Source of the DNA: Nocardioides sp. Kera G14
GTDB taxonomy: Bacteria > Actinomycetota > Actinomycetes > Propionibacteriales > Nocardioidaceae
Assembly: GCF_020715565.1 (NCBI RefSeq)
Contig: NZ_CP085839.1
Location: 434,001 to 498,000 of the forward strand
Direction of reading: 5' to 3'
DNA length: 64,000 bases
The notes under the pieces are model-generated. The model was given only the letters and a program-made list of their open reading frames with translations, was not told the origin of the DNA and made no database searches. Of the stretch, positions 1 to 64,000 are shown one piece after another (the stretch's first letter is position 1; the number at the start of each line of letters is the position of its first letter). Made by a program: the position numbers and the translations under genes.

Positions 1-1
1 C

Positions 2-496
2 CGCGTCGGCTACCGCGAGATCTACGACCAGGTCCCGCTGTACGGCGAGCTCCACCGCTACGTCCCGGCACTCGCCCACGCCAACGGCTTCAAGGTGACC
101 GAGGTGCCGGTCAACCACCGGCCGCGGACCTACGGCCACTCCAAGTACGGCTTCGAGCGCTACGTCCGCGGCGCCCTCGACCTGCTCACGGTCGTCTCGC
201 TGACCCGCTACGGCCGCCGGCCGTCCCACCTGCTCGGCGGCCTCGGCCTGGTCTTCGGCCTGATCGGCACGCTCACGCTCATCTACCTCACGGGCGTCTG
301 GCTCTTCACCGACCACGCGATCGGCACCCGGCCGCTGCTGCAGTTCGGTGTCCTCTTCGACATCCTCGCGGTGCAGCTGCTCGGCATGGGCCTGATCGCC
401 GAGCTCATCCTCAACCGCACGGACCTCCGCCGCACGCGGATCACGCCGGTGACGGCGTACGTCAACCGGCTTCCCGGCGAGGCCGACGCCGCCTAA
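2..496 (+). CDS. Glycosyltransferase family 2 (polyprenyl-phosphate type), C-terminal part
   Basis: This gene enters from the left edge; only the last 164 residues are present. The visible part resembles the end of DPM1/GtrB-like bactoprenol-phosphate sugar transferases: a soluble end with the phrase VNHRPRTYGHSKYGF, where the R-x-x-G-x-SKY motif is typical of the family, followed by two hydrophobic spans (about GGLGLVFGLIGTLTLIYLT and LLQFGVLFDILAVQLLGMG) that would anchor it in the membrane. It probably transfers a sugar to undecaprenyl phosphate at the cytoplasmic face for cell-envelope glycan synthesis. The nucleotide-sugar site lies outside the window, so the donor cannot be named. It converges with the MarR gene and overlaps its stop by 4 nt. 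Confidence 0.8.
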   Translation, partial: RVGYREIYDQVPLYGELHRYVPALAHANGFKVTEVPVNHRPRTYGHSKYGFERYVRGALDLLTVVSLTRYGRRPSHLLGGLGLVFGLIGTLTLIYLTGVWLFTDHAIGTRPLLQFGVLFDILAVQLLGMGLIAELILNRTDLRRTRITPVTAYVNRLPGEADAA

Positions 497-993
497 TCCC
501 CGCTGAAGGTGACGAGCAGTCGGCGCAGCAGACCGGCGAGCTCGTCGGCCTGGTGCGGCGTGAGGTCCGCCATGAACTCGTGCTCGGCGTCGACGAGCCG
601 GGTGAAGGCGACATCGACGGCCTGCTTGCCCTCGGGCGTGAGCCGCACGAGGACGCCGCGACGGTCCTCGGGGTCGGGGTAGCGCTCCACGAACCCGCGC
701 GCGGCCAGTCGGTCGACGCGGTTGGTCATCGTCCCCGACGTCACGAGGGTCTCCCTCAGGAGGCGACCGGGGGAGAGCTCGTACGGCGACCCCGTCCGTC
801 GCAGCGCCGCGAGGACGTCGAACTCCCAGGCCTCGATGCCGCCCGCGGAGAAGGCGTCGCGCCGGGCGAGGTCGAGGTGGCGGGAGAGCCGGGAGAGCCG
901 GGAGAAGATCGCGACGGGGGAGAGGTCGAGATCGGGTCGCTCGCGCGCCCACGCCTCGGCCAGCTCGTCGACCTCGTCGCGCCGCGGTGTCAT
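493..993 (-). CDS. MarR family transcriptional regulator
   Basis: A 166-residue winged-helix regulator. The start chosen is the ATG at 993 (MTPRRDEVDELAEAW); a longer reading frame upstream runs into the divergent gene and is not credible. The central part carries the MarR DNA-binding segment (GRLLRETLVTSGTMTNRVDRL, then the wing LAARGFVERYPDPEDRRGVLVRLT), with the conserved D-x-R wing arginine. MarR proteins are dimeric repressors released by small phenolic or oxidised ligands; the ligand here is unknown. The gene is divergent from a DUF4442 hotdog-fold gene across about 67 nt containing an inverted repeat of MarR-operator type, so it most likely controls that gene and possibly itself. Confidence 0.9.
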   Translation of the reverse strand: MTPRRDEVDELAEAWARERPDLDLSPVAIFSRLSRLSRHLDLARRDAFSAGGIEAWEFDVLAALRRTGSPYELSPGRLLRETLVTSGTMTNRVDRLAARGFVERYPDPEDRRGVLVRLTPEGKQAVDVAFTRLVDAEHEFMADLTPHQADELAGLLRRLLVTFSGD

Positions 994-1021
994 GCAGGTG
1001 AGCATAGACCGGTGAAGATTC

Positions 1022-1059
1022 TTGACGTCGAGAGGACGCGTCAGGTTACTCGTGAGTAA
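1022..1059 (+). promoter_or_regulatory. Promoter with MarR-type operator for the DUF4442 gene
   Basis: TTGACG at 1022-1027 resembles a -35 box; 17 nt later GTTACT (1045-1050) could be the -10. The inverted repeat TTACTC-GT-GAGTAA at 1046-1059 overlaps this -10 and is the size and type of a MarR-family operator. Binding there would block polymerase on the rightward gene. The distance to the start codon is so short that the transcript may be leaderless. The repeat is seen directly; assignment to the divergent MarR gene is inference. Confidence 0.6.
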
Positions 1060-1060
1060 T

Positions 1061-1552
1061 ATGAAGTCCATGGTGAAGCTCGACAACCTCTGGAAGCAGA
1101 CCACCGACGCCCCGATCGTCGGCAACCTCGTGGGCAAGAAGGCGTTCTCCTTCCTGTTCAGCCAGGTGGCGCCGTACTTCGGCTCCATCCACGCGACCAT
1201 GACGGTCCTCGAGCCGAACCACGCCGAGCTCGTGATCCCCGACAAGCGCCGCGTGCATAACCACATCGGCACGGTGCACGCGATCGCGCTCTGCAACGGC
1301 CTCGAGATGGCCATGGGTGCGCTGGCCGAGGTGACGATCCCGCGCACGAAGCGCTGGATCCCCAAGGGGATGACCGTCTCCTACACCGCCAAGGCCGTCG
1401 GTGACATCACCTGCGTCGCGACCACCACGCAGGACCAGTGGGACAGCGCCGAGGGTGACCTCGAGGTCAAGGTCCAGGGCCTGACCAAGGACGGCACCGT
1501 CGTCATCGACGGCGTGATCACACTCTGGGTCACGACGAAGAAGCAGAAGTAG
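1061..1552 (+). CDS. DUF4442 hotdog-fold protein (thioesterase-like)
   Basis: A 163-residue protein matching the DUF4442/PaaI-like hotdog thioesterase pattern: a hydrophobic helix near the N-terminus, the segment NHIGTVHAIALCNGLEMAMG, in which the N-H-x-G-T-x-H-A core of the hotdog helix is clear, and a C-terminal beta-rich half. Members hydrolyse acyl-CoA or bind acyl chains, but this subgroup has no firmly established substrate. The start may be ATG 1061 or ATG 1070 (MVKLDNLWKQ); neither has a strong ribosome binding site and 1061 sits immediately after the operator-like repeat. Divergent from the MarR gene and probably repressed by it. Confidence 0.8.
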   Translation: MKSMVKLDNLWKQTTDAPIVGNLVGKKAFSFLFSQVAPYFGSIHATMTVLEPNHAELVIPDKRRVHNHIGTVHAIALCNGLEMAMGALAEVTIPRTKRWIPKGMTVSYTAKAVGDITCVATTTQDQWDSAEGDLEVKVQGLTKDGTVVIDGVITLWVTTKKQK

Positions 1553-1578
1553 CGCCTGCCGCGTAATCTTGACGGGCC

Positions 1579-3108
1579 ATGACCGAGCTCGCCACGCCCG
1601 CCACCCAGTCCCGGACCTACGAGGTCAAGACCTACGGGTGTCAGATGAACGTCCACGACTCCGAGCGCCTCTCCGGGCTGCTCGAGGGTGCGGGCTATCT
1701 GCGGGCCCCTGAGGGCGAGCAGGCTGATGTCGTCGTCTTCAACACCTGCGCGGTGCGGGAGAACGCCGACAACAAGCTCTACGGCAACCTCGGCCACCTC
1801 GCGCCGGTCAAGGCGAGCCGCCCGGGCATGCAGATCGCCGTCGGTGGCTGCCTCGCCCAGAAGGACCGCGACACGATCACGACCAAGGCACCGTGGGTCG
1901 ACGTCGTCTTCGGAACGCACAACATCGGCTCCCTGCCGGTCCTGCTCGAGCGCGCTCGGGTCCAGGAGGAGGCGCAGGTCGAGATCCTTGAGTCGCTCGA
2001 GGTCTTCCCCTCCACACTGCCGACCCGACGCGAGAGCCCGTATGCCGCCTGGGTGTCCGTCTCCGTCGGCTGCAACAACACCTGCACGTTCTGCATCGTC
2101 CCGGCGCTGCGCGGCAAGGAGAAGGACCGCCGTCCCGGCGAGATCCTCGCCGAGATCGAGGCGCTCGTCGCCGAGGGCGTCTCCGAGATCACCCTGCTGG
2201 GTCAGAACGTCAACGCGTACGGCGTCGAGTTCGGCGACCGTCAGGCCTTCTCCAAGCTGCTCCGCGCCTGCGGTGCGATCGAGGGCCTCGAGCGGGTCCG
2301 GTTCACGTCGCCGCACCCGGCCGAGTTCACCGACGACGTCATCGAGGCGATGGCCCAGACGCCGAACGTGATGCCCTCGCTGCACATGCCGCTCCAGTCC
2401 GGCTCCAGCCGGATCCTCAAGGAGATGCGGCGCTCCTACCGCCAGCAGAAGTTCCTCGACATCATCCACAAGGTGAAGGCGGCGATCCCGGACGCGGCGA
2501 TCACGACCGACATCATCGTGGGCTTCCCCGGCGAGACCGAGGAGGACTTCCTCGAGACGCTCAAGGTCGTCGAGGAGTCCCGCTTCTCGGGCGCCTTCAC
2601 CTTCCAGTACTCCAAGCGCCCCGGCACGCCGGCTGCGACCATGGACGAGCAGGTCGACCCGGCCGTTGTGAAGGACCGCTACCAGCGGCTCGTCACGGTG
2701 CAGGAGCGGATCTCGCTCGAGGAGAACCAGGCCCAGGAGGGCCGCACCCTCGAGGTCATGGTCGCCGAGGGTGAGGGGCGCAAGGACGCCGAGACGGCCC
2801 GCTGGTCCGGTCGGGCCCCCGACAACCGCCTCGTCCACTTCCGCCCCGCGAAGATCGGGCGGAGCCGGGCTGAGGGGCTGGAGTACGGCGTCGACGTCCG
2901 GCCCGGCGACGTCGTGACCGTGACGATCACGCGCGGCGCACCGCACTACCTCGAGGCCGACGGTGGCGTGCTCTCCGTGCGTCGCACCCGGGCCGGCGAC
3001 GCCTGGGCGAGCCGTCAGGCCCAGCCTACGGCCGCGGCCGGCGTCACGCTCGGCATGCCAACGGTCGGTGTCCCGGCTCCGCTGCCGCCCGCCCCGTCCT
3101 GCGCCTGA
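1579..3108 (+). CDS. miaB: tRNA-2-methylthio-N6-dimethylallyladenosine synthase MiaB
   Basis: A 509-residue radical-SAM methylthiotransferase that adds the 2-methylthio group to i6A at position 37 of tRNAs reading UNN codons. The UPF0004 domain has its three cluster cysteines (C21 in [14 protein letters not shown]57 in [10 protein letters not shown]91 in GGCLAQKD). The radical-SAM CxxxCxxC motif is C165-NNT-C169-TF-C172. A TRAM RNA-binding domain follows (about 375-470), and then a low-complexity tail of about 30 residues that is longer than in most homologues. MiaA, which makes the i6A substrate, is encoded 2 kb downstream on the other strand. The gene ends in a strong palindromic terminator. 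Confidence 0.97.
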
Positions 3109-3152
3109 GGTGAATGGTTCCGGCACCCGAGGGTGCCGGAACCATTCACCTC
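3107..3152. terminator. 22-bp near-perfect palindrome, bidirectional terminator
   Basis: The arms 3107-3128 and 3131-3152 are exact reverse complements over 22 bp, with only GA between them. The palindrome starts inside the miaB stop codon and lies between the 3' ends of miaB and the convergent small gene that ends at 3169. There is no clear T-run on either side, as is common for actinobacterial terminators. Confidence 0.85.
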
Positions 3153-3168
3153 GGCCAGCGCTGCCGGC

Positions 3169-3576
3169 TCAGAGCGTCGTCGGGGGCTCTTCCGTGAAGT
3201 CCTGGTTGACGTTCGACGCATCGGCGATGTCGTAGCTCGACTCGGTCTCGAAGACCTCGGCCGCCTCCGCCGCGGTCTCGGTCGGCTCGGCGCCGAACTC
3301 CGTGGAGTACTCCACGTCGACGGCCTGCTCGCCGGGCTTCAGCTTGCTGACCGTGTCCTTGGCCGAGGTGGCGAACCTGTCCACCTTGTCGGCGTACTTC
3401 CCGCCGGTCTTCTCGTCGATCTTGGCCGCGGCCTTGTCGACGTAGCCACCCTCATCGATCTTCTGGGCCGCGCCGGCCGCCGCGAGCTTGGCGGCCTCGG
3501 CCGCCTTCTCCGCGGCCTCCTTCGCCATGTCGGCGGCCTCGAGGGCCTTCTCCTTGGCCTTGTCGAAGAAACTCAT
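3169..3576 (-). CDS. MT0933-like antitoxin-domain protein, Ala/Lys-rich
   Basis: A 135-residue acidic protein starting at ATG 3576, preceded by a good ribosome binding site (GGGGGAAG). The start MSFFDKAKEKALEAADMA and the later KIDEKTGGKYADKVDR match the pattern of the actinobacterial MT0933/Rv0909-like antitoxin family (Pfam MT0933_antitoxin), here separated by an alanine-rich helix. The last 50 residues are acidic and probably disordered. In mycobacteria the family gene lies beside a toxin; no toxin candidate adjoins this one, and the domain is also found in orphan stress proteins, so toxin neutralisation should not be assumed. Converges with miaB at the palindrome. Confidence 0.6.
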   Translation of the reverse strand: MSFFDKAKEKALEAADMAKEAAEKAAEAAKLAAAGAAQKIDEGGYVDKAAAKIDEKTGGKYADKVDRFATSAKDTVSKLKPGEQAVDVEYSTEFGAEPTETAAEAAEVFETESSYDIADASNVNQDFTEEPPTTL

Positions 3577-3689
3577 CTGCTTCCCCCTGCGATGCGTGGC
3601 GGCCCGAGCGGCCGCGCCTGCGTCCAACCTAGGTCGGCAATGTTTCGGGCGAAAGGACGTGTGGCCGGGCCCATGGCCGACGCGGTCGG

Positions 3690-4535
3690 TCAGAGCGTGG
3701 TGGTGCCGGAGGCGACGATGACAGCCGGGCCCTGCAGCAGCACGCGGTCGTCCGAGGTCCACGTGATCGTCAGGCGGCCGCCGGGCACATCGACGGTGTA
3801 GGGGGTGTCCCGGGGTGCGCGGTCGGCATCGGCGGCGGCGACCATGACGGCGCAGGCACCGGTGCCGCAGGACTGCGTCTCGCCCGAGCCCCGCTCGTGG
3901 ACCCGCATCTGCACGTGGCGGTCGGCGACGCGGCGTACGAACTCGATGTTGACACCGTGCGGATAGAGCTCGTGGTCGTAGTGCGGCTCGTCGAGGAGCG
4001 GGCCGACGGGACCGTGCGGATCGAGCGAGTCGACGAAGGCGACGGCGTGCGGGTTGCCCATGTCGACATGGCGCGCGGACCACGTCCAGTCACCGATGCT
4101 CACAGCGGAGGAATCGAGCAGGATCGGAGTGCCGAGGTCCGCGACGAGCTCGTCGCCGATCACCGAGACGGTCTTGATCCCGGCGCGGGTCGCGATCGGC
4201 ACTGGCTGATCACGCGGCACGAGGCCGGCCTCGATGAGGTGCAGCACGAAGACCCTGACCCCGTTGCCGCACATTTCCGCGATGGAGCCGTCGGAGTTGC
4301 GGTAGTCCATGAACCACTCGGCGTGGTCCACGAGCGCGGCCTGCTCCGCGTCGATCCGGGCCATCGACTCGGTGCGGATCACGCGCAGCACGCCGTCGCC
4401 GCCGATGCCTGAACGCCTGTCACACAAGGCGATCACACGCTCGTCGGCGAGGGCGCCATGGATCGAGCCGTCATGGTCGGGCAGGATCACGAAGTCGTTC
4501 TCGGTGCCGTGGCCCTTGAGGAAGGGGTAGGCCAT
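3690..4535 (-). CDS. dapF: Diaminopimelate epimerase DapF
   Basis: A 281-residue enzyme converting LL- to meso-diaminopimelate, the last epimerisation before lysine and the peptidoglycan cross-link amino acid. Both catalytic cysteines are present: C89 in MCGNGVRV and C223 in SCGTGACAV. The N-terminal KGHGTENDFV is the family signature; the usual N is an E-N pair here. Its ATG overlaps the stop codon of the upstream PPOX gene by one base (TGATG), so it is probably translated by coupling at the end of a miaA-PPOX-dapF operon. The 113 nt downstream to 3577 contain the promoter of the small antitoxin-like gene. Confidence 0.97.
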   Translation of the reverse strand: MAYPFLKGHGTENDFVILPDHDGSIHGALADERVIALCDRRSGIGGDGVLRVIRTESMARIDAEQAALVDHAEWFMDYRNSDGSIAEMCGNGVRVFVLHLIEAGLVPRDQPVPIATRAGIKTVSVIGDELVADLGTPILLDSSAVSIGDWTWSARHVDMGNPHAVAFVDSLDPHGPVGPLLDEPHYDHELYPHGVNIEFVRRVADRHVQMRVHERGSGETQSCGTGACAVMVAAADADRAPRDTPYTVDVPGGRLTITWTSDDRVLLQGPAVIVASGTTTL

Positions 4536-5170
4536 CAGTAGAGGCCCTTCTCGTAGGCCTCGCCGTAGTAGGCGTCGAGCTCTTCGAGGCTGGCCTCGGC
4601 CTTCTCGTACTCCTTGGCGATGACCGCCCGGCGCGGCACCTCCGGAGCGCCGTCCCAGGTCTCAGGCTTCCAGAGCCCGCTGCGCAGGAAGGCCTTCGAG
4701 CAGTGGAAGAAGATGTCCTCGATCTCGACGACCATGGCGAGCACCGGCCGTTGTCCCTTGACGATCATCTCGTCGAAGAACGGTGCGTCGGAGACGAGCC
4801 GCGCGCGGCCGTTGATCCGCAGGGTGTCCGCGCGGCCGGGGATCAGGAAGAGCAGCCCGACATGGGGGTTGGCGAGCACGTTGCGGTAGCCGTCGGCCCG
4901 GCGGTTGCCCGGGCGCTCGGCGATGGCGATCGTGCGGTCGTCGATGACGTGGACGAGCTGCCCGGCCGGGTCGCCCTTCGGCGAGGCGTCGCAGGTGCCG
5001 TCGGCATCGGCCGTCGCGAGCACGCAGAACGGCGAGGCGGCCAGCCACTGGCGGTCGACGTCCAGCAGCGCCGGGCGGCCCTTCGTGGCGGCCCGCTCGT
5101 GCGGCTCGCCGAGCAGCGCGACGAGCTCGTCGACGCTCCGCACCTCGGCCCACGTGTCGTTGAGACTCAC
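4535..5170 (-). CDS. FMN-dependent PPOX-type flavoprotein (MSMEG_1061-like)
   Basis: A 211-residue split-barrel protein of the pyridoxamine-5'-phosphate-oxidase-like superfamily. The body LAASPFCVLATADADG, then DASPKGDPAG and the downstream IPGRADTLRINGRARL, fit the MSMEG_1061-type flavin/F420 oxidoreductases annotated across actinobacteria; the physiological substrate is unknown. The start is GTG 5170, in which GTGA overlaps the miaA stop by 4 nt, and the stop overlaps dapF by 1 nt, so the three genes form one tightly coupled unit. A longer frame upstream lies inside miaA and was not used. Confidence 0.85.
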   Translation of the reverse strand: MSLNDTWAEVRSVDELVALLGEPHERAATKGRPALLDVDRQWLAASPFCVLATADADGTCDASPKGDPAGQLVHVIDDRTIAIAERPGNRRADGYRNVLANPHVGLLFLIPGRADTLRINGRARLVSDAPFFDEMIVKGQRPVLAMVVEIEDIFFHCSKAFLRSGLWKPETWDGAPEVPRRAVIAKEYEKAEASLEELDAYYGEAYEKGLY

Positions 5171-6123
5171 CGGTCCAGAGTAGCGATCGCGGCCAGTGCC
5201 TTTTCGACCCGCGTGGGGTCGTCGAAGCGCACCCACACCACGCGGTGGTCCTTGCGGAACCACTGGTCCTGTCGCCGCGCGAACTGCCGCGTCTTGATGA
5301 TCGTCCGCTCGATCGCCTCCTCCCGCGTGAGTACGCCGCCGAGCAGCTGTGCCACCTCCCGGTAGCCGATCGCCGTCGAGGCGGTACGTGACGCCAGGAG
5401 CCCTCGCGCCATCAGGGCTTCGACCTCCTCGACGAAGCCGGACTCGAACATCTCGCGGACCCGTTGCGTGATGCGGGTCTCGAGGGTATCGCGGTCGATG
5501 TCGACGCCGATCTGGATCGAGTGGAGGTCGACGTACTCGTTGATGGGGAGGCGGGCGGAGAAGGGCTGCCCGGTCAGCTCGATCACCTCGAGGGCACGCA
5601 CGATACGGCGACCGTTGCCGGGGGTCATCGACTCGATCCGCTCGGCTCCGACGGGGTCAAGGGCCTGTAGGCGAGCCAACAGCGGCTGGTAGCCGCCCGT
5701 CTCGAGCTCGGCCTCCAGTCGTTCGCGGACCGCAGGATCGGTGCCAGGGAAGTCGAAGCGGTCGAGGATGGCACGGGTGTAGAGCGCGGAGCCCCCGACG
5801 AGCACCGGCGCCTTGCCGCGGGCGCGCAGGTCGACGATCAGGCCGCGCGCGAGCGCCTGGAAGTCGGCGACGCTGGCCTTCCGGTCGAGGTCGAGGAGGT
5901 CGAGCAGGTGGTGCGGGATGCCGCGCCTCTCGCTGACGGGCAGCTTGGCGGTGCCGATGTCCATCCCGCGGTAGACCTGCATCGCGTCGGTGTTGAGGAT
6001 CTCTCCGTCGAGCGCCTCGGCGAGGTCGAGCGAGAGCCCGGTCTTCCCTGCCGCGGTGGCCCCGACGACCGCCACGATGGGGATCGGCCGTTCCGCGTCA
6101 TGGCCTGCCCTCGTCCCCGTCAT
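5167..6123 (-). CDS. miaA: tRNA dimethylallyltransferase MiaA
   Basis: A 318-residue enzyme that transfers dimethylallyl from DMAPP to A37 of tRNAs reading UNN codons, the step before MiaB. Visible signatures: the P-loop GATAAGKTGLSL (about 22-33), DAMQVYRGMDIGTAK, the segment GGSALYTRAIL, and the C-terminal TIIKTRQFARRQDQW motif. Start taken as ATG 6123 (MTGTRAGH), which gives a length normal for the family. First gene of the miaA-PPOX-dapF unit. DMAPP comes from the MEP pathway, part of which (ispD, ispF) lies further right in this window. Confidence 0.97.
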   Translation of the reverse strand: MTGTRAGHDAERPIPIVAVVGATAAGKTGLSLDLAEALDGEILNTDAMQVYRGMDIGTAKLPVSERRGIPHHLLDLLDLDRKASVADFQALARGLIVDLRARGKAPVLVGGSALYTRAILDRFDFPGTDPAVRERLEAELETGGYQPLLARLQALDPVGAERIESMTPGNGRRIVRALEVIELTGQPFSARLPINEYVDLHSIQIGVDIDRDTLETRITQRVREMFESGFVEEVEALMARGLLASRTASTAIGYREVAQLLGGVLTREEAIERTIIKTRQFARRQDQWFRKDHRVVWVRFDDPTRVEKALAAIATLDR

Positions 6124-6185
6124 GACATTAGTGTTCCAAACAACCGGCTCTCCTCGGGGTGAGCCATCGACTGGAGGTCTAGGAC

Positions 6186-6227
6186 ATGGGATTCCTCGAC
6201 CACGCCAAGGACGACGACATCGCCTGA
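6186..6227 (+). CDS. 13-codon micro-ORF resembling an antitoxin N-terminus
   Basis: ATG 6186, preceded by an acceptable ribosome binding site (CTGGAGG, about 9 nt away), encodes only MGFLDHAKDDDIA before a stop. These residues look like the start of MT0933/Rv0909-type antitoxins (M-G-F-L-D-K-A-K), the same family as the gene at 3169-3576. It could be a decayed remnant, a leader peptide for the Nudix gene that starts 26 nt later, or chance. Too short to be certain. Confidence 0.25.
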   Translation: MGFLDHAKDDDIA

Positions 6228-6253
6228 CCCCTGCTCTGCTTGGATGGGCCGCC

Positions 6254-6721
6254 GTGACACCCAATCGCTTCGTCGTCGTCCCGGCGGCCTATCTGTATCT
6301 CCTCCGCGACGCCCCTGAGGGCGGCACCGAGGTGCTGCTGCAGCGCCGCGGCCCGGGAGTGCCCTACATGGCCGACCACTGGGCCGCCGCAGCCGCCGGT
6401 CACGTCGAGCGCGGCGAGACCGCCTTCGCCGCAGCGCTCCGTGAGGCCCACGAGGAGCTCGGCCTCACCGACATCGACCTCGAGTTCGTGACGACGATGC
6501 ACCGCACGCGTGGCGGTGAGGCGATCGACGAGCGGGTCGACTTCTTCTTCACCGCTCGCGCCTGGGTGGGAGAGCCCGCGATCCAGGAGCCCGACAAGGC
6601 CAGCGAGCTGGGCTGGTTCGACCTCGAGTCACTGCCGTCGCCGATGGTCCCGCACGAGGCCGCCGCACTCGCCCTCCTCGCGGTCGGGGATGTGCCGGCG
6701 TACGTCGCCCACGGCTTCTGA
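6254..6721 (+). CDS. Nudix hydrolase
   Basis: A 155-residue pyrophosphohydrolase. The Nudix box is complete: GHVERGETAFAAALREAHEE followed by LGL fits G-x5-E-x7-REUxEExGU. The N-terminal strand pair FVVVPAAYLYLLRD and the segment VLLQRRGPGVPYMADHW place it with the NUDIX proteins annotated as ADP-ribose or nucleotide-sugar pyrophosphatase-like, but the substrate cannot be read from sequence. Start taken as GTG 6254 (VTPNRF); a long upstream extension overlaps miaA antisense and was rejected. Divergent from miaA. Confidence 0.88.
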   Translation: MTPNRFVVVPAAYLYLLRDAPEGGTEVLLQRRGPGVPYMADHWAAAAAGHVERGETAFAAALREAHEELGLTDIDLEFVTTMHRTRGGEAIDERVDFFFTARAWVGEPAIQEPDKASELGWFDLESLPSPMVPHEAAALALLAVGDVPAYVAHGF

Positions 6722-6735
6722 CCGCCAGGGATGGC

Positions 6736-8163
6736 TCAGGTCACGAGGTAGGCGTCGACGACCGTCTTGGCGCGGCTCTGCGTGCGGAGGGTGAGCTGGC
6801 CGGAGACCGGGGAGCGCAGCGTGAGCTGGTGTGTGCCGGCGCCGCGGACGATCCCGACGACGGTCGAGCCGATCCGGACCACGACGGCGCCCCGGGCGCG
6901 GAGGACGACCGTGACGGAGGTGCCGGCGACCCGTGGGCCGCGCAGGACGGCGCCCTTCCGTGTGGCCTTGCTGCTCGTGCCGAGGTAGCCGCCGCGGGCG
7001 CGCTTCCAGCCCTTGCCCGCGTGCAGCGAGGTGTCGTCGGCGAAGCGGGCGGTGCACCGTGGCGCGGACCAGGCCGAGGCGTTGCCGGCGCGATCGGTGG
7101 CCTGGGCGGTGACGCACCAGGCCTCGCCCGGCCTGAGCGCGAAGGTCCGGGAGGAGGCGGTGGTGCGGGCAGGGGCGGACCACGCGCCGAGGACGGCGCC
7201 CGGAGCTGCATGGCGCGTGCGGACGGTGTAGGCCGCGATGCCGGAGGGGTCGTTGTGGGCCCAGCTGATCGCCGCGCGGGTGGCCTTCGTAGTAGCCGGG
7301 GGAGCGGCTGCGGCCAGCGTGGGCGCGGTGCCGTCAGGGGTGGCCAGTGTCCACACGAAGTCTTGGACCGCGTTCTCGTCAACCCTCAGGGTCTGGCCCC
7401 CGTAGCTGCGGTCGACGTCATGGGAGAACTGGTTGATCCGCCCGTTCGGCCACCTGCCCATCGACGTCGTCGAGAACGTCGTATCGGCGCTGCCGTTCCA
7501 CGTCGCCTCCCAGATGACGTCGGGCTTGGGGTAACTGGCGTCCGCCGACACCGCCACGACGTCATTCATCGTGGAGCCGATCGACCCGTAGACACCGGAG
7601 TGGCGGCCGAGTTGGTGGAGGCGTGTCGTCCAGCCGGCGAGGAACGCCTGGACGGCCGCGGTGCAGGCGGAGTCGCCCGTCCTGTAGGCCTCGAGGTCGT
7701 AGATGATCGGAATGGTCGAGCTGAGGCCGAGCGCCATCGCGGACCCGGTCGCGTCGTTCGCCGCGGAGACGCCCTCGGAGTGGGCGGTCGCGGGCTCGGC
7801 GCTCATGAGATTGAACGACTTGTCCGGCTGCGGACACGGAGCCTGCAGGCCGACGTAGGTCGGCAGGACGCGCCAGCCGCCCGCCTCCACCTCGCTGACC
7901 CAGTCGTTGGACAGCTCGGTCTGATCCTTGTCGCTGCGGTTGTCGGCTGCATCCGTCACCGGGATGTAGACCGCGATGGCAGAGTACGGCGAGTTCGCCT
8001 GCCATGCCTCGATCTCCGTCAGCGGCGGGGCGGACATGGCGTCGATCATCAGGTGGTGCCCCGCTGCGGGTGTCGGCGGATCGGCAGCGAAGGCCGGAGC
8101 CGCCACAGCGGCGAGGAGGGCGAGCGCGGTGGCCGCGACCGCGAGCGGTCCGAGACGGGGCAC
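6736..8163 (-). CDS. Secreted DUF1906 (glycoside-hydrolase-like) protein with FnIII-like C-terminus
   Basis: About 475 residues from GTG 8163. A signal peptide (LGPLAVAATALALLAAVAA, cleavage near PAFA/ADPP) precedes a DUF1906/Rv2525c-type TIM barrel (about 30-250); HLMIDAMSA and the conserved acidic pair in IPIIYDLEAY are where GH25-like folds place catalytic residues. After it come an FnIII-like beta-sandwich (about 270-365) and a second beta-rich module without cysteines. Likely an exported cell-wall-associated hydrolase or binding protein. The frame stays open far upstream through the phosphatase gene, but the signal peptide fixes the start. It lies 20 nt after the PhoD gene and is probably co-transcribed with it. 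Confidence 0.8.
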   Translation of the reverse strand: MPRLGPLAVAATALALLAAVAAPAFAADPPTPAAGHHLMIDAMSAPPLTEIEAWQANSPYSAIAVYIPVTDAADNRSDKDQTELSNDWVSEVEAGGWRVLPTYVGLQAPCPQPDKSFNLMSAEPATAHSEGVSAANDATGSAMALGLSSTIPIIYDLEAYRTGDSACTAAVQAFLAGWTTRLHQLGRHSGVYGSIGSTMNDVVAVSADASYPKPDVIWEATWNGSADTTFSTTSMGRWPNGRINQFSHDVDRSYGGQTLRVDENAVQDFVWTLATPDGTAPTLAAAAPPATTKATRAAISWAHNDPSGIAAYTVRTRHAAPGAVLGAWSAPARTTASSRTFALRPGEAWCVTAQATDRAGNASAWSAPRCTARFADDTSLHAGKGWKRARGGYLGTSSKATRKGAVLRGPRVAGTSVTVVLRARGAVVVRIGSTVVGIVRGAGTHQLTLRSPVSGQLTLRTQSRAKTVVDAYLVT

Positions 8164-8183
8164 AGAGCGGACTCTACGTCTCC

Positions 8184-9767
8184 TCACGCGTGGGCGGGGT
8201 CGAACGCGCGAGTCCAGAGCGCGCCGTCGCCGACGCTGTGCAGGGTCACGGTGAGCCGGCCGTCGATCGCGATCTCGACCTGGCCGATGAACTGGTTGCC
8301 GGCGGCGGGTGACATCGGCAGCAGGTCGGACGTGTTGCCCTTCGCGTAGACGACCTCCGGGCCGAAGGTGCCGTCGGGCGTCTCGGTCTCGAAGGTGCCG
8401 GCATGGATCGGTCCGGAGATGAACTCCCAGAACGGGTCGAAGTCGGTGAAGGCGGCGCGCTCGGGGGAGTAGTGGTGGGCGGCGGTGTAGTGCACGTCGG
8501 CGGTCACCCACACCACGTTCTTCACGCCGTTGGCCTTCAGGCCCGACAGCAGCCGTGCGATCTCGAGCTCCCGTCCCCGCGGCGGTCCGGGGTCGGTCTG
8601 CGCGACCGAATCCCGATCGTCGGCGTGGGAGGTCGCGACCGAGAGCGGCATGTCGGCGGCGACGACCTTCCACGTCGCGGTCGAGAGTGAGAGCTCGCGC
8701 AGCAGCCACTGCTCCTGCTCCCAGCCGAGGATCCCCCTGTCCACGCCGGGATCGGTCGACATGTCGTAGCCGTTGGCGTCGCGGTAGGACCGCATGTCGA
8801 GGCAGAAGACGTCGAGGTGCGGGCCGCGCGGGATCCTGCGGTAGATCCGGCCGTTCGGTGATGACGGGGTAGCGATCGAGGGAGCGATCGGCATGTACTC
8901 CTGCCAGGCCCGCCGCCCGCGCGCGCTCAGGACGTCGCAGCGCCGCTCCGTCGTGTAGCGGTCGTCGTCGACCACCTCGCCGGGGTACCAGTTGTTGAGC
9001 GTCTCGTGGTCGTCCCACATCGCGATCGTCGGCACCTCGGCATAGAGCGCGGCGACGTGCTGGTCCTGGAGGGCATAGCGGTGCCGACCGCGGAAGTCGG
9101 CAAGAGTCTCGGCGACCTTCGTGACCGACTCGTCGAGCACGTTCGTCCAAGAGTGCCCCCAGGCGTCGTGGGTGTGCTCCTTCATCGGCATGTCGGCGTA
9201 GATGTTGTCGCCACAGTGCAGGAAGAAGTCCGGCTTCAGCGCTCGTACGGCGGCGTAGCCGGCGAGACCTCCCCGCGACTCGTCGATGCCCCAGCCCTGG
9301 CCGCACGTGTCACCGCTCCAGACGAAGGAGGTCGGTGTCGGCACGTCGGAGGCCGTGGTGAAGCGGGTCGTCCGGGGCTGTCCCGCGGTGCCGTCCGGCT
9401 GCGCGAACCAGGTCGTGACGACGTACTCGCGGCCGGGCTGGAGGTCGGTGAGGACCAGTCGGGAGGTGAAGTCGTTGCCCGGGTTGGCCACCCCGCCGCG
9501 CAGCGAGCGCTTCCGCACCCCACCCGAGTCGACGCGGCAGTGCAGGCGCCCCACCGTGTCGCCGGAGCGTGCCCAGATCACGGCGGAGTCCGTGGTCACG
9601 TCGCCCGCGCGGACGGCGTGCGGCTGAGTGATCCGGCCGCGGACGAGGGCCGCTGCGCGCCGGTTGGTGACGTCGTCACCGACCCACCTGGCGGCGATCA
9701 GGCCCGGGCCGGCGCCGACGGCGGCGACTCCACCGGCAAGGACGGTACGACGACCGAGCAGCGTCAC
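8184..9767 (-). CDS. PhoD-like alkaline phosphatase/phosphodiesterase, Tat-exported
   Basis: A 527-residue protein with a twin-arginine leader (GRRTVLAGGVAAVGAG), start GTG 9767. Metal-binding motifs of the PhoD family are present: GDNIYAD at 186-192, WDDHETLNNW at 251-260 and a late TADVHYTAAHH. PhoD enzymes are Ca/Fe-dependent secreted phosphodiesterases that release phosphate from diesters, including teichoic acids. It lies between a terminator and the DUF1906 gene. A second PhoD homologue is encoded at 18144-20114, but the two differ in length and N-terminal design, so they are not recent duplicates. Confidence 0.92.
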   Translation of the reverse strand: MTLLGRRTVLAGGVAAVGAGPGLIAARWVGDDVTNRRAAALVRGRITQPHAVRAGDVTTDSAVIWARSGDTVGRLHCRVDSGGVRKRSLRGGVANPGNDFTSRLVLTDLQPGREYVVTTWFAQPDGTAGQPRTTRFTTASDVPTPTSFVWSGDTCGQGWGIDESRGGLAGYAAVRALKPDFFLHCGDNIYADMPMKEHTHDAWGHSWTNVLDESVTKVAETLADFRGRHRYALQDQHVAALYAEVPTIAMWDDHETLNNWYPGEVVDDDRYTTERRCDVLSARGRRAWQEYMPIAPSIATPSSPNGRIYRRIPRGPHLDVFCLDMRSYRDANGYDMSTDPGVDRGILGWEQEQWLLRELSLSTATWKVVAADMPLSVATSHADDRDSVAQTDPGPPRGRELEIARLLSGLKANGVKNVVWVTADVHYTAAHHYSPERAAFTDFDPFWEFISGPIHAGTFETETPDGTFGPEVVYAKGNTSDLLPMSPAAGNQFIGQVEIAIDGRLTVTLHSVGDGALWTRAFDPAHA

Positions 9768-9780
9768 GCGGACAACGCAA

Positions 9781-9808
9781 ACGCCCCCGTCCGACCGGAC
9801 GGGGGCGT
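9781..9808. terminator. Rho-independent-type terminator after the SDR gene
   Basis: Arms 9781-9793 and 9796-9808 are exact 13-bp reverse complements (ACGCCCCCGTCCG / CGGACGGGGGCGT) with a 2-nt loop. It lies 30 nt beyond the stop of the minus-strand SDR gene and 14 nt before the PhoD start, separating the two transcription units. Confidence 0.85.
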
Positions 9809-9838
9809 GCGCGTGACGTGTGGTCTAACGACCAGCGA

Positions 9839-10615
9839 TCACTTCGGGGGCAGCCGGATGCCGCCGTCGACGCGGATGGTCTCGGCATTCATGTAGTCGT
9901 TGGTGACCAGCTCGAGCACCATCGAGGCGAGCTCGTCGGGCGTGCCGAGACGCTTCGGGAAGAGCACCGAGGAGCCGAGCTGGGCCTTGAACGCGTCGGG
10001 GTCGGGGAAGCTGTTGTAGATCGGGGTGTCGATCAGGCCGGGGGCGATGGTGTTGACCCGGATGCCGGCGCTGCTCAGGTCGCGGGCGAGCGGGAGCGTG
10101 GCGCCGACGATGCCGCCCTTGGAGAAGGAGTAGGCCACCTGGCCGATCTGGCCGTCGAACGCGGCGACGGAGGCCATGTTGACGATCGCGCCGCGACCGC
10201 CGTTGGCATCGGGCTCGTTGCGGCTCATCACCGTCGCCGCCTGACGGATCATGTCGAAGGTGCCGATCAGGTTCACGCTGATGACCGCGGTGAACTTGGC
10301 AAGAGGGAAGGCGCTCGCGATCTGGCCGTCGCGGCCGATCGTGCGGATGCCGTTGGCGATGCCGGCGGAGTTCACCAGCGCACGCAGCGGGGCGATCGAC
10401 GCGGCCTGCTCCACGACCTCGGTGATCTGCTCGGTCTTCGTCACGTCCAGCTGCGCGAAGACGCCGTTGATCTCGCTGGCAAGCGCCTCACCGAGCTCGG
10501 CATTGAGGTCGGCGATGAGGACGGTCGCGCCCTTGGCGGCCAGCGCCCGGGCGCTCGCGGCCCCGATGCCGCTGGCGCCGCCGGTGACGATGGCAGTGGT
10601 GTTGGTCAGCTCCAT
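9839..10615 (-). CDS. SDR family oxidoreductase, 3-hydroxyacyl-CoA dehydrogenase-like
   Basis: A 258-residue classical short-chain dehydrogenase. The Rossmann glycine motif TGGASGIG is at 10-17, the NSAG strand about 83-86, a catalytic serine lies in [11 protein letters not shown] and the Y-x-x-x-K pair is in AYSFSKGG. The long insertion between NSAG and the serine and the end [12 protein letters not shown] resemble type II 3-hydroxyacyl-CoA dehydrogenases (HSD17B10-like), which use NAD and act on short acyl-CoAs, so a role in fatty acid or isoleucine breakdown is likely. Start ATG 10615. Divergent from hflX; ends at a strong terminator. Confidence 0.85.
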
Positions 10616-10626
10616 GGGTGCACACG

Positions 10627-10636
10627 TTATCGATAA
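10627..10636. promoter_or_regulatory. Palindrome TTATCGATAA in the SDR/hflX divergent region
   Basis: A perfect 10-bp AT-rich palindrome in the 63-nt space between two divergent starts. It could be an operator or contain the -10 element of one of the promoters; no regulator can be assigned. Confidence 0.3.
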
Positions 10637-10678
10637 GGAGTGGGTGCGGTCGGTGAGGCGACGTACTCTGGAACTCTC

Positions 10679-12163
10679 ATGACTTCCGATTTCAACCTGC
10701 AGGCAGAGCTCGAGGAGACCGACGACTGGGACATCGATCTGGTCCCGGTCGATGGCGATGATCCCGAGGACGTCGAGAACGACACCGACACGACCGTCGG
10801 TGCGATGGAGCTGGCCGAGCGGCACGCCCTACGCCGCGTCGCCAGCCTGCGCACCGAGCTCGAGGACATCACCGAGGTCGAGTACCGCCAGCTTCGACTC
10901 GAGCGCGTGGTGCTCGTCGGCGTCTGGACCTCCGGCTCGCAGAGCCAGACCGACGTCGAGAACTCCATGGCCGAGCTGGCGCTGCTCGCCGAGACGGCGG
11001 GCTCCGAGGTCCTCGAGGCGGTCTACCAGCGGCGCACAAGCCCTGACCCGGCGACGTACATCGGCCGCGGCAAGGTCGAGGCGATCCGCGAGATCGTGCA
11101 GGCGACTGGCGCCGACACCGTGATCTGCGACGGCGAGCTCGCGCCCTCCCAGCTGAGGAACCTCGAGGACAAGGTCGGGGTCAAGGTCGTCGACCGGACC
11201 GCGCTGATCCTCGACATCTTCGCCCAGCACGCCAAGAGCCGCGAGGGCCAGGCCCAGGTCGAGCTCGCGCAGCTCAACTACATGAAGCAGCGCCTGCGCG
11301 GTTGGGGTGGCAACCTCTCCCGCCAGGCCGGCGGACGCGTCGCCGGCGGCGCGGGTATCGGCTCGCGTGGTCCCGGTGAGACGAAGATCGAGAACGACCG
11401 TCGCCGGATCAACACCAAGATCGCCAAGCTTCGCCGCGACCTCGCGGAGATGAAGGGCACCCGTGACACCAAGCGCCAGGAGCGGGTCCGCCATCAGATC
11501 CCGGCCGTCGCGATCGCCGGCTACACCAACGCAGGCAAGTCCTCCCTGCTCAACCGGCTCACCGGTGCCGGCGTGCTCGTCGAGGACGCACTCTTCGCCA
11601 CCTTGGATCCCACGACCCGGAGGACCCAGGCCGCTGACGGCCGGGTCTACACGATGTCCGACACCGTCGGGTTCGTCCGGCACCTGCCCCACCAGCTCGT
11701 CGAGGCGTTCCGCTCGACGTTGGAGGAGGTCGCCGACGCGGACCTCATCGTCCATGTCGTCGACGGCTCCCACGCCGATCCGGAGGGGCAGCTCGCCGCC
11801 GTGCGTGAGGTCTTCGCCGAGATCGGCGCCTCCTCGGTGCCCGAGCTGGTCGTCATCAACAAGGCAGACATCGCCGATCCCGTCGTGCTGGGCCGCCTCC
11901 AGCGCGCCGAGCCGCACTCCGTCGTCGTCTCGGCGAGGACGGGGGAGGGGATCGACGCTGCGATCCGGGCGGTCGAGGCCGACCTGCCCCGCCCGGCCGT
12001 GGAGTTCAACGCGCTGCTGCCGTACAGCCGCGGCGACCTGGTCAACAAGATCCACCAGGCCGGCGAGATCGACAACCTCGAGCACACTGCCGACGGCACC
12101 CTGATCAAGGGGCGCACGTCGGAGGAGCTCGCCGCGGAACTGGCTCCGTTCACCGTCGCCTGA
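10679..12163 (+). CDS. hflX: Ribosome-associated GTPase HflX
   Basis: A 494-residue GTPase. The glycine-rich HflX N-domain is visible (RTSPDPATYIGRGKVEAI and GWGGNLSRQAGGRVAGGAGI), followed by the G-domain with G1 AGYTNAGKSSL, G3 DTVGFVRHLP, G4 NKAD and G5 near VVSARTGEGI. HflX splits stalled 70S ribosomes under heat or antibiotic stress; in mycobacteria it mediates macrolide tolerance. The acidic N-terminal extension (first 55 residues) is longer than in E. coli HflX but usual in actinobacteria. Start ATG 10679 was chosen over an upstream in-frame start at 10640 that lies within the divergent promoter. Confidence 0.96.
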   Translation: MTSDFNLQAELEETDDWDIDLVPVDGDDPEDVENDTDTTVGAMELAERHALRRVASLRTELEDITEVEYRQLRLERVVLVGVWTSGSQSQTDVENSMAELALLAETAGSEVLEAVYQRRTSPDPATYIGRGKVEAIREIVQATGADTVICDGELAPSQLRNLEDKVGVKVVDRTALILDIFAQHAKSREGQAQVELAQLNYMKQRLRGWGGNLSRQAGGRVAGGAGIGSRGPGETKIENDRRRINTKIAKLRRDLAEMKGTRDTKRQERVRHQIPAVAIAGYTNAGKSSLLNRLTGAGVLVEDALFATLDPTTRRTQAADGRVYTMSDTVGFVRHLPHQLVEAFRSTLEEVADADLIVHVVDGSHADPEGQLAAVREVFAEIGASSVPELVVINKADIADPVVLGRLQRAEPHSVVVSARTGEGIDAAIRAVEADLPRPAVEFNALLPYSRGDLVNKIHQAGEIDNLEHTADGTLIKGRTSEELAAELAPFTVA

Positions 12164-12240
12164 TCGCGTCCTGCAGATATCGGCGCACCTGCGGGCGTAG
12201 GAGGAATGTCCTCCGGCTCGGCCGCGTTGGCGTCCTCGAC

Positions 12241-12999
12241 ATGCACACTTCTCTGCGCGGTTTCCGGCGTTCTCCTGCGCTCTCGCAGACGTCCACCGAT
12301 CATGGTGCGGTGCGCGCTCGACCCCGTCTCCTCAGCCTGACGCTGGCCATCGCCCTCGTCGTGGCGCTGGCAGGCGTGATGGTCGTGCGCGACCGCGCCG
12401 GAGCGGCCTCGGTGGCGAAGGCCTGCCGCCTCTTCCAGACCCAGCACGTACGTCGTCTGGCCGACGTCTCGGGCAAGGGCCGCGCCATCACCGTGATCGG
12501 CGACTCCTGGTCGGCCGGTCATAAGCTCCGCAACCTCGACGCCTCCTGGCCCTCCCGGCTTCCGGGCCGGGTGACCGTCGACGGCTTCTCCGGGTCGGGC
12601 TTCAGTCTGCGCGCCTCCGAGTGCGGCGTCAGCCGCGCCTTCTCCAACAGGACGTCGAACGCCCGCGGCGCCAGCCTGGTGATCGTGGAGGGCGGGCTCA
12701 ACGACTATGACCAGTCACGCTCGGCGGTCCGCACCGGGTTCCGCCGGCTCATCGGTCGACTGGTGGTCGATGTACCGCTGGACGACATCCTGATCGTCGG
12801 GCCCGCGCCGGCCCCGCTCCGCCTCAAGGGTGCGCGCCGTGTCGACGGCTGGCTCAGCGCGCTCAGCAGTGACGCCGGCGTGCGCTACCTGTCGGCGATC
12901 CACCAGAAGCTGCCCTATCTCCCCGACCGCCTGCACCTGACGCCCGCCGGGCACCGGCAGTTCGGCGACTGGGTCGCCTCGCACCTGACGTCGGCCTGA
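12241..12999 (+). CDS. SGNH/GDSL-type esterase, secreted or membrane-anchored
   Basis: A 252-residue protein. After a 28-residue polar start comes one hydrophobic segment (LLSLTLAIALVVALAGVMVV), either a signal peptide or an anchor. The SGNH blocks are visible: block I VIGDSWSAG with the nucleophile serine, a Gly in FSGSGFSL, block III GGLNDY with the Asn, and block V DRLHLTPAGH with the catalytic Asp-His. These enzymes hydrolyse esters of lipids or acetylated polysaccharides outside the cell. The true start might be the GTG at 12304, which would give a conventional signal peptide. Confidence 0.85.
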   Translation: MHTSLRGFRRSPALSQTSTDHGAVRARPRLLSLTLAIALVVALAGVMVVRDRAGAASVAKACRLFQTQHVRRLADVSGKGRAITVIGDSWSAGHKLRNLDASWPSRLPGRVTVDGFSGSGFSLRASECGVSRAFSNRTSNARGASLVIVEGGLNDYDQSRSAVRTGFRRLIGRLVVDVPLDDILIVGPAPAPLRLKGARRVDGWLSALSSDAGVRYLSAIHQKLPYLPDRLHLTPAGHRQFGDWVASHLTSA

Positions 13000-13020
13000 G
13001 TCGCGCGGCTGCAGGCGCCG

Positions 13021-15015
13021 CTACCCGGTGCTGGCCAGGCGCTTGAGCGCGTTGCGGACGATCGCTGGATCGGTGGTCGGCCACATCGGTGGCAGGCTCG
13101 CCTTGAGGAAGGTGCCGTAGCGCGCCGTCGCGAGCCGCGGGTCGAGGATCGCGACGACGCCCCGATCCGAGGTCGTGCGGATCAGGCGGCCGGCGCCTTG
13201 GGCGAGCAGCAGCGCGGCGTGGGTGGCGGCGACCTGCATGAAGCCGTTGCCCCCGGCCTTGTCGGCAGCCTTCTGCCGCGCCGACATCAGCGGGTCGTCG
13301 GGGCGGGGAAACGGGATCCGGTCGATCAGCACGAGCTGGCAGGTGTCGCCCGGCACGTCGAGGCCCTGCCACAGCGTGAGGGTGCCGAAGAGGACGGTGT
13401 GCGGGTCGGCGACGAACTGCTGCTGCAGCTCCGCGAGCTGGGCCTCGCCCTGCGCAAGGGTCGTCAGGTGCGGCAGCCGGGACCGGACGTGCTCGGCCGC
13501 CTGCTCAGCGGCGCGGCGTGACGAGAAGAGGCCGAGCGCGCGACCGTCGGCGGCGTCGATCAGCTCCACGATCTCGGTCAGCGCCTGGGCCGAGAGCCCG
13601 TCCCGGCCCGGCTGGGGCAGCTGCTTGGCGACGTACAGGATGCCCTGCTTGCTGTAGTCGAACGGGCTGCCGACATCCAGCGCTCGCCACGGCAGCACGT
13701 CCTCGGTCCGCTCACGCTCCTCGCCGGCGGCGATCTGCTCGGCCGGCTTGAGGCCCAGGGTCGAGGCGACACCGTCGAAGGTGCCGCCGAGCTTGAGCGT
13801 GGCCGAGGTGAAGACGACCGTCTTCTCGGTCAGGAGCTTGTCGCGCAACTGGCCCCAGACCTGGAGCGGCGCGATGTAGAGCCGGAAGCCGCCGCGCTCG
13901 CCGCCGTCGCTGAGCCACAGCACGTCGGACTGGGCGCCCGCCGCCATCCGCTCCGCGATGGTGAAGACGTCCTGCACCATCCCCTTCGCCTGCTGTGCGC
14001 CGGCATCGCCGCTCTGCCCATCGTGGCCAGCGTCGCTGGACTGCTGCTTGGGGAAGGCGGAGAGCGCCGCACGTGCGGAGTCCCGGACCTGGGCGAGGGC
14101 ATCGAGCAGCCCACCGGGAAGGGCGTCGATCCGGCCGACGGCCGTCTCCATCATGGCCAACTGCAGCGCGTCGGACGCGTCGGCCAGGTCGTCGGCGGCC
14201 TGGCCCTCGTTGACGTGCCGGCGGGCACGACGAGCAGCGCGCTCGACGTCGCCGGCACTGAGCTCGTCGGTGGCCGCCTGGGTCACACGCGCCACGAGCT
14301 CGTGGGCCTCGTCGATCACCACGGCGTCGTACTCCGGGATCATCGGGATGCCCTCGATCGCGTCGATCGCGAGGAGGGAGTGGTTGGTGATCACCAGGTG
14401 GGACTTCGACGCCTTGTCGCGAGCGCGCTCGGCGAAGCACTCCTCGCCGAAGGGGCACTTCGCGGCGCCGAGGCAGTCCCTTGCGCTCACGCTGATCTGG
14501 CGCCACTCACGCTCGGTGTGCCTCGGGGCGGAGTCCTTGTCGCCGTCATCCTTGGCCTCACTGGCGGCCTCGGCCCACTCGCGCAGCTCGAGCACCTTCG
14601 CGGCCATGCCGCCGACCTGGAAGTCCATCGACAGGGTGCCGTTGTCGTCCGGCACGCCCTCGCGGATGCGGTGGAGGCAGGCGTAGTTGGAGCGGCCCTT
14701 GAGCACGGCGTAGGACGTGTCGAGCTCACGTCGGTGTTTGAGGGCCTCCATCAACCGCGGCAGGTCCCGCTCGACCAGCTGGTGCTGCAGCGCGAGCGTC
14801 GCGGTGGCAACCACGACGCGGTTGTCGTGCAGGATGCTCGGCACCAGGTAGGCGAGCGACTTTCCCGTGCCGGTGCCGGCCTGGACGAGCAGGTGCTGCT
14901 CGTCGACGAGGGCACTGCCGACCGCCTCGGCCATCTGAATCTGACCCTCGCGCGTGGACCCACCGAGCCCCTCGACCGCCTCGGCCAGCAGCGTGCGGAC
15001 CGGCGACTCACTCAC
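13021..15015 (-). CDS. DinG/XPD-like ATP-dependent DNA helicase
   Basis: A 664-residue superfamily 2 helicase. Walker A is QAGTGTGKS (45-53), the DEAH box is VVIDEAHEL, and four cysteines between them (CLHRIREG region, then C-LGAAK-C-PFGEE-C) would hold the Fe-S cluster of the DinG/XPD family. Motif VI is near QGAGRLIRTTSDRG. These 5'-3' helicases resolve R-loops and G-quadruplexes and act in repair. Actinobacterial versions of this length are usually labelled DinG-family helicases. It stands alone between two intergenic gaps of under 100 nt. Confidence 0.93.
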   Translation of the reverse strand: MSESPVRTLLAEAVEGLGGSTREGQIQMAEAVGSALVDEQHLLVQAGTGTGKSLAYLVPSILHDNRVVVATATLALQHQLVERDLPRLMEALKHRRELDTSYAVLKGRSNYACLHRIREGVPDDNGTLSMDFQVGGMAAKVLELREWAEAASEAKDDGDKDSAPRHTEREWRQISVSARDCLGAAKCPFGEECFAERARDKASKSHLVITNHSLLAIDAIEGIPMIPEYDAVVIDEAHELVARVTQAATDELSAGDVERAARRARRHVNEGQAADDLADASDALQLAMMETAVGRIDALPGGLLDALAQVRDSARAALSAFPKQQSSDAGHDGQSGDAGAQQAKGMVQDVFTIAERMAAGAQSDVLWLSDGGERGGFRLYIAPLQVWGQLRDKLLTEKTVVFTSATLKLGGTFDGVASTLGLKPAEQIAAGEERERTEDVLPWRALDVGSPFDYSKQGILYVAKQLPQPGRDGLSAQALTEIVELIDAADGRALGLFSSRRAAEQAAEHVRSRLPHLTTLAQGEAQLAELQQQFVADPHTVLFGTLTLWQGLDVPGDTCQLVLIDRIPFPRPDDPLMSARQKAADKAGGNGFMQVAATHAALLLAQGAGRLIRTTSDRGVVAILDPRLATARYGTFLKASLPPMWPTTDPAIVRNALKRLASTG

Positions 15016-15097
15016 CGGAGGAGCCTATCCCGAGGCGCCCGCGCGTGCGGGTCGCCCTCCACAGGCAGCGGCCGTCGGCGTACGTCCCTCCACCCGC

Positions 15098-16825
15098 TCA
15101 GGAGGAGATCGACCAGCTCTCCTTGACCTGGTCGTGGAGCGGCTGGCCGCCACAGGCATAGCCCTGACGGTCGGCCGAGCAGCCGTGGTAGCTGTGGTTG
15201 GTGTTGACCAGCGTCACGTCGACGTACGCGACCCGACGGCTGGAGAAGGCGACGCGGACGTGACCGTCACCCTTCTTGTTGAGCTTGAAGGTGCGGACGG
15301 CCTGCTGGCCGTTCTTCAAGAAGACCGTCGCCACCGCAACTGATCCCAGTCGGCGCGCCGCCATGTTGACCCGGATCGTGGCCTTGTGCCCCGCCCTGCG
15401 GATGGCCTGTGGTCGCAGGCGGACCGTCATTGAGGCGAGGTGGTCGATCCGGAACGATCCGGAGCGACGCTTGTGGCTGCGGACCGCGACGGTACGTCGT
15501 GGCGCCGCGACCGGATATGTCGAACCGCCGTGGTACGTCCGCGACGGACGGCGGTTGGCGGCGGCGTACTGCGCATAGATCGACTGCAGCTTCGAGTGGT
15601 AGACGGCCAGCGCGGACGAGATCGCCTGCATCGAGTACTGGTCGTTGCTACCACGGAGGCTGTCGGCGTACTGCCACATCTTCAACACCAGGCCGGGCAG
15701 CGGGCCGACCCGGTTGGGGATGCGTTCGGTGAGATACTCGAAGAAGATCCAGTCGCCGTACTGCATGAAGCCGCCGACGCCGTTCCACGTGTCGAGCGAG
15801 ACCTGCGGGAAGCGCAGCTGTGAGTAGGGCAGGAACTGCCGGTTGTCGGGGATCGCGGGGTAGAGCTGGTGCTCGGCCCAGGTCGCGGTGGCCTCCATGA
15901 ACCACGCGTCCTCGAAGGCGTCGTAGGCGAACTGCACGGCGTGGAAGTACTCGTGGGCGGCCGTCACCTTGAGGATGTCGGCCGACGTCTCGCCCGAATA
16001 GGTCGGCCGGTACTGGCCGCCGTTGGTGGAGAGGGAGAAGTCGTTGTCGAGCACGCAGAACGACGGCACGTCACCGTGCGCGGTGGCGTAGACCAACTGG
16101 CCGGAGTCGTTGAGGTCGTAGGCGCAGTAACCGTAGACACCCTGACCACCGAGGTCGGCGAGATAGATGTCGGTCTTGGTGCCGCTCGGGTCCTCGATCG
16201 CGTCGCGGCCGTACATGTTGGCGCCGTCCGTGCGCGGGCCGTCGGCCTTGGGTTTGCGGTATCCCGCCTGCTGATAGGTCGCGCTCACGTTGCCCAGGAC
16301 GGGGAGGACGGTGTTCTCGGCCCAGGTCGAGTTGGCCACGTCGGCGGCGCTCCCGGTCGCGGAGGCGGACGTCGCCCAGTGGAGGCAGATGTTGGTGGCC
16401 GACGGGTGCGTCGGGTCGGTGCAGTCCGTGCGGGTGCCGACCGCTCCGTCGTCCCAGGGCCGCTGGAACTGGGCCAGTGCCGTGCCACGCTGGGCGCGAC
16501 CGAGTGCGTTGATCCGCAGTGAGAGGTCGCGCAGCGCGAGCGTCGGGTCGGCACCGGTCTGCGTCTGGCGCTGCGCGGCGGCCCTGGTCTTCGGCTTGAA
16601 GATCTCGCTGACCGTCGTCAACGCGTCCTTCGCCTCGTCGCGAGCCTCGGTCGTGATCGGCACGACCGGCAGCAGCGGATCCGGCGTCGGCGTCGCCGAG
16701 GTGGGCTCCGCCGAGGTCGGCGCGGCCGGAGCCGCGGGGGTGGGGGCACTGTCTTCAGCCCAAGCAGGAGTGAAACCCGAGAGAAGAGCAGTCGCCGTCA
16801 GAACACTCAGGACCAAGCGACGCAT
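15098..16825 (-). CDS. Secreted zinc metalloprotease of the MXAN_6640 type
   Basis: A 575-residue exported protein, ATG 16825. A signal peptide (MRRLVLSVLTATALLSGFTPAWA) precedes a Thr/Pro/Ala-rich linker. The predicted peptidase domain carries the zinc motif HEYFHAVQFAYD with a downstream glutamate in FMEATATWAEH, as in the MXAN_6640-family putative metalloproteases. The C-terminal 130 residues are beta-rich and basic and hold the only late cysteine pair (GCSADRQGYACGG). Its start is 8 nt after the stop of the alkaline-phosphatase-superfamily gene, so it is probably the third gene of a secreted-enzyme operon. Substrate unknown. Confidence 0.75.
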   Translation of the reverse strand: MRRLVLSVLTATALLSGFTPAWAEDSAPTPAAPAAPTSAEPTSATPTPDPLLPVVPITTEARDEAKDALTTVSEIFKPKTRAAAQRQTQTGADPTLALRDLSLRINALGRAQRGTALAQFQRPWDDGAVGTRTDCTDPTHPSATNICLHWATSASATGSAADVANSTWAENTVLPVLGNVSATYQQAGYRKPKADGPRTDGANMYGRDAIEDPSGTKTDIYLADLGGQGVYGYCAYDLNDSGQLVYATAHGDVPSFCVLDNDFSLSTNGGQYRPTYSGETSADILKVTAAHEYFHAVQFAYDAFEDAWFMEATATWAEHQLYPAIPDNRQFLPYSQLRFPQVSLDTWNGVGGFMQYGDWIFFEYLTERIPNRVGPLPGLVLKMWQYADSLRGSNDQYSMQAISSALAVYHSKLQSIYAQYAAANRRPSRTYHGGSTYPVAAPRRTVAVRSHKRRSGSFRIDHLASMTVRLRPQAIRRAGHKATIRVNMAARRLGSVAVATVFLKNGQQAVRTFKLNKKGDGHVRVAFSSRRVAYVDVTLVNTNHSYHGCSADRQGYACGGQPLHDQVKESWSISS

Positions 16826-16833
16826 GGGCTCGA

Positions 16834-18147
16834 CTATAGGCGTGATGACCCGACCCATCCCTGTTGTGGAGCTGTGACTCCGAACCACGCGCCCACCGTC
16901 GGCGCCACGTCCAGGGTCGAGGCCAGCTCCGATCTCACCCGGGAGGACGCGACGGCGCCACCGGTGAGGAAGAAGGGGATCGGGCGGGTGGTCGGGTGCC
17001 CGTGGTTGCCGGGGATCGGGTTGGACGTGGCCGAGGCGCTGAAGCGCCAGCCGGCCTTGGCATAGACGACGAGGTCGCCGCACGGCCCGCCCAGGTTGAG
17101 GTCCTCAGGTGAGTGCGCCTCGAGGACACCGCCGGTCGCCAGCGCCGCCTCACGCATGGCCGCCACGGCCAGCGTGCGGCCGGCCGACGGTCCGGTCCAG
17201 TAGACGAGGTCGGCGCCGCCGTTCTCGGCGAGCGCGTAGTTGCCCTTGAGCCCCGGCACGGCGTCGAAGGCCGAGGAGAGCGAGATGACCTTGCCCGGTG
17301 CCGACCAGTCCATCGAGTGGTCGGCCAGCACGATCACCAGGGAGTCGTCCCAGTGACCCGTCGACTTGAGCGTGGCCACGAAGCTCCCGACGACCGCGTC
17401 CGTGTTGGCCAGCACCGCGCGGCGCACGACGGGGAGCGACATCCCTCCGGAGAGGAACTCGGTCAGCCCCGCGGTCAGGTCGGCGTGGCCGAAGCGGTCG
17501 ATGTCGCCCAGGTTGACGAACATGAAGTGCGGGTCCTGCTGCCGGATCATCTGCAGCGCCGCCGGCATCGTGAGCGAGTCGACCTCATGCCCGGTGATGG
17601 GCAGCGCGAGCGCCGGCTCCCACTGGTACGTCGCCTCGCCGAGGAACGCGTTGTAGAGGTAGGTCTTCGACAGCACGGTGCCGGTGGTGAGACCGGCCGC
17701 GTTCAGCTGGCTGATCACCGTCGGTGCCGTCAGGTCCTGGTGACTGGCGTCCCGGGTGGTGCCCAGCGCCGAGTCGTAGATCGTGTTCGCCGGCACGCCG
17801 TTCCGGTCGGAGTGGACCCCGGTCATCATCATGACGTGGTTGGGGATCGTCTCCATGATCGGCTGCGACAGCGCCCGTGCGTAACGGACGCCCTGGTCAC
17901 GGAGGCCGGTGATCGTCGGGGTGAGGCCCAGGTCCAGCTCCTCCGGACGAGTGCCGTCCAGGACCAGGACGTAGCAGCGCTTGGCCGTCGTGACCGCGGC
18001 ATCGGCGGCCGACGTACCGACGGCTCCGGCCACCGCGGAGACGGCGATCCCGGCGGCGCCGGCCTTGAGCAGTGTACGTCGACCGGTCCTGATCTGCGCC
18101 AGGCCGGCTGCGAAGTCGGCCGGGTCAGAGATGTGTGAGTGACTCAT
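16834..18147 (-). CDS. Alkaline-phosphatase-superfamily phosphodiesterase, Tat-exported
   Basis: A 437-residue protein with a twin-arginine leader (GRRTLLKAGAAGIAVSAVAG). It has the alkaline phosphatase/sulfatase/nucleotide pyrophosphatase layout: a metal Asp and nucleophile Thr in VLVLDGTRPEEL, PNHVMMMTGVHSDRNG, GDIDRFGHAD and ADHSMDWS. It probably cleaves phosphodiesters or phosphonates outside the cell. The ATG at 18147 overlaps the stop of the upstream PhoD gene by 4 nt (ATGA), and the metalloprotease gene follows after 8 nt, so the three are likely one operon. An upstream extension of 19 residues lies in the preceding gene and was rejected. Confidence 0.85.
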   Translation of the reverse strand: MSHSHISDPADFAAGLAQIRTGRRTLLKAGAAGIAVSAVAGAVGTSAADAAVTTAKRCYVLVLDGTRPEELDLGLTPTITGLRDQGVRYARALSQPIMETIPNHVMMMTGVHSDRNGVPANTIYDSALGTTRDASHQDLTAPTVISQLNAAGLTTGTVLSKTYLYNAFLGEATYQWEPALALPITGHEVDSLTMPAALQMIRQQDPHFMFVNLGDIDRFGHADLTAGLTEFLSGGMSLPVVRRAVLANTDAVVGSFVATLKSTGHWDDSLVIVLADHSMDWSAPGKVISLSSAFDAVPGLKGNYALAENGGADLVYWTGPSAGRTLAVAAMREAALATGGVLEAHSPEDLNLGGPCGDLVVYAKAGWRFSASATSNPIPGNHGHPTTRPIPFFLTGGAVASSRVRSELASTLDVAPTVGAWFGVTAPQQGWVGSSRL

Positions 18148-20114
18148 GCGACCGGCCCTCCGGTCACCTTGTGAACGACGCCGGCGCCGGTGGCCACGGC
18201 CCACGACTGCCCATGTCTGACCGTGGCCGCGGGATCGGCCCGGTCACTGATGAACCACCAGTCGGTCTGGATCCGCGCCGGGGTGATGTCGACGACCATG
18301 AAGCCGTGGTTGTTGAAGTCGAGGTACTTGATGTGCGGGTTGAGCGCCTGTACCGCCGTGGCCGCCGTCTGACCGGCGGCGAGGTTGCTCGCTGAGGTCG
18401 GCTGGCCCGGGACGGCGTCCTTGATGTTGTTGGACGTGACCGACGGCCCGACGAACTCGACGCCCGCTGTCCCGCCCAGGAGCGGGTAGAGGTCGGCGTT
18501 CTCCGGCGGATGGGGCAGGTCGTTGGCCCACGAGGTGTGGATGTCGCCGGTGAGGAAGACGACGTCGCGCACGCCCTGGTCGACGATGTGGTCGAAGAGT
18601 TCGCGGCGGTCGGCGGTGTAGCCGTCCCACTGGTCGGGGTTGATCGCCGTGCTCGGGATCTGCGCCCCGGCGCCGAGGCCCTTGAGCAGTTCCTGCGTCG
18701 AGGCCGGGAGCTGCGCGACCATCAGTGGTGCGATCGTCACGGGGTTGCCGACGAGCCGCCACTGCGGCGCCGTCGGCGTGAGCCCGTCGAGCAGGAACGC
18801 CATCTGGTCGGCGCCGGTGATCGTGCGGTCCGGGTCGCCCATCGCGGTCGAGCCCATCGCCACCTGCTCGGAGCGGTAGGAGCGCAGGTCCAGCATGGTG
18901 AGCTCGGCCAGCTGGCCGAAGGTGAAGCGCCGATAGATCGTGGCTCCGTCACCCAGCGTGACGGTGTTCTCGAGCCGGACGGGCATCCACTCGTCGTACG
19001 CCTTCCGAGCCGCCGCCCTCCGGACGGTCCAGTCGCCCTCGGTGTCGGGCTGGTGGTTCTCGGCACCGCCGGACCAGGAGTCGTTGGCGACCTCGTGGTC
19101 GTCCCACGTCGCGATCATCGGGTACTTCACGTGGACCGCCGCGAGGTCGGGGTCCTGCTTGTACTGCGCGTGCCGCTGCCGGTAGTCGGCCAGCGCGACC
19201 ATCTCGTGGGCCGGCACGTGCGTCCGGATGTCGGTGTCGGCATAGCCGTAGCCGTACTCACCGGGGCCGTACTCGTAGACGTAGTCGCCGAGGTGCAGGA
19301 CGAGGTCGAGGTCGTCGCGCGCGGCCAGGTGGCGGTAGGCGCCGAACCAACCGGCCTGCAGGTTGGCACAGCTGACGACACCGAGACGCAGGTTGGCCGG
19401 CGTCGCCGTCGGTGTCGGGGCGGTCTTCGTCCGCCCCACCGGCGAGACCTGGGCCGTGCGCCACGTGCCTTGGTAGGCGAAGCGATAGAAGTACGTCGTC
19501 GCCGCGCTCAGTCCCGACGCGTCGAGCTTCACGGTGTGGTCGCGGTCGGTGCTCGTGGTGAAGCTGCCGCTCGCCACGACGTGACTGAAGGCGGCGTCGG
19601 TGGCGACCTGCCACAGCACGGTCGCCTCCGGGCCGTTGCCGGAGGCCGGCGTCGCGTCGGCCGTCGGCGTCACGCGGGTCCAGAGCACGACCCGGTCGCG
19701 CAGCGGGTCGCCGGAGGCCACGCCGTGTTGGAAGAACTGGTGGGTGGCCTCGGGCGCGTCCGGGTTCGCCGGCGGGACGATTGCGCTGCCGCCGCCCGTG
19801 CCGGTGCCTGATCCGCTGCCGCTGCCGCTGCCGCTGCCGCTGCCGCTGCCGATGCCGACGCCGGTCGGCTCAGCCGGCGGGTGGGCGGCGTACTTCCTGT
19901 GGAGGGCGGCGAGGTCACGCTTGTGGCCGTCGATCAGCTTCCGGAGCCGCCGCTTCGCCGCAGCCCCGTGGGTGTGCTTGAGCCGCCAGCGGTCGTAGGC
20001 GAGGTGCTCGTGCAACTGCCGGTGTCGCTTGCGGATGCGCACCGGAAGGGAGGCCTCCGGAATGTCGGAATGCCAGACGGGCTTGTACGTGCGCTTCCAC
20101 CGCGCGAACGACAT
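18144..20114 (-). CDS. PhoD-like phosphatase with Gly-Ser repeat linker
   Basis: A 656-residue protein from ATG 20114. PhoD motifs are complete: LHLGDYVYEYGPGEYG, TWDDHEVANDSW and LTGDIHTSWAND, with an N-terminal FnIII-like PhoD_N domain (about 125-215). The first 85 residues are strongly basic and carry no Tat or Sec signal, unlike most PhoD proteins; after them comes a Gly-Ser/Gly-Thr linker encoded by a 6-bp repeat. Export is therefore uncertain. First gene of the probable three-gene unit with the alkaline-phosphatase-superfamily enzyme and the metalloprotease; preceded by the lexA terminator. Confidence 0.85.
   Translation of the reverse strand: MSFARWKRTYKPVWHSDIPEASLPVRIRKRHRQLHEHLAYDRWRLKHTHGAAAKRRLRKLIDGHKRDLAALHRKYAAHPPAEPTGVGIGSGSGSGSGSGSGSGTGTGGGSAIVPPANPDAPEATHQFFQHGVASGDPLRDRVVLWTRVTPTADATPASGNGPEATVLWQVATDAAFSHVVASGSFTTSTDRDHTVKLDASGLSAATTYFYRFAYQGTWRTAQVSPVGRTKTAPTPTATPANLRLGVVSCANLQAGWFGAYRHLAARDDLDLVLHLGDYVYEYGPGEYGYGYADTDIRTHVPAHEMVALADYRQRHAQYKQDPDLAAVHVKYPMIATWDDHEVANDSWSGGAENHQPDTEGDWTVRRAAARKAYDEWMPVRLENTVTLGDGATIYRRFTFGQLAELTMLDLRSYRSEQVAMGSTAMGDPDRTITGADQMAFLLDGLTPTAPQWRLVGNPVTIAPLMVAQLPASTQELLKGLGAGAQIPSTAINPDQWDGYTADRRELFDHIVDQGVRDVVFLTGDIHTSWANDLPHPPENADLYPLLGGTAGVEFVGPSVTSNNIKDAVPGQPTSASNLAAGQTAATAVQALNPHIKYLDFNNHGFMVVDITPARIQTDWWFISDRADPAATVRHGQSWAVATGAGVVHKVTGGPVA
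19807..19850. repeat. Hexanucleotide (GCCGCT)n repeat encoding a Gly-Ser linker
   Basis: About seven copies of a degenerate 6-bp unit (GCCGCT, read as Gly-Ser on the minus strand) lie in the linker of the PhoD-like gene. Because the unit is a multiple of three, copy-number changes would alter linker length without shifting the frame. Confidence 0.8.
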
Positions 20115-20131
20115 CACGCTCCACAAACGCC

Positions 20132-20160
20132 TCCGGCCCCGTCGAGGTGACGGGGCCGGA
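20132..20160. terminator. lexA terminator
   Basis: Arms 20132-20142 and 20150-20160 are exact 11-bp reverse complements (TCCGGCCCCGT / ACGGGGCCGGA) around a 7-nt loop, 19 nt past the lexA stop on the minus strand and just before the PhoD-like start. Confidence 0.85.
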
Positions 20161-20178
20161 AGGTGAACAGTCGGTGGT

Positions 20179-20892
20179 CTAGAGGGACCGCAGGACCGCG
20201 GTGACCTTGCCGAGGATCGTGGCGTGGGTGCCGTCGATGGGGTCGTACGCCGCGTTGTGCGGCAGCAGCCAGACCTTGCCGTCCTTGCGCTGGAAGGTCT
20301 TGACGGTCGCCTCACCGTCGATCATCGCAGCGACGATCTCCCCGTTGTTGGCGGTCTGCTGCGCCTTCACGACGACATAGTCGCCGTTGCAGATGGCGGC
20401 GTCGATCATCGAGTCACCACTGACCTCGAGCATGTAAAGCTCGCCATCGCCGACCAGCTCCTTGGGCAGCGGCATGACGGACTCGGTGTGCTGCTCGGCG
20501 AGGATCGGGCTACCGGCCGCGATCCGACCGACCAGGGGCACGTACTGCGCCGGGGGAGCGGCGTCACCCAGCCCGGTCGCGTCGATCTGGTCATCGGGGT
20601 CAGCGGTGCCCATCGACTTGCGGGCCGCCATCACCTCAGGCAGGAAGACCTCGAGCGCGCGCGGCCGGTGCGGGTCACGGCGCAGGAAGCCCTTGTCCTC
20701 CAGGGTGCGCAGCTGATGGGCGACGGAACTGGTCGAGGTCAGCCCCACCGCCGCGCCGATCTCGCGCATGCTCGGCGGGTAACCCCGCTGCTCGATGGAG
20801 TCCCTGAGGGTGGCGAGGATCCGCTGCTGGCGCGGGGTGAGCCCGGTGGCGTCGGCCGGCCCGTCGGGCAGCTCGGAGATCTTCTTGCTCAT
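20179..20892 (-). CDS. lexA: SOS repressor LexA
   Basis: A 237-residue repressor-protease. The N-terminal winged helix ([20 protein letters not shown], then the recognition region [12 protein letters not shown]) is followed by the self-cleavage site Ala126-Gly127 (RIAAGSP), the catalytic Ser161 (VSGDSM) and Lys198 (EATVKTF). RecA filaments trigger cleavage and derepress the SOS regulon. An SOS box lies 24 nt upstream of the ATG at 20892, so lexA is autoregulated. Divergent from a LysM gene with its own SOS box, the arrangement known for lexA and cell-division suppressors in mycobacteria and corynebacteria. Confidence 0.98.
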
Positions 20893-20915
20893 GGCCACGA
20901 CTCTAGCGCTCAGGT

Positions 20916-20931
20916 TCGAAAAAATGTTCGA
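20916..20931. promoter_or_regulatory. SOS box 1 (LexA site, lexA-proximal)
   Basis: TCGAAAAAATGTTCGA matches the actinobacterial SOS box TCGAAC-N4-GTTCGA with one mismatch (A for C at position 6). It is 24 nt upstream of the lexA start. Confidence 0.85.
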
Positions 20932-20968
20932 GACACGCCTTGAATTCGTTCGAACACCTGATCTAACC

Positions 20969-20984
20969 TCGTACATGTGTTCGA
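20969..20984. promoter_or_regulatory. SOS box 2 (LexA site, LysM-gene side)
   Basis: TCGTACATGTGTTCGA matches TCGAAC-N4-GTTCGA with one mismatch (T for A at position 4). It lies 76 nt upstream of the LysM start and 37 nt from the end of box 1, so the two divergent genes have separate LexA sites. A short GTTCGAAC palindrome at 20948-20955 lies between them but lacks the N4 spacer. Confidence 0.8.
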
Positions 20985-21059
20985 ACGACAGGTTCTGTCG
21001 GTGGGCACGTCTAGAACTTCAGTCAGACAGCAAAAATCCTACTTCCCCAGGAGCACGCC

Positions 21060-21416
21060 ATGACGACCATGACCCTCGACGCCCGAGTCCTTCCGGCCGC
21101 CCGCCCCGTGCGTACGGCGACGCCCGCCCGCACCTCGACCGTGCGACTGACGCGTCGTGGCCGTCTGGTCGTCTTCGGTGCCGGTCTGATGACGGCGCTC
21201 GCCCTGGGTCTCGGTCTCGCGGCGAACTCCACCGCGACGGAGCGTCCCGAGGACCTCGCGACCATCACGGTCGGTTCGGGCGAGACGCTGTGGAGCATCG
21301 CCTCCTCGGTCGCCGTCGACGGCCACACCGGCGACATGGTCGAGCAGATCAAGCAGCTCAACCACCTCTCCGGCGGCGCGCTGGAGGCCGGTCAGACGCT
21401 CCGCGTCCCGCGCTGA
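21060..21416 (+). CDS. LysM-domain membrane protein, probable SOS cell-division suppressor
   Basis: A 118-residue protein with a basic cytoplasmic start, one membrane span (LVVFGAGLMTALALGLGLAA) and an external LysM domain (TITVGSGETLWSIAS ... LEAGQTLRVPR). A ribosome binding site (AGGAG) precedes ATG 21060. Position and layout match the genes divergent from lexA in other actinobacteria (Rv2719c/ChiZ in M. tuberculosis, divS in C. glutamicum), which are SOS-induced and block division. The SOS box at 20969 supports DNA-damage induction. Function by synteny, not by sequence identity, which is low in this family. Confidence 0.8.
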   Translation: MTTMTLDARVLPAARPVRTATPARTSTVRLTRRGRLVVFGAGLMTALALGLGLAANSTATERPEDLATITVGSGETLWSIASSVAVDGHTGDMVEQIKQLNHLSGGALEAGQTLRVPR

Positions 21417-21493
21417 CCCCACGGTTCCACAACTGAATACAGACCTCTCGCCGCGTGCCTCGACCCCACTCGGCGGGATCAACGGGGAAACAC

Positions 21494-21537
21494 CGAGGGG
21501 CGTGGCGCGGAAGGGAAGACCGCTGCCGCGCCCCTCG
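21494..21537. terminator. Bidirectional terminator between LysM gene and membrane protein
   Basis: CGAGGGGCG (21494-21502) pairs with CGCCCCTCG (21529-21537), with further GC-rich pairing inside. It lies between the 3' ends of the convergent genes ending at 21416 and 21542. Confidence 0.7.
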
Positions 21538-21541
21538 TCCT

Positions 21542-21868
21542 TCACCGTGCGGCGCGCTTGCCGCCGTGGGTGCGAGGAGCCTTCGGCGGCGGCGTCGCGG
21601 CGACGCCAGCCACCCGCCCCGCCTGGACGAGCAGCATCATGCAGACGAAGAGAGCTGCGATCGCGCCGACCGTCATCGCCCCGGCCAGCCACCAGTCACT
21701 GTCGTCCCCTCCGCGGGCCGACGAACCGAAGTGGATGGCCGACCAGACCAGGTAGATCCAGAGGGCCAGGGCGACCACTCCGCCGGCCAGGAGGGCGAGC
21801 GCTCGACGCGGGATCCGGGCCTTCGTGCGGGCTCCGGCCCGCTTCCCTCTCGCTCCCACGCGGGACAT
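21542..21868 (-). CDS. Small two-span membrane protein, unknown function
   Basis: A 108-residue protein from ATG 21868. A basic N-terminus (MSRVGARGKRAGARTKARIP) is followed by two predicted spans (ALALLAGGVVALALWIYLVW and WLAGAMTVGAIAALFVCMML) and a basic tail. I do not recognise a named family. It is divergent from the nrdR promoter region, whose leftmost elements are within 90 nt of its start, and converges with the LysM gene. The frame remains open for 42 codons upstream, but that stretch covers the nrdR regulatory sites. Confidence 0.6.
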   Translation of the reverse strand: MSRVGARGKRAGARTKARIPRRALALLAGGVVALALWIYLVWSAIHFGSSARGGDDSDWWLAGAMTVGAIAALFVCMMLLVQAGRVAGVAATPPPKAPRTHGGKRAAR

Positions 21869-21923
21869 TCTGCCCAATTCCGATCTTTCCCACGCGACAC
21901 GCGAAAAACAGCGTCTCCGTCGC

Positions 21924-21954
21924 TTGACTCTTCTCGGGCGGACGGGGTTAGGGT
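21924..21954 (+). promoter_or_regulatory. Probable nrdR promoter
   Basis: TTGACT (21924-21929) and TAGGGT (21949-21954) are separated by 19 nt and lie just upstream of the NrdR boxes, as expected for a repressible housekeeping promoter. The spacing is slightly long. Confidence 0.45.
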
Positions 21955-21956
21955 TA

Positions 21957-22003
21957 CCACTACATCTAGTAGTTACACGGATGTAGTTCTCCACATCTAG
22001 TCC
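21957..22003. promoter_or_regulatory. Two NrdR boxes spaced 31 bp
   Basis: The 9-mer ACATCTAGT occurs at 21962-21970 and again at 21993-22001, exactly 31 bp apart, which is three helical turns. Tandem boxes about 31-32 bp apart are the known arrangement for NrdR, which binds as an ATP/dATP-loaded oligomer to repress ribonucleotide reductase genes. Box 1 is about 21957-21972 and box 2 about 21988-22003. An 8-bp inverted repeat (ACTACATC / GATGTAGT) also spans box 1. Confidence 0.8.
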
Positions 22004-22092
22004 ACAGAGGATCGGTGGTTATGCACCGGTCTCTCCACAGCGGGACGCCACAGCCTCACCGACGCCCACCCCGAGAGGAGGCGAGATCAGCG

Positions 22093-22566
22093 ATGCACTG
22101 CCCCTACTGCCGGCACACCGACACCAAGGTCCTCGACTCCCGGGTGGCCGACGACGGCGGGTCCATTCGGCGTCGTCGTACGTGTGTGAACTGTGAGAAG
22201 CGGTTCACCACCGTCGAGCTCATGCAGCTCACGGTGCTCAAGCGCAGCGGAGCCACCGAGCCGTTCACCCGTGACAAGGCGATCGCCGGCGTCCGGAAGG
22301 CCTGCAAGGGCCGCCCGGTCACCGAGGACGCGCTCGCCTGCCTCGGGCAGGAGGTCGAGGACGCCCTGCGCACCAGCGGGTATGCCGAAGTCCCCGCCCA
22401 TGAGGTCGGGATGGCCATCCTCGGCCCGCTGCGCCGCCTCGACGAGGTGGCCTACCTCCGATTCGCCAGCGTCTACCGCCAGTTTGAGTCAGCCGACGAT
22501 TTCGAGTCCGAGATCTCGATGCTGCGCACCGAGCGGGCCCTGCTCAGTCCGACGACGTCGGGCTGA
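22093..22566 (+). CDS. nrdR: Transcriptional repressor NrdR
   Basis: A 157-residue regulator. The N-terminal zinc ribbon has C3, C6, C31 and C34 (MHCPYC ... TCVNCEKRF), and the ATP-cone domain follows (about 47-137: [20 protein letters not shown]). It senses dATP versus ATP and represses ribonucleotide reductase genes. ATG 22093 is the family start; the upstream frame crosses the NrdR boxes. It precedes nrdJ, its expected target, by 105 nt that contain a strong hairpin. Confidence 0.97.
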
Positions 22567-22577
22567 GCCCCCAGACG

Positions 22578-22615
22578 GGGCCGGGCAGGTTGTGGGGAAG
22601 CGACCTGCCCGGCCC
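22578..22615 (+). terminator. Strong hairpin between nrdR and nrdJ (terminator or attenuator)
   Basis: GGGCCGGGCAGGT (22578-22590) and ACCTGCCCGGCCC (22603-22615) form a perfect 13-bp stem with a 12-nt loop, 12 nt after the nrdR stop. There is no T-run. It either ends the nrdR transcript, in which case nrdJ needs its own promoter in the remaining 56 nt, or partially attenuates read-through. Confidence 0.7.
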
Positions 22616-22671
22616 TGACCGACCACAGCACCACCCACCACCACACACAGCACGCAGAGACGGGACGAGCA

Positions 22672-25599
22672 ATGACCGAGGGATCGATCGACACGGCGTC
22701 AGGCGCAGCCAGCGCAGCCGGGGCGGGCCTGACCATCGAGCGGGTCTTCAGCACCGAGGGTGTCCACCCCTACGACGAGATCACCTGGGAGCGACGCGAC
22801 GTCGTCCAGAAGAACTGGAAGACCGGCGACACGGTGTTCGAGCAGCTCGGGGTCGAGTTCCCCGACTTCTGGTCGATCAACGCCTCCACCATCGTCACGA
22901 CCAAGTACTTCCGCGGCGCGGTCGGCAGCGACAGCCGCGAGTGGAGCCTGAAGCAGCTCGTCGACCGGGTCGTCGACACCTACACGGCCGCGGGCAAGCA
23001 GTACGGCTACTTCGCCTCCGACGCGGACGCCGAGCTCTTCTCACACGAGCTCAAGTGGCTGCTCGTCCACCAGTACTTCTCGTTCAACAGCCCCGTGTGG
23101 TTCAACGTCGGCACCGACGCCCCGCAGCAGGTCTCGGCCTGCTTCATCCTCTCGGTCGACGACTCGATGGACTCGATCCTCAACTGGTACAAGGAGGAGG
23201 GCTTCATCTTCAAGGGCGGCTCCGGCGCCGGCCTCAACCTCTCGCGTATCCGCTCCTCCAAGGAGCTGCTGTCCAGTGGTGGTACGGCGTCCGGCCCGGT
23301 CTCCTTCATGCGTGGTGCTGACGCGTCGGCCGGCACGATCAAGTCCGGTGGCGCCACCCGTCGTGCCGCGAAGATGGTCGTCCTCGACGTGGACCACCCC
23401 GACATCGAGGAGTTCGTCGAGACCAAGGCGCGCGAGGAGGACAAGATCCGCGCGCTGCGTGACGCCGGCTTCGACATGGACCTCGGCGGCCGCGACATCA
23501 CCTCGGTCCAGTACCAGAACGCCAACAACTCCGTCCGCGTGACCGACGAGTTCATGCGCGCCGTCGAGAAGGGCGACAAGTTCGCCCTTCGTGGCCGCAA
23601 GCACGGCGAGGTCATCGAGGAGGTCGACGCCCGCGAGCTGTTCCACAAGATCGCCGTCGCCGCCTGGGAGTGCGCGGACCCGGGTCTGCAGTACGACGAC
23701 ACCATCAACGACTGGCACACCAACCCCGAGACCGGCCGGATCACCGCGTCCAACCCGTGCTCGGAGTACATGTCGCTCGACAACTCGTCCTGCAACCTGG
23801 CCTCGCTCAACCTGCTGAAGTTCCTCACGGACGACGACACGTTCGACGTCGTCAAGTTCCAGAAGGCCTCCGAGCTGATCTTCACCGCCATGGACATCTC
23901 GATCTCGTTCGCGGACTTCCCGACCGAGGCGATCGGCCAGACCACGCGTGACTACCGTCAGCTCGGCATCGGCTACGCCAACCTCGGCGCGCTGCTCATG
24001 GCCCTCGGCCTGGGCTACGACACCGATGGTGGCCGTACCCTCGCCGCCGCGATCACGTCGCTCATGACGGGCGCGGGTTACAAGCGCTCCGCCGAGCTCG
24101 CCGCCGTCGTCGGCCCGTACGCCGGCTACGCCCGCAACGCCGAGGCGCACCAGCGCGTCATGCGCAAGCACCAGGCCGCCAACGACCAGATCCGCTCGAT
24201 CAACTCGGTCGACGCCCCGGTCATCAAGGCCGCCGAGCGTGCGTGGAACGACGTCGTCACCCTCGGTGCGAAGAACGGCTTCCGCAACGCCCAGGCGTCG
24301 CTGCTCGCCCCGACCGGCACCATCGGCTTCATGATGGACTGCGACACCACCGGCATCGAGCCCGACTTCTCGCTCGTGAAGTTCAAGAAGCTCGTCGGCG
24401 GCGGCTCGCTGCAGATCGTCAACCTCACCATCCCGCGTGCCCTGCGCAAGCTCGGCTACTCCGACGAGCTGGTCGAGGCGATCGTTGCCTACATCGCCGA
24501 GCACGGCCACGTGGTCGGAGCCCCCGGGCTCAAGGAAGAGCACTACGAGGTCTTCGACACCGCCATGGGCAAGCGCGCGCTCGCCCCGATGGGCCACGTC
24601 CGCATGATGGCCGCCACCCAGCCGTTCCTGTCAGGCGCCATCTCCAAGACCGTCAACCTCCCCGAGAGCGCGACCGTCGAGGAGATCGAGCAGGTCTACA
24701 TGGACTCCTGGAAGCTCGGCCTCAAGGCGACCGCCGTCTACCGCGACAACTGCAAGGTCGGCCAGCCGCTCTCCGACGGCAAGGGCGACAACACGGGCAA
24801 GGACTCCAACGTCAAGGCTGAGGCTCCGGCCGCCGTCGAGACGAAGGTCGTCGAGAAGGTCGTCTACGCCCCGACCCGCAAGAAGATGCCGAAGTCGCGC
24901 GTCTCCCGCACCACCTCCTTCACGGTCGGTGGCGCCGAGGGTTACATGACCTCCGGTGCGCACGAGGACGGCACGCTCGGCGAGGTCTTCCTCAAGCTGG
25001 GCAAGCAGGGCTCGACCCTGGCCGGTGTCATGGACGCCTTCTCGATCGCGGTGTCGATCGGCCTGCAGTACGGCGTCCCGCTGGAGACCTACGTCTCGAA
25101 GTTCACCAACCTGCGCTTCGAGCCGGCCGGCCTCACCGACGACCCCGACGTGCGGATGTCGCAGTCCCTCATGGACTACGTCTTCCGTCGCCTGGCGCTC
25201 GACTACCTGCCGTTCGAGCAGCGTGCCGCCCTCGGCATCTACACCGCCGACGAGCGTCAGCGCTACCTCGAGACGGGCTCCTACGAGCCCGTCGAGGAGA
25301 CCGGCAACGCCGCCGAGCTGATGGCTGCGCCGGCCGCCCCGGTCGAGACGCACGACAGCGCCGAGAGCCACGTCCTCAGCGACGCCGAGCTCGACGCGGT
25401 CGAGACCCCCGCGGAGGAGGCTGTCACGGCCGCCGCCGTCGAGGCCCCGAAGACGGCACACACGACCGCCGAGCTCCTCGAGCTCATCAGCGGTTCTGCC
25501 ATCGACAGCCCGCTCTGCTTCACCTGCGGCACCAAGATGCGCCCCGCCGGCTCGTGCTACGTCTGCGAAGGCTGCGGCAGCACCTCCGGCTGCAGCTGA
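22672..25599 (+). CDS. nrdJ: Vitamin B12-dependent (class II) ribonucleotide reductase NrdJ
   Basis: A 975-residue adenosylcobalamin-dependent reductase making dNTP precursors with or without oxygen. Visible: the first redox cysteine region VSACFILSVDDSMDS, the active-site loop NPCSEYMSLDNSSCN with the radical Cys and Glu, the LAPTGTIGFMMDCDTTGIEP barrel motif, and the C-terminal CFTCGTKM ... CYVCEGCGSTSGCS zinc/redox tail. The acidic Ala-rich segment before the tail (about 880-945) is a flexible linker. No intein is inserted. NrdR control is suggested by the boxes upstream of nrdR. Confidence 0.97.
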   Translation: MTEGSIDTASGAASAAGAGLTIERVFSTEGVHPYDEITWERRDVVQKNWKTGDTVFEQLGVEFPDFWSINASTIVTTKYFRGAVGSDSREWSLKQLVDRVVDTYTAAGKQYGYFASDADAELFSHELKWLLVHQYFSFNSPVWFNVGTDAPQQVSACFILSVDDSMDSILNWYKEEGFIFKGGSGAGLNLSRIRSSKELLSSGGTASGPVSFMRGADASAGTIKSGGATRRAAKMVVLDVDHPDIEEFVETKAREEDKIRALRDAGFDMDLGGRDITSVQYQNANNSVRVTDEFMRAVEKGDKFALRGRKHGEVIEEVDARELFHKIAVAAWECADPGLQYDDTINDWHTNPETGRITASNPCSEYMSLDNSSCNLASLNLLKFLTDDDTFDVVKFQKASELIFTAMDISISFADFPTEAIGQTTRDYRQLGIGYANLGALLMALGLGYDTDGGRTLAAAITSLMTGAGYKRSAELAAVVGPYAGYARNAEAHQRVMRKHQAANDQIRSINSVDAPVIKAAERAWNDVVTLGAKNGFRNAQASLLAPTGTIGFMMDCDTTGIEPDFSLVKFKKLVGGGSLQIVNLTIPRALRKLGYSDELVEAIVAYIAEHGHVVGAPGLKEEHYEVFDTAMGKRALAPMGHVRMMAATQPFLSGAISKTVNLPESATVEEIEQVYMDSWKLGLKATAVYRDNCKVGQPLSDGKGDNTGKDSNVKAEAPAAVETKVVEKVVYAPTRKKMPKSRVSRTTSFTVGGAEGYMTSGAHEDGTLGEVFLKLGKQGSTLAGVMDAFSIAVSIGLQYGVPLETYVSKFTNLRFEPAGLTDDPDVRMSQSLMDYVFRRLALDYLPFEQRAALGIYTADERQRYLETGSYEPVEETGNAAELMAAPAAPVETHDSAESHVLSDAELDAVETPAEEAVTAAAVEAPKTAHTTAELLELISGSAIDSPLCFTCGTKMRPAGSCYVCEGCGSTSGCS

Positions 25600-25617
25600 T
25601 CAGCTGACCGCTTGAAC

Positions 25618-25662
25618 AGTGCGGTGGATCGGAATCGCCTGGTGGCTCCGATCCACCGCACT
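25618..25662 (+). terminator. nrdJ terminator
   Basis: AGTGCGGTGGATCGGA (25618-25633) pairs perfectly over 16 bp with TCCGATCCACCGCACT (25647-25662), 19 nt after the nrdJ stop. A short CTGTT follows rather than a full T-run. Confidence 0.85.
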
Positions 25663-25677
25663 GCTGTTCCCTGAGGT

Positions 25678-25735
25678 GACTACGGGATAGTCCGTTGGGA
25701 CTATGGTCCCGGGTGCGACCGGCTGAACTTGGGCG
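25678..25735. promoter_or_regulatory. Cluster of GGACTA inverted repeats, DosR/DevR-box-like, upstream of the TasA-like gene
   Basis: GGGACTATGGTCCC (25697-25710) fits the core of the DosR/DevR box (GGGACT-N2-AGTCCC) with one mismatch. Just upstream GACTA-N5-TAGTC (25678-25692) gives a second inverted pair sharing the same half-sites, and TTGGGC-N6-GCCCAA lies just downstream. The site is about 160 nt before the TasA-like start. A LuxR/NarL-type response regulator is the likely ligand; none is encoded nearby. The remaining intergenic sequence up to 25871 holds no gene I can support. Confidence 0.5.
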
Positions 25736-25871
25736 CTTCGGCCCAAAATCGCGGTCTTGGATTCCGTGGGCGAACCCTGCCGGTGTGAGCATCGTCTCAC
25801 CGCGATCGACATGCCCGTCGCGCGGCTATCGCCCTCATGCCGACACGGCAGACACCTCGGGAGAACCACTG

Positions 25872-26477
25872 ATGCACGTCCTTTCCACGCGCGCCGCCAA
25901 GATCACTGCCGCCTGCGCCACCCCGCTCGCCGTCGTCGCTGCGGGCGCCCTCGTCTGGCAGGGCTCGTACGCCGCCTTCACCGGCCAGACCCGCAACTCG
26001 GGCAACGACTGGTCCACCGGTTCGGTCGCGCTGACCGACGACGACAGGGGCGGGGCCATGTTCCAGGTCTCGAACATCACGCCCGGCGACACAGACTCCA
26101 AGTGCATCACCGTGACGGCGAACGCCTCGGTGCCGGGCACGGTCAAGGGCTACGCCGTCAACCCCACGTTCTCCTCCTCGACCCTCGCCCAGCACATCCT
26201 GGTGACCATCCAGGAAGGGAACGGCGGCTCGTTCCAGGACTGCACCGGCTTCCAGGCGGTCGGCGATGTGGCCCAGGACGTCTCCCTCGCCACGTTCGCC
26301 CAGGCCAGCAACTACTCCAACGCCGTCGGAGGGTGGGACGTCGCCGCTGGAACCCAGTCCCGGACCTACAAGATGACCTGGCGCTTCGACACGACCGGCA
26401 TGACCCAGACTGAGATCGACTCGTTGCAGGGCGCTCACGCGGGCCTCGACATGCAGTGGGAACTCCAGTCCAACTGA
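25872..26477 (+). CDS. TasA/camelysin-like secreted protein with SipW-type signal peptide
   Basis: A 201-residue protein from ATG 25872. It starts with a long hydrophobic signal (KITAACATPLAVVAAGALVW) followed by GSYAAFTGQTRNSGNDWSTG, the typical SipW-dependent cleavage region of TasA/CalY-type proteins, with cleavage predicted near A34/A35. The mature part is beta-rich with two cysteines (C107-region and FQDCTGFQ). Such proteins form surface or biofilm fibres in Bacillus; actinobacterial members are poorly studied. The next gene encodes the matching peptidase and its likely start overlaps this gene by 22 nt, a tasA-sipW-like pair. No close family member is recognisable beyond the fold class. 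Confidence 0.7.
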   Translation: MHVLSTRAAKITAACATPLAVVAAGALVWQGSYAAFTGQTRNSGNDWSTGSVALTDDDRGGAMFQVSNITPGDTDSKCITVTANASVPGTVKGYAVNPTFSSSTLAQHILVTIQEGNGGSFQDCTGFQAVGDVAQDVSLATFAQASNYSNAVGGWDVAAGTQSRTYKMTWRFDTTGMTQTEIDSLQGAHAGLDMQWELQSN

Positions 26478-27955
26478 CCGACGACGGACCACACCCCCGC
26501 CCCGTGTTCTCGGCTCATCTCGCACCCATCGCCGTCGCCGACCTCCGGCGATGGGTGCGACTGATCCTGCTCATCGCAGCCCGGGTCTACAGGGGGCTCC
26601 TGCTCACCTTCATCGTTGTCGCGCTGGCGCCCCTGGCCTTCGGTTGGGGGTCCTACGTCGTTCGCTCGGGGTCCATGGAGCCCGCCATCAACGTCGGCGA
26701 CATCGTCATCGCCCAGCCCATCCCTGCGAACGAAGACCCACGCCTGGGCCGCGTCATGGTGTTCACCAACCCGGCTCGAACTGATGGGGAGCTCCTCGTC
26801 CACCGGGTCGTGGAACGCCGTGACGACGGCACCTACACGACGGCAGGGGACAACAACGTGTTCCCCGACTCCACCCCGGCGCCACGAACCGCCTTCAAGG
26901 CCAGGGCGGTCCTCCTCGCGCCCTACGTCGGGCTCCCCGTCGTCTGGCTCAACCAGCACAACTTCCTCGCACTGGCCCTCTGGTTCTGGGCCACCATCGC
27001 AGCTTTCATCCTGGCGGGGGACCCCGACCGCAGGCGCCGGCGCAGGGGAAAGGATCAGGACAAGGGCACACGTGACGGCGACTCCCGCGGGACCGATACC
27101 TCCGCAGCGAGAACGCCGCGACGCGGGCATGCCGTTGCTCGCCAGGTCCTCACCGCGACTCTTGCCGGAGGGCTGGTCCTCGGAGCAGGCGGCGTCGCCA
27201 CCGCCACCTTCACCGACAGCACCACGAACTCCGGCAACATCTGGACAGTGGGCCGAACCGTCCAGCCGTACGTCGCCGCGGTCATGGCCGACAAGCCCTA
27301 TCTGTTCTATCTCCTGGACGAGCCGAGCGGTCAATGGGCCTCGGACTACAGCGGCAACCAGAACACCGGCCGCTACACCAGCATCGCGGGCTATCAGACG
27401 GCCGGCGCACTGCCCAACAACACCGGTTACGGGGTGACCCTGGGCTCCGGCAGCCGGATCATCCCCGACGGGAACGCCATCTCGTCGCCCGCGTCATTCA
27501 CCCTCGAAGCCTGGTTCAAGACCACGGCCAAGAGCGTCGCACCGTTGATCGGGTTCGAGGCGACCAAGGACGCCACCTCCTTCCCCGCTGACCGTCAGGT
27601 GCGCCTGGAGGCGACCGGCCAGATCTCCTACGGTGCCTGGGCTTCTGTCAGTCAGCATCCGCTGACCAGCGCGGCGAAGTACAACGACGGCACGTGGCAC
27701 CACCTCGCCGTCGCGGTCACCGGAAGTGGCCTGACCGAGAGTGCCGTCCTCTACGTCGACGGCAAGCAGGTCGCTTCCGGCACCACCTCATGGGTCAGCT
27801 CCTTCACGGGGTGGTGGCGCATCGGCGCCGGTACCGTTCCGGGCATCCTGAGCCTGCCCACCGCCGCCAGTTTCAACGGCAGCCTCGACAATGTGGCGAT
27901 CTACCACTCCGCCCTGTCCGCAGCCCGCATCGCTGCCCACTACAACGCCCGCTGA
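26456..27955 (+). CDS. SipW-type signal peptidase I fused to a SipW-like signal segment and LamG domain
   Basis: A single uninterrupted 499-residue frame. Residues 34-65 form a membrane span; 66-155 are an S26B (ER/SipW-type) signal peptidase with Ser73 in RSGSMEPAINVGD, His116 in LLVHRVVE in place of the bacterial Lys, and Asp132 in TAGDNN. A second span (about 158-188) and a basic linker (189-222) follow. Then comes a third span (VLTATLAGGLVLGAGGVA, about 230-248) ending in ATATFTDSTTNSGN, itself a SipW-type cleavage region, and a LamG/concanavalin-like jellyroll (about 275-499). The enzyme therefore seems to carry a substrate at its own C-terminus. GTG 26456 or GTG 26504 may be the start. 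It is coupled to the TasA-like gene. Confidence 0.8.
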   Translation: MGTPVQLTDDGPHPRPVFSAHLAPIAVADLRRWVRLILLIAARVYRGLLLTFIVVALAPLAFGWGSYVVRSGSMEPAINVGDIVIAQPIPANEDPRLGRVMVFTNPARTDGELLVHRVVERRDDGTYTTAGDNNVFPDSTPAPRTAFKARAVLLAPYVGLPVVWLNQHNFLALALWFWATIAAFILAGDPDRRRRRRGKDQDKGTRDGDSRGTDTSAARTPRRGHAVARQVLTATLAGGLVLGAGGVATATFTDSTTNSGNIWTVGRTVQPYVAAVMADKPYLFYLLDEPSGQWASDYSGNQNTGRYTSIAGYQTAGALPNNTGYGVTLGSGSRIIPDGNAISSPASFTLEAWFKTTAKSVAPLIGFEATKDATSFPADRQVRLEATGQISYGAWASVSQHPLTSAAKYNDGTWHHLAVAVTGSGLTESAVLYVDGKQVASGTTSWVSSFTGWWRIGAGTVPGILSLPTAASFNGSLDNVAIYHSALSAARIAAHYNAR

Positions 27956-27974
27956 CGTCTGCCACGATGGCCGC

Positions 27975-28340
27975 ATGGATGCAGCGACCATGCGCGATTT
28001 CTGCCTTGGCCTGCCGGGCGCCTGGCCCGACAGCCCGTGGGGTGAGGACCACGACGTCGCCAAGGTCGGCCCGGGGGAGCGCGGCAAGATCTTCGCCTTC
28101 TTCCGCGCCGACGCCGTCGGCGTGAAGTGCGGCTCCCGCGAGGTGGCCGACGAGTGGCTCGCTCGCTATCCGGAGGGCGCCACCGTCATGGCCTACATCG
28201 GCCGCAACGGCTGGAACAACCTGTCGTATGACGCCATCCCCGACGACGAGCTCCTCGACGCGGTTCAGACCTCTTACTCCTTGGTGGTCGAGGGCCTCCC
28301 CAAGAAGCTCCGCCCCGAGGGCTGGGACGCGCTCGACTGA
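27975..28340 (+). CDS. MmcQ/YjbR family protein
   Basis: A 121-residue protein of the YjbR/MmcQ (CyaY-like fold) family: MRDFCLGLPGAWPDSPWGED at the start, VAKVGPGERGKIFAFF, the R-E-V-A-D-E-W helix and GRNGWNNLSYDAIPDDEL at the end are the family blocks. Proteins of this family are often labelled DNA-binding from the structure of E. coli YjbR, but no firm function is established. Start ATG 27975. It lies 19 nt after the peptidase-LamG gene and may simply be read through from it. Confidence 0.85.
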   Translation: MDAATMRDFCLGLPGAWPDSPWGEDHDVAKVGPGERGKIFAFFRADAVGVKCGSREVADEWLARYPEGATVMAYIGRNGWNNLSYDAIPDDELLDAVQTSYSLVVEGLPKKLRPEGWDALD

Positions 28341-28344
28341 TCCA

Positions 28345-28368
28345 TTCGGGTAGGAAGGACGACCCGAA
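28345..28368. terminator. Possible terminator after the YjbR-family gene
   Basis: TTCGGGT (28345-28351) pairs with ACCCGAA (28362-28368) across a 10-nt loop just after the stop codon. The stem is short and there is no T-run, so this is weak. Confidence 0.4.
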
Positions 28369-28437
28369 CGGGCGTGCTGCCACGCGCGCGGACTCCTTTA
28401 CATTCGGCCACGTCTCGAGTCTCAGGGGAGCCATGAC

Positions 28438-29490
28438 ATGACGGTCGAAGACGACGGACTGATTGCCGGGTGGTACGCCACCCCTGACGGGCTGTCAGAG
28501 CGCTGGCACGATGGACGTCGCTGGACCGGCGTCACGCGTCCGGCGGGTCCGCGTCGGCGTCCAGTCCGTGGGCCGATGCCGCCGGGATGGTACGAGACTG
28601 GGGACACCCGCGGGCTGCGGTACTACGACGGCCGGCAATGGACTCGCCTCACCAAGGACTGGCAGGGCCGCCCGGCGGCGATGGACAGTCCGCACGCGTA
28701 TCACCGAGCGCATCAGGTGTCCCGTGGCCGGTCTCGCGCGAAGTCCAGATCGTCCTTCTACACCTGGCTGGTGCTCGGGGTCGTTGGCGTCCTGATCGTC
28801 TCTTGCGCGCTCGCTCTGACCCCGGGTGGAGCCGGCGACGCGGTGCGTCGCGCGATCGGAATCAAGGGACCGCAGCGCATCCTCCCTGCGGTCGTGCCGT
28901 CAGAAGCCTCGACCAGCTACGCCTTCATGACCACCGACTCGTCCGGCGATCCCGTCAGATACGACCCCTGCCGCCCGATCCACTACGCCATCAACCCCGA
29001 CGGCGCGCCTTCGGACTACGCCTCCTTCATCCAGTCGGCGGTCGCGGCTGCCCAGACGGCGTCCGGTCTTGAGTTCGTGTACGACGGCGTCTCGAGCGAC
29101 CTCTGGGCCAGCCGGCAAAACGGCACGGACGAGCGCCCCGTGCTCATCGGGTTCTCCGATGCGAAGGACGTCCCCGCCCTTGCCGAGGAGGAGTTCGGCA
29201 AGCACGTCGCTGGCGTGGGTGGCAGCCTCTCGGTCAGTGTTGAGGGTCGGCTCGCCCACTACGTCACCGGAGCGGTCGCGCTCGACCGCTCGTCCTTCGC
29301 GCGTCTCAGTTCGCGCGGAATGGTCGATGAGGAGCGCGCCATCGTCATGCACGAGCTCGGCCACGTCCTCGGCCTCGCCCACGTCGCTGACCCGAACCAG
29401 TTGATGTTCGCCGACAACGTCGGGAAGACGACGTACGGCGACGGTGATCTTGCGGGTCTGGCCATTGCCGGCGACGGGTCCTGCCGCTAG
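28438..29490 (+). CDS. Membrane-anchored matrixin-like metalloprotease with two DUF2510 domains
   Basis: A 350-residue protein. Two DUF2510 modules (AGWYATPDG ... RWHDGRRWTGV and PGWYETGDT ... RYYDGRQWTRL) occupy the first 75 residues, followed by one membrane span (FYTWLVLGVVGVLIVSCALAL, about 106-126). The outside domain ends with the metzincin zinc motif HELGHVLGLAH and a Met in PNQLMF that can serve as the Met-turn, so an active zinc protease is likely. DUF2510 is an actinobacterial cytoplasmic module of unknown role found at the N-terminus of membrane proteins. Substrate unknown. A small hairpin (29500-29515) follows. Confidence 0.85.
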   Translation: MTVEDDGLIAGWYATPDGLSERWHDGRRWTGVTRPAGPRRRPVRGPMPPGWYETGDTRGLRYYDGRQWTRLTKDWQGRPAAMDSPHAYHRAHQVSRGRSRAKSRSSFYTWLVLGVVGVLIVSCALALTPGGAGDAVRRAIGIKGPQRILPAVVPSEASTSYAFMTTDSSGDPVRYDPCRPIHYAINPDGAPSDYASFIQSAVAAAQTASGLEFVYDGVSSDLWASRQNGTDERPVLIGFSDAKDVPALAEEEFGKHVAGVGGSLSVSVEGRLAHYVTGAVALDRSSFARLSSRGMVDEERAIVMHELGHVLGLAHVADPNQLMFADNVGKTTYGDGDLAGLAIAGDGSCR

Positions 29491-29499
29491 GCGGCTGAC

Positions 29500-29515
29500 C
29501 CTGGAACGGTCCAGG
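29500..29515 (+). terminator. Short hairpin after the matrixin gene
   Basis: CCTGGA (29500-29505) pairs with TCCAGG (29510-29515) around ACGG, 10 nt past the stop. Probably a terminator for the protease gene, but the stem is only 6 bp. Confidence 0.45.
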
Positions 29516-29561
29516 CGCCAGGGCTCGACAATGTGCGGTCTGCGGCACCAGGTTCGCCTGC

Positions 29562-29738
29562 ATGGAGCCGAATCCACTCGCCAGGTCCATCGATGGCCTA
29601 CGCCGACGCCACTGCGCGAAGGACGTCTTCTGCGCGGACGCCGATGGGAACCTCGATGTCGAGGAGTTCGCCGAGCAGCTGACCGCGACTACTCCCGTGT
29701 CGGCGTCGTCCATCAGACGGAATCAGGCATCAAGGTGA
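29562..29738 (+). CDS. Small ORF of 58 residues, unknown function
   Basis: ATG 29562 opens a 58-residue frame containing FCADADGNLDVEEFAE, which resembles a degenerate EF-hand loop with Cys at the first ligand position; this may be chance. Its TGA overlaps the GTG of the next small frame by 4 nt (GTGA), a coupling arrangement seen throughout this genome, which is the main reason to think both are real. The codon composition is less GC-biased than that of neighbouring core genes. No family recognised. Confidence 0.35.
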   Translation: MEPNPLARSIDGLRRRHCAKDVFCADADGNLDVEEFAEQLTATTPVSASSIRRNQASR

Positions 29739-29941
29739 CACAACTCGACGACCTGCTCCAGACGCACCTTGTCGATGACAAGGACATCCGGTGGGACATG
29801 GACGAGGTCGACGGCGAACTGCTGGGGGTTGTCGTGATCGCTCACTACGGTCTGCCCGGCAGGTCGAAGCCGTGGTCGCCGTACGGCTTGCGTGCCTACG
29901 ACTGGTGCGAGGTCGAGCGGGTGATCTCGATGGAGCGTTAA
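29735..29941 (+). CDS. Small acidic ORF of 68 residues, unknown function
   Basis: GTG 29735 opens VTQLDDLLQTHLVDDKDIRW and continues to VERVISMER. The sequence is acidic, with several aromatic residues near the C-terminus (PWSPYGLRAYDWCEVE), and looks like a folded small protein. It overlaps the preceding small frame by GTGA and its stop overlaps the stop of the convergent DUF3883 gene by 2 nt. It lies at the left edge of a lower-GC block and could belong to the neighbouring defence-type cassette, though on the opposite strand. No family recognised. Confidence 0.45.
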   Translation: MTQLDDLLQTHLVDDKDIRWDMDEVDGELLGVVVIAHYGLPGRSKPWSPYGLRAYDWCEVERVISMER

Positions 29942-30759
29942 GCCGGACCCGCGAGGAAGCTTTGCGGCTCGAGCCAGACGTTCTCGCTTAGAGGACCGGC
30001 GAGCCGGTACTGCCGCGTGCGAGCGCCGAAGTCGAAGAGGCGGCGAAGCTCGAAGGCCACTCCCGCCTCTTCGGAGAAGTCGATCTCGTTCTTCGTCAGG
30101 TAGAAGGGCACCTCGCCCGCGCCGCGCGTGGTCTTGACCTCGATGAAGCGCTCGGTCTCAGTGCCCGGATCGAACGACCTCACGTCGTAACCGAGGCCGT
30201 CGCCCACCTCCACTGAGGTGTGAACCACCTCGGCCGCAAGATCAGAGCGCCCCGCGCGCTCGAGCACGGCCCGTTCGAAGTCGACGACCGCACGTTCCCC
30301 TGCGAGGCCAAGAGAGCGATTGCCTGCTTCAACGGCCGCGTAGTCCACCCGACGAGGCGAGCGCGGACGGCGGGAGGTTGGCCGATCTATGCGGGGCGGC
30401 GCCTCGATCGGGCCAAGCGTTGGATCGACATCCACGGCGGGTGCCTCCACCGCTCGCATCATGTCGTGGCGAAGATCGGCGGATTGCTCGAAGCGGTTGG
30501 TGACACGCATGCGGAGCGAGTTCTGAACGTTCCGGCGGGGCTTGTAGCCGTTGATCCAGCGAGCACCAAGCTCGTCAAGGACCGCGGAGATATTCTGGAA
30601 CTTGAACTCTAGCGAGCCGTCAGAGCGGGCAACGCGCGACGCAAGCTCCCTCCTGTGTTCGGTCTTGGAGTACCTCTCGCCGGACAGTTCCAGGGTGAGC
30701 ATGCGGAAGTAGTAATCGACCACGAGGTCGACTTCGCGATCCGACCAGCTCTCAGCCAC
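29938..30759 (-). CDS. DUF3883 protein with predicted PD-(D/E)xK nuclease fold
   Basis: A 273-residue protein from GTG 30759. The N-terminal 100 residues (WSDREVDLVVDYYFRML ... FQNISAVLDELG ... INGYKPRRN) are a helical module often found before DUF3883. The C-terminal DUF3883 part shows GLAGERAVVDFE (E155), GYDVRSFD (D192) and FIEVKTT (E207, K209), which line up as a PD-(D/E)xK-type active site. DUF3883 domains occur in restriction and phage-defence proteins. It follows the NERD-helicase gene by 54 nt on the same strand; together they look like a two-gene nuclease-helicase cassette. Base composition is visibly lower in GC than the flanks. Confidence 0.75.
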   Translation of the reverse strand: MAESWSDREVDLVVDYYFRMLTLELSGERYSKTEHRRELASRVARSDGSLEFKFQNISAVLDELGARWINGYKPRRNVQNSLRMRVTNRFEQSADLRHDMMRAVEAPAVDVDPTLGPIEAPPRIDRPTSRRPRSPRRVDYAAVEAGNRSLGLAGERAVVDFERAVLERAGRSDLAAEVVHTSVEVGDGLGYDVRSFDPGTETERFIEVKTTRGAGEVPFYLTKNEIDFSEEAGVAFELRRLFDFGARTRQYRLAGPLSENVWLEPQSFLAGPA

Positions 30760-30813
30760 CCGTGTGTTCTATCAGCAGACGGGTGGCCGGGCGGAACGTT
30801 TGACGGAGGTCGA

Positions 30814-32901
30814 TCAAAACCGGGACGGCGAAGTGTTTGTTGGCCGGTCGAGGTAACCAAGCCAGAGTCCATCCCGGGCACGCGTCATTCCGACGAAGAG
30901 TTCACGCCGCAGGCGTTCGCAGCGCTCCTGATAGGCGGCCGCCGTCTCGCCTGACCAGATATCCGGAAGGCCCGGCTCGAGTTCCGGCATCAGCACGTAC
31001 TTGAACTCAAGTCCCTTCGCCCGTTTGATTGTCCCGACTTTGAGCTGATCGGTCGTCGTGCCGTCGTACTTCTCCAAGTCCACGACTGGAACGCCCTTGC
31101 GGGCGAGGTCCTTGGCCCAGTCGTCCGCATCCTTCGAACGGAGGAAGAGGACGGCCATGTCGCCCCACGCGACGTCGAGCCGCTCGTGAGTAGCGCGAAT
31201 CTGCGTGAGAACCTTCGCCTCGAGAGCTGTCCGTGATCGCTCCGTCACGATGAGCGGCGGGTAACCATGTCTGACGACCTCCGGTGCCCGGTCACCCGAG
31301 ATGGGGTTGTCCTCGAGGTCATCGAACATGTCTCCGGCGACGGCGCTCGCCGCGGTGTCCAGAATCTCTTTGGTGTTTCTGTAGTTGACCCGAAGGACAC
31401 TGGCCCGACCCTTGACGCTGATGCCAGCCTCAGTGAGTCGGAATCCGCCTGGGTAGACGGCCTGCTGACCGTCGCCGATGAGGAGAAGTCCGTTGGGTCG
31501 ATCGGGCGCCAGCGCCGTCAACAGGTGGAGCCCAACGAGGTTGAGGTCTTGTACCTCGTCGATAACGACGCCTCCGAACGTGAAGAGGTCGGGCGCATCT
31601 TGAACTGCCTCGTGGGCGAGGATCAGTAAGTCGTTGAAGTCGTGAACGTTCGCGGCGTCGAGGTTCGCCTGATAGGCGATGTAGAGGTCCCACGCATGTC
31701 CGCGCTGTTCAGTGGTGAGCCGGGTCTTCCGGCCGATCCGATCGAGTTCCTTGTATGCGGAGAAGTCGATCAGCCCACGTCCCTTGATGACGTAGTCGAC
31801 TTCTTCGGCCCAATACTGCTTGCGCTCATCAATTGAGCGAAGGGCCGCGACCGAGGGTGTTTCGCGCCATGCCTTATCGAACGCCCGGCGGGCTCTGTAT
31901 GGGTCGAGCCTGATCTCGTCGGATCGGCCGGCTTCCCGCAGGATGGTGTGCGCGAGTCGGTGGATCCCAGTGAATTCAATGTTGTCAGCCGCGGTGGGGG
32001 AGAGCCGGCGCGCGAGTGAACCGAGCACCACGGGAAGAGTTCTCACGAAGCTGACAAACAGAATCGGGTCCTTAGACCGCTCGGCCAGGTAGACGGCTCG
32101 ATGAAGGCCGACGGAAGTCTTGCCTGTACCTGCAGGCCCGCCAATGCGGGCCGGCCCCGTCCAATGCGCCCGAACGACCTTGTTCTGATCGGGGTGGAGA
32201 AATGTCATCCAGTCTTCGATCGGTCCTGCCAGTTCGCGTTCGAGCAATGCCGCGGTGAGCGCCTCCACGTCGATCAGAGCCTCGGGCTCTGACCCGCGAA
32301 GCCGTGGATGAGGGCGCCGCCTCCGGTTCTCTTCCGTCGGCTCGAACTCCGGACAGGCTTCTTCGACAAGCTTGCCAATCTCTCGAATCTTGTCGGCGGT
32401 AAGTCTTCTCCGCTGCTGCTGAAGCCAAGTAATCAGCCCGGCGTCGCCGATTGCAGTGGCGTGGCCGACTGGGAACGGACCGAAGCGACGATTATCGAAG
32501 GCGAGCACGACCGAGATTGATGCGCGGGTCAAGCCACAGGGCCCAACGCTTTCGACTATCTGTCCTGCGAGAGTGTCCAGTGATTCGATCGTGTCGGTTT
32601 CGTCTTCCTCCCCGCGGAATAGGACTCCCCGCTCGACGTAGACCTCTTCCCAAGACTTGGCGTCGATGACCACCACGCCGGGTGGTCCGATGAGGATGAA
32701 GTCCACGTTCGCGCGCTTCGATCCGGGCCAGCGTCGGTCCTCCAAGACCATCCAGCCGTCGACTTCAAGTGTTCGCAAGACCACGGCAAGCCGCTGTTCG
32801 TAGTCGGCTCCTTTTTCGAAGTGAAGCGCTCGTTCTCTCTCACGCATCGCTCGTGCCCGCGACTGGGCAGCACTGCGCCGTGCCGAGTCTCCTGCTGCCA
32901 C
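30814..32901 (-). CDS. NERD-domain SF1 (UvrD/Rep-like) helicase
   Basis: A 695-residue protein from GTG 32901, behind a strong ribosome binding site (GGGAGG). The N-terminal NERD domain (about 31-150) keeps nuclease-type residues E35, D67 and D80-A-K82 (VDFILIGPPGVVVIDAK). The SF1 motor has Walker A GGPAGTGKT (254-262), motif II VIDEVQD (446-452), motif III LLLIGDGQQAVYP, VNYRNTKEI, and motif VI GMTRARDGLWLGY. NERD-helicase fusions are recurrent in phage-defence loci (for example nuclease-helicase immunity proteins). With the DUF3883 gene it forms a likely defence unit. Lower GC than the surroundings and the lack of metabolic neighbours suggest horizontal acquisition. Confidence 0.85.
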   Translation of the reverse strand: MAAGDSARRSAAQSRARAMRERERALHFEKGADYEQRLAVVLRTLEVDGWMVLEDRRWPGSKRANVDFILIGPPGVVVIDAKSWEEVYVERGVLFRGEEDETDTIESLDTLAGQIVESVGPCGLTRASISVVLAFDNRRFGPFPVGHATAIGDAGLITWLQQQRRRLTADKIREIGKLVEEACPEFEPTEENRRRRPHPRLRGSEPEALIDVEALTAALLERELAGPIEDWMTFLHPDQNKVVRAHWTGPARIGGPAGTGKTSVGLHRAVYLAERSKDPILFVSFVRTLPVVLGSLARRLSPTAADNIEFTGIHRLAHTILREAGRSDEIRLDPYRARRAFDKAWRETPSVAALRSIDERKQYWAEEVDYVIKGRGLIDFSAYKELDRIGRKTRLTTEQRGHAWDLYIAYQANLDAANVHDFNDLLILAHEAVQDAPDLFTFGGVVIDEVQDLNLVGLHLLTALAPDRPNGLLLIGDGQQAVYPGGFRLTEAGISVKGRASVLRVNYRNTKEILDTAASAVAGDMFDDLEDNPISGDRAPEVVRHGYPPLIVTERSRTALEAKVLTQIRATHERLDVAWGDMAVLFLRSKDADDWAKDLARKGVPVVDLEKYDGTTTDQLKVGTIKRAKGLEFKYVLMPELEPGLPDIWSGETAAAYQERCERLRRELFVGMTRARDGLWLGYLDRPTNTSPSRF

Positions 32902-33071
32902 GGTTCCCTCCCTTGGGGTGGCAAGAAGTAGGCGATCTAAAGGCGAATTCGGTGTTGACGATATGTCTGAAGGTGCGACCGCGTGACGGAATTGCCAATA
33001 CCCGCGAGGGCTAACTGCTCCCTGACGCTGCTGGCCGGGTGACGGCCGCCGCGATGCGTCGTTGACCGGAC

Positions 33072-33725
33072 ATGGATGTCACGACGCCGCTCTTCTCGGT
33101 ACGACCGGACCCGGCGACGTACAAGGCGGCGACCTGGCAGCGAGCTCGCGCCGGCATGATCGCGTTCCTCGTGGTCGTGGCGGTGATGTGGTTCAGCTGG
33201 CACGACGAGCTCGGCACCTGGGTGACGGCCGGGATCGTGATCGGCTACATCGCCCTCATTCCGATTCTGCTGCTGATCAGGGACTGGCGGTTCTCCCGGA
33301 TTGAGTACGTCGCCGCCCCGGACCGCCTGGAGGTCCACGTGGGCCGACGTACGACGGTCTTCGAGTCGGGCAGCGACAAGGCACCGCTGCTCGGTGCAGG
33401 GAGCATCGTGGTGGACGGCCAAAATCCGGTCCCGGAAGGGCTGCTCCACCTCGGGCAGGGGAGCCGCCGAGCGACGCTCCGCGCAGGCATTGTGAGTGAC
33501 GCGGACTGGGACCGCCTCACTCAGCACCTGGTGTCGATGGGGTTGCGGATGGAGACGGCGGTCGGATCACCGGCGTACGGCATGGTCAAGCAGGTGTCGC
33601 CGGAGTTCCGCCGGCTGTTCCCTTGGTACGTCCGGCACACGTGGGGCCTCGGGATCGGCATCGCTGTCGGGCTGGTGGTCGCGGTCTTCGCCGTCGGCTA
33701 CATCGCGGTCGCGCTGGGGGCCTGA
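33072..33725 (+). CDS. DUF3093-like membrane protein
   Basis: A 217-residue protein with two N-terminal membrane spans (MIAFLVVVAVMWFSW and AGIVIGYIALIPILLLI), a soluble middle part with strand-rich sequence (YVAAPDRLEVHVGRRTTVFES), and a C-terminal span (LGIGIAVGLVVAVFAVGYIAV). The layout of a hairpin plus a small beta domain recalls DUF3093-type proteins, but this is weak and I do not recognise it firmly. Start ATG 33072. It is the first gene right of the low-GC helicase cassette. Confidence 0.55.
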   Translation: MDVTTPLFSVRPDPATYKAATWQRARAGMIAFLVVVAVMWFSWHDELGTWVTAGIVIGYIALIPILLLIRDWRFSRIEYVAAPDRLEVHVGRRTTVFESGSDKAPLLGAGSIVVDGQNPVPEGLLHLGQGSRRATLRAGIVSDADWDRLTQHLVSMGLRMETAVGSPAYGMVKQVSPEFRRLFPWYVRHTWGLGIGIAVGLVVAVFAVGYIAVALGA

Positions 33726-33762
33726 GCTGCTCCTGTCGGTGACGTCGCGTACGGTCTCGGCC

Positions 33763-34485
33763 GTGCGGGGAACGAAGCGGCTGGGGGCGATCGCGGTGCT
33801 CGTCCTCGCTGCCGTCGGCTACTGCTCCCAAGCGGAAAATTCGCACACGTCTGTGCCAGATCGAGGAGGAGCATCCTCCGGTACGTCGACACCCTCCTCT
33901 GGAGATGCACAGACTTTTGCGCCGGCGACCCAGGTGAGCCTCGACGGGCTGGTGGTCGAGCCGCGGCACAACCCGGTCGACTACGAACGTGCTGCCTTCG
34001 GAACGAGCTGGAGTGACACCGACGGCAACGGGTGCAACCAGCGTGACGACGTACTCCTGCGCGATGCCGTGCCCGGGAGCACCAAGGTCGGCCAGCAGGG
34101 CGGATGCGCCCACGACGTCCTGGCCGGTACGTGGCACGACCCCTACACGGGAGCCACCCTCACCTTCGACGACCTGAAGGACCTCCACCAGGCCCAGGGC
34201 GTGCAGATCGACCACGTCGTCCCGCTGGCCGAGGCGTGGGCGAGCGGTGCCGACCAGTGGACACCGGAGCGGCGAAGACAGTTCGCCAACGACCTCGATG
34301 AGCTCCTCGCCGTCGACGGCCACGCCAACATGAGCAAGGGTGACGGCGATTCGGCGGCTTGGCGGCCGCGCAAGGACTATCAGTGCCTCTACGCCACGCG
34401 CTGGATCGCCGTGAAGACCACGTGGAAGCTCGCCATCGACCTGAGCGAGAAGGAGGCGCTCGCCCAGATGCTCACCTACTGCTGA
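33763..34485 (+). CDS. Secreted HNH-type endonuclease (DUF1524-like)
   Basis: A 240-residue protein starting at GTG 33763 with a short signal-like segment (LGAIAVLVLAAVGYC). The cysteine does not sit in a proper lipobox. A Ser/Thr-rich linker leads to a domain with NPVDYERAAFGTSWSDTDGNG and the HNH core IDHVVPLAEAWASGA (about residue 150 on), the middle Asn in FANDLDELLAVDG and HANMSKGDGDS. This family of small actinobacterial exported HNH nucleases is thought to degrade extracellular DNA. It sits 13 nt before the first SemiSWEET gene. Confidence 0.85.
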   Translation: MRGTKRLGAIAVLVLAAVGYCSQAENSHTSVPDRGGASSGTSTPSSGDAQTFAPATQVSLDGLVVEPRHNPVDYERAAFGTSWSDTDGNGCNQRDDVLLRDAVPGSTKVGQQGGCAHDVLAGTWHDPYTGATLTFDDLKDLHQAQGVQIDHVVPLAEAWASGADQWTPERRRQFANDLDELLAVDGHANMSKGDGDSAAWRPRKDYQCLYATRWIAVKTTWKLAIDLSEKEALAQMLTYC

Positions 34486-34498
34486 CTACCCTCGACCC

Positions 34499-34780
34499 AT
34501 GCTCGAAGCGGTCGGATACGTCGGCAGTGCCGGCGCCGCGACGATGTGGCTGCCGCAGGTGGTCCGGACCTGGCGCCATCGCCACGACCCCCACACCCTC
34601 GGTGGCATCAGCTTCAGTGCGTACGCCGTCGCCGTCCTCTTCAACGCCTTGCTGCTGACCTACGGCCTCACCACGGATGCGCCGCCGGTCGTGATCGCTG
34701 CGGTGGTCAATCTCCTGTCGGCGCTGGCGATCGTGGCGATCGGTCGTGCCAACCAGCGGTCGGCAGCGGAGCACGCATGA
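34499..34780 (+). CDS. SemiSWEET-type PQ-loop transporter, first of a pair
   Basis: A 93-residue protein with three predicted spans and the PQ motif in MWLPQVVRTWRHRHDP in the first helix, followed by GGISFSAYAVAVLFNALLLTYG. SemiSWEETs are three-helix half transporters that dimerise to carry sugars. Most bacterial genomes encode a single gene that homodimerises; here a second PQ-loop gene starts inside the stop codon (ATGA at 34777-34780). Confidence 0.85.
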   Translation: MLEAVGYVGSAGAATMWLPQVVRTWRHRHDPHTLGGISFSAYAVAVLFNALLLTYGLTTDAPPVVIAAVVNLLSALAIVAIGRANQRSAAEHA

Positions 34781-35043
34781 GCGCGATCCTCGGCTGGCTG
34801 GTGGCGATCATCGACATCGGCCAGTTCATCCCCCAGGCCCGGCACACGCTCGAGCACCGTGACAACCCGCGGGCGATGCGCGGCGTCAGCGTGTGGACGT
34901 GGACGATCGCGACCATCCAGGGTGCTGCGTGGGTCATCTACGGACTGGGCACCCACCACCTCGCGGTGGGGGTGCCCAATCTTGTGATCACACCGATCTG
35001 CGCCCTGATCCTGGCGCTGCGGCTCCGCGCTCTGCGCGCCTGA
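34777..35043 (+). CDS. SemiSWEET-type PQ-loop transporter, second of a pair
   Basis: An 88-residue three-span protein with the PQ motif in FIPQARHTLEHRDNP and GVSVWTWTIATIQGAAWVIYG, which mirrors the first gene. The two proteins differ clearly in sequence, so they are old duplicates. Translational coupling through the 4-nt overlap suggests equal amounts, as expected for a heterodimer. The transported substrate is unknown; sugars are usual for the family. Confidence 0.85.
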   Translation: MSAILGWLVAIIDIGQFIPQARHTLEHRDNPRAMRGVSVWTWTIATIQGAAWVIYGLGTHHLAVGVPNLVITPICALILALRLRALRA

Positions 35044-35047
35044 GGAA

Positions 35048-35980
35048 CTACTCGGCAGGCGGGGCCGGCGGAGCCGTCGGAGCAGCCGGAGCGACGGCCG
35101 GGTCGATGGAGGCGGCCGACTGGCCGGTGAGCGTCGCAAGCATCTGACGCACGTTGGCGAGCTGGGCGTTGATCGAGTCCCTGCGCTGGGTCGCGGCGGC
35201 GACCTCGCGGTCGGAGTCGGACTTCACACGGGCAGCGAGCGCCTTCGCCTCGGAGACGATCGAGCTGGCCTCCAGCTCGGCGTTGTCGACGAGGCGACGC
35301 GACTCCTGCTGCGCCTCCTTGCGGAGCTGCTCGGCCTCGGCGCGCGCGTCGTCGACGAGCTTGTTGGCGTGGTCGAGACGAGCGTTGGACTCGGCCACCG
35401 AGGCGGCGAAGTCGGACTCGTGCTGACGGCGACGCTCGTTGAGGGTGTTCTCGAAGTCGGCGGCGGCCTTGGCCGCGGTCGCCTTCTGCTCCTCGTAGAC
35501 GGCCTGCGCCTCGTTCATCCGGGCGTCGGCGTCGCGGCGGGCGGCGTCGAGGATCTCATCGGCCTGACGACGGGCGTCGGCGACCAGCCGCTTGGCCTCC
35601 GTCTCCGCGTCCTGCTTCAGGCCGGCGGCGTACGCCTCGGCCTCGGCCTTCGTCGAGGCGACGTGGGTGTCGTGCTCGGCACGGGCGGAGGAGATCTCGC
35701 TGTGCGCCTTGGCCTTGATGTCCTCGGCCTCGTCGCGGGCCAGGCCGAGGATCTGCCCGACGCGCTCACCGAGGTGCTCGAAGGAGGCGGGCTCGTTGCT
35801 CACAGGGGCAGGAGCGGGGGCCGCAGCGGCCTTGGACGCGTTGCTCAGCTGGACGGCCAGCTGGTCACGCTGGGCGGCGAGCTCTTTGATCGCGCGGGCG
35901 AACTCGGCGAAGCGCCCATCCACCTCATCGGGGTCATAGCCACGACGGACGAAGGTGAACTGTGACGGCTGTTCGGTCAT
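35048..35980 (-). CDS. DivIVA-like coiled-coil protein
   Basis: A 310-residue protein, ATG 35980. The N-terminal TFVRRGYDPDEVDGRFAEF is the DivIVA/Wag31 membrane-targeting pattern. From about 75 to 280 it is a nearly unbroken Ala/Glu/Lys/Arg-rich coiled coil, ending in an Ala/Pro tail. Such proteins (DivIVA, FilP and Scy relatives) organise polar growth and cell shape in actinobacteria. The gene is followed in the same direction by no partner but is preceded by a second, longer coiled-coil gene, and the two may assemble together. Convergent with the SemiSWEET pair, 4 nt apart. Confidence 0.75.
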   Translation of the reverse strand: MTEQPSQFTFVRRGYDPDEVDGRFAEFARAIKELAAQRDQLAVQLSNASKAAAAPAPAPVSNEPASFEHLGERVGQILGLARDEAEDIKAKAHSEISSARAEHDTHVASTKAEAEAYAAGLKQDAETEAKRLVADARRQADEILDAARRDADARMNEAQAVYEEQKATAAKAAADFENTLNERRRQHESDFAASVAESNARLDHANKLVDDARAEAEQLRKEAQQESRRLVDNAELEASSIVSEAKALAARVKSDSDREVAAATQRRDSINAQLANVRQMLATLTGQSAASIDPAVAPAAPTAPPAPPAE

Positions 35981-36035
35981 CGCCGGTTTCCTCTCATTGG
36001 GTGCGGGGACAGTGTAGGGGTCGGGAGACGGTCGT

Positions 36036-37409
36036 CTAGGACGGTTCTGAGGAGGTCGGGACGGCCAGCGCGGAGATGACTCCGGAGAGCTGTCCGAGCT
36101 CCTTCGTGATGGCGTCGCGGCGCAGTCGGAGGGCCTCGAGCTCGGCCTTCGTCTCGGTCACGGAGCCGTGTGCATGAGCGATGATCCGGTCTGCCTCCGC
36201 GCGGGCCTTGGTCAGGTAGTCCATGGCCTCGGCACGCGTACGTCGAGCCTCCTCCTGGGCCTCACGCTGACGTCGGGCCGACTCCTCGACGGCGCTCTGG
36301 CGCAGCAGCTTCGCGCTCGTCTCGGCCTCCTCGACGCGTCGCTGGGCGCGGGCCTCGATCGCCGACGCGGACTGCTCGGCCTCCTCGACGACCCGCTTCG
36401 CCTGGTTGGTGGCCGCCTCGAGGAGGCGCTGCGCCTCCTCGCCGGCCACCCGCAGCGTCTCGGTCGCCTCGTGTGCGAGCGCCTGTGCGTCGGCCTCGTA
36501 GCGGGTCCGCTCCTCCTCGAGGGCCGCGCGGGTCTCCTCGGCGTGGCTGTCGGCGAACGCCTTGGCGCGGTTGATGTGCGCCTCGGCAGCGGCCTCGCCG
36601 TCACGCGTGAGACGCGCCCGTTCGAGCTCGGCGGTCTCCATGAGCTTCGCGACGGCCTGGCGGGTCCACTCCATCTGCTCCCCGGCGTCATCGAGGTGCT
36701 TCTGGGCCTCGGCGTGGGCGGCCTCGACGATCCGGCCGGCCTGCACGCGGGCCTCGGCGATGACGGAGGCGGCCTCCTCCTTCGCCTTGTCGTGGACGGC
36801 GTCGGCGCGGGCGAGGACATCGTCCGCCTCCCGCTCGGCCTCCACCTTGAGCGTGGCGGAGTGCCGCTGCGCCTGCTGCATGAGCTCCTGGACGTGGCTC
36901 GCGGCCTGGGCCGCGGTCGCCTTGGTCTGTTCGCGGGTGGCGATCTCGTCGAGCTCGGCGCGCTGACGCGACTCGAGGATCAGCTTGTCGGCCGCTGCCT
37001 GCGCGGCCTCGAGGATCGAACGTGCCTGACCCTCCGCCGCCGCGACGATCGTCTCGGACTCCGCCGCACGGGCCTCCGCCTTGGCCTCACCCTCGGCGAT
37101 GATGGCGGCCGCCCGCTCCTCGGCGGCAACGACCAGCTGCTGCGACTGCTCGACCGCGTCGGCCACGACCTGACGCGCGTCGTCCGCCGACTGGGAGTAC
37201 TGCTCCTCCGCCCGCGCGAGCATCCGCTGCGCGCTCTCGCGGTCCTGCTCGGCCAGCAGGCGGGTCTGCTCGAGTTCGGCCTGCTGCTCCTTGAGCCCGC
37301 GGGTCAGCTCCTCAGCCTCGGCCTGGGCCGCCCGCTGGAGCTCCTCGGCGACGCGCTGGGCGCGCTGGAGCAGCGTCGCAGCCGATTCCGGCTCGCGGGA
37401 CTCCACCAC
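36036..37409 (-). CDS. Long coiled-coil protein, Scy/FilP-like
   Basis: A 457-residue protein that is almost entirely a coiled coil rich in Ala, Glu, Arg and Gln with a loose 51-residue-like periodicity (A-E-A-x-x-x-L/I-x-x-A repeats), and a short conserved head (SREPESAATLLQRAQRVAEE). The start is taken as GTG 37409; a longer frame would need a TTG with no ribosome binding site. It resembles the filament-forming polarity proteins Scy and FilP of Streptomyces. The DivIVA-like gene lies 55 nt downstream in the same direction. Confidence 0.65.
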   Translation of the reverse strand: MVESREPESAATLLQRAQRVAEELQRAAQAEAEELTRGLKEQQAELEQTRLLAEQDRESAQRMLARAEEQYSQSADDARQVVADAVEQSQQLVVAAEERAAAIIAEGEAKAEARAAESETIVAAAEGQARSILEAAQAAADKLILESRQRAELDEIATREQTKATAAQAASHVQELMQQAQRHSATLKVEAEREADDVLARADAVHDKAKEEAASVIAEARVQAGRIVEAAHAEAQKHLDDAGEQMEWTRQAVAKLMETAELERARLTRDGEAAAEAHINRAKAFADSHAEETRAALEEERTRYEADAQALAHEATETLRVAGEEAQRLLEAATNQAKRVVEEAEQSASAIEARAQRRVEEAETSAKLLRQSAVEESARRQREAQEEARRTRAEAMDYLTKARAEADRIIAHAHGSVTETKAELEALRLRRDAITKELGQLSGVISALAVPTSSEPS

Positions 37410-37489
37410 TGCACCTGCCTTCTGACTCCCCAGACGTCCGGATTCTAGGGGCAACTCGCGAGCTGCGGGTCACAACGAGATTTCTGCTT

Positions 37490-38680
37490 CTAGCGACGCT
37501 CCAGCGTGGCGTAGAGCGCTCGGGTCTGCTCCGCGATCGCGGTCCAGCTGAAGTCCTCGACGACCCGTGTGCGCCCGGCCTCGCCCATCGCACTGGCAGC
37601 GGCTCGGTCGGCGAGGGTCGCGTTGAGCGCCTCGGCGAAGTCGGCGACGTAGCGCTCGGGATCGAGCGGGGTCCCGGTGCCGTCGGTGGCCTGCTCGATC
37701 GGCACCAACCTGCCGGTCGTCCCGTCGACGACGACCTCGGGGATGCCGCCCGTGGCCGTCGCGACGACGGCGGTGCCACAGGCCATCGCCTCGAGATTGA
37801 CGATGCCGAGCGGCTCGTAGATCGAGGGGCAGGCGAAGACGGTGGCCTGGGTCAGCAGTGCGACCACGTCGTCACGCGGCAGCATCTGGTCGATCCAGAC
37901 GACACCCTCCCGCTCGCGCTTCAGGTCGTCGACCAGTCCGGTCACCTCGGCCATGATCTCGGGGGTGTCCGGGGCGCCGGCGCAGAGCACGAGCTGGACC
38001 TCCGGGGGCAGTTGCGCGGCGGCGCGGAGGAAGAGCGGAAGGCCCTTCTGCCGGGTGATCCGGCCGACGAAGATGACGCTCGGCCGGTCAGGGTCGACGC
38101 CGAGCTCCCGGACGCGATCGTTGTCGATCCGCGGAGACCACAGCGTCGAGTCGATGCCGTTGAGGATCGTGTGGACCTTGGCCGGGTCGACGGCCGGATA
38201 GGCGCGGAGTACGTCGTCGCGCATCGCGTTGCTCACCGCGATGATGGCGCTCGCGCCCTCGTACGCCGTCCTCTCCGCCCAGCTCGACAGCGCGTAGCCG
38301 CCGCCGAGCTGTTCGGCCTTCCACGGCCGCAGTGGCTCGAGGCTGTGCGCGGTCAGGACGTGGGGGATGCCGTGCAGCAGGCCGCCGAGGTGACCGGCCA
38401 TGTTGGCGTACCAGGTGTGCGAGTGCACGACGTCCGCCCCCGCCACGTCGTTGGCGATCGCGAGGTCGACGCCCAGGGTCCGGAGCGCGGGATTGGCCTG
38501 GATGAGGGAGTCGAGGTCGGCGTACGACGTCGTGTGCTGCTCGTCCCGCGGCGCTCCGAACGCGCGGACTTCGATGGTGTCCTCGCCCGCACGGAGGGCG
38601 CGGACGAGCTCGGCCACATGGACGCCCGCGCCGCCGTAGATCTCCGGCGGGTACTCACGGGTCAGGATGTCGACGCGCAC
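37490..38680 (-). CDS. glgM: GlgM-type alpha-maltose-1-phosphate synthase (glycogen synthase family GT4)
   Basis: A 396-residue GT4 enzyme, GTG 38680. The N-terminal LTREYPPEIYGGAGVHVAEL, the HSLEPLRPWKAEQLGGGYALS acceptor loop and the GT-B signature PSIYEPLGIVNLEAMACGT match the actinobacterial GlgA/GlgM family. In mycobacteria this enzyme (Rv1212c) uses ADP-glucose and glucose-1-phosphate to make alpha-maltose-1-phosphate for alpha-glucan synthesis. The divergent glgC, only 35 nt away, supplies ADP-glucose, as in mycobacteria. Confidence 0.92.
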   Translation of the reverse strand: MRVDILTREYPPEIYGGAGVHVAELVRALRAGEDTIEVRAFGAPRDEQHTTSYADLDSLIQANPALRTLGVDLAIANDVAGADVVHSHTWYANMAGHLGGLLHGIPHVLTAHSLEPLRPWKAEQLGGGYALSSWAERTAYEGASAIIAVSNAMRDDVLRAYPAVDPAKVHTILNGIDSTLWSPRIDNDRVRELGVDPDRPSVIFVGRITRQKGLPLFLRAAAQLPPEVQLVLCAGAPDTPEIMAEVTGLVDDLKREREGVVWIDQMLPRDDVVALLTQATVFACPSIYEPLGIVNLEAMACGTAVVATATGGIPEVVVDGTTGRLVPIEQATDGTGTPLDPERYVADFAEALNATLADRAAASAMGEAGRTRVVEDFSWTAIAEQTRALYATLERR

Positions 38681-38715
38681 GTCTCAGACAGTAGCCCGTG
38701 GGTAATGTGACAGAC
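38681..38715. promoter_or_regulatory. 35-nt divergent promoter between glgM and glgC
   Basis: Only 35 nt separate the two start codons. TAATGT at 38702-38707 may be the -10 of glgC, which would put transcription start at or next to the ATG (leaderless). The -35 regions must lie inside the opposite coding sequence, so the two genes are likely to affect each other's transcription. Confidence 0.4.
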
Positions 38716-39942
<1,227 letters not shown>

Positions 39943-39944
39943 CC

Positions 39945-40154
39945 TCAGGCCGCGTCGCCATGGTCGCTTCCATCGGTGGTGCGGCTCACGACGTCGGACT
40001 CGGGATGTGAGTCGAGGACCAGACGGGTCCAGAGTCGATTGAAGGCGATCTTCGCCCGCGCTGGGTCGACGTCGACACCAGGATCGGCGACGGCATCGCG
40101 GAGCCCGCGCCAGGTCGCCACGACGATGTCGACAATCCCCTCGTCCGGAGGCAC
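39945..40154 (-). CDS. Hypothetical small protein
   Basis: A possible 69-residue frame from GTG 40154 (VPPDEGIVDIVVATWRGLRD) that fills the gap between glgC and fgd. The middle (PARAKIAFNRLWTRLVLD) could form helices, like the end of a regulator. No ribosome binding site is obvious, and no family is recognised. It might be a remnant or not coding. Confidence 0.35.
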   Translation of the reverse strand: MPPDEGIVDIVVATWRGLRDAVADPGVDVDPARAKIAFNRLWTRLVLDSHPESDVVSRTTDGSDHGDAA

Positions 40155-40185
40155 GTCCGCGCCGGTGCTTTGCGAGCCCCGCCTG

Positions 40186-41187
40186 TCAGAGCTCGCGGAG
40201 CGCCGGGAGGACCTCAGCGCCGAACTCGCGGAGGAACTCCGCCTGATCCATGCCCGGGGCGTGGAAGACCAGGTGGTTGAGACCGGCGTCGACGTACGGC
40301 TTCACCTCGGCGAGCACCTCGTCGACGTTCGTGGCGACGATCCAGCGCTTGGCGACCTGCTCGATCGGGAGCGCGTCGGCGGCCTCGGCCATGGCCGAGG
40401 GGTCCTGGAGCGAGTGCTTCTGCTCGGCGGTGAGGGAGAGCGGAGCCCAGAAGCGGCAGTTCTCCAGTGCCTCCTCGCGGGTATGGGCGTACGAGAGCTT
40501 GATCTCGATCATCCGGTCGGCGTCGCCGGTGCGTCCCGACAGCTCCCGGCCCTCGGCGAGGGCGGGGAGGAGCTTCTCGGTGTAGAGCTCCATGCCCTTG
40601 CCCGACGTGCAGATGAAGCCGTCGCCCGCACGGCCGGCGTACTTGGCGACCTGCGGGCCGCCGGCGGCGATGTAGATCGGGATCGGCTGGTCGGGCCGGT
40701 CGTAGACGGTGGCGTCGACGGTCTTGTAGTACTCACCGTCGAAGTTGACCCGCTCCTCGGCCCAGAGCTGCTTGATCAGGCGGACGGCCTCGCGCAGGCG
40801 CGCGTAACGCTCCTTGAACTCGGGCCACTCGAACTCGCCGAGCACCGCGACCTCGTTGAGCGCCTCGCCGGAGCCGACGCCGAGGGCGATCCGGCCCGGC
40901 GCCAGCTGCGCGAGCGTGGCGAAGGCCTGGGCGACCATCGCCGGGTTGTGGCGGAAGGTCGGGGTAAGCACCGAGGTCCCCAGGAGGACACGCGAGGTGC
41001 GTTCGGCGAGGGCACCGAGCCATGGCAGCGCGGCGGGCGCATGGCCGCCGATGTGGCGCCACGGCTGGAAGTGGTCACTGACCCAGACGGAGTCGAGGCC
41101 CACCTCCTCCGCGAGGACGCCGAAGTCGAGGAGGTCACGGGGACCGAACTGCTCTGCGGAGGCCTTGTAGCCGATCTTGAGGGTCAC
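40186..41187 (-). CDS. fgd: F420-dependent glucose-6-phosphate dehydrogenase
   Basis: A 333-residue luciferase-like F420 enzyme. The sequence follows the mycobacterial FGD very closely from the start ([19 protein letters not shown], then [16 protein letters not shown]) through [34 protein letters not shown] and [12 protein letters not shown] to [11 protein letters not shown]. It oxidises glucose-6-phosphate and produces reduced F420, the main F420H2 supply in actinobacteria. ATG 41187. It lies 39 nt after npdG, the other F420 redox enzyme. Confidence 0.95.
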
Positions 41188-41226
41188 ATCGCCAACCTAC
41201 CGACCACGCCAGAAATAGAACAGGTT

Positions 41227-41895
41227 CTAGTTCTCGGGGAGGCCGGTCAGCCGGAGACCGGCATGGATGCCGTGAGCACGGTTGACCGCGATGATGTTCG
41301 CGACCAGCGCCTCCACTGCCTGGCTGTTGCGCAGTTGTCCCGCCGGCACACCACGTACGCCGTCCACCAGTTCAGCGAGCGCGCAGACCGTGGCGACGGC
41401 GGATTCGTCATCACCCATCACGAGCACGTCCGAGTCGAGTGGGCCGTCCTGGGCGAGGAGGTCGGCGGCGACGGTGTGGAAGGCGCTCGTGACGGTCGAC
41501 TCCGACAACAGGGCGGCTGCCTGCTGCGCCGCGCTGCCCTCCCAGCCGTGCAGCGGGTAGGCGCCGCGATGGTCGAAGCCGATCGGGTTGACCGCGTCGA
41601 CGACGAGCTTGCCGCGCAGGGCGTCGTGCAGCGGCTTGAGGACTTCAGCGTGCGCGCTCCAGGGCACGGCGATGACCGTGATGTCCGCCGCTGCGGCGGC
41701 CTCGGCGTTGAGCATGCCGGTGACTCGACCACCACTCTTCGCGTTGACTGCGTCGGCCGCCGCGTCAGCTCGCTCCTGCGAGCGACTTCCGAGGATGACA
41801 GGAACGCCGGCCTTCGCGAAGCGCCAGCCCAACGACGTACCGAAGGCACCCGTGCCGCCGAGGAAGGCCACCGTCCCGAGCTCAGAAACACGCAT
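41227..41895 (-). CDS. npdG: NADPH-dependent F420 reductase
   Basis: A 222-residue Rossmann enzyme (Fno/NpdG type): the dinucleotide motif FLGGTGAFGTSLGWRFAKAG, LGSRSQERADAAA, VIAVPWSAH, the AVNPIGFD strand and late SAFHTVAADLL. It moves hydride between NADPH and F420. It lies just upstream of fgd in the same direction, making a two-gene F420 redox unit. The annotated ATG (41893-41895) lies inside a 12-bp stem; initiation at a downstream GTG (residue 9, VAFLGGTG) is possible. Confidence 0.9.
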   Translation of the reverse strand: MRVSELGTVAFLGGTGAFGTSLGWRFAKAGVPVILGSRSQERADAAADAVNAKSGGRVTGMLNAEAAAAADITVIAVPWSAHAEVLKPLHDALRGKLVVDAVNPIGFDHRGAYPLHGWEGSAAQQAAALLSESTVTSAFHTVAADLLAQDGPLDSDVLVMGDDESAVATVCALAELVDGVRGVPAGQLRNSQAVEALVANIIAVNRAHGIHAGLRLTGLPEN

Positions 41896-41924
41896 GGCCC
41901 CACCCTAGGGGCGGGGCCATGCGT
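41890..41924. terminator. 12-bp stem overlapping the npdG start codon
   Basis: ACGCATGGCCCC (41890-41901) pairs perfectly with GGGGCCATGCGT (41913-41924). It lies 25 nt past the typA stop on the minus strand and so can end the typA transcript, but it also contains the npdG start codon. It could act as a terminator, as a translational block on npdG, or both. Confidence 0.6.
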
Positions 41925-41948
41925 GACGGCAGCTTCTGACTGCAGGGA

Positions 41949-43832
<1,884 letters not shown>

Positions 43833-43859
43833 GACTTCCTTCGGTTTCTTAAGCAGAGA

Positions 43860-44549
43860 TCAGGCGAGGGCGCGGCTGACCGCGTCCTCGACATGCACGG
43901 TGATGACGTCGAGAACGGGGATCTCGACGTCCTGCGGGCGGACGAGCAGCGAGAGCTCGCTGGCGGCGAAGACGATCGCCTCGGCGCCGGCGTCGGTCAG
44001 CTCGTCGACGATGCCGATGACGCGCTTGCGGGAGCTGGGGTTGATCGTGCGGAAGATGAGCTCGTCGTAGACGATCGAGTCCAGCGTGTCCGTGTGCAGC
44101 TCGTCCGGCATGTTGACGTTGATGCCGTGGGACCCGATCCGCTCGGCGAAGAAGTGGTCGGTCAGCGTGAACGCAGTGCCCATGAACCCGACCGTCGAGA
44201 AGCCGGCAGCCTTGATCCGCTCGGCCATCAGGTCGGCGAGGTGCACGACGGGGATCGACACGGCGGCGGCGATCTGGTCGTAGACGCGGTGGAAGGTGGT
44301 GGCGGCGAGCAGCAGGAAGTCCGCACCCGCGGCCTCAGCGCCCTTCGCGGCGTCACCCAGGATCTGCGCGACGGTGTCCCAGTCGCCCTGCTGCTGCAGG
44401 TCGGTCAGCTCGGCGAGATCCACCGACACCAGCACGACCTTCGCGGAGTGGAGGCCACCGAGCTGGGCCTGGACACCCTTGTTGAGACCTTCGTAGTAGA
44501 CGGCGCTGGATTCCCAGCTCAGTCCGCCGATGAGTCCGATCGTCTGCAC
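43860..44549 (-). CDS. Aspartate/glutamate racemase family protein lacking both catalytic cysteines
   Basis: A 229-residue homologue from GTG 44549. The family start MQTIGLIGGLSWESSAVYYEG (20-residue core GLIGGLSWESSAVYYEGLNK) is intact, as are the VDLAEL and VGFMGTAFTLT segments. The two active-site cysteines are not: the CTNTMH position reads A82-ATTFH, and the GCTE position reads A195-A196-S-E. I checked both codons on the minus strand (GCC-GCC). A cysteine-dependent two-base racemase mechanism is therefore impossible, so the protein is either a non-racemase or a binding protein. Genes left and right (typA, an SDR) give no clear clue. Confidence 0.85.
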   Translation of the reverse strand: MQTIGLIGGLSWESSAVYYEGLNKGVQAQLGGLHSAKVVLVSVDLAELTDLQQQGDWDTVAQILGDAAKGAEAAGADFLLLAATTFHRVYDQIAAAVSIPVVHLADLMAERIKAAGFSTVGFMGTAFTLTDHFFAERIGSHGINVNMPDELHTDTLDSIVYDELIFRTINPSSRKRVIGIVDELTDAGAEAIVFAASELSLLVRPQDVEIPVLDVITVHVEDAVSRALA

Positions 44550-44601
44550 ACGGCAAAGTCTTCCACCGGGGTCGCGCTCGCAAAGAATCCGCGAAAGCGC
44601 C

Positions 44602-45348
44602 CTAGATCCGGTGGACCTTGTGCGGAGCCGCCTGCACCCGGGGCTTGATCACGAGCTCGTCGATGTTGACGTGGGCGGGCCGCGTGACCATCCAGACGAT
44701 CGCGTCGGCGATGTCGGCGGCGACCAGGGGCTCGGGCACGCCGGCGTACACCTTCTCCGCCGCCTCCGCGTCGCCCGCCATCCGCACGAGCGAGAACTCC
44801 TCGGTCTTCACCATCCCGGGGGCGATCTCCATCACCCGCACGGGCTGGTCCACGATCTCGAGGCGCAGCGCGTTGGTGAGCGCCTTCACCCCGAACTTCG
44901 CGGCGTTGTAGCCGCCTCCGCCCTCGTAGGCGATCCGGCCCGCGATCGAGCCGACATTGACGATGGCGCCGGCGCCGCTCGCGACGAGGGCGGGCAGCAG
45001 GGCGCGCGTGACCGCCAGCGTGCCGATCACGTTGACGTCGAACATCGCCCGCCACTCCTCGGGGTCACCCTCGGCGACAGGAGTGGTGCCGAAGGCGCCA
45101 CCGGCGTTGTTCACGAGTACGTCGAGCCGCGGGCCGACCGCCTCCGCCAGCGCCGCAACGGAGGCGGTGTCGGTGACGTCGGTGGTGATCGGCGTGGCCG
45201 CACCCTCGCCCAGCTCGGCGGCCAGGGCCTCGATCCGGTCGAGTCGACGGGCGGCGAGGAAGACGTGATATCCGGCGGCGACGAGCTGGCGCGCCGTCTC
45301 CGCGCCGATACCCGAGGACGCCCCAGTGACCACCGCTGTCTTCGTCAT
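44602..45348 (-). CDS. SDR family oxidoreductase
   Basis: A 248-residue classical short-chain dehydrogenase, ATG 45348: TGASSGIG (8-15), NNAGG, a serine in [14 protein letters not shown], and the Y-x-x-x-K pair in GYNAAKFG. The C-terminal NIDELVIKP is the signature of the YdfG/serine 3-dehydrogenase-like group (NADP-dependent 3-hydroxy acid dehydrogenases). Divergent from mshA with only about 20 nt between starts. Confidence 0.88.
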
Positions 45349-45367
45349 GGTGCCTATTCTGGACCGC

Positions 45368-46642
45368 GTGAGTGCGGAGGCCGTACGCCGGGTGGCGATG
45401 ATCAGCCTCCACACCTCGCCGCTCGACCAGCCCGGAACGGGCGACGCCGGCGGCATGAACGTCTACGTACTGGAGCTCTCGCGGCGCCTCGCCGCGCAGG
45501 GCGTCGAGGTCGACATCTTCACCCGGGCGACCTCCTCCACGCAGCCCGCCTCACACGGCGTCGACACGACCGGCGCCGCAATCACCGTGCACCATGTGGC
45601 GGCCGGACCCTTCGAGGGGCTCTCGAAGGCGGAGCTGCCCGGCCAGCTCTGCACCTTCGCCCGCGAGGTGCTCCGCGTCGAGACGACCCACGAGCCCGGC
45701 TGGTACGACGCCGTCCACTCCCACTACTGGCTCTCCGGCCAGGTCGGAGCCCTGTGCCGGGATCGTTGGGGGGTCCCGCTCGTCCACTCGATGCACACGA
45801 TGGCCAAGGTCAAGAACCTCTGGATGGCCGAGGACGACACCCCCGAGCCGGCCGCGCGGCTGATCGGGGAGGAGCAGGTGGTCGAGGCGGCCGACCTGCT
45901 CATCGCCAACACGGACCTCGAGGCCTCCCAGCTGATCGAGCTCTACGACGCCGATCCCGCCCGCGTCGCGGTCGTGCATCCCGGCGTCGACCTCGACCGC
46001 TTCATGCCGGAGGGCAAGGGCCGGGCGCGGGCCCTCTTCGGGCTGCCGGCCGCGGCCCACATCGTGATGTTCGCCGGCCGGATCCAGCCGCTCAAGGCGC
46101 CCGACGTACTCCTCCGCGCCGTGGCCGTGATGCTGGAGCGGGTCCCCTCGCTGCGGTCCACGCTCCTTGTCCCCATCATCGGCGGGCCGTCCGGCAGCGG
46201 ACTGGATCGGCCCGAGTCGCTCGCGGCCCTCGCCGCCCAGCTCGGCGTCAGCGACGTGGTGCGGTTCATCCCGCCGGTGGACCAGCAGGAGCTCGCCACC
46301 TGGTACTCCACCGCCGACGTCGTCGCCGTGCCCTCGTACAACGAGTCCTTCGGCCTGGTCGCGATCGAGGCGCAGGCCTGCGGCACGCCGGTCGTCGCGG
46401 CTGCGGTCGGCGGGCTGACCACTGCGGTTCGGCACGGTGAGTCCGGACTCCTGGTCGACGGCCATGACCCCGCCCGCTGGGCCGACGCCCTCATCCGGGT
46501 CCTCCTCGACCCCGGGCTGCACGCGCGGCTCAGCGCAGGCGCGGTCGCACACGCCCGTGACTTCTCCTGGGAGGCCACCGCCGCCCACACCCTCGACCTC
46601 TACCTGAAGGCCGGTTCGCTGGTCCGCGAAGGAGCCTCATGA
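45368..46642 (+). CDS. mshA: D-inositol-3-phosphate glycosyltransferase MshA
   Basis: A 424-residue GT4 enzyme that joins UDP-GlcNAc to 1L-inositol-1-phosphate, the first step of mycothiol synthesis. Signatures: [20 protein letters not shown] at the start, [43 protein letters not shown] and [20 protein letters not shown]. The start is GTG 45368. The following ybjN-type gene overlaps the stop by 4 nt, as in mycobacteria. Confidence 0.97.
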
Positions 46643-47148
46643 CGCGCGACGAGCAGCTCGACGTCGTACGGACGTGGCTGGGTGACAACGAGGTCGAGTT
46701 CACCGAGACCGGATCGACCGAGGATGGCGAGACCGGCCAGGTCAGCTTCTCCTTCGCCCTGCCCGGTGAGCGGAAGCTCCAGACGCCGGTGCGCCTCGAC
46801 CTCGGCACCCACGCACTCGGCGTGCACGCCTTCGTCTGCCGCAAGCCCGACGAGAACTTCGAGGGCGTCTACCGCTGGCTCCTGGAGAAGAACCTCCGCC
46901 TGTACGCCGTCGCCTTCGCGCTCGACAAGGACGGCGACATCTACCTCGACGCCCGGCTCCCGCTCGCGCTCGTCACGCCCGACGAGCTCGACCGCCTGCT
47001 CGGCTCGGTCCTGACGTACGCCGACGAGTCGTTCAACCCGATCCTCGAGCTGGGCTTCGCCAGCTCGATCCGCAAGGAGTGGGAGTGGAGGCTCTCCCGA
47101 GGAGAGTCCACCGCCAATCTCGCCGCCTTCGAACACTTGAAGCCCTGA
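46639..47148 (+). CDS. YbjN domain protein
   Basis: A 169-residue type III secretion chaperone-like (YbjN/Tir-chaperone fold) protein: [55 protein letters not shown] and a C-terminal helix. ATG overlaps the mshA stop (ATGA), and the same pair is conserved in mycobacteria (Rv0486-Rv0487). Its role is unknown; synteny suggests a link to mycothiol or redox stress. Converges with regX3. Confidence 0.85.
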
Positions 47149-47175
47149 CGGGATCCGACGCTCCGCTGGTGCCTG

Positions 47176-47853
47176 TCAGAGGTCGAGCTTGTAGCCGAGG
47201 CCGCGCACGGTGACGAGGTACTTCGGCTCCGAAGGGTCGGGCTCCAGCTTGGCGCGGAGGCGCTTCACGTGGACGTCGAGCGTCTTGGTGTCGCCGACGT
47301 AGTCCGAGCCCCAGACGCGGTCGATGAGCTGACCACGGGTGAGGACACGACCGGGGTTGCGCAGGAACATCTCCAGGAGTTCGAACTCCTTGAGCGGCAG
47401 CCGCTGCTCACCGCCGTTGACGGTGACGACGTGACGCTCGACGTCCATCCGGACCGGGCCGGCCTCGAGGGTCTGCGGAGCAAGGTCGGGCTCGGTGCCG
47501 CGACGCAGGACGGCGCGGATGCGGGCGACGAGCTCACGCGGGGAGTAGGGCTTGGTGACGTAGTCGTCGGCGCCGAGCTCGAGGCCCACGACCTTGTCGA
47601 CCTCGTCGTCCTTGGCCGAGACCATGATGACGGGCACGGCGGACGTCTGGCGGATCTGACGGCAGACCTCGGTGCCGGGGATGCCCGGAAGCATGAGGTC
47701 GAGCAGCACGATGTCGGCGCCGTTTCGGTCGAACTCCTTGAGCGCGTCGTCGCCGTTCTCGGCGATCGCGACCTCGAAGCCCTCCTTGCGGAGCATGTAG
47801 GACAGGGCTTCGGAGTAGGACTCTTCGTCCTCGACGACAAGAACCCGGGTCAC
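47176..47853 (-). CDS. regX3: Response regulator RegX3 (phosphate two-component system)
   Basis: A 225-residue OmpR/PhoB-type regulator, GTG 47853. The receiver has the acidic pair VVEDEESYS, the phosphoacceptor aspartate in DIVLLDLMLPG and K in VSAKDDE; the winged helix ends with VWGSDYVGDTKTLDVHVKRL. It activates phosphate-starvation genes. Its start overlaps the senX3 stop by 4 nt. Gene order matches mycobacterial senX3-regX3 near mshA and gpm. Confidence 0.95.
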   Translation of the reverse strand: MTRVLVVEDEESYSEALSYMLRKEGFEVAIAENGDDALKEFDRNGADIVLLDLMLPGIPGTEVCRQIRQTSAVPVIMVSAKDDEVDKVVGLELGADDYVTKPYSPRELVARIRAVLRRGTEPDLAPQTLEAGPVRMDVERHVVTVNGGEQRLPLKEFELLEMFLRNPGRVLTRGQLIDRVWGSDYVGDTKTLDVHVKRLRAKLEPDPSEPKYLVTVRGLGYKLDL

Positions 47854-49004
47854 GGGCTTACCTCCTGATGGGGTGCGGCATGGTCCGCCGCGACATATTG
47901 CGGAAGGGTGAGTGTGAAGGTCGAGCCCTGTCCCTCGACTGACCAGACCTTCACCTCGCCGCCATGGGTGGCGGCGACATGCTTGACGATCGACAGGCCC
48001 AGGCCGGTGCCGCCGGTGGAGCGGTGGCGGGCGGGGTCGACCCGGTAGAAACGCTCGAAGATGCGATCGAGCTCGTCGGACGGGATGCCGATCCCTTGGT
48101 CGACCACGGAGATCGCGACGTTCCCGTTGGTGGCCTTCGTTGTGATCGAGACCGACGAGCCCGGCTCGGAGTAGTTGACCGCGTTGGCGACGAGGTTGGT
48201 CACCGCCGTCATCACCTGCTCCTCGTTGCCGACGACGCCGAGGTCCTTCTTGCCGCCGGTGACGATGGTGATGTGCTTGCGCTGCGCGTCGACGCCGACG
48301 ACGTCGACCGCGTTGGCGATCACCGCGTCGACGTCGACCTCGATCGGCGCCTCGAGCGGCTCGTCGCCCTGGAGGCGGGAGAGCTCGATGATCTGCTGCA
48401 CCAGCTCGGTGAGGCGGTCGGACTCGATGAGCATCCGCTCCGAGAAGCGCTTCACCGCGACCGGGTCGTCGGCGGCGTCGCTGACGGCATCTGCCAGCAC
48501 GCGGATCGCGCCGACCGGCGTCTTGAGCTCGTGCGAGACGTTGGCGACGAAGTCGCGGCGTACGGCCTCGATCCGGCGCTCGCGGGTGCGGTCCTCGAGC
48601 AGGGCGAGCACCAGGCGCGTGCCGAGCGGCGCCACGCGCGCGACCACGTGACGTGCGGGCGCGCCCACGCGCGAGAGGACGAGCTCGGTCTCGCGGATCT
48701 GCCCGTCGCGGCGGACCTGGTGGACGAGGGAGGAGAGCTCGTCGGAGAGGAGTGTCGTGCCGCGGACCAGGCCGAGCGCGTACGTCGGCGCGCTGGCCTT
48801 GACCACAACATCGTCATCGTCGAGCACGACGGCCGAGGAGCGCAGCACGGAGAGGACCGTGGCGACCTCGGGCGGGACGACCGGTGCCTCGGTCACCGGG
48901 AGCCGACGCTGCTGGCGATCGCTGATGTGCCAGGCGAGCACGGCGGCTCCGGCGACGACTGCCCCGAGGATCGCGGCGACAAACGCCTGCGTCGTCGGGT
49001 TCAC
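47850..49004 (-). CDS. senX3: Sensor histidine kinase SenX3
   Basis: A 384-residue kinase, GTG 49004, with one N-terminal span (AFVAAILGAVVAGAAVLAWH), a PAS-like domain (about 45-140), the H-box FVANVSHELKTPVGAI with the phosphorylated His, N-box TNLVANAVNYSE, and G1/G2 VVDQGIGIPSDE and STGGTGLGLSIVK. It is the low-phosphate sensor that phosphorylates RegX3, held off by PhoU at high phosphate. phoU lies divergently across 123 nt. Confidence 0.95.
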   Translation of the reverse strand: MNPTTQAFVAAILGAVVAGAAVLAWHISDRQQRRLPVTEAPVVPPEVATVLSVLRSSAVVLDDDDVVVKASAPTYALGLVRGTTLLSDELSSLVHQVRRDGQIRETELVLSRVGAPARHVVARVAPLGTRLVLALLEDRTRERRIEAVRRDFVANVSHELKTPVGAIRVLADAVSDAADDPVAVKRFSERMLIESDRLTELVQQIIELSRLQGDEPLEAPIEVDVDAVIANAVDVVGVDAQRKHITIVTGGKKDLGVVGNEEQVMTAVTNLVANAVNYSEPGSSVSITTKATNGNVAISVVDQGIGIPSDELDRIFERFYRVDPARHRSTGGTGLGLSIVKHVAATHGGEVKVWSVEGQGSTFTLTLPQYVAADHAAPHQEVSP

Positions 49005-49024
49005 GACCCCAGCGTAAGTCCGTG

Positions 49025-49083
49025 GTTCACCCGCGCTTTGCCATTCTGAGCCCGAATCCAGGAACGTTCACCGCCCGTTCATC
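49025..49083. promoter_or_regulatory. PHO-box-like direct repeats between senX3 and phoU
   Basis: GTTCACC (49066-49072) and GTTCATC (49077-49083) are 11 bp apart, the spacing and sequence of PHO-box direct repeat units bound by PhoP in Streptomyces and RegX3 in mycobacteria. A third GTTCACC lies at 49025-49031. The cluster sits in the divergent senX3/phoU promoter region, so autoregulation is likely. Confidence 0.65.
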
Positions 49084-49127
49084 CTTCGACCCCGGGTGGT
49101 CACGCGCTCCTGCGTAACGTTGGCCGC

Positions 49128-49784
49128 ATGCGTGAAGCGTTCCACGACGAACTCGAGGCGGTCTTCTCCGACCTTGCCGACATCTGTGACCAGGTCGAGG
49201 TGGCCGTCGGCTTCGCCACCCAGTCCCTCCTCGGCGCCGACGAGAACCTCGCCCAGCAGGTCATCACCGGAGACGCCGCGATCGACCACGCCCGCGAGGC
49301 CGTCGAGGAGCGCTGCTTCGAGCTGCTCGCCCAGCAGTCCCCGGTCGCCGGTGATCTCCGTGTCATCGTCGCCGCCCTGCGCATGGTCAGTGACCTCGAG
49401 CGGATGGGGGACCTCTCGGTCCACGTCGCCAAGATCGCCCGCCTCCGGGTGCCGAACGTCGCCGTCCCCGAAGGTCCCCACGCGACCATCTCGAAGATGG
49501 CCGAGGTCGCCGAGGCGATGGTCCACCGCACCGCCGAGATCATCCGCAGCCGCGACGTCAGCGACGCCGGCTCCCTCGCGGTCGACGACGAGGAGATGGA
49601 CCGCCTGCGGCGCAACACCTTCGCTGACATGCTGGGTGACGACTGGTCGCACGGTGTCGAGGCCGCCGTCGATGTCGCCCTCCTCGGCCGCTACTACGAG
49701 CGCATCGCCGACCACGCCGTCTCCGTGGCCAACCGGATCGTGTTCGTCGTGACCGGCCAGAACCCCGCCTACGCCGAAGCGTGA
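49128..49784 (+). CDS. phoU: Phosphate signalling protein PhoU
   Basis: A 218-residue PhoU with its two three-helix repeats: FHDELEAVFSDLADICDQVE ... DLRVIVAALRMVSDLERMGDL in the first and a matching MAEVAEAMVHRT ... YYERIADHAVSVANRIVF in the second, with the acidic metal-binding E/D-R-x-x-D motifs (DLERMGD and YERIADH). It represses the Pho regulon and controls the Pst transporter. ATG 49128. Divergent from senX3-regX3 as in other actinobacteria; no pst genes are in the window. Confidence 0.95.
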   Translation: MREAFHDELEAVFSDLADICDQVEVAVGFATQSLLGADENLAQQVITGDAAIDHAREAVEERCFELLAQQSPVAGDLRVIVAALRMVSDLERMGDLSVHVAKIARLRVPNVAVPEGPHATISKMAEVAEAMVHRTAEIIRSRDVSDAGSLAVDDEEMDRLRRNTFADMLGDDWSHGVEAAVDVALLGRYYERIADHAVSVANRIVFVVTGQNPAYAEA

Positions 49785-49833
49785 CCGTTTAACCGGTTGC
49801 GGCGCGCCCGGCGCCGCTCACTAGTGTCACCGC

Positions 49834-50736
49834 GTGACACCTGCGCCCTGGAAGCCCGTCCTCGCGGTCTCGATCACGCTGGTCTTCTGGGCCTCCGCGT
49901 TCGTCGCGATCCGGCACCTGGCGGATGACTTCGGACCGGGGGCGATGGCACTCGGCCGGCTCGTGGTCGGCGCGGTCTGCCTGACGGTCATCGTCGTGTG
50001 GTCGCGCCTCCGGTCACGGGTGCGGCTCGTGGCACCGACGCCCAACCAGTGGTGGCGGATCATCGCCATCGGCCTGCTCTGGTACGCCGTCTACATGGTC
50101 GCGCTCAACACCGGCGAGCACCACGTCGACGCCGGGACGGCCTCGCTCGTCCTGCAGCTCTCGCCGGTCGTCATCGCGGTCCTGGCGGCGATCTTCCTCG
50201 ATGAGCGCTTCACCCGCTGGATCGCGATCGGTCTCGCCCTGGCCTTCCTCGGTGTCGCCATCATCGCGCTCTCCTCGGGCGGCGGAGCCGACGCCGACGG
50301 GCCGGTCCTCGGAGTCCTGCTCTGTCTCGTCTCGGTGGCGGCGTACTCCATCTCGCTCGTCCTGCAGAAGCCGCTCGCCGGCCGGATCCCCGCCCTGCAG
50401 CTCATCTGGATGGCCTGCGGGATCGGTGCGATCGCCACGCTGCCGTGGGCCGGCCAACTCGTCCACGACCTCAGTGAGGCGCCCGCCGCGTCGATCCTTT
50501 GGCTGGTCTACCTCGGTGTCTGCCCGACAGCTGTCGCCTTCACGACGTACGGCTATGCGCTGCAGCACCTCTCTGCCTCGCAGCTCGGGATCTCGACGTA
50601 CGTCGTCCCCGTCATCTCCATCGCCCTCGCCGCAGTGCTCCTCGGCGAGGCTCCTGCACCCTTGGCGTATGTCGGCGGGGTCGTCGCGCTGGCAGGCGTC
50701 TGGGTCGCGAGGCGACGGCCGCGAGCGATCGCCTGA
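49834..50736 (+). CDS. EamA family (DMT) transporter
   Basis: A 300-residue protein with ten predicted membrane spans arranged as two EamA repeats (first: VSITLVFWASAFVAIRHLAD ... second: GVLLCLVSVAAYSISLVLQK). Drug/metabolite transporters of this type export metabolites or amino acids; the substrate cannot be inferred. Start GTG 49834. The stop codon lies within the left arm of a long inverted repeat shared with the convergent gpmA. Confidence 0.9.
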   Translation: MTPAPWKPVLAVSITLVFWASAFVAIRHLADDFGPGAMALGRLVVGAVCLTVIVVWSRLRSRVRLVAPTPNQWWRIIAIGLLWYAVYMVALNTGEHHVDAGTASLVLQLSPVVIAVLAAIFLDERFTRWIAIGLALAFLGVAIIALSSGGGADADGPVLGVLLCLVSVAAYSISLVLQKPLAGRIPALQLIWMACGIGAIATLPWAGQLVHDLSEAPAASILWLVYLGVCPTAVAFTTYGYALQHLSASQLGISTYVVPVISIALAAVLLGEAPAPLAYVGGVVALAGVWVARRRPRAIA

Positions 50737-50847
50737 CGGCAGATGGCGCGTGCGGCGGCAAGGCGCCGCCGCGAAGGCGGCCTTAGAGCGCAGCGGCCGG
50801 CGAGCGGCGTGCAACGCCGCCGACGCACCGCCAGGCTGCCGTCAGGC
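50731..50847. terminator. Long inverted repeat covering both stop codons of eamA-type gene and gpmA
   Basis: GCCTGACGGCAG (50731-50742) and its exact complement CTGCCGTCAGGC (50836-50847) are 93 nt apart. Each arm includes the TGA of one gene, so both genes end with the same Ala-stop sequence. Pairing continues imperfectly inward (TGGCG-, CGGCGGC-type blocks), giving a long GC-rich cruciform that should work as a bidirectional terminator. Confidence 0.75.
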
Positions 50848-51582
50848 CTTGCCCTGGTTCGCGACGGCGGCTGCAGCCGCGGCGGCAGCCTCGGCGTCGA
50901 GGTACTCGCCTCCGATCACGACGGGCTTGAAGTCGTCGTCGAGCTCGTAGACGAGCGGCTGGGCGGTGGGGATGTTCAGGGCAGCGATGTCGGTGTCGGA
51001 GATGCCGTCGAGGTGCTTCACGAGCGCGCGGAGGCTGTTGCCGTGGGCGGTGATGAGCACGGTCTTCCCGGCGGTGAGGTCAGGCACGACCTCGTCGGTG
51101 AAGTACGGGACGATCCGGGCGACGACGTCCTTGAGGCACTCGGTCGTGGGGACCTCGATGCCGGCATAGCGGACATCGCCGACCTGGGAGAACTCGGAGT
51201 CGGCGTCGAGGGGCGGCGGGGGGACGTCGTACGAGCGACGCCAGAGGTTGAACTGCTCCTCGCCGAACTTCTGCAGCGTCTCGGACTTGTTCTTGCCCTG
51301 CAGTGCGCCGTAGTGGCGCTCATTGAGGCGCCAGTCACGCTTGACCGGGATCCAGTGGCGGTCGGCGACGTCGAGCGCGATCGCAGCGGTGTTGATCGCG
51401 CGGCGCAGCAGCGAGGTGTGGACGACGTCGGGCAGCATGCCCCGGTCCTTGAGCAGCTGGCCGCCGGTGACAGCCTCGGCACGGCCCTTCTCCGAGAGGG
51501 CCACGTCGACCCAGCCGGTGGAGAGGTTGAGCGCGTTCCACTCGCTCTCGCCGTGGCGGAGCAGGATCAGGCGAGAGCTCAC
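50842..51582 (-). CDS. gpmA: 2,3-bisphosphoglycerate-dependent phosphoglycerate mutase
   Basis: A 246-residue glycolytic mutase interconverting 3- and 2-phosphoglycerate. The phosphohistidine motif [12 protein letters not shown] is at 5-16, followed by [28 protein letters not shown] with the catalytic Glu, and [11 protein letters not shown] with the second His. The C-terminal run of alanines ([15 protein letters not shown]) is unusual but in a normal tail position. GTG 51582. The gpm gene near senX3-regX3 is also conserved in mycobacteria. Confidence 0.96.
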
Positions 51583-51595
51583 CGCGATGCCCGCG

Positions 51596-52156
51596 TCACT
51601 CGCCGAGGGCGGGGACGGTCGGGTAGTCGCAGCTGTAGGCCTCGGCCTCGTCGGCGGCGCCTGCCCTGATCTTCACGGCCGGGTCGGCGTACTCGTTGCA
51701 TTGAGTCACCACGACCGCGTTGACGGTGATCTTGTCGCCGTTGTCGAAGCCGAGGGTGACGGGGACGATCTTGCCGGCCTGGACGTCGTCGCCGGTGACC
51801 GGGATGCCGCCGTCGGTGTACATGTTCACGGCGCTGGCCGTGCCGACCTCGATGTCGTTGAAGAAGGCGGGGGAGATGCCGTCGCCACTGATCGTCGTCA
51901 GCTTGACCGCCTCGGAGTCGGCGTCGGTGCTGATGGTCGCGACGAAGGTGCCCTGACCGGGCGCCGGAGTGATGATCCGGGCCGCGAGGACGTGGACCGC
52001 GCCGGAGATGTGGTAGCCGCCGTTGGCGATCACGTTGGGGCGGTCGGTCGCGTAGTCGAAACCGCCCGCCGAGCAGGAGCTGAGCACCGGGACGGTGACA
52101 GCGGCAGCAGCAACGGTCAGAGCGAGCTTGCGGCGAACGTTCATCACGGCCGACAT
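51596..52156 (-). CDS. LpqE-like lipoprotein
   Basis: A 186-residue protein with a lipoprotein signal ([18 protein letters not shown]), the lipobox being V-L-S-S-C with C28. The mature part is beta-rich ([20 protein letters not shown] and [20 protein letters not shown]), with two further cysteines in QCNEYAD and YSCDYP. It matches in type and place the mycobacterial LpqE (copper-responsive envelope lipoprotein next to carD), but identity looks low, so the name is by synteny. Just upstream of gpmA on the same strand, 13 nt apart. Confidence 0.7.
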
Positions 52157-52177
52157 GCTAGCGGGACCGGCTGACTT

Positions 52178-52924
52178 CTACGCAGCGAGGCCGGACTGTT
52201 CGGCGACGACCGCGATCGCGGCACCGACGACACCGAGGTAGACGATGCTTCCGAGGAGCAGGGGTGTGGCACCCGTACGCCGGGCGAGCCAGAGCGGCAG
52301 GTAGTGCCAGCCGTCCGCGTCGTCGGCCACGAGGCCCCACAGGGCAGTGAAGACATGGACGCCGACACCGAGCAGTGCGCAGAGCACGGTGAGGGTGATC
52401 GACGGCGCGTCGCCGGTCGCTCGGCCGCCCCAGCCGCCGTACGACAGGAAGGCGGGGTAGAGGCCGAACGAGATCGCCCACGGAAGCCAGCTCAGCGGAC
52501 CTTGCCGCACCAGCCGGTTGCGGAGCGTGCCGAGAGCGCCGACCGCGACCGAGACGAGGTAGCAGGCACCCGCCATCAGGCCGTTGTTCACCGAGAGCGG
52601 GATGAGCAGGAGCACGGCGCAGGTGAGTGCGAAGGAGAGCGTGGAAGCGGGCAGGCCGTCGACGATCGGCTTGATCCGCTGGTGGTCGTGGTCGGCGGAG
52701 GCGTCGACGAGGTCGTTGTTCCACCCCAGCACGAGTTGGCCCACCAGGACGGTCGCCGCGACGAGCGCGACCTCACGTCCCGCGCGGCCCGAGAGCGAGG
52801 CGGCGGCAGTCAGCGCGATCGTCGTGAGGAGGGCCTGGCGGGGGTGGGCCGCCCGCACCAACAGGGCCGGCGTGGTGCCGCCGAGCCATCGGATCGCGGA
52901 CGTGGGAAGAGTCATGACGGCCAT
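52178..52924 (-). CDS. UbiA-family prenyltransferase
   Basis: A 248-residue integral membrane protein with about eight spans. The first aspartate-rich motif GWNNDLVDASADHDHQRIKP (N-D-x-x-D-x-x-x-D) binds the prenyl diphosphate with Mg; a second, weaker acidic stretch ADDADGW is at about 217-223. The actinobacterial proteins of this length (SCO6045-like) are of unknown acceptor specificity. ATG 52924; 143 nt of divergent promoter region separate it from carD. Confidence 0.85.
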   Translation of the reverse strand: MAVMTLPTSAIRWLGGTTPALLVRAAHPRQALLTTIALTAAASLSGRAGREVALVAATVLVGQLVLGWNNDLVDASADHDHQRIKPIVDGLPASTLSFALTCAVLLLIPLSVNNGLMAGACYLVSVAVGALGTLRNRLVRQGPLSWLPWAISFGLYPAFLSYGGWGGRATGDAPSITLTVLCALLGVGVHVFTALWGLVADDADGWHYLPLWLARRTGATPLLLGSIVYLGVVGAAIAVVAEQSGLAA

Positions 52925-53010
52925 GTTGAGGGCCTTTCCACCACACGAACGTATGTTCTGTCAACCCCTTGGAATCGGGTCATTCGGCCTCTGACCTGCG
53001 AAAACGCGAA

Positions 53011-53038
53011 TTTCACCGATGGAAATCCGTGGTAGACT
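53011..53038 (+). promoter_or_regulatory. carD promoter
   Basis: TAGACT (53033-53038) is a good -10 box. TTTCAC (53011-53016) at a 16-nt spacing is a weak -35. A clear ribosome binding site AAGGGG follows before ATG 53068. Confidence 0.55.
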
Positions 53039-53067
53039 GATCTTCCTAGGAAGGGGTTCTACGACTT

Positions 53068-53553
53068 ATGACTTTCACTGTCGGCGAGACCGTTGTCTAT
53101 CCGAATCATGGCGCCGCGATCATCGAGGACATCGAGATGCGCACCATCAAGGGAGAGGAGCGGCAGTACCTCGTCCTGAGGATCATCGCCCAGCAGGACC
53201 TTGTGGTCCGCGTGCCCGCCGTCAACCTCGACCTGGTCGGCGTCCGTGACGTCGTCGACCGCGATGGGCTCGACAAGGTGTTCGAGATCCTGCGTGCCGC
53301 GCACGTCGAGGAGCCGACCAACTGGTCGCGCCGTTACAAGGCCAACCTGGAGAAGCTCCACTCCGGCGACGTCAACAAGGTGGCCGAGGTCGTCCGCGAC
53401 CTGTGGCGCCGTGAGCGTGACCGCGGCCTCTCCGCCGGTGAGAAGCGGATGCTCGCCAAGGCTCGCCAGATCCTTGTGTCCGAGCTCGCCCTGTGCGAGA
53501 AGACCAACGAGGACAAGGCCGAGGCCATGCTCGACGAGGTCCTGGCTTCCTGA
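53068..53553 (+). CDS. carD: RNA-polymerase-binding regulator CarD
   Basis: A 161-residue global regulator that binds the RNA polymerase beta subunit and stabilises open complexes at rRNA and housekeeping promoters. The N-terminal Tudor-like RID ([20 protein letters not shown]) and the C-terminal helical DNA-binding part, with a tryptophan in [21 protein letters not shown], are canonical. Gene order with ispD/ispF/cysS/rlmB downstream matches M. tuberculosis Rv3583c-Rv3579c. The IspD-like gene starts 2 nt after its stop. Confidence 0.98.
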
Positions 53554-53555
53554 CG

Positions 53556-54116
53556 TTGGAGCTGCCTGATCTTGAGCCGACCCTCGGCGCCGTCATCGAG
53601 ACGGACCGGGGGTCGCTCCCATTTTCCCTGATCCACGGGGAGTCGCTGATCGCGTGTGCGGCCTGGGCGCTGGGTGATGCGGGCGTCCAGCTCGTCGACT
53701 TCGCCACGTCGTGGGCGGCGCTGTCCGAGGCGGACGAACCTCTCGTGCTGCACGACGTGCTCTGCCCGATGACGCCGGCGTGGTTCATCGCGACGGCTGC
53801 CGCGCAGTCGGCGTCGAGCGGAAGCGTCGTGGTCGGGGTGCGCCCCGTGACCGACACGGTCAAGTCCCTGTCTGAGGGCATGGTCGGCCAGACCATCGAC
53901 CGCGACGGGCTCTGGCAGGTCACCTCGCCGCTCGTGCTGCCGCCCGAGGTGGTCGAGGCGATCGGCGAGGGGCTGCCGACGACGGATTTCGCCGAGCTCG
54001 TCGGGCACCTGTCCTTCGCCGGCTTCACGGTGGAGACCGTCGAGGCTCCGCCCGAGGGGCGTCGGGTGGCCACGCCTGACGACGTACGACTGCTGGAAGC
54101 GCTGACGGCCGGTTAG
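53556..54116 (+). CDS. Degenerate IspD-like protein
   Basis: A 186-residue frame starting at TTG 53556, 2 nt after carD. The second half aligns by eye with IspD cytidylyltransferases: LVLHDVLCPMTPAWFI sits where IspD has V-H-D-A-A-R-P, followed by SVVVGVRPVTDTVKSLSEG, the dimer-arm region, and PEGRRVATPDDVRLLEAL at the end. It lacks the N-terminal CTP-binding A-A-G-x-G-x-R motif and the DAARP residues are changed. The genuine ispD lies 530 nt downstream, so this is probably a diverged partner or decayed copy. Confidence 0.6.
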   Translation: MELPDLEPTLGAVIETDRGSLPFSLIHGESLIACAAWALGDAGVQLVDFATSWAALSEADEPLVLHDVLCPMTPAWFIATAAAQSASSGSVVVGVRPVTDTVKSLSEGMVGQTIDRDGLWQVTSPLVLPPEVVEAIGEGLPTTDFAELVGHLSFAGFTVETVEAPPEGRRVATPDDVRLLEALTAG

Positions 54117-54484
54117 AGGCGGGCCCCGATGAAGACCACGCCGTCGACCACCTTGACGGCGTAGGCGGGAACCGAGAAGTGCGGGTCCTCGAGACACTTG
54201 CCCGAGCGCAGGTCGAAGGCGTGGCGGTGGGCCGGCGAGGCGACGAACGGGATGTCGCCTCGAAGCCCGACGATCCCCTTGGAGATCACCGACGCCTTGG
54301 CGAACGGGTCGTGGTTGCCGAGGGCATAGACCTCGTCCTCCTCGTCGCCCGCACGGCTCGCGAGGCGGAAGATCGCGACGGCCTGGCCGTGGACGAGGGC
54401 GGTGGCTCCGCGTTCGACCTCGAGGTCGGCGACCTTGCAGACCGGCTGCCAGTCCTCGGTCCGCGTGACGGCGCGCGGACTCAC
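54113..54484 (-). CDS. nirD: Nitrite reductase small subunit NirD (Rieske-like)
   Basis: A 123-residue NirD-type protein, GTG 54484: DWQPVCKVADLEVERG, ALVHGQAVAIFRL, DEVYALGNHDPFAKASVISKG and PFVASPAHRHAFDLRSGKCLED follow the E. coli NirD pattern, which has the Rieske fold without the iron-sulfur ligands. NirD normally works with NirB to reduce nitrite to ammonium; no nirB is within the window. A 4-nt overlap links it to a small leader ORF with a strong ribosome binding site, and a GlnR-like site lies upstream. Its stop overlaps the stop region of the IspD-like gene. Confidence 0.9.
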   Translation of the reverse strand: MSPRAVTRTEDWQPVCKVADLEVERGATALVHGQAVAIFRLASRAGDEEDEVYALGNHDPFAKASVISKGIVGLRGDIPFVASPAHRHAFDLRSGKCLEDPHFSVPAYAVKVVDGVVFIGARL

Positions 54485-54537
54485 GACCGGTGACCCGGGT
54501 TGTGTGAAGCCCCGACCGACCCGAGCGGTAGCGCCAT
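54481..54537 (-). CDS. 18-residue leader ORF coupled to nirD
   Basis: ATG 54537, with an excellent ribosome binding site (AAGGAGG, about 6 nt upstream), encodes MALPLGSVGASHNPGHRS; its TGA overlaps the GTG of nirD by 4 nt. NirD itself has no other good ribosome binding site, so the leader probably delivers ribosomes to it. A frameshift that removes the normal NirD start is the alternative. Confidence 0.5.
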   Translation of the reverse strand: MALPLGSVGASHNPGHRS

Positions 54538-54588
54538 CGCTGCCTCCTTCTGGTGATCCAGAACGTAGGGAGCGTGTGTTAGGCCACT

Positions 54589-54615
54589 GTCACAACCTGT
54601 TACAGCCGTGAAAAC
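54589..54615. promoter_or_regulatory. GlnR-like binding site upstream of nirD
   Basis: GTTAC-N6-GAAAAC (54599-54615) matches the actinobacterial GlnR half-site pair GTnAC-N6-GAAAC with one extra A, and GTCAC lies at 54589-54593. GlnR controls nitrogen assimilation genes including nirBD. The site lies between divergent nirD and ispD. Confidence 0.45.
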
Positions 54616-54650
54616 GATCGCCGACCGAGCGCGGCGCTACTCTCTGCCGC

Positions 54651-55325
54651 ATGCCCGCCGCCGTCGTCATCCTGGCCGCCGGTGCGGGTACCCGGGTGGG
54701 CGCCGAGGTCAACAAGGTCCTGCTGCCGCTCGCCGACACCACCGTCCTTGGCATGAGCCTCCGCGCCGCGCTGCGGACCTCGGACGTACGTCGTCTGGTG
54801 CTCGTCCACGCCGCGGGGGAGGAGCAGGCCGTCTCGGCTGCTGTGATGCCGGTGCTCGGTGCGGGCGAGGTCCTGTTGGTTCCCGGTGGGGCCACTCGTC
54901 ATGCGTCCGAGTGGAACGCGCTGCGGGCGCTGCGGCCCGAGATCGAGTCCGGTGAGATCGACGTCGTCGCCATCCACGACGCTGCCCGCCCGTTGGCTAG
55001 TCCCGAGCTCTTCGACCTGACCATCGCGATGGCCGCCGAGGTCGGCGGAGCGATCCCCGTCGCCCCCGTCGTCGGGCTCGTCGACCGCGCGTCGTTGGCC
55101 CCTCACGCCGGAGTCGTGGGAGTGCAGACTCCGCAGGCGTTCCGGGCTGCGGAGCTGCTGGCCGCCTACACCCGCGCTGAGGTTGACCGCTTCGATGCCA
55201 CCGACACGGCAGCGGTTCTCGCCCGCTACACGGATCTCCGCATCGCCGCGGTGCCGTCCTCGTCGCTGAACCTCAAGATCACCTTCCCCGAGGACGTCGC
55301 GACTGCGGAGCGCCTGCTCAGGTAG
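54651..55325 (+). CDS. ispD: 2-C-methyl-D-erythritol 4-phosphate cytidylyltransferase IspD
   Basis: A 224-residue MEP-pathway enzyme forming CDP-ME from CTP and MEP. The nucleotide motif [11 protein letters not shown] is at 7-17, followed by [39 protein letters not shown] region and [16 protein letters not shown]. The C-terminal [19 protein letters not shown] is canonical. ATG 54651. Unlike mycobacteria, ispF here is convergent rather than directly downstream on the same strand. Confidence 0.93.
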
Positions 55326-55330
55326 CGCCC

Positions 55331-55822
55331 CTATCGGCGGTAGACCAGCGCAGTCGCGAGGGCTGCGATCCCCTCGCCCCGGCCGGTGAGGCCGAGTCCG
55401 TCGGTGGTCGTGGCACTGACCGAGACGGGGGCGCCGAGGGCCCCTGACAACGCAGTTTCGGCTTCGGCGTGGCGGGGGCCGAGCTTGGGGCGGTTGCCGA
55501 TGACCTGGACGGCGACGTTGCCGATCTCGAAGCCGGCGGCGCGCACGCGGCGGGCGGTCTCGGCGAGCAGCGTCGCGCCGGAGGCGCCCGCCCACTCGGG
55601 CTCGGCGGTGCCGAAGTTCGAGCCGAGGTCGCCGAGGCCGGCTGCCGAGAGGAGGGCGTCACAGCAGGCGTGGGCCGCGACGTCGGCGTCGGAGTGACCC
55701 TCGAGGCCCACCTCGGAGTCGGGCCACTCCAGGCCCGCGAGCCACAGCGGCGCCCCGGGGACGAGGCGGTGGACGTCGGTGCCGAGTCCGATGCGGGGCA
55801 GGGGCTGGCTCACGGGCAGCAT
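55331..55822 (-). CDS. ispF: 2-C-methyl-D-erythritol 2,4-cyclodiphosphate synthase IspF
   Basis: A 163-residue MEP-pathway enzyme. The zinc/substrate signature [14 protein letters not shown] (Asp and His ligands), [26 protein letters not shown] and the late QVIGNRPKL and [18 protein letters not shown] are all canonical. Start ATG 55822 or GTG 55813. The 3' ends of ispD and ispF are 5 nt apart, convergent, so the two consecutive-pathway genes are under separate promoters. Confidence 0.95.
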
Positions 55823-55885
55823 CCTGTCATCACTTCGTCACATCTCGGCGGGCGGTCGCAGCCGGGGGAGGAGCAGAATCGGCCT

Positions 55886-57418
55886 GTGCGATCCCGAGCC
55901 CCGCGCGCCCTTGCGGGCGCACTCACCGCCCTGGTCGGGCTCGCCGTGGCGCAGCTCCTCGCCCGCCTCCTCAGCACCAAGGACGGTCCGGTCGAGGCGG
56001 TCGGCACCTGGATCATCCGGCATCCGCCCGGCCACCTCACCGAGCGCGCGATCAAGGCGGTCGGCCATGCCGACAAGCCGATCCTTGTGACGGGGGTCGT
56101 GATCGTGGTGACGGTCGTGGTCGGCGTACTGGCGGCGGGGGCTCCGCGGGTGTGGGTGTGGGCGGGCATGGCGGTGCTGGCGGTGGTCGCAGCGCTCGCC
56201 GTCGTGGCGCAGCCCGGGACCGCGGGGTGGCGGCTGGTGCCGATCGCCGCGGGCTTCGTCACGTGGATCGTCGTCCTGCCCGCGCTGCTGGATGCCCTTC
56301 CCCCCGATTCGACAGCAAGAAACGCCGGATTCGGCGGGAGGGAAGGGGCAACGCGGCGGGGGTTCCTGGTCCGGGTCGGCGTCGTCGCCGCCCTGGGTGC
56401 GATCGCCGCCCTGGGCAGTCGGTACGCCGGCGGCGGGAGGCGACAGGTCGAGCAGGCCCGTGCCGCCCTGCAGCTCCCCGGCGTGACGCAGCCGACCGTC
56501 CCCGCAGGCGCCGATCTCGGCGTGGACGGGCAGCCGGGGTGGCTGACCTCGACGACCGACTTCTACCGGATCGACACGGCCCTCCTGGCGCCCGCGGTCG
56601 ACCCGGCGACCTGGCGGCTCCGGATCCACGGGATGGTCGACCACCCGATGGAGCTCAGCCTCGACGAGCTGCTGGCCCGTGAGCTGACCGAGGACTGGCT
56701 CACACTCTGCTGTGTCTCCAACACGGTCGGCGGTGATCTGATCGGCAACGCGTGGTGGAGCGGGGTACGGATCGCGCCGCTGCTGGCCGAGGCAGGCATC
56801 CATCCCGACGCGGACGGCGTGCTGCAGACGAGCAGCGACGGCTGGACCTGCCTGACGCCCGTCGAGGCGCTGACCGACGACCGCAACGCGATGCTCGCCG
56901 TCGCCATGAACGGCGCACCCCTCCCCGTCGAGCACGGGTTCCCGGTGCGGATGGTCGTACCCGGCCTCTACGGCTACGTGAGCGCCACCAAGTGGCTCGT
57001 GGACCTCGAGGTCACCCGCTTCGACAAGGCGGAGGGGTATTGGACGCCGTTGGGCTGGAGCGCGAAGGGGCCGATCAAGCTCGGCTCGCGCGTGGACACC
57101 CCCGGCTACGGAGACACCGCCAAGCTGGACGGCGAGGGTCGCGTCGTGATCGCCGGCACCGCGTGGCACCAGCACACCGGGATCAAGGCCGTCGAGGTGA
57201 GCGTCGACGGCGGGCCGTGGACGGCGGCCGAGCTCGCCACCGAGCCGACCATCGACTCCTGGGTCCAGTGGCGAGTGGCGATGGAGCTGGAGTCCGGCCT
57301 GCACAACGCCCGTGTCCGGGCGACCGGCGCGGACGGCGAGGTGCAGACCGGTGCGGTGGCCGACCCGGCGCCCGACGGTGCGACGGGGTGGGACAAGCAC
57401 ACCTTCGAGGTCGCCTGA
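55886..57418 (+). CDS. Membrane-anchored sulfite-oxidase-like molybdopterin oxidoreductase
   Basis: A 510-residue protein, GTG 55886. Four N-terminal spans (about 8-25, 55-75, 82-100 and 105-125) precede an RRGFLVRVG segment that resembles a twin-arginine site, another span and then the oxidoreductase molybdopterin domain (about 210-400). The Moco cysteine is in LTLCCVSNTVGGDLIGN (C276). The C-terminal Mo-co dimerisation domain (about 410-505, ending in VQTGAVADPAPDGATGWD) is complete. It is probably an extracytoplasmic enzyme; the substrate is not known for this subgroup. 63 nt divergent from ispF. Confidence 0.88.
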   Translation: MRSRAPRALAGALTALVGLAVAQLLARLLSTKDGPVEAVGTWIIRHPPGHLTERAIKAVGHADKPILVTGVVIVVTVVVGVLAAGAPRVWVWAGMAVLAVVAALAVVAQPGTAGWRLVPIAAGFVTWIVVLPALLDALPPDSTARNAGFGGREGATRRGFLVRVGVVAALGAIAALGSRYAGGGRRQVEQARAALQLPGVTQPTVPAGADLGVDGQPGWLTSTTDFYRIDTALLAPAVDPATWRLRIHGMVDHPMELSLDELLARELTEDWLTLCCVSNTVGGDLIGNAWWSGVRIAPLLAEAGIHPDADGVLQTSSDGWTCLTPVEALTDDRNAMLAVAMNGAPLPVEHGFPVRMVVPGLYGYVSATKWLVDLEVTRFDKAEGYWTPLGWSAKGPIKLGSRVDTPGYGDTAKLDGEGRVVIAGTAWHQHTGIKAVEVSVDGGPWTAAELATEPTIDSWVQWRVAMELESGLHNARVRATGADGEVQTGAVADPAPDGATGWDKHTFEVA

Positions 57419-57470
57419 CGCCGCGCGTCAGGAATGCCTGCCGGCGTACCACCTTCCCTAGACTCTGAGG

Positions 57471-58907
57471 GTGACTCTCAGGCTCCACGACACCCAGACC
57501 GGCGAGGTCCGTGACTTCGTCCCCCTCGTGCCCGGTCAGGCGTCCCTCTATGTCTGCGGCCTGACGCCGCAGTCGGAGCCGCACGTGGGCCACATGCGTT
57601 CCGGCGTGAACTTCGACGTGCTGCAGCGGTGGCTGCGCTGGTCGGGGTACGCGGTGACGTTCATCCGCAACGTCACCGACATCGACGACAAGATCCTGGC
57701 GAAGTCCGCCGAGCAGGGCCGGCCCTGGTACAACCTCGCGTACGACGTGCAGCGGCTGGTCACGCAGGCCTACGACCTGCTCAATGTCGCGCCGCCGACC
57801 TATGAGCCGCTGGCGACGGGGCACATCCCCGAGATGATCACGATGATCGAGATGCTCATCGAGCGCGGGCACGCCTATCCCGCGCCAGACAGCTCGGGCG
57901 ACGTCTACTTCGACGTGCGTTCGTGGGACTCCTACGGCGAGCTGACCCACCAGTCGGTCGCGGACATGGAGGCTGCGGCCGACGCCGACCCGCGGGGCAA
58001 GCGCGACCCCCGCGACTTCGCGCTCTGGAAGGGTCGCAAGTCGACCGAGCCCGAGACGGCGAGCTGGCCGAGCCCGTGGGGCCCAGGCCGCCCCGGCTGG
58101 CACATCGAGTGCTCGGCGATGGCCGGCAAGTACCTCGGTGAGGCCTTCGACATCCACGGCGGCGGCCTCGACCTGCGCTTCCCGCACCACGAGAACGAGG
58201 TGGCGCAGTCGAAGGCCGCCGGCCACGCGTTCGCCAGCTTCTGGATGCACAACGCCTGGATCACCACGGCCGGCGAGAAGATGTCGAAGTCGCTTGGCAA
58301 CTCCCTGACCATCCCGGCGGTGCTCGAGCACTTCCGCGGGATCGAGCTGCGCTTCTACCTCCTCGCGGCGCACTACCGCTCGCACGTGGAGTTCTCCTTC
58401 GACGCACTGGAGGAGGCCGCGTCCGGGTTCCGCCGGATCGAGGGCTTCCTCGACCGCGCCTTCGAGGCGCTCGGCCCGGAGGACGCCGGACTAGGCGCCG
58501 AGCTTCCCGAGGCGTTCGTCGCCGCCATGGATGACGACCTCGGTACGCCGGCGGCGGTCGCTGTCCTCTATGACACCGTCCGCGAGGGCAACAAGCTGCT
58601 CGCCGACGGCCGCCCGGTCGATGGCGACCTCGAGGCACTGGTCGCCGTGACCGGCTCCGTGCTGCTCATGCTCGACGTCCTCGGACTCAACCCGGCCGAC
58701 GAGGCCTGGGGCACCGCCGGCCCGGACGAGTCCAGCGAGCGGCTGACAGCCGCCGTCGACGTACTCGTGCAGAGCCTGCTCGAGCAGCGTGCAGCTGCGC
58801 GTGAGGCCAAGGACTGGGCGGCCGCCGACGCCGTCCGGGACCAGCTCAAGTCCGCCGGCATCGACATCACGGACACCCCGTCCGGACCTAAGTGGGAGAT
58901 CGCCTAA
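57471..58907 (+). CDS. cysS: Cysteinyl-tRNA synthetase
   Basis: A 478-residue class I synthetase, GTG 57471. Zinc ligand C29 in YVCGLTPQ, the HIGH-type PHVGHMRSG (38-41), WHIECSAMA with the second zinc Cys, [11 protein letters not shown] and the KMSKS loop [11 protein letters not shown] (about 270-274) are visible. The activation loop reads LTPQSE where many homologues have T-V-Y-D. The C-terminal helical anticodon domain ends at [11 protein letters not shown]. The stop overlaps the rlmB ATG by 1 nt, as in the cysS-rlmB pair of other actinobacteria. Confidence 0.97.
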
Positions 58908-59860
58908 TGCCTGGCAATTCCTCGCGCCGAGGCGCGATCCAGAAGTCCAACAAGAAGGGCGCCCAGGTCGGCTCCGGCGGCGTGCGCCGTCGTGGCCTCG
59001 AGGCCAAGGGACCGACCCCGAAGGCCGAGGACCGGCCGTACCACAAGGCGCACAAGAAGGCGCAGGCCGCCGAGAAGGCTGCGTCCAAGCGCCCCGGAAA
59101 CCGCAAGCGGAGCACGTCGGACGCCGAGTGGATCATCGGTCGCAACCCCGTCGTCGAGGCGCTGCGTGAAGGCGTGCCGGTCAACGGCGTCTACGTCGCC
59201 GAGGGTGCCGAGCGTGACGGCCGTCTGCGCGAGGCCTTCCAGCTCGCCGCCGAGCTCGGCGTCTCGCTGCTCGAGGTCACCAAGACCGAGCTCGACCGGA
59301 TGACCGGCTTCAACGGCCACCAGGGCCTGGCCGCGCGTGTGCCGGCGTACGAGTACGCGCACGCCGACGACCTGATCGACATCGCGACGGAGGCGAAGGA
59401 GACGCCGCTGATCGTGGCGATCGACCACGTCACCGACCCGCGCAACCTCGGTGCGATCATCCGCTCCGCTGCTGCCTTCGGTGCGCACGGCGTCGTCATC
59501 CCCGACCGCCGTGCGGCCGGCATGACCGCCGCCGCCTGGAAGACCGCGGCCGGTGCCGCCGCCCGGCTCGCGGTGGCCCAGACGGTCAACCTGACGCGTC
59601 AGCTCAAGGCCTACCAGGACGAGGGCTGCATGGTGATCGGCCTCGACATGGACGGCGACTTCGAGCTGCCCGCCATCGAGGGCTATGCCAACGAGCCGCT
59701 CGTGATCGTCGTCGGCGCCGAGGGCAACGGCATCGGCCGCCTCGTCCGCGAGACCTGCGACCAGATCGTGTCCATCCCGATGGCCAACTCGGTGGAGTCG
59801 CTCAACGCCTCCGTCGCCGCCTCCGTCGTCCTCTACGCCGTGTCGCAGGGCCGGGCGTAG
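58907..59860 (+). CDS. rlmB: 23S rRNA (guanosine 2'-O)-methyltransferase RlmB
   Basis: A 317-residue SpoU-class (SPOUT) methyltransferase. A long basic N-terminal extension (first 70 residues, Lys/Arg/Gly-rich) is typical of actinobacterial members. The substrate-binding domain starts at WIIGRNPVVEALREG, and the knotted catalytic domain shows DHVTDPRNLGAIIRSA, VVGAEGNGIGRLVRE and SIPMANSVESLNASVA. It probably modifies G2251-equivalent in 23S rRNA. ATG 58907, coupled to cysS. Confidence 0.95.
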   Translation: MPGNSSRRGAIQKSNKKGAQVGSGGVRRRGLEAKGPTPKAEDRPYHKAHKKAQAAEKAASKRPGNRKRSTSDAEWIIGRNPVVEALREGVPVNGVYVAEGAERDGRLREAFQLAAELGVSLLEVTKTELDRMTGFNGHQGLAARVPAYEYAHADDLIDIATEAKETPLIVAIDHVTDPRNLGAIIRSAAAFGAHGVVIPDRRAAGMTAAAWKTAAGAAARLAVAQTVNLTRQLKAYQDEGCMVIGLDMDGDFELPAIEGYANEPLVIVVGAEGNGIGRLVRETCDQIVSIPMANSVESLNASVAASVVLYAVSQGRA

Positions 59861-59876
59861 GCCGCCTCAGGGGCAC

Positions 59877-61397
59877 ATGACCTCACGAGCAGTGCGGATC
59901 TCCGCGGCGTACGTCGCCGTGTGGCTCGGCCTGTCCGTGCTCGCCTTCCTCGTGGTGCTCTCGAGCAGCACGCGGCAGGCGACGTTCCTCTCCCACGAGG
60001 CGACGATCGCCCCCTCGCTGTCCCTCCGTCACCCCGGCCAGGTCACGGTCCACACCGGACCGGTCCTGCCCGACGTACGGATCCCGTCGGGTGCGCCGAT
60101 CGCCGTCGAGGTGACGCTGGGGAAGACGACGACCTCCAGCATGGAGGAGCTCGTCGACCGCTACGCCTATCTGGCCAGCGCGGCCGACGGCGAGCGGGAG
60201 AAGCTCGCCGGGGTGTTGCGCAGCATGATCCTCGATGCTGCGCTGCGCGCCGCGGTGCTGGGTGCACTGCCCCTGCTGGTGTGGCGGCTGCTGGGCCCGC
60301 ACCGTCGACGTCAGCTGATCTGGGAGCGGATCCCGACCGTGCGTGGAGTGGCCGCCGTCCTCGTCGGGCTGGCGCTCGCGCTCGCCGCATGGCAGCCGTG
60401 GGTCGGCACGGCCGAGCCCGCGGCCGCGAGATGGATACCGCTGCCGGAGTACCTCGACGGCGTGGCGGTCCCGAAGGAGTTCGACAACATCTCGATCCGC
60501 GGTGATGTCTCCGGCAACGAGGCGCGACGGTTGATCGAGTCGATGATCTCCTCCTACTCCACGAGCAAGAAGTTCTACGACGACGCCGCCGAGCGAGCGG
60601 ACGGATTGATCCTGCACCAGCCCGCCGACGGCGACACGGTGGTCCTGGTCGTGACCGACCGGCACGACAACATCGGGATGGACGCCGTGGCCCGGGCGAT
60701 CGGGGAGAAGGGCGGTGCGACGTCGGTCTTCGACCTCGGGGACGACACCTCGACCGGTTCGTCGTGGGAGGAGTTCTCGCTGGACTCCGTGACGGCTGCC
60801 TTCAAGGACTGGCCGCGCTGGCAGATCCCGGGCAACCACGACCACGGGTCGTTCGTCGGGCGCACGATGAAGGACGACGGATGGAAGGTCCTCGACGGCT
60901 CGGTCGTCGAAGGGCCCGGCGGCTCGACGCTGCTGGGTGTCGCCGATCCGCGCTCCTCGGGGCTGGGGGACTGGCGCGACCAGAAGGGCCTCACCGTCTC
61001 CGAGATCGGCGAGAAGCTGGCCGATGCCGCGTGTGACTCCGATGCGGACGGACATCGGGTGACGACCCTGTTGGTCCACGACGCGAACGCGGGGCGTGCC
61101 TCACTCGAGCGGGGGTGCGTCGACCTCGTGCTCGCCGGCCACGTCCACCTCTTCGTCGGCCCCGACGCCGTCACCGGCTCCAACGGGAAGACCGGGTGGT
61201 CGTTCACCACCGGCACGACCGGTGGTGCAGCCTATGCCTTCGCGCTCGGCTCGAAGCCGCGCCGCGAGGCCGGCGTCTCGCTCGTGACCTATCACGACGG
61301 TGTCCCCATCGGGGTCCAGGCCGTGCGGCTGGAGACCAACGGCGCGTACGTCACCGACCCGTGGGTGCCGCTGACCTTGACAACACCGTCCTCCTGA
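59877..61397 (+). CDS. Membrane-anchored metallophosphoesterase
   Basis: A 506-residue protein with three predicted spans (about 10-30, 115-135 and 155-170) and an external calcineurin-like domain: VVTDRHDNIGMDA, FDLGDDTSTGSSW, QIPGNHDHGSFVG (GNHD motif), LLVHDANAGRA and LAGHVHLFVG. This gives the five-part metallophosphoesterase signature with a modified first block (D-R-H instead of D-x-H-G). Substrate unknown. ATG 59877, 16 nt after rlmB. Converges with the GH13 gene, 3 nt apart. Confidence 0.88.
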   Translation: MTSRAVRISAAYVAVWLGLSVLAFLVVLSSSTRQATFLSHEATIAPSLSLRHPGQVTVHTGPVLPDVRIPSGAPIAVEVTLGKTTTSSMEELVDRYAYLASAADGEREKLAGVLRSMILDAALRAAVLGALPLLVWRLLGPHRRRQLIWERIPTVRGVAAVLVGLALALAAWQPWVGTAEPAAARWIPLPEYLDGVAVPKEFDNISIRGDVSGNEARRLIESMISSYSTSKKFYDDAAERADGLILHQPADGDTVVLVVTDRHDNIGMDAVARAIGEKGGATSVFDLGDDTSTGSSWEEFSLDSVTAAFKDWPRWQIPGNHDHGSFVGRTMKDDGWKVLDGSVVEGPGGSTLLGVADPRSSGLGDWRDQKGLTVSEIGEKLADAACDSDADGHRVTTLLVHDANAGRASLERGCVDLVLAGHVHLFVGPDAVTGSNGKTGWSFTTGTTGGAAYAFALGSKPRREAGVSLVTYHDGVPIGVQAVRLETNGAYVTDPWVPLTLTTPSS

Positions 61398-61400
61398 CCT

Positions 61401-63128
61401 TCACACGGCGTCGACGGTGAAGGTCCCGGCGGCCCGGTCGGCGGTGATCCTCAGGGTCTCGTCGGGGTGCTCGCGCAGGAAGCTGATCGAGTCGTCGTCG
61501 ACGTACGCCCAGCGCAGCGATCCCTCGCGCAGGGCGACGTGCTGATGACGCAACTTCGCCGTCTCCTTGTAGAAGTCGAGGGTCTCGGTGTCCCACTGGT
61601 CGCGACGCGACCAGGGCATCGTGCGGCGGCCGTCCTCCCCGTTGACGCCCTCGAGGCCGATCTCGTCGCCGGCGAAGATCATCGGGACGCCCGGCAGGGT
61701 GAAGAGCAGGCCGGCCGCGACCCGATGGAGCTTCGGGTCGCGGACGAGGGTGCGGATGCGGGCGGAGTCGTGGGAGCTGAGGATGCTCCAGCTCTGCAGC
61801 GCCGCGCGCCAGCCGTAGCGGGCGCGCCACTCCTTGAGCGCCTGGACGGTGGCGTGCCCGTCCCTGCGCTGTACGGCGACGGGCCGGCCGAACGGCCGCG
61901 CGTCGGTCGTCTCGGCGCGGAGCCACGACCAGATCGGCCACGAGAATCCCGAGTAGTTCATCGTCCCGTGCCAGCCGTCACCGTCGATGTCCGTGCTGGC
62001 ATCGTGGTTGTGCTCGCCGATCAGCCAGCCGTTGGGGTTCTCCTCCTCGATCGTGCGCCGGATGATGCGGGCGACCATGTGGTTGACGTCGATCGCGCCG
62101 AGGCGTCCGCTCATGTTCGCGACGTCGATGCGCCAACCATCAAGGAAATAAGGGGCCTTCAGCCATCGCGCGACCGTCGAGTCGGGGCCTTCGATCATGG
62201 CGGCGCGCATCTCGGCGCTGGTGTGGTTGAGCTTGGGCAGCGTCGGATAGCCCATCCAGGTCTCGTAGGGCGCGTCCGGGCCCTCGCCGTGGAAGTAGTA
62301 CCAGTGCCGCTTCGCAGAGGCGGCAGCATCACCGGCCCTTGCCTCCTTGAACCACTCGTGGGTGTCGCCGGTGTGGTTGGCGGTGAGGTCGCCGATGAGG
62401 TGCATGCCACGCTCCTCGAGCGCCTCGGCCAGTCGCTGATAGGCCTCGTCACCTCCCAGGAGCGGATCGATCTGGTCGAACGTGCTGGCGTTGTAGCGAT
62501 GGTTGGACTCCGCCGGGAAGACCGGAGTCGTGTAGAGGACGTTCACTCCCAGATCGGCGAGGTGGTCGAGGTGCTCGATGATCCCGTCGAGGTCGCCGCC
62601 GTAGAGGCCGAGCCACGTGCGGTCATCCGTCCCCTCGTACGACGGCAGCTCGTCCCACTCCTGCGGCTTCGCCCAGTGGGGGGTCGGGCGTTCGTCCGCC
62701 GCGGCGCTGCGGGCGAAGCGGTCGGGGAAGACCTGGTAGACGATCGCGTCCTTGGTCCACTCCGGCGCCGGCTTGTGGGTCGACAGCTTGAAGTCGAAGG
62801 TGTCGCTGGGTTCGTGCTCCGCGATGCCGGCTGCGGTCAGCCACCTCTGGCTCTCATCGTCGGCTGCAAGGAGCCAGCGATAGTGCGTCATCGGGGAGTG
62901 GCACTCCACCGTCGCCTCCCACCACGAGTCTCTGCCGGTCGGGCTGTCGGCCCGCTCCGCCTCGCGGTAGATCGGCTCGGCGTCGTACGTCGTCCGGACC
63001 CACACCCGCGTCGCCGGGTCCCCCTCCGCGACCCGCAACCGCACCGTGACCAGCTCGCCCAGCTCCGGCGCCTGCGTCGAGCAGTAGAGCGGTGATCCGT
63101 CGTGGTGTGGCTCGCTTAGGAGGTCCAT
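61401..63128 (-). CDS. GH13 alpha-glucan hydrolase (maltogenic amylase/neopullulanase-like)
   Basis: A 575-residue enzyme, ATG 63128. An N-terminal CBM34-type beta-sandwich (about 1-120) leads to the GH13 barrel starting at DAIVYQVFPDRF. Region I is DLTANHTGDTH, region II is GWRIDVAN with the nucleophile Asp335, region III is LIGEHNHDA with the acid Glu372, and region IV is SSHDSARIR with Asp454. It hydrolyses maltodextrins or cyclodextrins in the cytoplasm, since there is no signal peptide; together with GlgM and GlgC this fits alpha-glucan turnover. Divergent from the tRNA. Confidence 0.93.
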   Translation of the reverse strand: MDLLSEPHHDGSPLYCSTQAPELGELVTVRLRVAEGDPATRVWVRTTYDAEPIYREAERADSPTGRDSWWEATVECHSPMTHYRWLLAADDESQRWLTAAGIAEHEPSDTFDFKLSTHKPAPEWTKDAIVYQVFPDRFARSAAADERPTPHWAKPQEWDELPSYEGTDDRTWLGLYGGDLDGIIEHLDHLADLGVNVLYTTPVFPAESNHRYNASTFDQIDPLLGGDEAYQRLAEALEERGMHLIGDLTANHTGDTHEWFKEARAGDAAASAKRHWYYFHGEGPDAPYETWMGYPTLPKLNHTSAEMRAAMIEGPDSTVARWLKAPYFLDGWRIDVANMSGRLGAIDVNHMVARIIRRTIEEENPNGWLIGEHNHDASTDIDGDGWHGTMNYSGFSWPIWSWLRAETTDARPFGRPVAVQRRDGHATVQALKEWRARYGWRAALQSWSILSSHDSARIRTLVRDPKLHRVAAGLLFTLPGVPMIFAGDEIGLEGVNGEDGRRTMPWSRRDQWDTETLDFYKETAKLRHQHVALREGSLRWAYVDDDSISFLREHPDETLRITADRAAGTFTVDAV

Positions 63129-63168
63129 GCGGACATTCAATAGGATGCGTGGGCGCCTCCGGGCGCAT

Positions 63169-63242
63169 GCCTCGTTAGCACAGTGGTCGTGCGGCGGCTT
63201 TGTAACCCGTTGACGTCGGTTCGATTCCGGCACGAGGCTCCA
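63169..63242 (+). tRNA. tRNA-Thr (anticodon UGU), CCA encoded
   Basis: A full cloverleaf: acceptor GCCTCGT/ACGAGGC perfect; D-stem GCAC/GTGC with GG in the loop; anticodon loop TTTGTAA giving anticodon TGT; T-stem GTCGG/CCGGC with the TTCGATT loop; CCA at 63240-63242. The anticodon stem GCGGC/CCCGT has a G-T end pair and a C-C mismatch next to the loop, and the variable loop has only 4 nt, so it may score low in a covariance model. It could be a minor or element-borne tRNA. Confidence 0.75.
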
Positions 63243-63703
63243 GATGGGCCCCAGTAAAACTTGCCCGTCCTCGTTGCGACCAGCAGTTCCACAGCCGTCC
63301 ACTGGACGTTCTGGGCCAGCTCGAGCGGGGCCAATGAGATCGACCCTTAGGCGCGAACGTTCAGCTGCCCTTCCGACACGTTCTGCGACGCTCACGTAGC
63401 TTTGCCTACGAAGCTCAAAGGCACCGGTGCCGGAATGCAGACGACAAATCTATTCGAAGTATAAGTGGGCGAACCGTGGACCTTACTCCCGAAAAGATCA
63501 ATGAAGCGTATCGTGTTCTCTGGAGCGACCCTCACACGGTGATTGACATTGCGTTGGAGACGAGTAAGCCGGTTTGATCTTGGCTAGGCGATGGTGAGGC
63601 AGTACGTATCCGTTCATAAGATCTCTCATCGACCATCGACTGCCACCGCTTCCCTTCCATTCACCGCCCCCAAGTGATTCAATCAATTCGAGGATCGTCC
63701 AAG
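63243..63703. other. Low-GC, gene-poor segment right of the tRNA
   Basis: From the tRNA 3' end the base composition drops clearly below the rest of the window and no convincing gene is present for about 460 nt. Only a 33-residue frame (63476-63577) and a small inverted repeat CGTAG-N6-CTACG near 63391-63416 stand out. The sudden change at a tRNA 3' end is what is seen at the border of integrated elements; no attachment-site repeat of the tRNA end is visible in the remaining sequence. Confidence 0.5.
63476..63577 (+). CDS. Possible small ORF of 33 residues
   Basis: GTG 63476 opens MDLTPEKINEAYRVLWSDPH-type sequence and ends at SKPV. It has plausible helical, amphipathic composition for a short protein or the front part of a truncated one, but no clear ribosome binding site. 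It is the only frame with protein-like composition in this stretch. Confidence 0.2.
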   Translation: MDLTPEKINEAYRVLWSDPHTVIDIALETSKPV

Positions 63704-64000
63704 TTGTCCATCAAGACGAGCGTCGGCGCCTTCTTTCTTGCCCCCGACGGTTTCAGGTTCACACCCGGAGTGGCCACGCCTTCAGTGAATACCCGGGGAT
63801 TTGGGGTTGAACGGCTCGGTAATTCCCTCGCGGTGTGGGTCGGAGCATCGGAACGGGTGGAGGTTCTTGCGGAATACTTTCCCTTCCTGCGACCGGCAGA
63901 CTCGATGGGATGGTCTCACTTCGCGGTCGTCGAGACTGAATTCGACGGGCCGATCTACTTATCCAATGGGAATGGTCGACCGGCCGGACGGCGAAGGCCG
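63704..64000 (+). CDS. Partial unknown gene running off the right edge
   Basis: An open frame from TTG 63704 (with GAGGA 9 nt upstream), or from GTG 63674, continues to the end of the window without a stop. It reads TSVGAFFLAPDGFRFTPGV ... FGVERLGNSLAVWVGASERV ... MGWSHFAVVETEFDGPIYLS. Protein-like composition with alternating strands. Two GC-rich turns at the very end are also in frame. I do not recognise the family. It is the first convincing gene of the segment right of the tRNA. Confidence 0.5.
   Translation, partial: MSIKTSVGAFFLAPDGFRFTPGVATPSVNTRGFGVERLGNSLAVWVGASERVEVLAEYFPFLRPADSMGWSHFAVVETEFDGPIYLSNGNGRPAGRRRP

Follow-up and report, generated by a model that had tools for sequence, protein, structure and literature searches.

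We find that a gene of Nocardioides sp. Kera G14 joins a SipW-type signal peptidase to a presumed substrate of its own in a single reading frame. The conserved, predicted-unstructured stretch that follows the presumed cleavage site is similar to the mature N-terminus of the TasA-like protein encoded next to it, which is the new observation of this work. Architecture, conservation, the fold of the neighbour and the shared segment were all computed directly. The best reading of the locus, to which we assign a probability of about one half, is that the chain combines a SipW-type peptidase with a TapA-like fibre starter carrying a lectin-type head.

A peptidase and a LamG domain share one frame

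The genome of Nocardioides sp. Kera G14 is a single 3.47 Mb contig, 99.5% complete. Within the window, the whole stretch of 64,000 nucleotides that was analysed, an open frame of 499 codons at 26456..27955 (+) encodes an S26B peptidase, a SipW-type signal and a LamG domain, as judged from TIGR02228 and Pfam matches and from a database copy of the protein. Its parts follow in the order membrane helix, S26B domain, second membrane segment, Arg-rich loop, third segment with a SipW-type site, and LamG. The original prediction of one uninterrupted frame holds with two small corrections: the GTG at 26456 overlaps the upstream TasA-like gene, whose stop ends at 26477, and the end at 27955 counts the stop codon. 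The database copy (P0001, 483 amino acids) fits a start at GTG 26504, which lies 26 nt downstream of the stop of the TasA-like gene and is the probable start of the fused gene. Codons 135-265 contain no in-frame ATG, GTG or TTG, in line with the claim that no internal start separates the two halves; the LamG half with its signal could thus not be started separately in this frame, and its separate translation is ruled out.

The first membrane helix (26534..26641, +) lies inside a predicted helix of residues 27-62. It is followed by the S26B catalytic domain (about residues 66-156; 26651..26923, +), which would face the outside, and by a second membrane segment (about residues 160-187; 26933..27016, +) with predicted helices at 160-166 and 170-187. 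TIGR02228 matches residues 48-169 with 64.8 bits against a cut-off of 51.85, which places the protein among the S26B or ER-type signal peptidases, and the fused peptidase is the only match above this cut-off in the genome. The human SEC11C and SEC11A chains are also matched by profile (7p2q, 9.8e-14; 7p2p, 1.8e-12), and the Bacillus SipW equivalog profile NF046067 gives the fused protein 40.2 bits, below its cut-off of 190. The catalytic residues Ser73 (26672), His116 (26801) and Asp132 (26849), all on the + strand, are conserved in an alignment of 83 rows (A1), at 82/82 (one row has a gap in the Ser73 region), 83/83 and 83/83, with the order Ser, His, Asp kept. The complete peptidase that had been predicted, with its three residues at these positions, is thereby confirmed.

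The C-terminal passenger is a confidently modelled LamG jellyroll with a ConA-like lectin fold (residues 271-499; 27266..27952, +). Pfam Laminin_G_3 (PF13385) matches residues 336-493 at 2.5e-21, with 76.8 bits against a gathering score of 27.6. The Foldseek matches of the domain are lectin-type beta-sandwiches, and four PHROGs matches all fall inside this half. The head may bind sugar. Of the earlier description of this half as an adhesin-like domain, the LamG assignment stands; the domain is probably more than a free-standing adhesin, as its start resembles that of the TasA-like neighbour.

Other genes surround the pair. An NrdR-type repressor and a class II ribonucleotide reductase (22015-25599, +) lie directly upstream of the TasA-like gene. 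Near the fibre genes, a DUF2510 protein (28438-29490, +) shows matrixin-like similarity (PF00413, 1.4e-5) and looks by eye as if it spans the membrane. At 29938-32901 (-), a protein with a NO VEIN C-terminal domain (PF13020) stands beside a large frame that looks nuclease-helicase-like by eye, a possible defence pair.

The passenger starts like the TasA-like neighbour

The upstream gene (25872..26477, +) encodes a TasA-like (camelysin-like) secreted protein of 201 amino acids, a probable fibre subunit. VIA-align ranked TasA first for this protein and assigned it the TasA fold; in plain Foldseek, TasA (5of1) came only third (E 1.8e-3). The TasA/camelysin profile PF12389 gives it 19.0 bits against a gathering score of 22.5, 11 of the 50 members of its alignment (A2) match that profile at E 0.01 or better, and a PDB sequence search with the TasA-like alignment returned one non-significant match (E 0.15). 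The claim that a TasA-like gene adjoins the fusion is thus borne out by fold, though PF12389 stays below its cut-off. The mature N-terminus of the neighbour is conserved and predicted to be unstructured, with pLDDT below 50 at residues 29-49; in A2, residues 35-50 (25974..26021, +) are the equivalent of the TasA donor-strand region.

In the fused protein, the third membrane segment and the presumed cleavage site, Ala248-x-Ala250 / Thr251-Phe252, occupy 27146..27205 (+). Residues 251-266 beyond it (27206..27253, +) form a donor-strand-like segment that is conserved though its pLDDT is below 50. Between 83 fusion rows and 50 TasA-like rows, the commonest residue is identical at 10 of the 16 positions from P1' to P16' and then at 0 of 5, with the shared pattern A-F-T-x-x-T-R-N-x-G-N-x-W-x-x-G. 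A TapA-like initiator would be expected to begin with a stretch similar to the donor strand of the TasA-like protein that it serves, and such an N-terminus is found here. According to excerpts of PMC9674648, the donor strand of Bacillus TasA comprises residues 28-38 and enters the next subunit, and F29, I32 and F39 make hydrophobic contacts. Phe252 and Trp263 of the fusion are at P2' and P13', and TasA F29 and F39 at P2' and P12', a spacing that differs by one.

The likeness is closest between adjacent genes. Ten loci with two kinds of TasA-like gene gave 13 pairs, in which the passenger was compared with its direct neighbour and with the TasA-like gene beside an ordinary peptidase. The passenger was closer to its direct neighbour in 12 of the 13 pairs counted from P1', and in 11 beyond P4', with one tie and one loss; in the first pair of locus L053 the other TasA-like gene fits slightly better (25 versus 26), and L221 ties beyond P4'. 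When pairings were shuffled, 0 of 20000 trials came up to the observed mean from P1' and 1 of 20000 beyond P4'; a wider pairing test gave 0 of 5000, both in the window's clade (33 of its 34 fused rows) and in the full set (46 of 48 fused rows, L067 and L153 left out). As the loci are related, these permutation counts overstate the evidence.

The shared segment could also be an extended recognition motif of the peptidase, or a remnant of shared ancestry in the signal region. The sole purpose of cleavage would then be to release LamG as a secreted adhesin or surface lectin, and the segment would play no part in building a fibre, a reading which we regard as unlikely, though it is the best of the alternatives. 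It would account for a motif that starts at the cleavage site and for the adjacency of peptidase and TasA-like gene in 44 of 49 rows, and it agrees with a report, in the excerpted text of PMC10269814, that residues P3 to P4' decide whether LepB cuts TasA. However, the likeness extends to P16' and the preference for the own neighbour persists beyond P4' (11/13), both past the P3-P4' stretch discussed for LepB.

The junction is conserved like a folded domain

The Arg-rich linker before the third segment (residues 188-230; 27017..27145, +) would be cytoplasmic and form the n-region of the internal signal; in 76 of 83 rows it has 15-75 amino acids and a net positive charge. The predicted third helix spans residues 224-243, and residues 244-267 have pLDDT below 50. 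In A1, Ala248 (P3) is found in 73/83 rows, Ala250 (P1) in 80/83, Phe or Tyr at 252 (P2') in 83/83 and Trp or Phe at 263 in 82/83. The wider clade (33 of 34 fused rows, L067 left out) has 28 Phe, three Tyr, one Trp and one Met at P2', and the Met, in L262, runs against the rule of an aromatic P2'. Conservation per column amounts to 2.77 bits for residues 248-266, 2.93 for the catalytic domain, 2.66 for LamG, and 1.81 for both the linker and the third segment. The junction is thus conserved like the folded domains and unlike the linker and third segment, despite its predicted disorder.

A third span with a SipW-type substrate signal, in frame behind the peptidase, had been predicted; the helix, the conserved A-x-A and the aromatic P2' agree with it, and the anatomy is consistent with cleavage. 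The SipW-type substrate model TIGR04088 does not match at the locus, and its one match in the rest of the genome is weak (10.9 bits against a cut-off of 19); what identifies the passenger as a putative SipW substrate is therefore its motif, its topology and its likeness to the neighbour. The mutual placement of the domains, including that of the active site and the cleavage site, is not fixed by the model of the fusion (pTM 0.54). Excerpts of PMC10269814 report that E. coli LepB cleaves sites with an aromatic P2' poorly and that SipW cleaves TasA, with other residues from P3 to P4' contributing as well. The passenger therefore looks made for the kind of peptidase that carries it.

If no cleavage took place, the third segment would be a permanent anchor displaying LamG (or an Ig-type or ice-binding-like domain) and tying together peptidase, fibre base and cell surface, which we hold to be quite unlikely. 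The three-segment topology would put LamG outside in either case, fibres need a cell anchor, and TapA is reported, in the part of PMC10151520 consulted, to colocalise with the membrane. Yet a pure anchor needs neither the Ala at P1 (80/83) nor the aromatic P2' (83/83), and it is the cleavage site that is kept while the membrane segment itself is poorly conserved.

The fusion is recurrent and its passengers vary

The search for the same architecture in other actinobacteria, proposed along with the original prediction, was successful. Besides the window's own copy, 82 of 97 database matches were aligned as relatives with both halves (A1), and among the matches listed both halves share one frame in at least 15 of the 147 genomes from the order, a count that includes the window's genome. 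Most matches cover one half only and 48 of the 147 genomes match neither half, so the distribution is patchy. The closest named relatives among the matches listed are Nocardioides; among the best 80 of 394 confirmed stretches, the named hosts of LamG fusions are Nocardioides pelophilus, N. lacusdianchii, N. astragali, Pimelobacter, Frigoribacterium and Allobranchiibius.

The fetched loci, partly picked for resemblance to the fusion, contain 164 S26B frames. Forty-eight were flagged as fused, that is, with 80 or more residues beyond a third segment and its SipW-type motif; one of them, L249, is false by eye, having no SipW-type junction, and in L042 and L045 the motif picked by the classifier falls in the second membrane segment, short of the true junction. 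In a class-wide draw of 197 genomes, 12 of 82 S26B frames were fused; counting the window, it is 13 of 83. A Pfam scan of ten frames with passengers other than LamG gave Big_7-type Ig domains in L045 and L077, an ice-binding-like domain in L098, and passengers with no Pfam family over its cut-off in L051, L052, L053, L063, L064, L153 and L240. The L098 peptidase lies at 3932-5311, and its passenger matches PF11999 at 1.5e-27.

In a tree of 165 peptidase domains, built on only 139 columns and with 66 open forks, the fused forms fall mainly into two clades, plus L153. The first (40 rows, support 100) holds 27 LamG fusions, 7 with other passengers and 6 labelled unfused, the last including L075, which ends at a contig end, and L273, a split case; the second (19 rows, support 97) holds 13 with other passengers and 6 labelled unfused. 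The fused or unfused label requires 9 changes on the tree (at least 5 of them forced by starred branches), against a mean of 42.1 when shuffled. This pattern and the clade contents suggest that the fusion probably arose more than once and that passengers were exchanged within one clade. Judged from these sequences, the fusion architecture is recurrent and modular.

In the 44 of 49 rows mentioned above, the distance from an upstream TasA-like frame to the estimated gene start is about -60 to +250 nt. The exceptions are L153 (weak, at 314), L040 (at 707), L067, L037, where a separate inspection found a TasA-like frame adjacent, and the false L249. A looser test for an upstream SipW-type frame, which dropped rows with less than 1200 nt upstream and so counted 48 of the 49 fused and 107 unfused frames, was positive in 48/48 and 88/107, respectively. 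Since unfused frames also score this often and some matches are chance, the neighbourhood alone is no marker of fusion.

Several loci depart from the common layout. Five of 11-14 kb (L052, L053, L059, L063 and L064), all from relatives of the same family, hold two sets side by side: a short SipW-type peptidase of the ordinary kind and its TasA-like gene, and a further TasA-like gene and the passenger-bearing peptidase. In L238, L249, L255 and L274, S26B peptidases have another long C-terminal part beyond a later membrane segment, with no SipW-type site seen by eye; this part may be DUF5305-like. L266 and L275 have passengers after an ordinary-looking Ala-x-Ala site that lacks the aromatic residue, and an extra hydrophobic C-terminal segment.

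The C-terminal domain might instead target or regulate the peptidase, for example by binding wall glycan where fibres form, and be an accessory part of the enzyme and not its substrate. The domain is on the peptidase's own chain and several passengers are generic binding folds, but passengers vary within one clade while the junction is kept, and the copy of the TasA-like N-terminus would be left unexplained; we consider this very improbable. That the fusion is a sequencing or annotation artefact has next to no probability: the one assembly in which the two halves were seen to occupy separate, overlapping frames comes from a metagenome (L273, 8-1767), and its peptidase frame crosses an unread base in a repetitive stretch, whereas the 82 aligned one-frame relatives, the 15 or more one-frame genomes among the 147 of the order and the single-contig genome here contradict two separate genes joined by a sequencing error, rule out a chance or frameshift fusion and bear out the claim that the fusion point has no frameshift.

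A model for a fibre starter built into its peptidase

We then propose a model in which the locus would encode a fibre system in two genes, the first for a TasA-like subunit and the second for a SipW-type peptidase with a TapA-like partner on its own chain. Its topology, cleavage in cis or in trans, strand donation and nucleation are what we infer from the features above. Two helices would hold the peptidase in the membrane and, as its anatomy suggests, leave the active site on the outside; the Arg-rich loop would lead into the third hydrophobic segment, which would act as an internal signal of the SipW type. Cleavage after Ala250 may occur in cis or be done by a sister copy of the peptidase. 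The same enzyme, the only TIGR02228 match above the cut-off in the genome, would also process the TasA-like neighbour in trans. The cut would free the LamG domain with the new N-terminus TFTDSTTNSGNIWTVG, resembling the mature TasA-like start, and this N-terminus could donate a strand to the first TasA-like subunit. Since LamG has a complete fold of its own, it probably cannot accept a donor strand. The LamG part may therefore start or cap the fibre, in the manner proposed for TapA, the presumed starter of TasA fibres in Bacillus, and add a lectin-like head; the likeness of the first 16 residues after the cut points to such a starting or capping role.

It is tempting, if only tentatively, to go a step further and regard the fusion as a self-activating starter. 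The peptidase would have to cut its own third segment to expose the donor strand, and each enzyme would yield exactly one lectin-headed nucleator for the TasA-like fibre that it processes; such fusions would have arisen at least twice in Actinomycetota, with exchangeable heads.

If the model is right, TasA-like fibres exist in actinobacteria and come with their starter built in, and a signal peptidase is able to bear a substrate of its own. The fusion would offer a natural one-enzyme-one-substrate pair for the study of site choice by ER-type signal peptidases, and a hint as to where a TapA-like function could hide in genomes without tapA. It would also be a modular route by which different heads (LamG, Ig-type, ice-binding-like) are placed on one type of fibre.

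Comparison with known systems

The open-access papers searched describe no such fusion, in agreement with the original view that a peptidase-substrate fusion is not a characterised system. SEC11A and SEC11C belong to the same peptidase family by profile, and their chains of 198 and 211 residues leave no space for such a C-terminal substrate domain. The minor pilin PilC of Streptococcus sanguinis (7oa8) likewise has a lectin-type beta-sandwich in a minor filament subunit, a match of fold that serves only as a comparison of how the part might work. PilC belongs to a type IV pilus, with another secretion and assembly route.

In Bacillus cereus, the excerpts of PMC13082335 describe sipW-tasA, calY and CapP, that is, TasA-type subunits and an accessory chaperone-like protein, all said to be SipW-processed, much as proposed here; the genes there are separate, and CapP is not joined to the peptidase.

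The closest parallel is the tapA-sipW-tasA system of Bacillus subtilis, as far as the available parts of PMC9674648 and PMC10151520 describe it. In both, an S26B peptidase lies beside a TasA-fold gene, together with a second SipW-type substrate that has a donor-strand-like N-terminus and a complete fold. The N-terminus of TapA resembles the TasA donor strand and may give the first strand (PMC9674648, excerpts), and TapA, with its complete fold, is seen as an initiator for that reason (PMC10151520, excerpts). The two systems differ in that the Bacillus SipW and camelysin models score below their cut-offs here, and in the head, which is LamG here (elsewhere Ig-type or ice-binding-like) and thus departs from the Ig fold of TapA. 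In both, peptidase and second substrate are tightly linked: in Bacillus the stop codon of tapA overlaps the start of sipW (PMC10151520, excerpts), whereas here the two are one chain.
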